DNA from: a virus
Strand: one strand, 5' to 3'
IMG/VR virus record: IMGVR_UViG_3300049217_000136
Span: 1 to 30,230 of that record
DNA: 30,230 nt
Part shown: piece after piece, positions 1 through 30,230 of the stretch
How positions within the stretch are numbered: position 1 is the stretch's first letter
Layout of the letters: each line of letters begins with the position of its first letter
Translations under genes and position numbers: made by a program
Notes under the pieces: generated by a model
Databases searched by the model: none
Told to the model about the DNA's origin: nothing
Seen by the model: only the letters and a program-made list of their open reading frames with translations

Positions 1-234
1 TCCATTCGAGATCAGGCAGACTGCGGAGCGCGGCACCATGAGCCCGTGGGTGCTGCCCAGGTTTACATTCAGCGCGTTGCCATTCAGGTCGGTGGGCTGC
101 CAGATCAGTTTCCCTGTGCCGATCGGCGTCACGCCGTCCCCGCCGACAATGGTGGTGCCGACGATGATCGTTGTCTGCGCCTGGAGCGCGGCCGCGCAAA
201 GCATCAGGCCAAAAATTGCGGCAATGCGTTTCAT
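1..234 (-). CDS. Partial exported protein, cut by window edge
   Basis: The first 78 codons of a leftward gene are present; it continues beyond position 1. The start at 234 overlaps the stop of the preceding gene as ATGA. The N-terminus, MKRIAAIFGLMLCAAALQAQ, is a good Sec signal peptide with probable cleavage after about residue 18-20. The mature part begins with a Thr/Ile/Val/Gly-rich stretch (TTIIVGTTIVGGDG) and looks like a beta-rich secreted or surface protein. I do not recognise the family. Its place at the far end of the early operon, next to another beta-rich protein, would fit a cargo gene or a tail-tip/fibre component, but a signal peptide is unusual for a virion protein. Function unknown. 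Confidence 0.75.
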   Translation of the reverse strand, partial: MKRIAAIFGLMLCAAALQAQTTIIVGTTIVGGDGVTPIGTGKLIWQPTDLNGNALNVNLGSTHGLMVPRSAVCLISNG

Positions 235-623
235 GCTCCCGCCTCCAGGGCGATGGCAATGGCTTTCCATGTTGTGCTGGTGGGTGAGGCTGGAAGAAAG
301 AAGCCGGCGAACTCCGCAAAAGCGCCGATGCGCTGGCCCTCAGTGGTAAAGAACCATGCACCGTACATCGCGCTGGGGTTGTCCTGCGAGTCAACGGTTG
401 ATTCGAGCGTGCAGCTCGCGATGGTGAGCGTGGTTCCGCTCAGCGTGCAAGCCACAGGCTGGTAGAAGTTGCCGGATTCCGACGTGTCTTCGCTCGGCTT
501 GCCGGCGGCGACGATTGTGTTATCCAGCGCTACAAAGCTTGCGAGTGCATAGATGCGCAACTGCACATCGGAACCGAGCTCCCAGTTAGGGATTGCGACC
601 GAGGCGATGGTGATTGAGGCCAT
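231..623 (-). CDS. Hypothetical beta-rich protein, possibly tail-associated
   Basis: This 130-residue protein starts at ATG 623 and overlaps the next gene by ATGA. It has no signal peptide and few charged residues. It is rich in Ser, Thr, Ala and Val, with a compact beta-rich look (GTTLTIASCTLEST near the middle, YGAWFF and FAGFFLPAS later). No catalytic motif is visible. This composition resembles small phage fibre or baseplate accessory proteins, but that is inference. It is separated from the preceding gene by 27 bases, the first clear gap in an otherwise overlapping chain, so it may belong to a different functional set (cargo or virion-associated) from the early genes upstream. Confidence 0.75.
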   Translation of the reverse strand: MASITIASVAIPNWELGSDVQLRIYALASFVALDNTIVAAGKPSEDTSESGNFYQPVACTLSGTTLTIASCTLESTVDSQDNPSAMYGAWFFTTEGQRIGAFAEFAGFFLPASPTSTTWKAIAIALEAGA

Positions 624-650
624 TAGGCCCCATCTTCACGCGCGCGCGGA

Positions 651-1184
651 TCAGAAGCAGGCTTCAGTGGGAAGGCTGCGCTCTTTGGAGATTGCGCGGT
701 CGCGCGTAGCGGCAAGAAAGGCCCCGAACGAAGAGCGCGAGATGCGCCAGGCCGAGGATCCGCGCGGCACGATCTGGTAAGCCTCGAACTTCCCTTCCTG
801 GATCAGTCGCACCAGCGGCCGGCGGTCTTCATAGCCGAGCGCGATCAGTGCCTCCTCGGAATAGATGGTGTCGCTGAGCGGGAACGGCAGCAGGTCTTCG
901 TCGCGATGGCGAAAGATGGGATTCGAGAGCACGGGCCTGCGGTCGGTCACGCCGTACTTCGTGCGCAGGTAATCGCAAAAGTGGACGATCGAGGAATAGA
1001 GTACGCGCTTGCGCGCGTTGTGCCGGTAGCTCACCAGGAAGAGCAGCTCGCGGCCGCCGCGGTCTTTCATGCCGGCCAGCCGATACACGGTGCCAATGCT
1101 CACGCCCAGGATGTGGCCGCAGCGGCGCACGTCCACGTATTCGCGCTCGGCGAAGGGCAAGATCATCTGGCCTTCCATCTTCAT
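651..1184 (-). CDS. Protein with two helix-turn-helix-like segments
   Basis: A 177-residue protein. The start at 1184 is chosen because it overlaps the GemA-like stop as ATGA and has GGAGG eight bases upstream. Residues about 15-40 (VDVRRCGHILGVSIGTVYRLAG) form an excisionase/MerR-like helix-turn-helix. Residues about 106-150 repeat the theme (YSEEALIALGYEDRRPLVRLIQEGKFEAY, then a basic stretch ending SRSSFGAFL), which looks like a second winged helix of the DNA-binding excisionase type. Two tandem modules suggest a DNA-bending or regulatory protein acting late in the early operon, where Mu places its late-gene activators. It is not recognisably Mor or C of Mu, so that equivalence is only positional. 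Confidence 0.8.
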   Translation of the reverse strand: MKMEGQMILPFAEREYVDVRRCGHILGVSIGTVYRLAGMKDRGGRELLFLVSYRHNARKRVLYSSIVHFCDYLRTKYGVTDRRPVLSNPIFRHRDEDLLPFPLSDTIYSEEALIALGYEDRRPLVRLIQEGKFEAYQIVPRGSSAWRISRSSFGAFLAATRDRAISKERSLPTEACF

Positions 1185-1696
1185 TTCTTTTTCCTCCAGA
1201 TGCCGGCTCCGCGCGCCATCCGCTTCAGGGCCCACCAGGCCTTGTTGGCGTCGGCCGTAGTGCGGATCGCCTTGTCGGAGCGCTTGGCAAACGGGCTGCG
1301 CGTCGATGCCAGAAAGTTCCTGAAGCGCTCCTGGGTCCAGCCGAGTTGCTCCAGCATGCGCTCGATGCGGGCCAGGTCGTCGGCAGTGGCGATCTGCGGG
1401 CTGGCGGCAAACTCCAGGCCGTCCTTGCGGCCGTCCAGGCCGGCGCGCCGCGCCTGCTCGCGGTTGGGCCGCTTCTTGAGCGGCGCCTTCACTCCTAGCG
1501 CCGATTGGATGGAATCGATCAGGAAGCCGGCGTCGTTGCCGGTGAGCGCTTTGAAGCTCTCCACCGGCTTCCCCAACCGCTCTGTCGCCCAGCGGATACG
1601 CTCCTCGCGCGATGTACCCACGCCGATCTCGTGCGCGGCGAGCTGGCTATAGAGCGTTTGCAGCCTTCCGAGTTGTGGCTTCGTGATGAGCATCAT
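1181..1696 (-). CDS. gemA: GemA-like regulatory protein (Mu gp16 family, DUF1018)
   Basis: A 171-residue basic protein. The N-terminus (ITKPQLGRLQTLYSQLAAH), the central GNDAGFLIDSIQ segment and the C-terminal block with WTQERFRNFLAST followed by ANKAWWALKRMARG match my recollection of the GemA/DUF1018 family of transposable phages. In Mu, GemA is a semi-early protein reported to influence host gene expression and DNA supercoiling; here the role is by homology only. It sits in the distal half of the early operon, coupled on both sides by ATGA overlaps. The start has tandem ATG codons at 1696 and 1693. Confidence 0.75.
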   Translation of the reverse strand: MMLITKPQLGRLQTLYSQLAAHEIGVGTSREERIRWATERLGKPVESFKALTGNDAGFLIDSIQSALGVKAPLKKRPNREQARRAGLDGRKDGLEFAASPQIATADDLARIERMLEQLGWTQERFRNFLASTRSPFAKRSDKAIRTTADANKAWWALKRMARGAGIWRKKK

Positions 1697-1971
1697 GTCC
1701 CCGAGTTCTCGCGCTTTTTGAGCGCGGCCTTCTGGTGCGGAGAGAGCAGCGACTTGCTTGGCTTGATCCCTTCCGCGATCATGCGATCGACAATCGCCTG
1801 CAAGTCCGCCTTATGGATGCCGGGCAATTTGTCGCCCTGTTCGCAATAATGGCGATAAGCGTGGCCGGCGCAGAGCGCAGAGTTGATATCGTGCGCGGCC
1901 GTGCCGGAAAGCCTCCCCCCTCGCAGCGCGTCCTGAAATCGCTTCAGTACATTTGCTTTGCAATCGTTCAT
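1693..1971 (-). CDS. Small hypothetical early protein
   Basis: A 92-residue protein. ATG 1971 is chosen because it overlaps the stop of the zinc-finger gene upstream as ATGA; the open frame further upstream is only antisense-like noise in that gene. The sequence is helical and basic towards the C-terminus (SLLSPHQKAALKKRE), with a central Cys/His cluster (ALCAGHAYRHYC) that could bind a metal. No family recognised. It lies between a zinc-finger protein and the GemA-like regulator and is coupled to both. Confidence 0.8.
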   Translation of the reverse strand: MNDCKANVLKRFQDALRGGRLSGTAAHDINSALCAGHAYRHYCEQGDKLPGIHKADLQAIVDRMIAEGIKPSKSLLSPHQKAALKKRENSGT

Positions 1972-2687
1972 GCCGGCACGCTCCCCGATCCCAGGCACCG
2001 CTTGCAGACCGTCGAGCCCGGCAACATGCCGGCGCCGCCGCAGGCCGCACACTGGCGGCAATGGCCCAGCCCGCGGCATTTCAAGCAATTCGATTTGCCC
2101 TTGCGCATGTAATCGCGCGAGCCGTCGTGGTTGTTGCGGTACATCACCGCGGAGCACTCGCAGGCCCGCGATGGGCCGAGATTCTCGGTCGCAACCGCCA
2201 ACGTCTTCGACAGGTCGAACTGGCACGCGCCCGGTGCCGCCTCAAACACCGCATCGCAGAACGCGATAATCCGCTCAGCCGAGAGCCGTTGCCTGTCCCA
2301 CTCGCCCGCATAGTCCGGACCGGCGTACCGAGTGGGTGAATGGAAGCTGACTTGACCGGTGGGAATGTCCACATAGAGCACGCATGCCGTGTCGCATCTG
2401 AGAACAACTTCGGGATCCGGCTTCCATCCGAAGCCGATATCGAGCGCGGAGCCTCCGCCAAGGAGCGCATTACAGAGTTGGGCCATCGAGTAGCCCTTGC
2501 GGTCATAGGCCATGTCGCGGTAGCGGCCCCGGTAAACCTTGGCGCGGGCTGAGCATTTTTGCGCGCGGAAGAGATTCATGGCGATCACGCCGAGTGGCCC
2601 GCGCGACTCCAGGCCGGCATAGTAGAGCCGGGTCTGCTCGCCGTCTGAGCCGTGGTAGAGTTCGCTTGCCTTCATCGGTCTCGTCAT
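1968..2687 (-). CDS. Conserved phage protein with DnaJ-type zinc finger
   Basis: A 239-residue protein from ATG 2687; an in-frame TTG at 2795 is a weaker alternative. Residues about 8-150 (YHGSDGEQTRLYYAGLE, GVIAMNLFRAQKCSARAK, then a YVDIPTGQVSFHSP segment) form a globular domain I recall in many phage and bacterial hypothetical proteins, without known function. The C-terminus (about 175-239) carries CxxC-type pairs: C201-x2-C204, C213-x2-C216-GG-x-G, and C228-x2-C231-x-G-x-G, as in the DnaJ cysteine-rich repeats. This implies structural zinc and a protein- or nucleic-acid-binding role. ATGA overlap with the next gene. Confidence 0.8.
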   Translation of the reverse strand: MTRPMKASELYHGSDGEQTRLYYAGLESRGPLGVIAMNLFRAQKCSARAKVYRGRYRDMAYDRKGYSMAQLCNALLGGGSALDIGFGWKPDPEVVLRCDTACVLYVDIPTGQVSFHSPTRYAGPDYAGEWDRQRLSAERIIAFCDAVFEAAPGACQFDLSKTLAVATENLGPSRACECSAVMYRNNHDGSRDYMRKGKSNCLKCRGLGHCRQCAACGGAGMLPGSTVCKRCLGSGSVPA

Positions 2688-2710
2688 CTCAGCGCCGCCG
2701 GTTGCTTTGT

Positions 2711-2788
2711 TCAAGAAAGTTCCCAGCGGCGCAGGCTCCTGTCGTTGAGGTATTGGGTGGTGCGTCGTGAGTCTCCGACCGCTGTCAT
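2711..2788 (-). CDS. Possible 25-residue microprotein or leader peptide
   Basis: An ATG at 2788 overlaps the receiver-like gene's stop as ATGA, the same coupling used throughout this operon. It opens a 25-codon frame beginning MTAVGDSRRTTQ and ending at a TGA at 2711-2713, 23 bases before the next gene's start. It could be a true microprotein or a short coupling ORF that carries ribosomes to ATG 2687, which has no clear ribosome binding site. The evidence is only the overlap geometry; no homology is claimed. The competing reading is that the next gene starts at TTG 2795. Confidence 0.3.
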   Translation of the reverse strand: MTAVGDSRRTTQYLNDRSLRRWELS

Positions 2789-3210
2789 GAGACAAATTCT
2801 TTGATATCCATGAACAACGAGCGCGGCAGCTCGCGCATCACCGGCTTCTTGGGGCCCCGCTTGCGTATGGTGATGACCTTGATGCGCTCAAGCAACTCGG
2901 CGCTGCAAAAAGGACGCCGCAGAATGGAGTCGGCAAAAAAGTCGGCCCCGGCACCCCGCAGCGTGGGCGCCAACACCATGGAAGGCACACTGCTGTCGAT
3001 TGCCCTGGCCTCGTCAAGCAGTCCGGCGATGCCGGCCAGCGGCCATTCGCAGAGCAGCAGATCGTAAATGCGATCCCGGAACATCTCAACGCCCAGAGCC
3101 GCGCTGCCCGCGACGGTGACGGCGAAGCCGTTTGTGGTGAGCATGAACTTGAGCACGGAAGTTCGGTCTTCGCGCTCGCCCACCAGCAGGATTTGTTTCT
3201 TCGGTCTCAT
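2785..3210 (-). CDS. Degenerate response-regulator receiver-like protein
   Basis: A 141-residue stand-alone protein with a CheY-like pattern: beta1 KKQILLVGE (residues 4-12), helix, beta2 FAVTVAGSAALGVEMF, beta3 YDLLLCEWPLAG (49-60), beta4 VPSMVLAPT (75-83), beta5 DSILRRPF (94-101), final helix SAELLERIKVIT. Every hallmark position is changed: the acidic pair is GE (11-12), the phospho-acceptor Asp is Glu55, the conserved Thr/Ser is Ala81, and the conserved Lys is Arg99. It should therefore be phosphorylation-independent, perhaps locked in one state. A C-terminal tail of about 25 basic residues follows. Its start directly abuts the preceding stop (TGA then ATG). A role in mimicking or binding host signalling proteins is inference. 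Confidence 0.75.
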   Translation of the reverse strand: MRPKKQILLVGEREDRTSVLKFMLTTNGFAVTVAGSAALGVEMFRDRIYDLLLCEWPLAGIAGLLDEARAIDSSVPSMVLAPTLRGAGADFFADSILRRPFCSAELLERIKVITIRKRGPKKPVMRELPRSLFMDIKEFVS

Positions 3211-3465
3211 TCACGCCTCGACGAACTGCACCAGGTTGGAAAAGAACGGATCAGGATGACGGCGTAGAAGGCCGCGCGCCTCGGCATATCTGATTTCGCG
3301 GTCAAGCACTGTGGTCAGCGGCTGGCGTCGGTTGCCGTTCTTGACTGTCACTCCGACATTCATCCAGGGCTCAAAGCCGTGCATCTCGTGCTGCGCGCCG
3401 GCCCTGATAAGTTCCACGGCCGATTCGTCGGCGAGCGCAAAGGCGAGCTCAGTCAGGTTGTCCAT
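3211..3465 (-). CDS. Small hypothetical early protein
   Basis: An 84-residue protein starting MDNLTELAFALADESAVEL. The start at 3465 is fixed by a one-base TGATG overlap with the upstream gene. It has an amphipathic helical N-terminus, a middle GFEPWMNVGVTVKNG and a C-terminus rich in Arg/His/Phe. No family or motif recognised. The next gene downstream is the receiver-like protein, which begins immediately after this stop, so the two are probably made together. Confidence 0.75.
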   Translation of the reverse strand: MDNLTELAFALADESAVELIRAGAQHEMHGFEPWMNVGVTVKNGNRRQPLTTVLDREIRYAEARGLLRRHPDPFFSNLVQFVEA

Positions 3466-3803
3466 CAGTCGCCGCCTTTCAAGTCTTTGAATCGCTCGAT
3501 CATCGCTTCTTCGCGGGAGATATCGAGCCCGTGCAGCTTGCCGACATGGACGATAGCTTGCGCGCGGGCCAGCAAATACGGCCGCGCCGAATCCTGGCCG
3601 CCGAGCCATACGCTCAACGCGCGGGTGAGGTCTTCCCGCAGCGGCATGGGCACCTCACACCAATGCGTGAAACACATCAGGTGCCGCACCTTGATCTCGC
3701 TCGCGCAGCCAGGAATCTTGCAGATGCGAGCCGGCTCTCTGTCTCCGGTTCGCGCCGCACCCTGGATCGCGGCTTCGACTTGCTGCCTTGGACGCACATA
3801 CAT
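3465..3803 (-). CDS. Small protein with four-cysteine zinc motif
   Basis: A 112-residue protein. ATG 3803 is set by a TGATG overlap with the upstream gene. Residues 28-49 read CKIPGC, then about ten residues, then CFTHWC, giving C28-x4-C33 and C44-x4-C49 with His47. This is the CxxxGC...LCxxH type of small zinc finger seen in many phage early proteins, sometimes in HNH-related folds, but no HNH catalytic residues are evident. The remainder is helical (REDLTRALSVWLGG, LLARAQAIVHVGKLHG). Likely a DNA- or protein-binding accessory protein; function unknown. Confidence 0.75.
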   Translation of the reverse strand: MYVRPRQQVEAAIQGAARTGDREPARICKIPGCASEIKVRHLMCFTHWCEVPMPLREDLTRALSVWLGGQDSARPYLLARAQAIVHVGKLHGLDISREEAMIERFKDLKGGD

Positions 3804-4021
3804 CAGCGGCCTCCTTTGGCCTGGCGGAGCCGGGCAACTGAATCGGCGACGGCTGTTGCGTTGCGCTCCAGCACGCCATGCAGATCTGGGATGGTGATGC
3901 GGCCGTCGACTGCGTAGAAGAAGCGGTCGCCGGGCAGGTAGCCCACGACTATGACCGCGTCGGCTTTCTCCCGCAACTGCTCCGCCAGTTTCAGTACGGT
4001 TTGCTCGTTGACGTTGCTCAT
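3803..4021 (-). CDS. Small hypothetical early protein
   Basis: A 72-residue protein starting MSNVNEQTVLKLAEQLREKA; the start at 4021 overlaps the stop of the 38-residue membrane protein upstream as ATGA. A beta-strand-like segment (DAVIVVGYLPGDRFFYAVDG) is followed by a helical tail (VLERNATAVADSVARLRQA). No catalytic motif or family recognised. Its coupling to the neighbours is the main support for it being real. Confidence 0.7.
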   Translation of the reverse strand: MSNVNEQTVLKLAEQLREKADAVIVVGYLPGDRFFYAVDGRITIPDLHGVLERNATAVADSVARLRQAKGGR

Positions 4022-4134
4022 TGGAGCCGCCCGAAGTGCCACGCGAGCGCGATGCCAAGCGCCAGCAGCTCGATAGTTCCCATGAAGATCGTCCAGATAA
4101 AGACCATGGGAGGGTTCGATTCGCGCAGTTTCAT
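4018..4134 (-). CDS. 38-residue single-span membrane microprotein
   Basis: A frame from ATG 4134 to TGA 4018-4020 encodes 38 residues. It has a short charged start (MKLRESNPP) and one hydrophobic helix of about 22 residues (MVFIWTIFMGTIELLALGIA), ending AWHFGRLQ. It overlaps the upstream gene and the downstream gene by ATGA on both sides, which places it in the coupled chain and argues that it is translated. Small phage membrane proteins of this kind often affect superinfection, lysis timing or host division; none of these can be assigned from sequence. Confidence 0.7.
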   Translation of the reverse strand: MKLRESNPPMVFIWTIFMGTIELLALGIALAWHFGRLQ

Positions 4135-4370
4135 GCCGCGCCTCGATTCCCGGTACCGGCGACCAGTTCCAGCACCGGCTCAAAGTCGCGCGACAGAGCA
4201 CTGGGCAGCACGGCCTCCCGCTCTGCCGGGTCCAGGCTCATGATCCAGATGTGCCCTCGATAGGCGCGCTCCCGCGCTTCGATGCCCACCACATAGAGTC
4301 CGCCGGTGCGGCGCTCGCGCACGCGCGAGCCGGGCGGAAACTTCACGCTCATGCTGTCGATGGTCTTCAT
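4131..4370 (-). CDS. Small hypothetical early protein
   Basis: A 79-residue protein starting MKTIDSMSVKFPPGSRVRER. The first half looks like a small beta-barrel (VKFPPGSRVRERRTGGLYVVGIEA, then GHIWIMSLD), reminiscent of KOW/SH3-like folds, and the second half is probably flexible. No named family. Coupled by ATGA overlaps to the winged-helix gene upstream and the membrane microprotein downstream. Confidence 0.7.
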   Translation of the reverse strand: MKTIDSMSVKFPPGSRVRERRTGGLYVVGIEARERAYRGHIWIMSLDPAEREAVLPSALSRDFEPVLELVAGTGNRGAA

Positions 4371-4837
4371 TCTGTTGGCTCCTTCATGGCCTGGCGGAGA
4401 TCCAGCCCGTGCTGGCCCATCAGGCGGTTCAGGTCGTATTCGTTGCGCAGGATGGCCGCGCGGGCGAACAGCTTCACGCCCTCGCGGATGTAGTGCTCTG
4501 AGCCATCCACGCGCTCCTGCGCGGTGGTGGCAAAGTAGTAGCCGCCGGTCTCGCCGTCGCGGCTGGCCACGATGGGCAACCGGAAGCTCATCACCAGCTC
4601 ACGCACGTCGGCCTTGATGGCCCGCGCATCGCTGCCCACCTTCTGCTGCAGCTCGTCGATGGTCATGGCCACGTTGCGCCCCTGGCGGCCGCGCAGCTGC
4701 TCCAGGATTCTGCGCTGGCGCTGGCTCAGCGGCCACGGTCCCTTGTCGATCAGCGCCAGGTGAATCAGGCGCTGGTTTTCGGCCACGGCCTCGCGGCGCA
4801 TATCGCCATCGGTGCGCAGCTCGAAGAGAGTGTTCAT
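4367..4837 (-). CDS. Winged-helix DNA-binding protein
   Basis: A 156-residue protein. The N-terminal half has a helical block (WPLSQRQRRILEQLRGRQG), then a classical phage winged helix: TIDELQQKVGSDARAIKADVREL as helix-turn-helix and LPIVASRDGETGGYYFATTAQE as the wing. This pattern is common in phage replication or regulatory proteins. The C-terminal third is helical and ends RLMGQHGLDLRQAM. It probably regulates early transcription or assists replication; which of the two is not visible. ATGA overlap with both neighbours. Confidence 0.75.
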   Translation of the reverse strand: MNTLFELRTDGDMRREAVAENQRLIHLALIDKGPWPLSQRQRRILEQLRGRQGRNVAMTIDELQQKVGSDARAIKADVRELVMSFRLPIVASRDGETGGYYFATTAQERVDGSEHYIREGVKLFARAAILRNEYDLNRLMGQHGLDLRQAMKEPTE

Positions 4838-5106
4838 TGCACAATCCCCGTCTGCGGCCGGGGCTCGGTTGCCGGGGCCGGATCGTTCTCATGCAGGATG
4901 CGCTGGATCTCGCCCCAGGCGCGGCCCGCGCCCATGGAGAGGATCTGCAGGTTCAGGTCCGCGATCCCCGCGCCTTCGGTGCGGCCCGTGTTTATGGCCA
5001 TGCGCTGGAGGGCTGTGAACTCGCGCAAACCGCGATACGAGGCATCCAGCGTGGCGTAGAGCAGGTCCAGGCGGCTTCGTTGCTCGGCGGTGAGGGTTCT
5101 TGTCAT
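4834..5106 (-). CDS. Small helical hypothetical protein
   Basis: A 90-residue protein starting MTRTLTAEQRSRLDLLYATL. It is predicted mostly helical, with an Arg/Glu-patterned N-terminal half and a Pro-rich tail (ENDPAPATEPRPQTG). No motif recognised. Start 5106 and stop 4834 are both in ATGA overlaps with the zinc-ribbon gene upstream and the winged-helix gene downstream. Confidence 0.7.
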   Translation of the reverse strand: MTRTLTAEQRSRLDLLYATLDASYRGLREFTALQRMAINTGRTEGAGIADLNLQILSMGAGRAWGEIQRILHENDPAPATEPRPQTGIVQ

Positions 5107-5369
5107 CGAGTTACCTCGGCGTTGAAGAGCGACCCCTGTGGCGGCGTCTTACCCTTGTGGCGCGGGCACTGATCCACTTCATGCGCGATCGGGGTTGCGC
5201 ACTTGGCGCACATCTCCGCATCGCAGGTTTTCCCGCGCGGCCCGGTGGGAAAGTCGCAGGCCTTTGAGATCGCCTGGTTATTGCAGAACGTGCACCTGCG
5301 CACGCGCCCACGGGTGCAGATGAATGCCATCACCGGGCCGTCCTTGGTTGGGATTGTGACGACGGGCAT
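5103..5369 (-). CDS. Small zinc-binding early protein (Cys-rich)
   Basis: An 88-residue protein with eight Cys and a following His: C18, C26-x2-C29, C38, C49, C54-x2-C57 and C68-x2-H71. The layout (CTRGR, CxxC, ACDFPTG, GKTCDAEMCAKC, then DQCPRHKG) matches a conserved family of small proteins in Mu-like and other temperate phages that I recognise by pattern only. It probably binds two zinc ions. The function is unknown. Its start shares one base with the preceding stop (TAATG). Confidence 0.8.
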   Translation of the reverse strand: MPVVTIPTKDGPVMAFICTRGRVRRCTFCNNQAISKACDFPTGPRGKTCDAEMCAKCATPIAHEVDQCPRHKGKTPPQGSLFNAEVTR

Positions 5370-5743
5370 TACGCAGCTCCCAGCAGAGACTTGATCGCGG
5401 CTTCAATGGCCACGGCTTTCTGGCCGGCGGAAAGGCGGCCGAAGATGGCATCAAGCCGCGCTTCATCCACCACACCTTCGAGCGCGATCGAGAGCGGCGC
5501 CGGGGCCGCGGGTCTCGCCACGGCCAGTGCTGTGGATGACTTAACATGCGCTGGCTTCGGTGCGGCGGCCTTCGCGGGCCTGGCCGGCTTCTCCCGCTCC
5601 GATTTGCGGAGACCTGCTTTATTGCGGATCGCGTGGACGGTTGCGTCGGAGACGCCATGCCGCGCCCCGAGTTCGCCCGCGGACACACTGAACCCGGCCG
5701 CGAGGATGGCTTGCTTCACTGATTCCGGAGTTGGCTTGTACAC
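5369..5743 (-). CDS. Helix-turn-helix protein with Ala/Pro linker
   Basis: A 124-residue protein starting at GTG 5743, supported by AAGGAG five bases upstream. N-terminal residues about 4-45 form a helix-turn-helix (SVKQAILAAGFSVSAGELGA, then RHGVSDATVHAIRNKAGLRK). A Lys/Ala/Pro-rich linker (PARPAKAAAPKPAHVKS) leads to a helical C-terminal module (DEARLDAIFGRLSAGQKAVA) that may mediate oligomerisation. It overlaps the upstream gene by 28 bases in a different frame. The same frame stays open far upstream and contains a second HTH-like segment; see findings. Probably a DNA-binding early regulator. Confidence 0.75.
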   Translation of the reverse strand: MYKPTPESVKQAILAAGFSVSAGELGARHGVSDATVHAIRNKAGLRKSEREKPARPAKAAAPKPAHVKSSTALAVARPAAPAPLSIALEGVVDEARLDAIFGRLSAGQKAVAIEAAIKSLLGAA

Positions 5744-6177
5744 GAAGGCTCCTTCTGTTGAACGGTTGCGGGTGGCTTGGCTTCCGGCTCGACGGCGGCC
5801 GGGGCAGGAGCTGGCGCGGAAGTCGTGCTCGGCTCGGGCTGCGTGGGCGTGGGCGGCCCTGGCGCGCGCGGCGCGCGCCCTCTCGCGGATAGGAGCAACG
5901 CGAGTCTGCGAGATGCCATATTCCTTCGCAAGATTGTGAGCGAATCCCGCTTGGGCCTCAGCACGTCCGCCGGCCTGGTCACTGGCGGCGCGGGCAGCGC
6001 GATCGCCGCGGGGCGCGGAGCCACAACCACGGCGCGCTTGCCCTTGCACGGCTCGCCCGCGTCGCATTCCCAGCAAAGCCAGTCATCGCCGGCCCGCACA
6101 GTGGCCAGGCAGCAGCGGCAGTCGTCGCATTTCTTGCCGATCGGCGGCGCCACGGGGCTTGTTTCTTCAAGGGCCAT
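5716..6177 (-). CDS. Cys-rich zinc-ribbon protein with Pro-rich tail
   Basis: A 153-residue protein from ATG 6177, with GGGAGG nine bases upstream. The N-terminus has a tight cysteine cluster (KKCDDCRCC, then WLCWECDAGEPCKG), a treble-clef or zinc-ribbon candidate. The middle is basic (VLRPKRDSLTILRRNM). The C-terminal 50 residues are Pro/Ala/Glu-rich and probably disordered (PTPTQPEPSTTSAPAPAPA). Between about 5,880 and 5,980 another frame encodes a more domain-like HTH segment, so this C-terminal half may be the product of a frame change. Function unknown; probably nucleic-acid or protein binding. Confidence 0.65.
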   Translation of the reverse strand: MALEETSPVAPPIGKKCDDCRCCLATVRAGDDWLCWECDAGEPCKGKRAVVVAPRPAAIALPAPPVTRPADVLRPKRDSLTILRRNMASRRLALLLSARGRAPRAPGPPTPTQPEPSTTSAPAPAPAAVEPEAKPPATVQQKEPSCTSQLRNQ

Positions 6178-6179
6178 GC

Positions 6180-6275
6180 TTACTTGCCTCCCTTTCTCGG
6201 CTCGTGCAGCAGCAGCCAGGCCGCGAGAATGACCAGGCCGATAAACGTAAAGAACAGCGGAAGGTCGGGCTTCAT
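6180..6275 (-). CDS. 31-residue membrane microprotein
   Basis: ATG 6275 to TAA 6180-6182. The peptide has a short polar start (MKPDLP), one hydrophobic helix (LFFTFIGLVILAAWLLL) and a basic tail (HEPRKGGK), so an N-out/C-in or tail-anchored topology is plausible. The start overlaps the stop of the preceding 29-residue membrane ORF as ATGA. Likely a genuine microprotein, with no function assigned. Confidence 0.65.
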   Translation of the reverse strand: MKPDLPLFFTFIGLVILAAWLLLHEPRKGGK

Positions 6276-6361
6276 TCGCTGTTGCCCTTCGCCGCGCGGA
6301 AGAACAACGCCACAAGCAGCGGCGCCGCGATGAAGAAGGCGATAGCGAGCAGTGCCTTCAT
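6272..6361 (-). CDS. 29-residue membrane microprotein
   Basis: ATG 6361 to TGA 6272-6274. The peptide begins MKALLAIAFFIAAPLLVALF and ends with a basic, polar tail (FRAAKGNSE). It is almost entirely one hydrophobic helix. It overlaps the upstream gene and the next membrane microprotein by ATGA, so the two membrane peptides would be made in series and might act as a pair. Confidence 0.65.
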   Translation of the reverse strand: MKALLAIAFFIAAPLLVALFFRAAKGNSE

Positions 6362-6570
6362 CGCGCTGACCTCCGCTTGCCGCCCTCGGCGTAGAGCTGG
6401 CGCAGGTGCTTCGCGTGATGCTGGATCCAATCGGCATGGCGCACCAGGGCCTCGGCGTGCTCCAGGGCGCCCCTCGGTTTGTCGTCGCCCAGGTTGCGGA
6501 GATGTGAGAGCGCTAACAGCACATCGTCGACGTGGTCCGCGACTTTCTCGATGTGTTCGGCGCGGGTCAT
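6358..6570 (-). CDS. Small His-rich helical hypothetical protein
   Basis: A 70-residue protein starting MTRAEHIEKVADHVDDVLLA. It is helical with regularly spaced His residues (H6, H13 and a later HADWIQHHAKHLRQLY block), which could form a metal site or simply a surface. It ends in a basic tail (GGKRRSAR). Start 6570 overlaps the upstream stop by ATGA. No family recognised. Confidence 0.7.
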   Translation of the reverse strand: MTRAEHIEKVADHVDDVLLALSHLRNLGDDKPRGALEHAEALVRHADWIQHHAKHLRQLYAEGGKRRSAR

Positions 6571-7163
6571 TTGCGCCGCGCTTTCTTCGCAGGCTTCGCT
6601 GGATCCGCGATGGTGACCTTGAGCGATGGCTTCTTGGGCTTCACGCTGATGCAGCGACCCCACAGGTTCAGCACCTTCTCAGCCAGGCGCTTGGGCAGCG
6701 ACTCGCTCTTGAGCGCGGCCTCGGCGCCTTCGACGACCTCGTACTTCGAGCGAAGAGCGAAGAGCTTGGGGAAATAGTCGCCGTGGCCATTGGCTTCGAG
6801 CGCTTCCTTCAGCGTTTCCACCCGCTCATCCAGGATGGTGAGCGTGTCGGACTTGGTGACCATCAGCTCCGAGACCTTGCCCGCCAGGCGGCGGCTCTTC
6901 TCAGCATGCGGCGGCACAATGCCATGCTTCAGCACCAGCGCAATAGCCTCGGCCTCGATGGTTTCGAACGCGCCGGTGGCCTCGGCCTTGGCGATCTTCG
7001 CGGCCTGGTGGCGCCTGGCGAGATCGTCAATGAACTCGGGCTTCGGGCGTTCCTCGTGCGGAACGGCATCGGCCGGCTCAGACTTCGGCGCGGCGTCCGG
7101 TTCGAGCGCGGACAGCAGGCGTTCGAATTCGTCGTCGTGGGTGGGTACCGTTGCAGTGGTCAT
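6567..7163 (-). CDS. Hypothetical early protein, helical
   Basis: A 198-residue protein from ATG 7163, with AAGGAG five bases upstream: one of the few early genes here with a strong ribosome binding site and a gap (10 bases) before it. The N-terminal 45 residues are acidic and disordered. Residues about 50-150 look like a long helical domain (FIDDLARRHQAAKIAKAEAT, then VSELMVTKSDTLTILDERVE), and the C-terminus is very basic (PSLKVTIADPAKPAKKARRK). Position downstream of A and B is where Mu has its exonuclease-protecting and other DNA-binding early proteins, but I see no specific similarity to Gam. Unknown. Confidence 0.75.
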   Translation of the reverse strand: MTTATVPTHDDEFERLLSALEPDAAPKSEPADAVPHEERPKPEFIDDLARRHQAAKIAKAEATGAFETIEAEAIALVLKHGIVPPHAEKSRRLAGKVSELMVTKSDTLTILDERVETLKEALEANGHGDYFPKLFALRSKYEVVEGAEAALKSESLPKRLAEKVLNLWGRCISVKPKKPSLKVTIADPAKPAKKARRK

Positions 7164-7173
7164 GGGACTCCTT

Positions 7174-7383
7174 TCAGATGCCCTTGCGGGTGAGCCATTG
7201 AGAGAGCAGCGTGTGCGCGCAGGCCGCGCCGCAGACGTCGCCGATGACGGGATTGCCAATGCTTATGACAGGCTGCTCAATCGAGAAGAGGAGGCGGTCG
7301 CCGAAAGCTATGGCGAACAGCCAGTGGTTCGTCTCCTGCTTCTGCCGCTCGCACACGTTGCAGGCCTTGGTAACGATCTCCAT
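7174..7383 (-). CDS. Small Cys-containing hypothetical protein
   Basis: A 69-residue protein starting MEIVTKACNVCERQKQETNH. It has a CxxC pair at residues 8 and 11 and a second pair near the C-terminus (DVCGAACAHTLL), separated by a beta-like segment (WLFAIAFGDRLLFSIEQP). This suits a single small zinc-binding fold. Start 7383 overlaps the preceding stop by one base (TGATG). Function unknown. Confidence 0.7.
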   Translation of the reverse strand: MEIVTKACNVCERQKQETNHWLFAIAFGDRLLFSIEQPVISIGNPVIGDVCGAACAHTLLSQWLTRKGI

Positions 7384-7655
7384 CAATGCACCAGGTCTTT
7401 CCGCGCGCCGTGCACTGCGCCGATGGCGATCATGTAAGCCAGAGCGGGCTTTGCGCTGCGCACAATGGCCTCGGCCACCGGGATCGGCACGCGGCCCCAA
7501 AGATCGATGCAATCGAGGGCAAGCTGCAGGTCGCGAGAGAGCACGGCCAGCGCGTCGTGGGTCTCATTGCCCACCTTGATGGCGCCGCGCGATTCCACGC
7601 AGGCCGTGCCGCCGAACTCGTCGATATAGACCAGGCGTTCGTTGCTGTCCGCCAT
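7383..7655 (-). CDS. Small hypothetical early protein
   Basis: A 90-residue protein starting MADSNERLVYIDEFGGTACV. The first 30 residues look beta-rich and the rest helical (ALAVLSRDLQLALDCIDLWG, then AKPALAYMIAIGAVHG). The final helix is hydrophobic but too polar at its edges for a confident membrane call. TGATG overlaps on both sides. No family recognised. Confidence 0.7.
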   Translation of the reverse strand: MADSNERLVYIDEFGGTACVESRGAIKVGNETHDALAVLSRDLQLALDCIDLWGRVPIPVAEAIVRSAKPALAYMIAIGAVHGARKDLVH

Positions 7656-8017
7656 CAGCGGCCTCCGATCGCGTGCGCAAGCGCGCGCTCGATCGCGCCG
7701 CCCTGGATGGCGCCGACGATCTCGATGGCGATGTAGAGCGCCATGCAGACAACCGCCGTCTTCAGCCAGAAGTCGCAGATGTTCGTCGTCGTGCGCAACA
7801 GCTTGCCGAACCTCGCGAGCTGCTCATCTGAAGGGCTGAAGTTCATCAGCGCCGCCCAGCAGCGGCCAAGCTTCACCGTGACATGCACGCGGTTGCCGTG
7901 GACCGAAGCCGTCAACTGGCCTTCGCGGTGCGTCTGCCGGTAAGCGATCTCGGGGTTGGCGGCCGGCTCGTGGTCCACCAGGCGGCGCAGGGATTCGGGC
8001 AATGCATTCGGGGTCAT
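7655..8017 (-). CDS. Hypothetical protein with C-terminal membrane segment
   Basis: A 120-residue protein starting MTPNALPESLRRLVDHEPAA, coupled to the B ATPase by an ATGA overlap. The soluble part has beta strands (GQLTASVHGNRVHVTVKLG). A hydrophobic stretch around residues 85-110 (FWLKTAVVCMALYIAIEIVG) probably spans the membrane. It follows B directly, so it may be made in fixed ratio to the transposition proteins. Function unknown. Confidence 0.75.
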   Translation of the reverse strand: MTPNALPESLRRLVDHEPAANPEIAYRQTHREGQLTASVHGNRVHVTVKLGRCWAALMNFSPSDEQLARFGKLLRTTTNICDFWLKTAVVCMALYIAIEIVGAIQGGAIERALAHAIGGR

Positions 8018-8997
8018 TCGGCCTCCTCGGGCTCGGTTGCGGGCGCGGCATCCGCGCAGATATGCCGCGCGTCTTCAATGGCGAAGAACAGGTTGCGCGC
8101 GGAAATGTAAGAGAAGCTCTTGTCGTTGCGCTGGGCGGGGACCGTGGCTTCCTTGATGCTCTCGGCAACGAACTCCTTGTCCTGCTGGCCCAGCTCGGCC
8201 GTGAGAATGCGCTCGGCCTCAACCGCGCTCAGCCCTTGCAGCAGGTGGGTGCGGCGCAAGCGGCTGCGCCACTGCTCCATTTGCCAGTGCATGAGCCTGC
8301 GCGACAGATCGTGGCTGCCGCCCAGGGCCACGCCGAAGAAAGGCGGCGTGTCCAGCAACTGGCGAAGGACTTCCAGGCCCTGGTGCTCCAGGTGCTGGGC
8401 CTCGTCCACAATCAACAGCGTCCGCTGGCCGCCAAGGAAGAACCTGAGCTTGCGCAGCAGCTGGTCAATGTTCCCCCGGTTGGGAATGCCGGCTTCCGTG
8501 CAGGCCTCCACCAGGAACGAGCCGGGCGAGTGCTCAACGCGGGCATAGATATACACCGCGCGGCCAAGCTTGCTGGCGTTGATCTCCTGAGCCACGCGGC
8601 GGAACGTATAAGTCTTCTGTGTGCCTGGAGGGCCGTCCACGAGAAACGCCGCGCCTTGTTTCAATGCAGACCACATCGAGCGGCGAATTGCGGAGTACTC
8701 GCCGGTGGGATAGTGGCGCAGATCGGCCGGCCGCGGGTGGGTGATCTCGTAACGGTCGATAACCTGCTTCAGCGCCGCGCGCACCGCCAAGGTGTTCGAG
8801 TCGGCCGGCCGGTTGGATCCATACTGCCCGCTCAGGAACACCCGCAGCGACGACGGGTTGAGCCCGGCCAGGTCTGCCAGCTCGGCGATGGTGAGCCCCG
8901 CATGCAGCACAAAGCTCCTCGCCCGCCGGATCATGTCGGCGTCGCCGGGCAGCCCCAGGGATTCGAGATGAGGCCTACGCTTGGCCAGGATGGACAT
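8014..8997 (-). CDS. B: AAA+ ATPase, Mu B-type transposition target protein
   Basis: A 327-residue protein. The N-terminus has a lambda-repressor-type helix-turn-helix (residues about 35-58, LTIAELADLAGLNPSSLRVF), as in Mu B. The AAA+ core follows: Walker A GPPGTQKT (122-129) and Walker B LLIVDEAQ (194-201), then LGGSHDLSRR as a sensor region. In Mu, B binds ATP and DNA, selects the target and stimulates the A transposase, and gives target immunity; these roles are inferred by family. It starts 23 bases inside the A gene, with GGAG upstream. Length agrees with the Mu B family (about 310). Confidence 0.93.
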   Translation of the reverse strand: MSILAKRRPHLESLGLPGDADMIRRARSFVLHAGLTIAELADLAGLNPSSLRVFLSGQYGSNRPADSNTLAVRAALKQVIDRYEITHPRPADLRHYPTGEYSAIRRSMWSALKQGAAFLVDGPPGTQKTYTFRRVAQEINASKLGRAVYIYARVEHSPGSFLVEACTEAGIPNRGNIDQLLRKLRFFLGGQRTLLIVDEAQHLEHQGLEVLRQLLDTPPFFGVALGGSHDLSRRLMHWQMEQWRSRLRRTHLLQGLSAVEAERILTAELGQQDKEFVAESIKEATVPAQRNDKSFSYISARNLFFAIEDARHICADAAPATEPEEAE

Positions 8998-10846
8998 TTG
9001 CTTTTCTCCGGAGCAGTCGTGCGGCCATGCGTTCCGCTGCCTGGCCGGGCAGGAGTGTTGGTTGGGGCGAGTTCTCGCTGGGCGCGAGGCGGGGCTTCCG
9101 CTGCGTCAAAATGTCGGTCACGTTGCCCGATGGCGGCGCAAGGCGCGCGGCCATGGCTGCGAGGGGCGTCTGCGCGCCATTGGAGCGCGCGGCGCGGCTG
9201 ATGGCCTCAATGGTTTCGCGCGTGCCCTTCTCCAGCCGCCGGCGCATGGCCATGGAGTCGCCGATCTGTTTCTGCACCTTGGGGTCGCCGGGGGCGAAGC
9301 GGGCCAGGTCTTCCGGTCGCAGCCAGGCCAGAAAGCAACCGTCCAGGTCAAGCGCCGCGGCCGCGTCGCGATCCCCCGGATCGTAGGCCACCAGAATTTC
9401 GCGCTCATTCTGGCAGTGCAGCGTTGTGTAGCCGGCTTCGTCTACCGGCACAAAGCGCCGTTTGTTCAGGGCCACGGCGCACTCGCGCACAGTACGCTTC
9501 TCGCGCTCGGCCATCAGCAGCGCCAGCGCGGCCGGCTCGGGCGCGGGCTTCTGCGCGGGATTGAGGTGCGCCTCGAAGACCTGGGCCGGCGAGCAGCCTT
9601 CCATGCCTTCGCCGCCGTGGGGCGTGACGTTGTATTCCTCAATCCACGCCAGGCACGCGGCCACAAAGTGGCTGGCGAGCGGATGCTTGCTGAGCGCCGC
9701 GCGCCCGCTCTTGAGCAGCTTGCGGTGCTCCATCATGCTGGCCGTGGTGGCGTCTGGCCGCGTGAAGGGGTTGCCGCTGGTATAGGTGGGCCACACCTTG
9801 TCGAACCGCTCATGCAGCGTGCGGAAGAACCGCTCGACGTGCTTGGACTGCGGGTGGTGCGGGATGCAATGCGTGACGGCGACGCCCATGCGGGCCAGAA
9901 AGCCGGTGGCCGCAACCTTGTCAAGCTCGGCGCGCCACCAGCCCTGGGGCGCGAGCGGACTCTCGGCCAGATAGCCCGGCTGCGCGCCGCGCGCCACCTT
10001 GCGGTAGTCCTTGCCGTTGTCCACGTAGAGATGCTCGGGCGGCCCGCAGCGCAGCACCGCGCGGCGCATGGTGGCGGCGATCGCGCGGGAGCTGCCCTCC
10101 CAGGCCCAGTTCGCGCCGGTCAGGTACCGGCTGCGATAGTCCAGCATGGCCGAGAGGCGAATGCGGATCGGCGCGCCCCACTCCGCGTCGTCGAAGCAGT
10201 CGTTGGCGCACTCCACGTCGTGAATCATGTGGTCGCCGACCCAGATCTGATTCGCAAACTCGGTGTAGCCGCGGCGCAGATAAGGCGCCATGCGGTCGCG
10301 ATAGGCCTTGCGGCCGTTGCGTGCGTAGACCGTGAGCGAGGGTGGCATGGACTTGAGCCACGCGCGCACCGTGTCGTAGTGGGGCAGGTCCCCGGCCGGT
10401 ATCTGCAACGCCTCGCGCTCACGGACGATGGCTTCGTGCGCCACGCGGCAGCTCTGCCGCTGGTCTAGGTAGAGATAGGCCGCGAGCCATGCGGCGCGGG
10501 GATAAGTCTGGAAGAAGCGGCTTGCACCCTTGTCGCTGCGCTGCTTATCGGCCAGCGCGGGCAGGCCGCCGTCTTTGAAGGCGCGAAGCCAGCGATAGAT
10601 CGTGGTGGACGTGGTTCCGTTGGCCTCAGCCGTGTGCTCCACCAGGCGGCTCATGCTGGTAACCGGTGTGCCGTCTTTGAGCCGGAGCGAGACGTATCGA
10701 GCTGGATCGCCGTCGTAACTGAGGATCGGCTTGATGATCGCGTGGCGACCCTCGGCCTGGGCGCGGGCCTCGGTATCGGGAAGCGCGACGCGCTCCGGAC
10801 GCGCCGCTGGCGAGGCGAAGGGGATGAGGGCGAGGGCGGCGCTCAT
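8975..10846 (-). CDS. A: DDE transposase, Mu A-type
   Basis: A 623-residue protein. ATG 10846 is chosen because AGGAGG lies five bases upstream and it overlaps the preceding stop as ATGA. An N-terminal helix-turn-helix region (LVEHTAEANGTTSTTIYRWL) precedes an RNase-H-like integrase core (rve). The DDE triad is visible as D205 (NQIWVGDHMIHD), D276 (LYVDNGKDYR) and E338 (HHPQSKHVERFFRTLHE). A C-terminal region with a Mu-transposase C-type beta barrel and a basic tail follows. It catalyses end cleavage and strand transfer in integration and replicative transposition. The ends it would act on are not in the window. A and B overlap by 23 bases. Confidence 0.95.
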   Translation of the reverse strand: MSAALALIPFASPAARPERVALPDTEARAQAEGRHAIIKPILSYDGDPARYVSLRLKDGTPVTSMSRLVEHTAEANGTTSTTIYRWLRAFKDGGLPALADKQRSDKGASRFFQTYPRAAWLAAYLYLDQRQSCRVAHEAIVREREALQIPAGDLPHYDTVRAWLKSMPPSLTVYARNGRKAYRDRMAPYLRRGYTEFANQIWVGDHMIHDVECANDCFDDAEWGAPIRIRLSAMLDYRSRYLTGANWAWEGSSRAIAATMRRAVLRCGPPEHLYVDNGKDYRKVARGAQPGYLAESPLAPQGWWRAELDKVAATGFLARMGVAVTHCIPHHPQSKHVERFFRTLHERFDKVWPTYTSGNPFTRPDATTASMMEHRKLLKSGRAALSKHPLASHFVAACLAWIEEYNVTPHGGEGMEGCSPAQVFEAHLNPAQKPAPEPAALALLMAEREKRTVRECAVALNKRRFVPVDEAGYTTLHCQNEREILVAYDPGDRDAAAALDLDGCFLAWLRPEDLARFAPGDPKVQKQIGDSMAMRRRLEKGTRETIEAISRAARSNGAQTPLAAMAARLAPPSGNVTDILTQRKPRLAPSENSPQPTLLPGQAAERMAARLLRRKANVHPGQA

Positions 10847-11292
10847 CGCCGCCTCCTGTTCTGATGCCAAATCGTCTCAATCTCGGCGCGCGCTGCCTCA
10901 TCAAGGAAAGGCGAGAGATAGAGCCGTACTGCGCCTGGGCACGGGCGCCGTTGGGGGTCATAGCCGCGATCGAGCGCCGGGATCCAATGGCGGCAGTTTT
11001 GGAGCACCCTGAGCGCTACGCGCAAGCGGAGATCGCCCGCGCCCGGCTCCATCGCTTCATAGATTGCTTCCCATTTAGCGATCTTCAGCTCGGCAAGGTA
11101 GGTCTTGCCGGGTTGACGATTCTTCCAAACGATCCTGCGCGCACCAATGGGAATGATCGGAGCATCGGGCTTATCGCAGACGGGCTGAGAGCGCGGGAGA
11201 CCGGTCAGATCGCTCGATCCGCACAGCACCACCGCGATCATGGCCGTCAGTAGGTTGCCGAGCTGTTCGAGGCGGGTGCTTTCCTGGCTCAT
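10843..11292 (-). CDS. Hypothetical early protein upstream of transposase
   Basis: A 149-residue protein starting MSQESTRLEQLGNLLTAMIA. The first 25 residues are hydrophobic and could be a membrane segment or a buried helix. The rest is Arg-rich with scattered Trp and Cys (RRIVWKNRQPGKTYL, LQNCRHWIPALDRGY). No family recognised. It is coupled by ATGA to the transposase gene, so it may modulate A translation. Confidence 0.75.
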   Translation of the reverse strand: MSQESTRLEQLGNLLTAMIAVVLCGSSDLTGLPRSQPVCDKPDAPIIPIGARRIVWKNRQPGKTYLAELKIAKWEAIYEAMEPGAGDLRLRVALRVLQNCRHWIPALDRGYDPQRRPCPGAVRLYLSPFLDEAARAEIETIWHQNRRRR

Positions 11293-11759
11293 AGCTCGAT
11301 GCCTCGTAGTCCGGCCTCAATGAGCTGGACGTTTTCAGAGGCGCGCTTTTGACGAAGGAACTCGCGGCCCAGTTCGAGCAGCTTGCTTTCGGTGGAGTCG
11401 ATTACCCGGAAGCCGGCCAGTTCGACAAGGCAGAACAGCAGCCGGTTGTCGTTCACGGCCGCGCAAAAGCTGCGGTCCCAGGCTCCGGGCCAGCGGTGAA
11501 GCTCCTTCGACTCAGAGGTAAAGGAGGTAATCATGCGGGCGGTCACAGGCAGCCCGAGCGTCCGAGTCATCTCTTCGGCGATCTGCTCGCGCGATTTGCC
11601 GCTGCGTTTGATGGACGCCGTGACGACTTCGCGCACCAACGAATCGTCGTTCAGGCTCCCTGGGAGCACGTCGATGGAGGAATTTTTCGCAAAGAGCGGC
11701 AGTGACTGTTCAGGCACTCCTGCCCCACACTTGGGCAATGGTGACTTCCCCCGGGTCAT
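11289..11759 (-). CDS. Early regulatory/DNA-binding phage protein
   Basis: A 156-residue protein. The central part (SGKSREQIAEEMTRTLGLPV followed by TARMITSFTSESKELHRWPG) has a pattern I recall from conserved early proteins of Mu-like siphophages: a helix-turn-helix-like IAEEM...V-x-x-x-M-x-x-x-T-x-E-S-K-E block followed by a helical domain (LLFCLVELAGFRVI). It is the second gene from the early promoter, coupled by ATGA to both neighbours. A role in early regulation or transposition is likely but inferred. Confidence 0.75.
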   Translation of the reverse strand: MTRGKSPLPKCGAGVPEQSLPLFAKNSSIDVLPGSLNDDSLVREVVTASIKRSGKSREQIAEEMTRTLGLPVTARMITSFTSESKELHRWPGAWDRSFCAAVNDNRLLFCLVELAGFRVIDSTESKLLELGREFLRQKRASENVQLIEAGLRGIEL

Positions 11760-11965
11760 GCCGCAGCCCTCTGCCCGCGCCTCTCGAATCGCGATACCTC
11801 ACGCTCGACGCGGGCATATTCCCTTTTCAAAGCCTCTTCGACGCTCCGAGAGCGCCTCTTGCCGGTGGCCACCATGCAGACGTGGGATCGGCTGAGCCCC
11901 AACTGTCGGGCCACTCGACTTTGAATGCTGCGCGTCAGCTTCGTTCGATAAGTCGATGCGTTCAT
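11756..11965 (-). CDS. Ner-like small helix-turn-helix protein
   Basis: A 69-residue basic protein from ATG 11965, the first gene of the leftward early operon. Residues about 12-42 form a helix-turn-helix (SIQSRVARQLGLSRSHVCMV, then ATGKRRSRSVEEAL), followed by a charged helix. In Mu-like phages the first early gene is Ner, which turns down early and repressor transcription at the divergent control region; the position and domain fit this role. It is not obviously related in sequence to Mu Ner. The two palindromes immediately upstream are its candidate binding sites, shared or contested with the repressor. Confidence 0.8.
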   Translation of the reverse strand: MNASTYRTKLTRSIQSRVARQLGLSRSHVCMVATGKRRSRSVEEALKREYARVEREVSRFERRGQRAAA

Positions 11966-11976
11966 ATATCCTGTCC

Positions 11977-12006
11977 GGGGAACGCTGTCCCCCGAAACGC
12001 TGTTTC
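11977..12006. promoter_or_regulatory. Tandem operator-like palindromes
   Basis: Two adjacent palindromes share the core AACGCTGT at a 15-base pitch. The first, GGGGAACGCTGTCCCC (11977-11992), has arms GGGGA/TCCCC. The second, GAAACGCTGTTTC (11994-12006), has perfect arms GAAAC/GTTTC. A degenerate third element, GGAAGTCCCC (12010-12019), has the first palindrome's arms without the central four bases. They lie between the early promoter and the first early gene, where a repressor would block initiation or early elongation. Confidence 0.65.
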
Positions 12007-12019
12007 CCTGGAAGTCCCC

Positions 12020-12048
12020 ACAGTAAAGGAAGCTTACATTCTTGTCAA
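12020..12048 (-). promoter_or_regulatory. Leftward early promoter (sigma70-like)
   Basis: Read on the minus strand: TTGACA (12048-12043), a 17-base spacer, then TACTGT (12025-12020). The -35 is a perfect consensus and the -10 matches three of six bases including the key first T, A and last T. Transcription should start near 12,013 and run into the Ner-like gene, with both operator palindromes in the first 40 bases of the transcript. Confidence 0.6.
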
Positions 12049-12061
12049 TAAAAATGTAGGG

Positions 12062-12763
12062 ATGCTTTCGCGGCGTGACCGCCTCGAGGCTATTGCGTCC
12101 AGAATCAAAGGCCTCCGGGTCGACCGGAAGCTCAAGCAGGAAGCCATCGCCCAGATGTGTGGCGTAAGCCGCGTCCAGGTATCGCGGTGGGAGCATGCGC
12201 TGGATTTACCCTCTGCGAGCGCGCTTCTGAAGATATCGGAGATGGTGCCGGACTCCGAGCGCCAATGGTGGCGAGATGAGGCAGCCGAACAGGCTGGTGT
12301 TGATTTGCAGGATATTAATCCATCAGTGACTTGCATCGGACCGAAGGCACTGCGTACTATTCCGCTAATAAAAAGAGACAGAGGGGTGGGCGCATTGGGC
12401 GAAGTGGCGTCGCGAGACGTTGAACGCGAGTTGTATTTCCCCGTTGAATGGTTCCCAGAGGGCGGTGACATCAGGGCCCTGCGGTTTCAAGGCGTATCCG
12501 CGACGGAGATGGTCGCCATGGTGGATACAAGCCGGCGAGATGCGGATCGGCTGGTGGGGCACATGGTCGCTGTGCACACTCCGTTGGGGATTGAGATTCG
12601 ATGGCTGGGCGTGGAGGCGGGCACATATCTGCTCCTGCCGTTCCAGCCCGGTCAGTCGCTGAAGCTGCTTCGTCCTCGCGGCGAAAACAGCATAATCGGC
12701 TTGGTGCGGTGGGTCGGCGATTCGGTCGAACCGCCAGAAGATTCGATGGTGCGGATGCATTAA
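12062..12763 (+). CDS. CI/LexA-type repressor with degenerate S24 domain
   Basis: A 233-residue protein from ATG 12062; the open frame upstream crosses the switch and the Ner-like gene and is rejected. An N-terminal helix-turn-helix (residues 25-46, KQEAIAQMCGVSRVQVSRWE) is followed by a linker and a C-terminal S24-like domain (about 125-220): ALRFQGVSATEMVAMVDTS, VGHMVAVHTPLG, IIGLVRWV. The usual GDSM is GVSA with Ser146 kept, and the position of the catalytic Lys appears to be Arg180 (GIEIRWLG). Self-cleavage may therefore be lost. It is divergent from the early operon and should hold lysogeny by binding the palindromes at 11,977-12,006. Confidence 0.85.
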   Translation: MLSRRDRLEAIASRIKGLRVDRKLKQEAIAQMCGVSRVQVSRWEHALDLPSASALLKISEMVPDSERQWWRDEAAEQAGVDLQDINPSVTCIGPKALRTIPLIKRDRGVGALGEVASRDVERELYFPVEWFPEGGDIRALRFQGVSATEMVAMVDTSRRDADRLVGHMVAVHTPLGIEIRWLGVEAGTYLLLPFQPGQSLKLLRPRGENSIIGLVRWVGDSVEPPEDSMVRMH

Positions 12764-12778
12764 GGGAGATGGGAGCTT

Positions 12779-13213
12779 ATGAAACGGTCGGCTTTATCAA
12801 TTTTCGCGGGCCTGTTGGTGACCTGCGCCGTCGCGTTTGGGGATCGTCCTGTCTATGCGCAGACGGTCGTTTCGCGCCCAGCATTTCGTGCCAAGTTGAT
12901 TGAAGCTGTCCAGGACGTCGACGCAATGAATGACCCGGTGAATTTTCCTTTGGAAGAGGCGATGAACAGAGTTCACGCACGTCGCAGCATTCAGGAACTG
13001 GGACGTGTAGCTCAATCCCCGATGGAAACCAACATTGCCGCCCACGCCGCTCAATATCTCCAAAGTGTGCGGACCTGCATCTTTGCGAGAAGTACTTCCA
13101 CGCCAGAATCTAGCCGGGACTGCCTGGATGGCGCGGACAAGGAACGGTCCGTCGCTCTCAGGTTGGCGGGAATAGAGGGGAAATCCGTCTATCCCCACGC
13201 AACCTCGCAATAG
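12779..13213 (+). CDS. Exported hypothetical protein, candidate lysogenic cargo
   Basis: A 144-residue protein starting 15 bases after the repressor stop, with GGGAG upstream, so it is probably on the same lysogenic transcript. It has a clear Sec signal peptide (MKRSALSIFAGLLVTCAVAF, cleavage near VYAQ at residues 25-28). The mature part is helical with two Cys (RTCIFAR and SRDCLDG), which may form a disulphide in the periplasm. No family recognised. Location next to the repressor and export are typical of morons (lysogenic conversion or superinfection exclusion), but this is inferred. Confidence 0.8.
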   Translation: MKRSALSIFAGLLVTCAVAFGDRPVYAQTVVSRPAFRAKLIEAVQDVDAMNDPVNFPLEEAMNRVHARRSIQELGRVAQSPMETNIAAHAAQYLQSVRTCIFARSTSTPESSRDCLDGADKERSVALRLAGIEGKSVYPHATSQ

Positions 13214-13249
13214 GCGGCCGATCCATCTCCATGCGGAAAGTGAGGGGCT

Positions 13250-13474
13250 GTGCCGGTTTGCAAGTACTGCGGCAAATGGAGCGGTCTCTTCGATGACGAA
13301 CATCAGGACTGCGCCGCGGCCGTGGCCAAGGGGCTGCCGGTGCCGTCCGATGTCGAGCCCGCGCCGCCGCGGCCGGTCACGCCGACTTCAATTTTCTGGT
13401 CAGTCTTCCTGGCGCTGCTGGCATTCGGGCTCCTCGCAGCGGTCTTGGCCTTCCTCCTCCGCGCTTCATCTTGA
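13250..13474 (+). CDS. Small zinc-ribbon membrane protein
   Basis: A 74-residue protein from GTG 13250, with GAGG upstream. The N-terminus has a Cys/His cluster (VCKYCGKWSGLFDDEHQDC), then a Pro-rich linker (EPAPPRPVTPT) and one membrane helix (FWSVFLALLAFGLLAAVLAF) ending in LRASS. The zinc finger would sit on one face of the membrane. It stands just before the endolysin and could be part of the lysis region, but zinc-ribbon membrane proteins of this kind also occur in hosts. Function unknown. Confidence 0.7.
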   Translation: MPVCKYCGKWSGLFDDEHQDCAAAVAKGLPVPSDVEPAPPRPVTPTSIFWSVFLALLAFGLLAAVLAFLLRASS

Positions 13475-13623
13475 CCATGGCGGCCCGTCCCGGTCCCGCC
13501 TGACTGCTCCCATCTCGCCGCTAAGCGCCGCCTCTTTACTCCGCGCTGCCGGGTTCCGCGCTCCCGCCTACGCTCATCTCTACACCGCGAAATCCGATTC
13601 ATGGAGGACGCGGAGTTGCCAGA

Positions 13624-13655
13624 GCAGGCTCCAGGCAGGCTCCCCCGGAGCCTGC
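13624..13655 (+). repeat. Repeated arm plus hairpin before endolysin
   Basis: GCAGGCTCC occurs at 13624-13632 and again at 13635-13643. The second copy pairs perfectly with GGAGCCTGC at 13647-13655 (nine base pairs, three-base loop); the first copy could pair with the same arm instead. No T-run follows. The rest of the 202-base gap 13475-13676 holds nothing else I can identify. Confidence 0.55.
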
Positions 13656-13676
13656 TTGGGCGTGAGCGGGGGGCGC

Positions 13677-14186
13677 GTGAACCAGGTCCAGTCCAACTTT
13701 CTTCGCGATGCGGTTCCGGCTGCGCAGCAGTCGCAGCGGGCGTATGGCGTGCCCGCATCCGTGACTCTGGCGCAGGCGATTCTGGAAAGCGGCTGGGGCG
13801 CGTCTGCGCTCACGCGCAAGGCGAACAACTATTTCGGCATCAAGGCCGCGGCCAATGCGGACCCCGACAGCTACGCCGAGTTCGAGACCACTGAATTTGT
13901 CGATGGCCGCGAGACCCGGGTGATGGCCCGCTTTGCGCGCTACCCGTCGCCTGCGGCGAGCTTTGAGGCGCACGCGCGCCTGCTGGCCTTTGCGCCGCGA
14001 TACATGCCGGCCATGGCCAGGGAGCGCGATCCGCTGGGCTTTGCGGAGCAACTGCAGGCCTGCGGCTACAGCACCAACCCCTCGTATGCCGGCGAGCTGA
14101 AGAAGCTGATGGCCGAATACGACCTGACGCAATACGACGTTTATCCGCCAGCAGCCCCGGCGGCAGGAGAACCCCCGTGCAACTGA
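13677..14186 (+). CDS. Endolysin, glucosaminidase (FlgJ/GH73-like)
   Basis: A 169-residue protein. GTG 13677 with a GGGGGG tract upstream is preferred; GTG 13662 in the same frame is an alternative. The sequence shows the GH73 signature: QRAYGVPASVTLAQAILESG, then WGASALTRKANNYFGIKA, with the catalytic Glu at residue 37 (AILESGWG), then YPSPAASFEAHARLL and the Tyr-containing segment YSTNPSYAGELKKLM. This family cleaves the glycan strand of peptidoglycan. There is no signal peptide, so it should need a holin for release. Adjacent to membrane and lipoprotein genes, as expected for a lysis cassette. Confidence 0.9.
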   Translation: MNQVQSNFLRDAVPAAQQSQRAYGVPASVTLAQAILESGWGASALTRKANNYFGIKAAANADPDSYAEFETTEFVDGRETRVMARFARYPSPAASFEAHARLLAFAPRYMPAMARERDPLGFAEQLQACGYSTNPSYAGELKKLMAEYDLTQYDVYPPAAPAAGEPPCN

Positions 14187-14794
14187 CCCTTCGAACCAAT
14201 ACGCAATGCAAGCTTGGAGCCGTGGCGCTGTGCGCGCTGATGCTCGCCGCCACCATGTTCACCTCTGGATGCTCTCCTGCCTCGGCGGCCAAAAGGATTG
14301 TGGCTCTTACGCCCGCGCTTGACGCCGCCACGCTGGCGGCAGACGCCACGGCCGCGGCGCTCGACCCGGCGCTTGCGCCGCTCGCCACGGCAATTACAGC
14401 GAGCGTTGACGCGGGGAGCGCCGAACTGGACGCCCAGGCCAAGGCCTACCTGGCCGCGCCCTCGGCAGACTTGCTGGCGCATTTGCAGATAGCCGCCACC
14501 ACGCTTGAGCAGACGGTGAACGCGGCCCTGCTGAAGGCTGCCGGCATCAGCGGCGCATCCGCGGGCAAGCTGCTCGCGGATATCAAGGCCGTGGCCGCGA
14601 TCGCCGCCACCATTCTGGCGCTGGTGCAAACAATCAGCACCAAGGCCCAGGTGGCGCGCATGGCGGCAGATGCTCCGCTGAAGCTGGCCGCGGTGCGGCC
14701 CTACCTGGATGAGCGAACGATGGGCACCGTGGCCGAGCGATACGGGACCACCGTGGACGCTTTCTTTGCGCAGGAAGCGCGCGCAGGCTTTTAA
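14177..14794 (+). CDS. Putative lipoprotein of the lysis region
   Basis: A 205-residue protein from GTG 14177, overlapping the endolysin end by 10 bases, with AGGAG eight bases upstream. The N-terminus has a signal peptide ending in a lipobox-like TSGC at about residue 32, so Cys32 is probably lipidated. The mature part is extremely Ala-rich and helical (about residues 45-175), consistent with a long helical bundle or coiled coil, followed by a short C-terminal domain (RTMGTVAERYGTTVDAFFAQ). It may act in outer-membrane disruption (spanin-like) because of its place beside the endolysin, but it is longer than a typical Rz1. Function not assigned. Confidence 0.7.
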   Translation: MQLTLRTNTQCKLGAVALCALMLAATMFTSGCSPASAAKRIVALTPALDAATLAADATAAALDPALAPLATAITASVDAGSAELDAQAKAYLAAPSADLLAHLQIAATTLEQTVNAALLKAAGISGASAGKLLADIKAVAAIAATILALVQTISTKAQVARMAADAPLKLAAVRPYLDERTMGTVAERYGTTVDAFFAQEARAGF

Positions 14795-14865
14795 GAATAT
14801 TTACCCGACGCGAACGATCCCCCAGATTGCCATCCTGAGGCGCTTACCTGGGGAACTCAACTAAC

Positions 14866-14902
14866 CCGGCGGCGCGGCGCTCGAAAGGTTCCGCGCCGCC
14901 GG
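14866..14902 (+). terminator. Strong GC hairpin, no U-tract
   Basis: CCGGCGGCGCGG (14866-14877) pairs perfectly with CCGCGCCGCCGG (14891-14902): twelve base pairs with a 13-base loop. No T-run follows, so it is either an attenuator/Rho-type end or an mRNA-stability hairpin between the lipoprotein and the next gene. The remainder of 14795-14921 holds nothing else recognisable. Confidence 0.5.
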
Positions 14903-14921
14903 CCGAATACGAGGGTAAGTG

Positions 14922-15185
14922 ATGGAGCGCGTCAAACCTAAGATCGGCCGCATCGTCCGGTATCGAATCCCGGAGGGAGTTAAACCGTTTGAATCGTTCC
15001 GCTCAAACGGGCTAAATGAGGGCGACTATCTTCCCGCAGTGGTAGTTAGGGTGTGGAACGAGGACGGCCCGTATGCCGACCTGGTGAATTTGTCGGTCTT
15101 CACCGACGGCGGCGGGGTGCTGTGGGCGACCTCGGTGCACGAGGGCGACGCGCCCGGAGAGTGGAGCTGGCCGCCCAGGGATTGA
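14922..15185 (+). CDS. Small conserved phage beta-barrel protein
   Basis: An 87-residue protein from ATG 14922, with GAGGG upstream (a GTG one codon earlier is also possible). The pattern KPKIGRIVRYRIPEG, LPAVVVRVWNEDGPYADLVN, then NLSVFTDGG and a terminal WATSVHEGDAPGEWSWP matches a family of small proteins common in Mu-like and other temperate phages, by my recollection. It looks like an SH3-like small beta barrel. The biochemical role is not known to me. It lies in the lysis-to-packaging region. Confidence 0.75.
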   Translation: MERVKPKIGRIVRYRIPEGVKPFESFRSNGLNEGDYLPAVVVRVWNEDGPYADLVNLSVFTDGGGVLWATSVHEGDAPGEWSWPPRD

Positions 15186-15324
15186 GGCAAGCGCCGAGCT
15201 GCTTGGGCGATGAAAAGACGAAACTGCGCCGTGGGCCGCACGGGCGCGCCGGGGCGATTTCAAGGGGGGCAAGCCCCAAAAAGTGTGCAGAGCGGCTCCA
15301 GCGCGGCCTGCGGGGCGGCAATAG

Positions 15325-15365
15325 GGCGAAAAATCGCCGGGTCTGACCTGAAAGATCAGGTTTTT
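15325..15365 (+). terminator. Tandem hairpins with T-tract before holin-like gene
   Basis: GGCGA-AAAA-TCGCC (15325-15338) is followed by ACCTGA-AAGA-TCAGGT (15346-15361) and a run of T (15361-15365). The second hairpin has a terminator-like form although it has only six base pairs. It ends 13 bases before the start of the next gene, so it may attenuate rather than end transcription. The rest of 15186-15377 shows no supported gene. Confidence 0.5.
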
Positions 15366-15377
15366 GGGGGTGGGGGC

Positions 15378-15812
15378 ATGGGCGAGCTTTGGGCGGCATC
15401 CGTGGCATGGTTCCAGGGCAAGAAGACGATCCTGGGCGGCAGCCTGGTGATCGCCGGCGCCGCGGCAGGGGTCTGGTACGGCAAGCTCGACCCGGCGAGC
15501 GCTCTGACGGTGGCCGGCGTGGGACTGTCTATCGCGGGCTTTGGAGCGAAAGCAAACCGGCATCAGTCGGAGTTACTCGCCGCCTTGCAGGGGATAAGTG
15601 AAGCCGGGGCGGATGTTAGAGCCGGGAGACCCGGCGCCCTGGCCGCGGACGTGGAAGTTATGGCTGGGCAGCTCGCGCCAGCAGCTGCCGGCCTGGCTGG
15701 CGGGATATCTTCAGTGCCTCCGGAGCAGCTTGAGCAGCTCGCCGCGCTGGTCGCCGACAAACTGAAAGCCGCAGGCGAAAGGTCAATCCCGCTCGGGGGG
15801 CACGTTTCATGA
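15378..15812 (+). CDS. Holin-like membrane protein
   Basis: A 144-residue protein from ATG 15378, with GGGGGTGGGGG upstream. Two hydrophobic segments are visible at about residues 18-34 (ILGGSLVIAGAAAGVWYG) and 40-55 (ALTVAGVGLSIAGFG), joined by a short turn, then a charged helical C-terminus (HQSELLAALQGI and PEQLEQLAALVADKLKA). This resembles small phage holins that make membrane lesions for endolysin release. The long C-terminal tail is unusual for a minimal holin. Assignment is by topology and position only. It couples to the next gene by ATGA. Confidence 0.6.
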   Translation: MGELWAASVAWFQGKKTILGGSLVIAGAAAGVWYGKLDPASALTVAGVGLSIAGFGAKANRHQSELLAALQGISEAGADVRAGRPGALAADVEVMAGQLAPAAAGLAGGISSVPPEQLEQLAALVADKLKAAGERSIPLGGHVS

Positions 15813-16270
15813 CCGCAGCCTCGCTCCCGGGAGCGGCGACTATCGGCAAGCTCTTCCGCCAGTTCATGTTTCCCGGCGTGGCCGGCGTGGCGGTGGCCAT
15901 CACGCTCGCCTTCTTCGAGATGCTCAAGTCGAGCCCAGGGCTCGGCGCCGATCTTCTCAAGGCGTGGGGGCCGGGTTTCATCTTGGGGCTGCTGGCGATC
16001 GCGGTGGTGGGCAGCTTTCTGGGCCAGATGCTGGATGCGCAGCAATCGGGCGTGGAGGCCCAGCAGCAGAACGCGGCGGCGCAGAAGGAAGTGGCCGTGG
16101 CGCTTACGCGCGTGGCGGAGAAGGATGACCGCGAGCGCGATCGCATGGTTACCGAGACGCAGTACATGATGCAGAAGATGGAGCAGACGCACGCGATCAT
16201 GGCCAGGACGGAGGCCGCAGTAAACCGGATCGAGAGCGCGCTGGCAACCAGGGACGCGGGGGATAGATGA
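15809..16270 (+). CDS. Membrane protein with coiled-coil tail (DUF2730-like position)
   Basis: A 153-residue protein. Two hydrophobic segments (about residues 21-40 GVAGVAVAITLAFFEML and 54-72 GFILGLLAIAVVGSFLG) are followed by a long Gln/Glu/Lys-rich coiled coil (EAQQQNAAAQKEVAVALTRV and onward). Mu has a one-span, coiled-coil protein (gp25, DUF2730) immediately before gp26, and this gene is immediately before the gp26-like gene, so a positional equivalence is likely; sequence similarity is not claimed. A spanin-like or holin-partner role is also possible. ATGA overlaps at both ends. Confidence 0.6.
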   Translation: MTAASLPGAATIGKLFRQFMFPGVAGVAVAITLAFFEMLKSSPGLGADLLKAWGPGFILGLLAIAVVGSFLGQMLDAQQSGVEAQQQNAAAQKEVAVALTRVAEKDDRERDRMVTETQYMMQKMEQTHAIMARTEAAVNRIESALATRDAGDR

Positions 16271-16578
16271 CTATCGATGCGCAGCAGAACAAGCGCTTCA
16301 GGGGCGCGATCCTCGAAATCTTGAATACCCGCCATGCCGCGCAGCAGTCGCGGCTTGACCATGTGGCGCTGTGGCACATTATGCGCGACCTGCGATTCGA
16401 CCTGGGCGAGAATGACGTTCTCTGGCTGTGCCAGGACCTGCGGGACCGGGGGCTGATCGCCTATGAGGAGAAGCGCGACCGGCAGACCAACCGGGTGTCG
16501 CTCTTCAAGCTGCAGCTCTGCCCCGCCGGCCGCGACCTGTGCGAGGGAACCCACACAGATTCCGCCGTTCACTTTTGA
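16267..16578 (+). CDS. Mu gp26-like winged-helix protein
   Basis: A 103-residue protein: a helical start (KRFRGAILEILNTRHAAQ), a winged-helix body (LDHVALWHIMRDLRFDLGEN, DVLWLCQDLRDRGLIAYEEK) and a wing (LFKLQLCPAGRDLCEG). In Mu-like phages a small winged-helix protein of this length sits just before the gp27 small-terminase candidate; this one matches that family by pattern. It may bind DNA in packaging or late regulation. Start 16267 overlaps the preceding stop by ATGA. Confidence 0.7.
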   Translation: MTIDAQQNKRFRGAILEILNTRHAAQQSRLDHVALWHIMRDLRFDLGENDVLWLCQDLRDRGLIAYEEKRDRQTNRVSLFKLQLCPAGRDLCEGTHTDSAVHF

Positions 16579-16590
16579 GGAGGCGCGCCC

Positions 16591-17295
16591 TTGGCAACCA
16601 CGAAACGGCCGCGCACCGGCGAGAAGCGCCAGGTAAACCAACCGCTGAAAATCGACAGGCTGCCGCCCAGCGTGCATGAGGCGATCCTGCTCCGCCGCAA
16701 TAAATACAACATGACGTGGGAAGAGATCGAGGCGGCGTCCGGGCTGCCGATCGACAAGAAGGCGCGCGGGGGCGCCACCGGCTTTGTGGATTGGGATGGC
16801 GATCTGATCGCCTGCGGCATGTTCCCGGAGCGCCGGCTCCCGCATACGTCGTTGCACCGCTGGTACGACCTGCGCGTGAGCCAGGTGCGCCGCGACGTTG
16901 AGCAGCGCAGCGTGGTGGCGCGCCAGCTCGCGGAGAGTTTCGCCAAATCCGTGGTGGATGGCGGCAACGAGGCGGTGACCAATGCGGCCCGCGACCAACT
17001 AATGAGTTTGCTGGCTGAAGACCTGACGCCCAAGGGGCGCACCAACGCGGCGAAAGGGCTGATCGCCCTCGCCGAGATTCTGCAAAGCGCGCGCGCCAAC
17101 GACATCAAAGAACGGAAGGTGGACGTGGACGCCCGCAAGATGAAGCTGCTGGAAGAGCGTGAGAAGCGCGCCCGCGAGGCCGTGGACGCCGCCACGCAGC
17201 ATGCCGCGAAGAAAGGCACCGGCCAGTTCTCCATCGACGACATCAACCTGCTGCGCGAGCGCACCTTCGGCCTGCCACCGCTGGCGGTCGCATGA
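16591..17295 (+). CDS. Mu gp27-like protein (DUF3486), probable small terminase
   Basis: A 234-residue protein starting at TTG 16591, with GAGGAGG seven bases upstream. The family signature is visible: an N-terminal RLPPSVHEAILLRRN followed by a helix-turn-helix around WEEIEAASGLPI, a Trp/Tyr-rich LHRWYDLRVSQVRRD, and long charged helices to the end (LLEEREKRAREAVDAATQHA). In Mu this protein precedes the large terminase and is taken to be the small packaging subunit that recognises phage DNA. It overlaps the large terminase by ATGA. Confidence 0.85.
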   Translation: MATTKRPRTGEKRQVNQPLKIDRLPPSVHEAILLRRNKYNMTWEEIEAASGLPIDKKARGGATGFVDWDGDLIACGMFPERRLPHTSLHRWYDLRVSQVRRDVEQRSVVARQLAESFAKSVVDGGNEAVTNAARDQLMSLLAEDLTPKGRTNAAKGLIALAEILQSARANDIKERKVDVDARKMKLLEEREKRAREAVDAATQHAAKKGTGQFSIDDINLLRERTFGLPPLAVA

Positions 17296-18758
17296 TCCAA
17301 GTACTCGATCACGAGATCAAGCTGCCGGCCGTGTTGCAGATGCGGCCCTACCAGCAGCGCTGGATCGACGATGACACGCGCTTCAAATGCGCGGTGAAGT
17401 CGGCGCGCATCGGGTACAGCTTCGCCACCGGGTATCGCCGCGTCGAGATCTCGATGCGCGTCCCCGGCCGCACCACCACCGTGCTCTCGGCCTCGAAGGC
17501 GCAGTCCGTCGAATTCGTGGAGACATGCGCGAAGCTCTGCCAACTGATGGGCGGCACGGCTGAGCACATTGCCAACGAAGACTTCATCGATTCGCTGGGC
17601 CGCATCGAGGCCATCCAGAGCAAGATCACGTTCCCCAACGGCAGCCGCGTCATCGCGCTGCCGGCCAACCCGCGCACGGCGCGCGGATATCCCGGCGATG
17701 CGGTGCTGGATGAGTTTGCGCACCACGAAGACAGCTATGCAATCTTCGCGGCCGTCTTCCGCCAGGTGGCACTGGGTAACTCGCTTGAAGTGCTGTCGAC
17801 GCCCAACGGTGGGCAGGGCAAGTTCTTCGACATCGCGCGCGATCTGGGTTTGGAGATGGGCGTTGCGCCGCCCGAGCTGCCAGTGAAAAAGAACGGCTGG
17901 TCCGGTCACTGGGTCGACGTCTATCGCGCCGTGGCCGAGGGCTGCCCCATCGACATTGAGGGCATGCGCAAGGGGCTGAACGATGACGACACATGGAACC
18001 AGGAGTTCTGCTGCGTTTTCCTCAAGTCGGTCGGAGCTTGGCTCACGCTGGATTTGATCTCGGGATGCGAAGACGCCGACACGAGTGCCGTGCTGCAGCA
18101 TCTGGATCCGAACTCGGGCCTGAAGATCGATCTCGCCCCCGGCTTCAATCCGCGCGGGCCACTCGCGCTCGGCATGGACGTGGGCCGCGAACGCGACGCA
18201 ACCTGCGCATGGCTCGATGAAAAGATCGGCGATGTCTCCTGGACGCGCGGCGTGTTCTGGCTGCATGGCATCACCTTCCCCAACCAGTCCCGGATACTCT
18301 CGCCGATCCTGAAGCTTTGCACGCGGGGCGCGATCGATAAGACCGGCATGGGCGTGGGTCTCTACGACGATCTGAACGAAGCCTGCCCAGGGCGGCTAGT
18401 CGGGGTGAGCTTTGCCGGGATCAACGATGAAGGCGTGCGCATGAAGACCGACTTGGCCATCCGCACCAAGAAGAAGTTCGAGCAGTCGCGCCAGCGCATT
18501 CCCTATGATCCGCAAATCCGCACCGAGCTGCAGGCAATCAAGCGCCAGGCCACGGCCAGCGGCGTGACATTCGACGCGCCGCGCATCGAGGTGGATACAG
18601 CCGTGGCCGGCGGCGTGAAGAAAAAAGTCTATGCGCACGCCGATGCGTTCTGGGCCAAGGCGCTGGCCGATCTGGCGGCCGACTCTGGCTTCTGCGAGCT
18701 GGGGATGCAGCTTCCGGCGTCAGGCAGCACCGCGTCGCTATTGAGGGGGTATTGCTAA
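17292..18758 (+). CDS. Large terminase, Mu gp28-like
   Basis: A 488-residue protein. Motor: an atypical Walker A (CAVKSARIGYSFATGYRR, residues 33-50), as in Mu gp28-type enzymes that lack the classic GKT, and Walker B AVLDEFAHHED (137-147), then the coupling motif LEVLSTPNGGQG. Nuclease: RNase-H-like GMDVGRERDAT with Asp296 and Asp302. It pumps DNA into the prohead by ATP hydrolysis and cuts it by the headful route in Mu. It lies between the small terminase and the portal, as expected, and its stop is immediately followed by the portal start. Confidence 0.92.
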   Translation: MIQVLDHEIKLPAVLQMRPYQQRWIDDDTRFKCAVKSARIGYSFATGYRRVEISMRVPGRTTTVLSASKAQSVEFVETCAKLCQLMGGTAEHIANEDFIDSLGRIEAIQSKITFPNGSRVIALPANPRTARGYPGDAVLDEFAHHEDSYAIFAAVFRQVALGNSLEVLSTPNGGQGKFFDIARDLGLEMGVAPPELPVKKNGWSGHWVDVYRAVAEGCPIDIEGMRKGLNDDDTWNQEFCCVFLKSVGAWLTLDLISGCEDADTSAVLQHLDPNSGLKIDLAPGFNPRGPLALGMDVGRERDATCAWLDEKIGDVSWTRGVFWLHGITFPNQSRILSPILKLCTRGAIDKTGMGVGLYDDLNEACPGRLVGVSFAGINDEGVRMKTDLAIRTKKKFEQSRQRIPYDPQIRTELQAIKRQATASGVTFDAPRIEVDTAVAGGVKKKVYAHADAFWAKALADLAADSGFCELGMQLPASGSTASLLRGYC

Positions 18759-20210
18759 ATGGCCGATGAGCCGATGGACCAACCAGTTCCGCCGCTGCCA
18801 CCTAAAGGCCAGATCGTTTCGGCCGAGCAGCTTTATCTCACCCAGATTTCGCTGTATCGCAATTCGCTTGCCTTTGGGGGCCAGCGCAATCCCTCCTCGA
18901 TCTGGGCGACGATGGTGTACAACCATCCGCTCACGATGGCCTATTACCGCGAGCTGGAAGACAAGGATGAAGATGTCTCGAATTGCCTCGACACCCTGAA
19001 GCTCTCGGTTCTTGAGCGCGATCGTAACGTGCAGTCGTACGATGACACGCCGGGCGCCCTCGAAGTGAAGGAGTTTATCGAAGCCCAGCTAGGCGCCCTC
19101 GACCTTCACACTGTGCTCGATTGCATCCTGGATGCTCCGGCCTATGGTTTCAGCATTCAGGAAATGCTCTTCGATACCTCGATGGGCCAAGCTTCGCTCG
19201 TTGGCATCGACGACTGCCCACAGGAGCTGTTTCTCTTCGGCGATCGCTACCAGCCTCAGATTGGGCCGCTGCAATTCCTCGATCAGCCCTGGCTCTCCAC
19301 CGGGCGCCTGGTACCGGAAGAGAAGTTCATCATTTTCACCTACAGAAAGCGGTCGCGCAACCGTATGGGACGGCCATTGCTGAAATCCGTTTTCTGGCCG
19401 AGCTGGTTCAAGCGCAATGTCCAGCGCCTGTGGATGCAGTATGCGGAGAAGGGTCCCGGCACGGCGGTGGTGCGATACAACGATGCGAGCAGCGCCTCCG
19501 AGCGTCAGCAGGCGGTGGAAATCGCCGAGGCAATCGTGAACAACACGGCGATCGCGGTGCCGATGAACTTCCAATATGACGAGGAGCTGCTCAAGGTCGC
19601 GCGCTCACAGGACCCGGCCGTCTACGAAAAATTCTTCCAGGCGATGCAGTACTCGATCGCCCGCCGCATCCTGGGCGAAACGCTCACGAGCTTTGGCAAC
19701 GAAGGCGGCGGCGGTTCAAAGGCCCAGGGCGAGACACATGCCAACACGCTCGATCAGCGTTCGATCGAGTTGTGCCGTCAACTTGAGTCCGTCATCAACC
19801 GCCAGGTGGTGCGGCCGCTGGTGCTTTGGAACTTCGGGCCCAAGGCACCCATGCCGAAGTGGGCGTTTGACCTGGAAGAGGCCGAGGATCTCGAAGTTCG
19901 GCTCACCATCGATTCCGGGCTGCAGCGCATGGGCAAGCAGTTATCCGTTGGCTACGTGGCCGATCGCTATGACACGCCGCTTGCCACGGGAGAGAACCCC
20001 GATGCCATCCTCACGCCGAACATCAATGCGCCCATGGTGGCGTTGCGCGATACAACATCCTCTTCATTCTCAGAGGCGGAGCGCCAGGCGCAACTGGAGC
20101 TGCGCGAGTTCGACAAGGTTTTCGCGCAGCTCAAGGGCGAAGCAGCGGCAGTGCTAAAGCAACGCGTCGCCGAGATAGTCGGCGCGGCGGTTCCAGTTAG
20201 CGGGAGTTAG
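18759..20210 (+). CDS. Portal protein, Mu gp29-like (DUF935)
   Basis: A 483-residue protein starting directly after the terminase stop. Characteristic blocks are NHPLTMAYYRELEDKDEDVS, the DCILDAPAYGFSIQEMLFDT region, a RSRNRMGRPLLKSVFW segment and WMQYAEKGPGTAVVRYND, all consistent with the DUF935 portal family. Twelve copies would form the ring at the capsid vertex through which DNA passes. Length fits the family (about 450-520). Confidence 0.92.
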   Translation: MADEPMDQPVPPLPPKGQIVSAEQLYLTQISLYRNSLAFGGQRNPSSIWATMVYNHPLTMAYYRELEDKDEDVSNCLDTLKLSVLERDRNVQSYDDTPGALEVKEFIEAQLGALDLHTVLDCILDAPAYGFSIQEMLFDTSMGQASLVGIDDCPQELFLFGDRYQPQIGPLQFLDQPWLSTGRLVPEEKFIIFTYRKRSRNRMGRPLLKSVFWPSWFKRNVQRLWMQYAEKGPGTAVVRYNDASSASERQQAVEIAEAIVNNTAIAVPMNFQYDEELLKVARSQDPAVYEKFFQAMQYSIARRILGETLTSFGNEGGGGSKAQGETHANTLDQRSIELCRQLESVINRQVVRPLVLWNFGPKAPMPKWAFDLEEAEDLEVRLTIDSGLQRMGKQLSVGYVADRYDTPLATGENPDAILTPNINAPMVALRDTTSSSFSEAERQAQLELREFDKVFAQLKGEAAAVLKQRVAEIVGAAVPVSGS

Positions 20211-20211
20211 T

Positions 20212-21048
20212 ATGGCGCTGCGGTTCCACATGATGACTCCGCGCGATGGCGGAGCGCAGCGGCGCCTGGGCGACATCCTGGGTGGCCGCCTGGCCGCGGC
20301 GAATCTCCTGGGCCGTGTGCAGGTGGCAAAACTCGCCCGGCGCAGGACCGGCCGAGCGGTGCCGATCGCCGCCAGCTCCCGGCATCACGTTCGCTTCGAT
20401 GAAGGCGATGGCAGCGACGTCGACGAATTGATCGCGAGCTTCTCGACCGATCTGGCTCAGGACGACGAAGCCGATTACATCCGCTCTCTGGTCCCGGTAA
20501 TCCGCGAAGTCTTTGATGGGCTCAGCACGCAATACCGGCGCGATGCTTTCACGCTGGCCGGCACGGCAGACGTGCGGCTGATCGGGAAGATCCGCGACGC
20601 CCTGGCCGACGCCGCCCAGAAGGGCGATACGGCGCAGGACTTCGAAGCCGCCGTGAAGAAGCTTACCGACGATGCCGGCGTGGCAGAGCTGAATGCCTTC
20701 ACGCTCGATACCGCCTTCAACACGGCGATGCAGAAGGCATACTCGCTTGGCCGCTACGAGCAGATGCGATCGACTGGCGTAACTGCTGTGCTGCCTTTCT
20801 GGCAATACTGGACCGTGGGGGACGATCGCGTGCGGCCGGAACATGCCGTGCTCGATGGCTTCACGGCACGCGCTGAGGATCCGGTGTGGCGGAAGATTTA
20901 CCCACCCAACGGATTCAACTGCCGCTGCTCGGTTATCCCCATCCCGGCCAATGAAGCTGACAAGGACGCGGATGAGCCGGGCTACGCGCGCCTGCCGCTG
21001 CTGGCGCAGTTGAAGGTGCCCCAGCCGGGCTTCGGCAAGGTCTTCTAA
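20212..21048 (+). CDS. MuF-like head morphogenesis protein (gp30-like)
   Basis: A 278-residue protein from ATG 20212, with GGGAG upstream. The C-terminal 150 residues carry the classical MuF block: NAFTLDTAFNTAMQKAYSLG, YWTVGDDRVRPEHAVLDGFT, then VWRKIYPPNGFNCRCSVIPI with the two conserved Cys. It is needed for head assembly in Mu and SPP1-type phages and is packaged with the portal. No C-terminal toxin domain is present; the protein ends soon after the MuF domain. The 77 bases to the next gene hold nothing recognised. Confidence 0.9.
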   Translation: MALRFHMMTPRDGGAQRRLGDILGGRLAAANLLGRVQVAKLARRRTGRAVPIAASSRHHVRFDEGDGSDVDELIASFSTDLAQDDEADYIRSLVPVIREVFDGLSTQYRRDAFTLAGTADVRLIGKIRDALADAAQKGDTAQDFEAAVKKLTDDAGVAELNAFTLDTAFNTAMQKAYSLGRYEQMRSTGVTAVLPFWQYWTVGDDRVRPEHAVLDGFTARAEDPVWRKIYPPNGFNCRCSVIPIPANEADKDADEPGYARLPLLAQLKVPQPGFGKVF

Positions 21049-21125
21049 CTCGGGATTCTCGCCACTGAGCGCTGACTTATCACTTCGCGAACGGCGTACA
21101 AGAACAGTCGAAGAGACTTGCTCAA

Positions 21126-22247
21126 GTGACAACCCCGATACAGACCGCGGGCAACTGGATTGAGATATTTCGCGTCGGCGACTTCGGCGCGAAGGGCAAA
21201 TTCACGCCCGAGGATCTCGACCGCGTCGTGGCTAGCTACGATCCCAGCTTTCATGAGGCTCCGGTTGTCGTGGGCCATCCCAAGGACAACGCGCCGGCCT
21301 ACGGCTGGATCGAGGCGATCAAGCGCGACGGCGATAAGTTGCTCTGCCGCGAGCGCCAGGTGGATCCACAGTTTCACGATGCCCGCAGCGCCGGTCGCTA
21401 CAAAAAGCGCTCAGCTTCGTTCTATACGAACGCGGCGGGTAGGATCGCTGCCCTGCGACATGTGGGCTACCTGGGCGCAATGCCGCCGGAAGTGAAGGGC
21501 CTGCGCGATGTCAAATTCAGTGACGAAGGAAAACAGTTCACCGAGGTGGACTTTGAGGAGGATGCGGTGGAGAAGAGCTTGGCTGAGCAGATCAGCGATG
21601 GCGTGAAGGATTTCTTCGCGAAGACGTTCGGGGGCACAACTCCCAAGAGTTTCAGCGAAAGCGATGTGACGCGCATCGCCACCGAGGCCGCCGCGGCCGC
21701 CGCCGCGCCGCTGCAAACCAAGATCACCGAGCTTGAAACCAAACTGGGCAAGCAGACCACGGACTTTGCCGAGCTGCAGCGCAAGGCTGCGGATGGCAGC
21801 ATCGAAGCCCGCGCCGGGGTCGCCGTAGGGCGCCTCAAGGCAGCCGGCAAGTGGATTCCCGCCTACGAAAAGATGGGCGTGCCCCTGGTCTTCGCCGAGC
21901 TGGCCACTCTGAGCACCACGGTGGAGTTCGGGGAAGAGGAGGTCGAGGGCAAGAAGCGTGCGAAGAAAGTCTCCGGCCTCGATGTCTTCGCGAGCTTCCT
22001 GGAGGGACTGCCGAAGATCGTGCCCGAGGGGCGCATGGTCGCCGGCACTGTGACGCGCCCGAAAGGCAGCGCGGTCAACTTCACCGAGGGCCGCGCCAAG
22101 GCCGATCCCAACTCGATCGCGCTCAATGATGCCATCGAGGCGCGTGTACGGGAAAAGAACATCTCCTTCTCCGAGGCCATGGATCAGGTGACCCGCGAGC
22201 ATCCGGAGTTGTGCCAACCGGGCAACGCGATGGCTGGGGCGGTCTAA
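21126..22247 (+). CDS. Prohead protease/scaffold fusion (Mu gp32-like)
   Basis: A 373-residue protein from GTG 21126. The first 140 residues have the Mu protease I pattern: WIEIFRVGDFGAKGKFTPED, EAPVVVGHPKDNAPAYGWIE and KKRSASFYTNAAGRIAALRHVGYLGAMPP, with His54 and Ser100 visible as possible catalytic residues. Residues 150-235 are Ala/Glu/Lys-rich and coiled coil (ITELETKLGKQTTDFAELQR), a scaffold-like part. In Mu the scaffold Z is a C-terminal product of the same gene from an internal start; I did not see a convincing internal start here. It assembles and matures the capsid, then is removed. Confidence 0.85.
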   Translation: MTTPIQTAGNWIEIFRVGDFGAKGKFTPEDLDRVVASYDPSFHEAPVVVGHPKDNAPAYGWIEAIKRDGDKLLCRERQVDPQFHDARSAGRYKKRSASFYTNAAGRIAALRHVGYLGAMPPEVKGLRDVKFSDEGKQFTEVDFEEDAVEKSLAEQISDGVKDFFAKTFGGTTPKSFSESDVTRIATEAAAAAAAPLQTKITELETKLGKQTTDFAELQRKAADGSIEARAGVAVGRLKAAGKWIPAYEKMGVPLVFAELATLSTTVEFGEEEVEGKKRAKKVSGLDVFASFLEGLPKIVPEGRMVAGTVTRPKGSAVNFTEGRAKADPNSIALNDAIEARVREKNISFSEAMDQVTREHPELCQPGNAMAGAV

Positions 22248-22259
22248 AAAGTTCCACGC

Positions 22260-22299
22260 GGCCGCTCCTCAATGACTGAGGGGCGGCCGGCGAAGCCGG
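22260..22299 (+). other. Hairpins between protease and decoration genes
   Basis: GGCCGCTCCTCA (22260-22271) pairs with TGAGGGGCGGCC (22277-22288) over twelve pairs including one G-U, with a five-base loop. A second small hairpin, CCGGC-GAA-GCCGG, overlaps its end (22287-22299). No T-run, so stabilisation or processing of the transcript is more likely than termination. Confidence 0.55.
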
Positions 22300-22352
22300 G
22301 CTCGCGATTGTCCGGCAGCTTTTGAGCAGCGAGCCTCTGGAGGGGCGAGTCG

Positions 22353-23069
22353 ATGACGAACATCAATGTCGAAAACAAGGGGCCTTCTGGCGCTCAAATC
22401 GGCGAAAGCCTGACCCCGGCAGCCGTCACCGGTTTCACGCGAGGCATCGCCGTGACTTACGGCACCGATGCATTCCATGCCGCGCTGCCCACGGCGGCCG
22501 GCCAGCAGTGTGTGGGCATCATTGACGAAGACGCTATCGCGACCACAAATCCGATCCGGGTGATTGAATTCGGGCAGACGGTTGCGCAGATCGGCGCCAC
22601 CGTTGCCGCTCTCCAATCCCTGGCCTGCAACGCGAGCGGCCAACTCGTCCCCGCGCAGCCCGGCCAGTTTGTCGTGGCCATCGCGCTCGATGGCAATCCG
22701 AACGCCGGCGATTACGTCAACGTGTTCGTCGTGGCCATTGAGGCGCAGCAGGTGAAGGGCGACACCGTGGTCTATTACACGGCCTCTGGAGCAATCGCCG
22801 TAGCGAACGGCACTGCCGTGCTGAATGGCGCGGGCGCCCTGGCTATGACCCTGGCCGCGCCCACGGCCGCCCAGGACGGCACCACCATCTACATCGTCGC
22901 CGAGACCGCGCATGCGCATACTGTGACGCTGCCGGCCAACGGTCTTTATGGCACCAAGCACATTATCACCTTCGCGGCCGAGGGCGACAACGTCACGCTC
23001 CGGGCCGTGGCCCTCACCTGGATGCCGGTGGGCGCAGTAGGCGGCCCGACGCCTGCGGTCATCTCATAA
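22353..23069 (+). CDS. Capsid decoration protein, enlarged (DUF2190-like N-terminus)
   Basis: A 238-residue protein from ATG 22353, with GGAGGGG upstream. The N-terminal 110 residues have the small decoration/cement look: Gly/Ala/Val-rich, GESLTPAAVTGFTRGIAVTY, then VGIIDEDAIATTNPIRVIEF. Residues about 130-238 add another beta-rich module (TIYIVAETAHAHTVTLPANG, then NVTLRAVALTWMPVG), nearly doubling the usual length of about 110-130. The extra domain is probably exposed on the capsid. Located just before the major capsid gene, as decoration proteins usually are. Confidence 0.75.
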   Translation: MTNINVENKGPSGAQIGESLTPAAVTGFTRGIAVTYGTDAFHAALPTAAGQQCVGIIDEDAIATTNPIRVIEFGQTVAQIGATVAALQSLACNASGQLVPAQPGQFVVAIALDGNPNAGDYVNVFVVAIEAQQVKGDTVVYYTASGAIAVANGTAVLNGAGALAMTLAAPTAAQDGTTIYIVAETAHAHTVTLPANGLYGTKHIITFAAEGDNVTLRAVALTWMPVGAVGGPTPAVIS

Positions 23070-23109
23070 TCGCGAGACGGCTTTCGAAGTTTCTGTTGAA
23101 CGATTCAAC

Positions 23110-23123
23110 CCCGCCACGGCGGG
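23110..23123 (+). other. Leader hairpin before major capsid gene
   Basis: CCCGC-CACG-GCGGG (23110-23123) forms a five-pair stem four bases before the AGGAGG of the capsid gene. It is placed to protect the 5' end of a capsid mRNA or influence initiation. Confidence 0.45.
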
Positions 23124-23138
23124 CAGGAGGCGTGAACA

Positions 23139-24188
23139 ATGGGCGGCTTTGTAGGAACGATGCCAGCCGGGACTCTGAACGTTGCGCTGAGCAACTTCGC
23201 CAAGCAGTTCCGCAACAATGCATTCGTCGGCGAGATGTTCGCGCCGCGTGTGCCGGTGGAGCGCCAGTCGTTCCAGTACGTGGTGTGGAACCGCGATGAC
23301 TTCCGCGTGCCGGGTGTTACCCTGCGCGCGCCTGGTGCGCGGCCCATCACGGTGCGGCGCGGCTATTCGACCGCTCCCTACATGTGCCAGTCGCATGCGC
23401 TCTCGGGCGAAGTGCCGCGCGAGGCTGAAGCCTATGGCCTGGGCCTGGGTTTCAGCACCAAGAAGCAACTGGTGCAGCAGCTCATCAATCAGATCAATCT
23501 CGATCGCGAGATCGCGATTTCGAAGCTGCTACTGAATACCACCAACTTTCCAAGCGGCGTCACGCTGAGCGGCACCTCGATGTGGGATAGTTATCCCTCC
23601 ACGCCGGAGACCGGCTCGGACGGATCGCACCCCATCCCTGTGGTTGACGGCTACAAGGCAGTCCTTCGCCAGGCCGGCATCCAGGACAGCGAGATGGTGC
23701 TGCTGCTGAGTGATCCCGTCGCAGTGAAGTTGCGCAACCATCCGGACCTGATCGACCGCTTCAAGTTCACCAACCCGCAGGGCGGCATCAGCGATGCGCA
23801 GCTTTCGAGCGCGTTCGGCGTCAAGGTGGTGGTGGCCAGCTCCATCCAGCTCAGCGTGGGCAACGCTGCGAGCTGGGTGTGGGGCAATAATGCGCTGCTC
23901 GCTTACGCGTCGGCCGCGCCTACGCAGATGGATGTCTCCTGCGCCAAGACCTTCGTCTGGACGGGCGGATCGGACGGCATGGGCAATCCGATCCCCGGCC
24001 CTGAGAACACGGTGGACGGCTACGGCGTGATCGAGTTCCCCGATCCCTATCTCGATTCGAAGAAAGACTGGGCCTCGGTGGATTGGTATTACGGTATCCA
24101 GGTGACCGCCGTGGAGACGGCGATTCCGATTCTGAACGCCGTGACCGCGCCGACCATGGGCACCGTTGCGGGCGATATCGAGGGCTAA
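23139..24188 (+). CDS. Major capsid protein
   Basis: A 349-residue protein from ATG 23139, preceded by AGGAGG. It is in the syntenic place for the head protein, between decoration and connector genes, and has the expected size and composition: an N-arm (LSNFAKQFRNNAFVGEMFAP), FQYVVWNRDDFRVPG, a helix-rich STKKQLVQQLINQINLDREI, a central LSDPVAVKLRNHPDLIDRFK and a C-terminal beta-rich part (DWYYGIQVTAVETAIPILNA). This suits an HK97-type fold, though I cannot tie it to Mu T itself. The strongest ribosome binding site of the region and flanking hairpins agree with high expression. Confidence 0.85.
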   Translation: MGGFVGTMPAGTLNVALSNFAKQFRNNAFVGEMFAPRVPVERQSFQYVVWNRDDFRVPGVTLRAPGARPITVRRGYSTAPYMCQSHALSGEVPREAEAYGLGLGFSTKKQLVQQLINQINLDREIAISKLLLNTTNFPSGVTLSGTSMWDSYPSTPETGSDGSHPIPVVDGYKAVLRQAGIQDSEMVLLLSDPVAVKLRNHPDLIDRFKFTNPQGGISDAQLSSAFGVKVVVASSIQLSVGNAASWVWGNNALLAYASAAPTQMDVSCAKTFVWTGGSDGMGNPIPGPENTVDGYGVIEFPDPYLDSKKDWASVDWYYGIQVTAVETAIPILNAVTAPTMGTVAGDIEG

Positions 24189-24215
24189 CCACTGCAACGC
24201 GACAACACAAAGGGT

Positions 24216-24246
24216 GGGGCGCGCTTATACACGGCGCGCCCCTTTT
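24216..24246 (+). terminator. Intrinsic terminator after major capsid gene
   Basis: GGGGCGCGC (24216-24224) pairs perfectly with GCGCGCCCC (24234-24242); a nine-base loop separates them and TTTT follows (24243-24246). It lies 28 bases after the capsid stop. The short T-run suggests partial termination, which would lower downstream expression relative to capsid. Confidence 0.7.
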
Positions 24247-24272
24247 CACAAATTCGAAGCTTCAGGAGAACA

Positions 24273-24455
24273 ATGATGGCCCCAGCCAAGAAAGCCGCAT
24301 CTGTCGACGCAAAGCCGGTGGAGACCACGCCGCACACGGTGCTGAGCAATCTGCGCCACGGCGGGAGGCATTACAACCCCGGCGCGACCGTTGAATTGAG
24401 CCAGGAAGACGCCGCGTTCCTGATCGACCGCAAAGTCGTCGAACCCGCCAAGTAA
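24273..24455 (+). CDS. Small head-region protein, Mu gp35-like position
   Basis: A 60-residue protein from ATG 24273, with AGGAG upstream. After a Lys/Ala-rich start it reads TVLSNLRHGGRHYNPGATVE and LSQEDAAFLIDRKVVEPAK, a pattern of small Mu-like connector-region proteins placed between capsid and gp36. Probably a small virion or assembly factor; the biochemical role is not known to me. Confidence 0.7.
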   Translation: MMAPAKKAASVDAKPVETTPHTVLSNLRHGGRHYNPGATVELSQEDAAFLIDRKVVEPAK

Positions 24456-24467
24456 CTTCAATCGCCC

Positions 24468-24908
24468 ATGGCCTACGCTGTCCAATCCGACCTGGTGCCT
24501 CTCCGCCTGACTCAGGCGGAGCTGGCACAGCTCACCTGCGACGACACATCGGGCACGGTGAACGATGCCACGGTGTCTGCTGCTCTTGAAGAGGCCAGCG
24601 GCGTGGTGGACAGCTATTGCCGGGCGCGGTATACCACGCCGCTGCAGGCGAGCGACGACGTGAAGGGTCTGACTCTCGACGTGGCCCTGTGGCTGCTCTT
24701 CCGGCGCAGGCGCAACGCCAAGAATGGCGAGATCATCCGCCAGGGCTACGAGGACGCGATCGCGCGGCTCAAAGATATCTCCATGGCCAAGGCATCGCTC
24801 GATCAGCCGGTGGGTGATACGCCGCAAAGCTCGACGGCCGGGCCGACAATCTCACAGCGCGATCAGCACCTGCGCTTCAGCAACTGCCATCTTGAGGGGT
24901 TTGTGTAA
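24468..24908 (+). CDS. Head-tail connector, Mu gp36-like (DUF1320)
   Basis: A 146-residue protein from ATG 24468. The DUF1320 pattern is clear: MAYAVQSDLVPLRLTQAELA, VSAALEEASGVVDSYCRARY, LTLDVALWLLFRRRRN, then EDAIARLKDISMAKASL and a C-terminal QRDQHLRFSNCHLEGF. It should form the adaptor ring under the portal. It overlaps the next gene by one base (TAATG). Confidence 0.9.
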   Translation: MAYAVQSDLVPLRLTQAELAQLTCDDTSGTVNDATVSAALEEASGVVDSYCRARYTTPLQASDDVKGLTLDVALWLLFRRRRNAKNGEIIRQGYEDAIARLKDISMAKASLDQPVGDTPQSSTAGPTISQRDQHLRFSNCHLEGFV

Positions 24909-25525
24909 TGGGCTCCGTCGTCATTAAAGCCGATGCTTCAAGGGTGACGGTGGCCCTGGGCCGCTTTGCGATGTCGCTTGCCGACAAGGCGGAGCTGCTG
25001 GAGATTATCGGCCTCGGGCAGCTCAAGAGCATCTATACGACCTTCGAAGAATCCGGATCGCCTTCGGGATCGTGGCCGCCGCTGAGCGAGGCGTCACGGA
25101 GCTGGCGGAAGTACTCGCCAGGACACAAGCTCCTCATCCAGTCGGGGAAGACACGCAACTCGATCAAGTCGATCGTCGAGGGAAACTCGGTTGTCATCGG
25201 CACGGGCTACCGTATCGCCATGATCCAGTTCCTCGGGTTCGACGGCACGCAAAGCGTGAAGCCGTACAGTTACACGCGCCGGATAAAGAGCCGCGATCAA
25301 TACGCCAGCTTCAAAATCACCAACAAATTGGGCCGCGGCCAAACTGTCAAGCGGAAGACGCACACCGGCATCGCAGTGGTCAACGTGAAGGCCTTCACCC
25401 GGCACATTCGCATCCCGGCTCGAAATCCACTGGTCTTTCGGCCGGAGGATCCTGAGCGCATCCGGAACGAAGCGCAGGTGTGGGTAGACGGTAAAGCCTC
25501 CGCAGCCGGCCTGGAGGTGCGCTAA
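24908..25525 (+). CDS. Virion morphogenesis/tail completion protein (Mu gpG-like)
   Basis: A 205-residue protein. The family pattern is visible: IYTTFEESGSPSGSWPPLSE, SPGHKLLIQSGKTRNSIKSI, then VVIGTGYRIAMIQFLGFDG, and a basic second half with RIPARNPLVFRPEDPERI. Such proteins help join head and tail in Mu-like and P2-like phages. The second half is longer than in the smallest members. One-base overlaps (TAATG) with both neighbours. Confidence 0.85.
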   Translation: MGSVVIKADASRVTVALGRFAMSLADKAELLEIIGLGQLKSIYTTFEESGSPSGSWPPLSEASRSWRKYSPGHKLLIQSGKTRNSIKSIVEGNSVVIGTGYRIAMIQFLGFDGTQSVKPYSYTRRIKSRDQYASFKITNKLGRGQTVKRKTHTGIAVVNVKAFTRHIRIPARNPLVFRPEDPERIRNEAQVWVDGKASAAGLEVR

Positions 25526-26010
25526 TGCCGGCCTCGATGGTATTGCCGGGCGCTGTGGAGCAGACGCTTGTCTCTGCGCTTACGTCGGGACTCGAAAACA
25601 CCTTCGTAAGTCCCATCGGCGAGGAGGACATCAACGACGATGACCAGCTCGTGCTCCAGATGCCTTGCGCGCGGCCGCGCTATGCCGGGTCGCAGTACAA
25701 GAACCAGGGCGACAATCAGTGGGTTACTTACGATGTGTCGCACTTCTTTGAGATCTGGTGCGGGGCCGAGGACCTGAGTGGCAAGGAGGCCCAGCGCGCG
25801 GCCACGCTGGCCGTGGTGGCTCTTGTACTGCCGCTGATCGCCGGCGCGCGGCTCAGGCTGCCGGATACTTCGGTCACCGAGCCTGTGGCGCTGAAGAGCA
25901 TCGGCAAGCTGCCCGACGACATTGTTGGGCAGATCTACATCGTCACCATCGAAGTGTGCGCGATCGCGCAGTTCCCTGGCACGCTTGCAGCCGGCAACGA
26001 GGACAACTGA
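25525..26010 (+). CDS. Mu gp37-like tail protein (DUF1834)
   Basis: A 161-residue protein. It starts PASMVLPGAVEQTLVSALTS, continues with INDDDQLVLQMPCARPRYAG and ALVLPLIAGARLRLP, and ends EVCAIAQFPGTLAAGNE, in keeping with the gp37/gp68 family of tail-terminator-type proteins. It probably caps the tail tube at the head junction. TAATG overlap with the preceding gene and TGATG with the next. Confidence 0.85.
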   Translation: MPASMVLPGAVEQTLVSALTSGLENTFVSPIGEEDINDDDQLVLQMPCARPRYAGSQYKNQGDNQWVTYDVSHFFEIWCGAEDLSGKEAQRAATLAVVALVLPLIAGARLRLPDTSVTEPVALKSIGKLPDDIVGQIYIVTIEVCAIAQFPGTLAAGNEDN

Positions 26011-26255
26011 TGAGCCGCATGCGTCCCGATTTCGTCGATATCCGGCTGAGCGCGGCCGGCCTGCGCATGGCCGGCGCGGATGGCCGCGTGTACTGGGCTA
26101 ACGGCCGCAGGCATTTCGAGTTCAAGGGCGGCGATGTGCAGGAAGTGGAGCGCAGCTACGAGTGGAACCATTTGCTGCGGCATGAGCGTTTTGAGGGCCA
26201 GCCGATTCTGGAAGAGGTTCCCGAGGAACCGGAGAAGGTGACAGATGCCGAGTAA
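26010..26255 (+). CDS. Small protein before the tail tube gene
   Basis: An 81-residue protein from ATG 26010 (TGATG overlap). It contains FVDIRLSAAGLRMAGADGRV, a Trp-containing YWANGRRHFEFKGGDVQEV and an acidic C-terminus (EEVPEEPEKVTDAE). It overlaps the tail tube gene by 11 bases. It occupies the place of Mu gp38 but I see no convincing similarity to it. Function unknown; probably a small virion or assembly protein. Confidence 0.75.
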   Translation: MSRMRPDFVDIRLSAAGLRMAGADGRVYWANGRRHFEFKGGDVQEVERSYEWNHLLRHERFEGQPILEEVPEEPEKVTDAE

Positions 26256-27252
26256 CTTTGAAAGCCAGAAAATAACAGCCCGCAACCTGGTGCTGACTCC
26301 GAACAAGCAAGCCGCCACGGGCACGGCCGTTACCGGCGCCGACATGCTCAGGCGCCAGAAGTTCGACGGCTCCGCGGTGTTTGAGCTGGCGCAGACACGC
26401 TATAGCGACAAGGCGCTGAGCGGCAAAGGCACCGAGTTTGCCACCCAGGGCCTGGTTACCGGCTGGGACACCAAGGGAGGCTTCAAGGCCGATCTCGATG
26501 ACTACCTAGCCGCGTGGGTGCTTGCCTTCCTGATGGGCAAGGACACCATCACCGGATCGGGCGCGCCTTACACGCACACGCTTGCATTTGACGAGACAAC
26601 CACCCAGGCGCCTATGACCTCAATCTACCTGGCCGACACCAACGACGTGCTGTGGACGCTGATCGATATGGGCGTCACGGACGCGACGTTCACCATTCCG
26701 GCGCGCGGGCCGGTCACCGTGGACGTGAACTTCATCGGGACGGGGCATTACAACTACGGTGCCATCGGCTCGCTGCCGGCGCTTCCCACGACTTACTCGT
26801 ATTTGCTGGGCTCCGATTGCGTCTTCTCGATCGGCGCGCCGGCCTCGACGGTGAGCAAGGTGGGGCGGCACATGTCCACCACCATCAAGCTCTCAACCGG
26901 CGCGGTGAACCACATGGCGCCCGGGCTGGGGCTTTACGGGGCCTTCGTCCGCACCGGGCTGCGCAAGCTGAGCTTCCAAACCACCATCGCGGCCACCAGC
27001 GCGGACGATGTGTTCACCCTGCTGCGCAGCGACGCCCTGCAGGAGTGCAACTGGGCCATCGCCTCGGGCGCGTCGTCGCTCACATTCGATATGCCGGCCG
27101 TCCATCTCAAGTCGGCCAAGCTCGGCGCGAGCGGCAACATGGTGGTGTGGCAGATCGAGGGCGATGAAACAACCATCTTCAACGTGGGGGGCGCCGGCGT
27201 GATGAGCGCCGTCGTGGTCAACTCCCAGGCCACCTATCTGGTCGGGGCTTAA
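26245..27252 (+). CDS. Major tail tube protein (siphovirus type)
   Basis: A 335-residue protein starting MPSNFESQKITARNLVLTPN, with Gly/Thr/Ser-rich beta segments throughout (YTHTLAFDETTTQAPMTSIY, ATFTIPARGPVTVDVNFIGT, SVVVNSQ-like end). Size, composition and place before the tail assembly and tape measure genes indicate the tube subunit of a long flexible tail. There is no sheath gene next to it, unlike Mu, so the tail is non-contractile. Confidence 0.85.
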   Translation: MPSNFESQKITARNLVLTPNKQAATGTAVTGADMLRRQKFDGSAVFELAQTRYSDKALSGKGTEFATQGLVTGWDTKGGFKADLDDYLAAWVLAFLMGKDTITGSGAPYTHTLAFDETTTQAPMTSIYLADTNDVLWTLIDMGVTDATFTIPARGPVTVDVNFIGTGHYNYGAIGSLPALPTTYSYLLGSDCVFSIGAPASTVSKVGRHMSTTIKLSTGAVNHMAPGLGLYGAFVRTGLRKLSFQTTIAATSADDVFTLLRSDALQECNWAIASGASSLTFDMPAVHLKSAKLGASGNMVVWQIEGDETTIFNVGGAGVMSAVVVNSQATYLVGA

Positions 27253-27266
27253 CGAGTCTTTCGCGG

Positions 27267-27298
27267 GGCCGCTTCAGAACGCGGCGGCCTGATTTTTT
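27267..27298 (+). terminator. Terminator-like element after tail tube gene
   Basis: GGCCGC (27267-27272) can pair with GCGGCC (27284-27289), with an 11-base loop, followed closely by TTTTTT (27293-27298). A partial terminator here would keep tube production above that of the assembly and tape measure proteins. Confidence 0.6.
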
Positions 27299-27403
27299 CA
27301 AAAGCAGTTATCAGTCGTCACCACGAAAACCGGGTGCAACACCGGCCGCGTGCTACGGCGGTCGTATTGAGGCACCGCAGGCCTGCGCGGTCCTCGGGCA
27401 CGG

Positions 27404-27420
27404 CAGGGTTCTCCACCCTG
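27404..27420 (+). other. Small hairpin in tail tube to chaperone gap
   Basis: CAGGGT-TCTCC-ACCCTG: six perfect pairs, five-base loop, about 30 bases before the AGGAGAGG of the next gene. Together with the terminator-like element it occupies the 208-base gap 27253-27460, in which no supported gene is seen. Confidence 0.4.
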
Positions 27421-27460
27421 GAGTTTGTACAAAATTCCATTTCAAAACAGGAGAGGACCC

Positions 27461-28147
27461 ATGTCCGATTTCATCGATCTTGCCCTGCCGCGCACCATTG
27501 TTGTGCGCCAGGGCGCGAGACCTCAAACCTTCACCGTGAGGCCGATTCCCGAGCCCGAGTGGTTCAAATACTTCGATGGCATTGTGTCGACGGCCGTACG
27601 CGATGGCAATGAAGTGGTGCAGCACACCGACGCGCAATCGGCCGGCCTGGCGCTGGCCGACTCGGTGATTGTTATGGGAGATAGCAAGAGCATGGCCGCG
27701 CGCCTGGCGGTGGCCAATGTGCTCACCGCGACCTATGTTCCCAGCGACGAAGAATGCGCTTTCCAAGTGGACAATGGCCCCGCGGCGGTGCGTCTATGGT
27801 CGGTGTGGACGGCGAGCGACGCCGGAAAGATGCGGCGCTTCAAGAACCTGGTTCACTGGTTCGACGAGCCAACGGCAGAGCAGTACCGGCGCTATCGCCG
27901 CGACGACACGCGCGCCCAGGTTATAGGCGGCTCGCGCAAGGGCACAACTGTTTACCGTGGCGCGCAGCGCACGCTTGCGGCTCTCTATGACGAGCTGATC
28001 TTAAACGTGGTCGGCTACGCCGCCAACGGGGATGCTCTCGATGGCCGCGATGAGATTGCGCGGCACATGGACACCTATCACAAGGTCTCTGCCGCGCTGG
28101 CGCTGTTTGCGCCCGCCGCGGTGGATCTCGAAGAGGATGAGGAATAG
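27461..28147 (+). CDS. Tail assembly protein (chaperone-like)
   Basis: A 228-residue protein from ATG 27461, with AGGAGAGG upstream. It is soluble, acidic at its end (AVDLEEDEE) and placed between tail tube and tape measure, where siphophages carry tail assembly chaperones. It has RPIPEPEWFKYFDGIVSTAV, a DSKSMAARLAVANVLTATYV region and a DELILNVVGYAANGD segment typical of this class. Function is inferred from position. It ends directly at the start of the next gene. Confidence 0.75.
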   Translation: MSDFIDLALPRTIVVRQGARPQTFTVRPIPEPEWFKYFDGIVSTAVRDGNEVVQHTDAQSAGLALADSVIVMGDSKSMAARLAVANVLTATYVPSDEECAFQVDNGPAAVRLWSVWTASDAGKMRRFKNLVHWFDEPTAEQYRRYRRDDTRAQVIGGSRKGTTVYRGAQRTLAALYDELILNVVGYAANGDALDGRDEIARHMDTYHKVSAALALFAPAAVDLEEDEE

Positions 28148-28546
28148 ATGGAGATCGACGTCACGCGCGACGCGCAGGGGCTCTCAACGGCAATTGGCGA
28201 ATTGCTGGAGCGGAGCTTTGCGCAGTCGCGCGTGAGCCGGTCACTGGAGGGTTGCAGCGATGAGAGTGCGGATCGAATATTCCAATCCCTGCCGCCGCTC
28301 ACGCTCTCGCCGGGCTACCACAAGCGCGGCGAGTTTCTGCTTTGGCTTGACCGGCGCAAGGAGATCGGCCTTGTAAGCGCGCCCTGGTCGCTGGCCGAGA
28401 GTGAAGGCCTGGCGGCGGTGGCGGAGGCGCGCGCACAGTTCGAGCGGGCGCACCCGCCCTGCGGCATTTGCGGCGCGCTGCAGGAGAGCCCCTTCGCCAC
28501 GAGCTGCTGCGCGTGCGGCATTGAGTTTTTGCGGAGGACAGCTTGA
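28148..28546 (+). CDS. Tail assembly protein with C-terminal zinc ribbon
   Basis: A 132-residue protein from ATG 28148, right after the previous stop. The body is helical (FLLWLDRRKEIGLVSAPWSL). The C-terminus has a zinc-ribbon signature: C105-x2-C108, then C120/C121 and C123, in HPPCGICGALQ...SCCACG. In siphophages this position holds the second chaperone (often made by frameshifting as a G-T fusion); here it appears as a separate gene with its own ATG. The zinc ribbon is unusual for this role. Confidence 0.7.
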   Translation: MEIDVTRDAQGLSTAIGELLERSFAQSRVSRSLEGCSDESADRIFQSLPPLTLSPGYHKRGEFLLWLDRRKEIGLVSAPWSLAESEGLAAVAEARAQFERAHPPCGICGALQESPFATSCCACGIEFLRRTA

Positions 28547-30230
28547 GCACCGGCAATAATGTGCAGATCACCATCGACGTGGTGGACAATGACGCGGCCG
28601 GCAAGGTGCAGCAGGTGGCCGTTGGCTTTGGCGAAGTGGGCGCGGCTGGCGAAGCGGCCGGCGCTGCAGCTTCAGCGGGGCTCGACCAGATCAGCACGCA
28701 CTCGCTCACAGCCCTCGATAATGTGCGGCTGCTGCGTGACGATCTCGGCATCCGGATTCCGCGCTCGATGGAGAAGGCGATTGCCAACAGCCAGCTGCTG
28801 AGCGGCGCGATCGGCGGCATCGGTGGCGGCCTTTTGGCCGTGGGCGCCGTGGACATCTTCGTGCGCCTGGGAGAGGGCGCCTACAACCTGTATGAGAAAT
28901 ACCTCGATGTGAACGCCGCGCAGCGGGAGTTCATGGAAAACCTTCAAAAAAGCAAGGACGCCGACTTCGTCAACGTGCATTCGATCGAGACGGCGCGCCA
29001 GCGAATCGATGCCGCCACGTCTTCGATGACAGCTTTTAGGGAAGTCTCTCAGGGAATGTCGAATCAAGGCTGGCTTGATATTTTCACCGGCAATACCGGT
29101 ATGGGTGTCGGTGAGCTGCTCATCGCTCGCCAGATGTCCGATTTGAGCGCGAAGGGCGCGGGTCAAACCCAGGAACTGATCCCCGAGCAGAATAGCCTGA
29201 GGCATCAATTGAATGTGGCCAACATTGAAGCCGAGCATTCCGGGGATGCTGCGCTCAAGGGCCAGTCGAAGATCACCGCCGAACTCGAAAAGCAGTTGGA
29301 GCTGCACAAGGAGACGCAGCGGTATACATCGATAGAAGAGCGCCAGCGCGGCAATATCGGATCCGCAGGTGCGGGATCGGAACTTGAGGCAACTCAGGAC
29401 AAGGGCGCGCGCGCGCAGGCCGCGGCGGAGCGCCTGAACCAGCAGCGCGAAGAAACGAACCAGATCATCCAGATGCAGAATGAGGCGACCAACGCGGGGC
29501 TTACCGGGAACGCGTTGCAGGCCTCCCAGCAGCTGCAGGAGATCGCCGCGGTCCATCGCGCCTTCGAGGAAGGCGAAATCAGCAAGCAAACCGCCGCTTC
29601 GAAGACGGACGCTGTACTGGAAAAGTTCTATCAGATGCGGCTGAAGGAGCAGGAGCAGCTTGACCAACAGACGCGAAAGATGGCCGACGATGCGGCTCAG
29701 GCTGGCCTCAAGGGAATTCCCCTCATCCAGGCGCAACTGAAGACGCAACTGGACGCGATCAACGCCGCTGAGAGCACGAGAGTGGGAACGGGCGGCGTGG
29801 AAACGCCGGAGCAGACCGCGGACTACAACTCGCAGCGGGCTTCGGCTTCGCAGATCGCCAACCAGAAGATGATTGAGGACCGAGAACAGTTCAGCGAGCG
29901 GATCCGGGCGCTCGACGAAGGCGACAGCTCCTACATGCTGCAGGGTTACGCCAAGATCGAGGCGGAAACGCAGAAGCACCTGGATGCGCTGAACCGCGAC
30001 TATGAAGAAGAGTACGGCAAGGATCGGAGCGCCTGGGCCGGCTACCAGCAGCAGATAACCCAGATCGAAGGCGACGCGGATCGCGAGCGCCAGCAGCTGC
30101 ACCACAAGACGATGGAACAGATCCAGAAGGAAGAAGAGCAGACCGCGCGGACGCTTCTGCCTCCATGGCAACAGTCGCAGCTCGCGATCGAAGACGAGTA
30201 TCGAGACCGCGTGACCCAAATTACACAAGA
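28543..30230 (+). CDS. Tail tape measure protein (partial, cut by window edge)
   Basis: The frame starts at TTG 28543, with GGAGG six bases upstream, overlaps the preceding stop by four bases, and is open to the window end (at least 562 codons). The start reads LSTGNNVQITIDVVDNDAAG (first residue Met when initiated). A hydrophobic segment lies at about residues 85-110 (LLSGAIGGIGGGLLAVGAVD), and the rest is largely Gln/Glu/Lys/Ala-rich coiled coil (EEQTARTLLPPWQQ-like helices near the end). This is the tape measure class: length sets tail length and the protein is ejected with DNA. The TTG start is unusual. Confidence 0.85.
   Translation, partial: MSTGNNVQITIDVVDNDAAGKVQQVAVGFGEVGAAGEAAGAAASAGLDQISTHSLTALDNVRLLRDDLGIRIPRSMEKAIANSQLLSGAIGGIGGGLLAVGAVDIFVRLGEGAYNLYEKYLDVNAAQREFMENLQKSKDADFVNVHSIETARQRIDAATSSMTAFREVSQGMSNQGWLDIFTGNTGMGVGELLIARQMSDLSAKGAGQTQELIPEQNSLRHQLNVANIEAEHSGDAALKGQSKITAELEKQLELHKETQRYTSIEERQRGNIGSAGAGSELEATQDKGARAQAAAERLNQQREETNQIIQMQNEATNAGLTGNALQASQQLQEIAAVHRAFEEGEISKQTAASKTDAVLEKFYQMRLKEQEQLDQQTRKMADDAAQAGLKGIPLIQAQLKTQLDAINAAESTRVGTGGVETPEQTADYNSQRASASQIANQKMIEDREQFSERIRALDEGDSSYMLQGYAKIEAETQKHLDALNRDYEEEYGKDRSAWAGYQQQITQIEGDADRERQQLHHKTMEQIQKEEEQTARTLLPPWQQSQLAIEDEYRDRVTQITQ

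What the first reader, a model, noticed from the sequence alone, without database searches (positions are those of the whole stretch)
2785..3210. Phage-encoded receiver domain with every hallmark residue altered
The predicted CheY-like domain has GE instead of the acidic pair, Glu55 for the phospho-acceptor Asp, Ala81 for Thr/Ser and Arg99 for Lys. A Glu at the phospho site is a well-known way to mimic an active receiver. The gene sits inside a coupled phage early operon, so it may bind a host sensor kinase or output partner, or regulate phage genes, without phosphorylation. The fold and key positions are read from sequence; the role is inference.
Basis: partly seen in the sequence, partly recalled or inferred. 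Interest (0 to 1): 0.75.

Follow-up and report, generated by a model that had tools for sequence, protein, structure and literature searches.

The report
Phage pseudo-receiver with conserved basic tail
This phage gene makes a bacterial-signalling-type "receiver" protein that very probably can no longer be switched by phosphate; it belongs to a large unnamed phage family in which the switch site drifts freely while two short positively charged end pieces stay almost unchanged, so the phage seems to have kept the scaffold for another job.

Summary
The minus-strand gene 2785-3210 (141 aa), in the early operon of a Mu-like transposable phage, is predicted with confidence to be a CheY-type receiver (pLDDT 88; Z 19 to solved receivers). 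All five signature positions are altered: G11, E12, E55, A81, R99.

The reading "Glu55 mimics an active receiver" is not supported. I recovered 56 distinct phage family members. The phospho-site is one of their most variable positions (D 17, E 6, other 33) and flips between D and E inside one close clade. Here Thr is Ala, Lys is Arg, and the alpha4 segment is about four residues short across the family.

Simple decay is unlikely for the family. Close pairs of degenerate members show dN/dS 0.14-0.44, and 19 of 27 comparable Mu-like phages keep the gene in the same slot. What is kept is MRP[K/R]K at the start and RKRGP after alpha5 (Gly-Pro 56/56). Only one relative (L083) has the full catalytic set.

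Best reading: a phage pseudo-receiver family, independent of phosphorylation, whose working part is probably a basic patch formed by its two ends, acting in early gene regulation. The molecular partner is unproven.

The parts
2785..3210 (-). Pseudo-receiver gene, 141 aa
3196..3210 (-). Conserved basic N-terminal motif MRPKK (residues 1-5)
3175..3180 (-). G11 E12 in place of the acidic pair
3046..3048 (-). E55 in place of the phospho-acceptor Asp
2968..2970 (-). A81 in place of Thr/Ser
2929..2967 (-). Shortened beta4-beta5 segment (residues 82-94), no alpha4 helix in the model
2914..2916 (-). R99 in place of Lys
2848..2865 (-). Conserved basic tail motif RKRGPK (residues 116-121) directly after alpha5
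3211..3468 (-). Upstream gene whose stop codon abuts the receiver ATG; similar gene near the receiver in 12 loci
2711..2788 (-). 25-codon ORF whose ATG overlaps the receiver stop (ATGA); relatives often have a longer gene here
4367..4837 (-). Conserved operon gene (similar genes in 25 loci, weak HTH match)
1181..1696 (-). Conserved downstream operon gene (23 loci; resembles Mu gp16/GemA by eye only, no library hit)
651..1235 (-). Conserved downstream gene with HTH_17 match (21 loci)
8975..10870 (-). MuA-type transposase
8014..8997 (-). MuB-type DNA transposition protein

Best explanation
Supported by computation: the gene encodes a stand-alone receiver-fold protein of a family found here only in phages. 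The family has lost the phosphorylation chemistry repeatedly, has a shortened alpha4 region, shows purifying selection, and keeps two basic end motifs, MRP[K/R]K and RKRGP[R/K]. Inferred: in a receiver, beta1 begins and alpha5 ends on the face opposite the active site, so the two motifs should lie together as one positive patch. The protein then acts constitutively, with its amount (set by the early operon) replacing phosphorylation, and uses this patch to bind nucleic acid or an acidic partner, most likely in the early transcription switch or in take-over of host regulation. In some relatives its gene overlaps that of a separate HTH DNA-binding protein, as if receiver and output domain of a response regulator were two genes. 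Pseudo-receiver identity: about 0.95. The basic-patch mechanism is a commitment, not a demonstration; the confidence given is for the whole statement.
For: Fold. Family of 56 and residue counts. The five catalytic positions have 49 to 117 of 136 positions more conserved than they are, while G119 and P120 are invariant; same picture in the 18 members found through MuA synteny rather than through the motif. Conservation is at protein level, since the Gly and Pro codons vary synonymously. Mean charge: first six residues +3.2, motif nonamer +4.7, core -3.6. dN/dS 0.14-0.44 in close pairs. Gene kept in 19 of 27 Mu-like phages with MuA at least 39% identical and enough downstream sequence. T-to-K segment 18 residues in 35 of 56 against 22 in ordinary receivers, also 18 in L083. 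Genes overlapping the receiver stop hit an HTH family in about 9 of 33 cases against about 7 of 70 after other conserved genes (Fisher p about 0.04; post hoc, counts approximate).
Against: No binding data. The AT-hook definition is not met and no nucleic-acid-binding family is hit. Members outside the MuA set were retrieved with patterns taken from the two end motifs, so conservation there is inflated; one search is the fairer estimate. The basic tail could be a docking peptide for a protein instead. In the window no HTH gene overlaps the receiver. dN/dS was measured in relatives, not on the window copy, which has no close relative.
Confidence: 0.45

Rival explanations
1. Decoy for host two-component signalling: the receiver fold binds a host sensor kinase or pairs with a host response regulator and blocks it, with no need of phosphate; the basic tail is accessory.
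For: The fold is kept in all members examined. An early phage protein, PIT4, is known to bind several host histidine kinases (PMC10714779). Binding competition and heterodimers are proposed for cellular pseudo-receivers (PMC12632262).
Against: The alpha4 segment, part of the usual output and dimer face, is shortened. The most conserved residues are the two ends, not known kinase-binding surfaces. No partner is known.
Confidence: 0.25
2. Permanently active receiver: Glu55 mimics the phosphorylated state.
For: Glu at this site activates some response regulators, and a PhoB D10A/D53E double mutant is constitutively active (PMC4395418; PDB 2jb9 title).
Against: E in only 6 of 56 members, alternating with D in a close clade. 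Thr and Lys partners and the aromatic coupling residue are missing. The same review says Glu alone is often not enough.
Confidence: 0.05
3. Still phosphorylated, but inefficiently: members with Asp keep residual switching, and only those like the window have lost it.
For: 17 of 56 keep Asp; L083 has the full set and L076 lacks only Thr/Ser. Substitutions at DD, T or K do not always abolish phosphorylation (PMC12632262).
Against: 39 of 56 lack the Asp altogether, and 13 have none of the five residues, in the same operon slot.
Confidence: 0.12
4. A decaying cargo gene without function.
For: Catalytic residues lost in many ways; the L003 copy has a frameshift.
Against: dN/dS 0.14-0.44, invariant Gly-Pro, conserved slot, open frames in nearly all members.
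Confidence: 0.05

Closest known systems
Canonical receiver domain (PF00072; PhoB, KdpE, CheY)
   Same: (beta-alpha)5 fold; best Z 19.2, rmsd 1.9 over 117 residues
   Different: All five catalytic positions altered, alpha4 segment short, no output domain, conserved basic ends
Bacterial pseudo-receivers / aspartate-less receivers (ChxR, RitR, HP1043, FrzS)
   Same: Receiver fold without the phosphorylation residues; activity, if any, must be independent of phosphate
   Different: The known examples are cellular proteins, mostly with further domains (my knowledge); this is a stand-alone phage family with an RKRGP tail and MRPKK start. The two reviews consulted do not mention phages
phrog_731 (unnamed PHROG)
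   Same: Best phage-family match of the window protein, 6e-7 over residues 5-121; 15 of 23 members match it
   Different: Profile of 227 positions with no name or function; the match may reflect only the shared receiver fold
PIT4 of Pseudomonas phage LSL4
   Same: Early phage protein acting on host two-component systems
   Different: Comparison of strategy only; homology was not tested

Membership tests
Canonical receiver (PF00072) | Receiver fold | tested here: met
Canonical receiver (PF00072) | Catalytic set DD, D, T/S, K | tested here: not met
   G11 E12 E55 A81 R99
Canonical receiver (PF00072) | Score above Pfam's curated cut-off | tested here: not met
   20 against 30.2 bits
Pseudo-receiver / aspartate-less receiver | Recognised as a receiver by sequence, and lacking residues for phosphotransfer | tested here: met
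   definition from PMC12632262
Pseudo-receiver / aspartate-less receiver | Functional without phosphorylation | not testable with these tools
   Purifying selection in relatives suggests function; biochemistry needed
Constitutive Glu phospho-mimic | Glu at the phospho-site conserved in the lineage | tested here: not met
   6 of 56, at least 4 origins
Constitutive Glu phospho-mimic | Thr/Ser and Lys partners and aromatic coupling residue retained | tested here: not met
   A81 and R99; I96 at K-3 (sequence)
AT-hook protein | GRP core flanked by basic residues | tested here: not met
   Core is RGP; no AT_hook among the Pfam hits of 23 members at E 0.1
OmpR/NtrC/NarL-type response regulator | Output domain in the same chain | tested here: not met
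   141 aa, short low-confidence tail, no second domain hit
phrog_731 | Full-length match to the profile | tested here: inconclusive
   Matches profile positions 2-124 of 227
Mu-like transposable phage (context) | MuA-type transposase and MuB-type ATPase with terminase, portal and head genes | tested here: met

The most novel reading that the evidence does not exclude
These phages use a split, phosphate-independent response regulator: a stand-alone pseudo-receiver with an RKRGP docking or binding tail works with interchangeable, separately encoded HTH proteins (Fis/PucR-like, Xre-like, MerR/HTH_17-like, zinc-HTH) to run the early switch.
Probability: 0.18. Interest if true: 0.75.

Novelty: new variant of a known kind. 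Interest (0 to 1): 0.5.

Why it matters
How pseudo-receivers work outside plants is called largely unknown (PMC12632262). Here is a compact, single-domain family, apparently under selection, that runs from a receiver with the full catalytic set to fully degenerate ones in the same kind of operon. It lets one ask which parts of a receiver matter once phosphate is dropped. It also points to an unnamed early-gene product of transposable phages that may interfere with host signalling or transcription.

Tried and rejected
Single-sequence searches: one viral relative, only ordinary response regulators in genome contigs, weak matches in the phage collection, none for L002's protein. The first profile scan added nothing. 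Host: no relative of the transposase (E 1e-60) or of the receiver family (E 1e-20) in 398 Pseudomonadota genomes; there was no positive control and other phyla could not be reached, so the host stays unknown. Relatives cannot be drawn for a virus record. Plasmid searches gave only ordinary receivers. RKRGP tail on other proteins: one unrelated case, in L028. Tail-only remnants in Mu-like phages that lack the receiver: none convincing. Literature: no paper with pseudo-receiver, phage-encoded and response regulator together; searches gave nothing that describes this family. Overlap of a stop with the next start is common in these operons (201 control cases), so the overlap itself is not special. 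AT-hook and phospho-mimic readings were rejected as described in the membership test.

Full report
WHAT IS THERE. The window is a 30,230-base virus record of a Mu-like transposable phage: MuA-type transposase, MuB-type protein, terminase, portal, head, tail and endolysin genes were recognised. The finding's gene is on the minus strand, 3210 to 2785. Its ATG directly follows the stop of the upstream gene. It lies in the early operon, about 5.8 kb downstream of the end of the transposase gene.

FOLD. Single-sequence evidence is weak (Response_reg E 8e-4, under the cut-off), but family and fold are clear. AlphaFold2 gives pLDDT 86 with 23 and 88 with 52 family sequences. Foldseek and VIA-align match solved receivers (best Z 19.2, rmsd 1.9 over 117 residues). 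The model runs beta1-alpha1-beta2-alpha2-beta3-alpha3-beta4-(no alpha4)-beta5-alpha5, followed by a low-confidence tail.

CATALYTIC RESIDUES. Against intact receivers in the alignment the window has G11 and E12 for the acidic pair, E55 for the phospho-Asp, A81 for Thr/Ser and R99 for Lys.

THE FAMILY. Searching by transposase and then by family profile and with profile HMMs gave 56 distinct phage members (window included), plus three ordinary receivers used as yardsticks. Phospho-site: D 17, E 6, others 33. The full set DD/D/S/K occurs in one member, L083; 13 members have none of the five. By entropy, 117 of 136 positions are more conserved than the phospho-site. G119 and P120 are invariant, R118 is 54/56, K117 is 52/56 (4 Arg), and most members begin MRPKK or MRPRK. 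Because one search used these motifs as search patterns, I repeated the count on the 18 members that lie behind a related transposase: same picture (Gly and Pro 18/18; phospho-site D 9, E 2, others 7). The Gly and Pro codons vary synonymously, so the protein is conserved rather than the DNA.

DECAY IS UNLIKELY. Close pairs of degenerate members have dN/dS 0.14 to 0.44. Nineteen of 27 Mu-like phages with MuA at least 39% identical and more than about 6.5 kb downstream carry the gene, with the frame opening 4.3-6.1 kb after the MuA match (the 19 of 27 is my tally of that table). Neighbouring genes are conserved too. L083, with the full set, sits in the same kind of operon, so intact and degenerate copies appear to be one gene in different phages. 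The window copy has no close relative, so its own dN/dS could not be measured.

NOT A PHOSPHO-MIMIC. On the maximum-likelihood tree the D/E/other state of residue 55 needs 13 changes, and starred branches force at least 4 for E. D and E alternate among L013, L019, L035, L091 and L101, which are 65-87% identical. In Asp-less receivers in general, Glu is the commonest substitute (26%; PMC4395418), so its presence is unremarkable. The Thr-to-Lys stretch is 18 residues in 35 of 56 members against 22 in ordinary receivers, also 18 in L083, which fits the missing alpha4.

HOW IT PROBABLY WORKS. The conserved parts are two basic ends (mean charge +3.2 and +4.7, against -3.6 for the core). By receiver topology they should lie together at the face opposite the old active site (general knowledge of the fold, not measured here). 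I therefore favour a constitutive scaffold that binds nucleic acid or an acidic partner by this patch during early regulation (confidence 0.45). A decoy for host kinases or regulators is the main rival (0.25). A suggestive extra: the gene that overlaps the receiver's stop codon matches an HTH family in about 9 of 33 relatives, against about 7 of 70 for other conserved genes (Fisher p about 0.04). In five relatives (L002, L018, L027, L033, L054) it belongs to one Fis/PucR-like HTH family. This comparison was made after seeing the data and the counts are approximate. The window has only a 25-codon ORF there.

NOVELTY. Pseudo-receivers are a known kind (PMC12632262, PMC4395418). A phage family with a conserved RKRGP tail, conserved start and shortened alpha4 segment was not found in the libraries or papers searched; the nearest is the unnamed phrog_731. 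I call it a new variant of a known kind.

LIMITS. The host is unknown. The relatives are IMG/VR records, nearly all from metagenomes; the record number of L072 suggests an isolate genome (inference from the identifier). There is no biochemistry. The number of members is limited by pattern searches, and the members outside the MuA set were found partly through the motifs whose conservation is reported.

Noticed in passing
L003 11360-11395: The relative in L003 starts ATGAGACCCAAGAAGAGAATCCTG as usual but then meets TGA; the rest of the gene is open in another frame. Sequencing error, broken gene or recoding not distinguished.
   Followed up: partly
window 3205-3207 (codon 2 of the gene) and relatives: Arg codon 2 is AGA or AGG in 43 of the 51 members with Arg there, although AGR is only 21% of their other Arg codons; probably an initiation-region effect.
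   Followed up: partly
L013, L019, L035, L003, L011, just downstream of the receiver: An ASCH-like gene overlaps the receiver stop codon in these relatives.
   Followed up: no
L057, L076, L078, L088: Family members lie on contigs of 88-143 kb; L057's record had no MuA match, so the gene is not confined to Mu-like phages.
   Followed up: partly
window 2711-2788: A 25-codon ORF starts inside the receiver stop (ATGA) where many relatives have a longer overlapping gene; perhaps a remnant.
   Followed up: no
L028 14458-14733: An unrelated 92-aa small protein ends in TKKRGPR, the only other case of the tail motif in the loci held.
   Followed up: no
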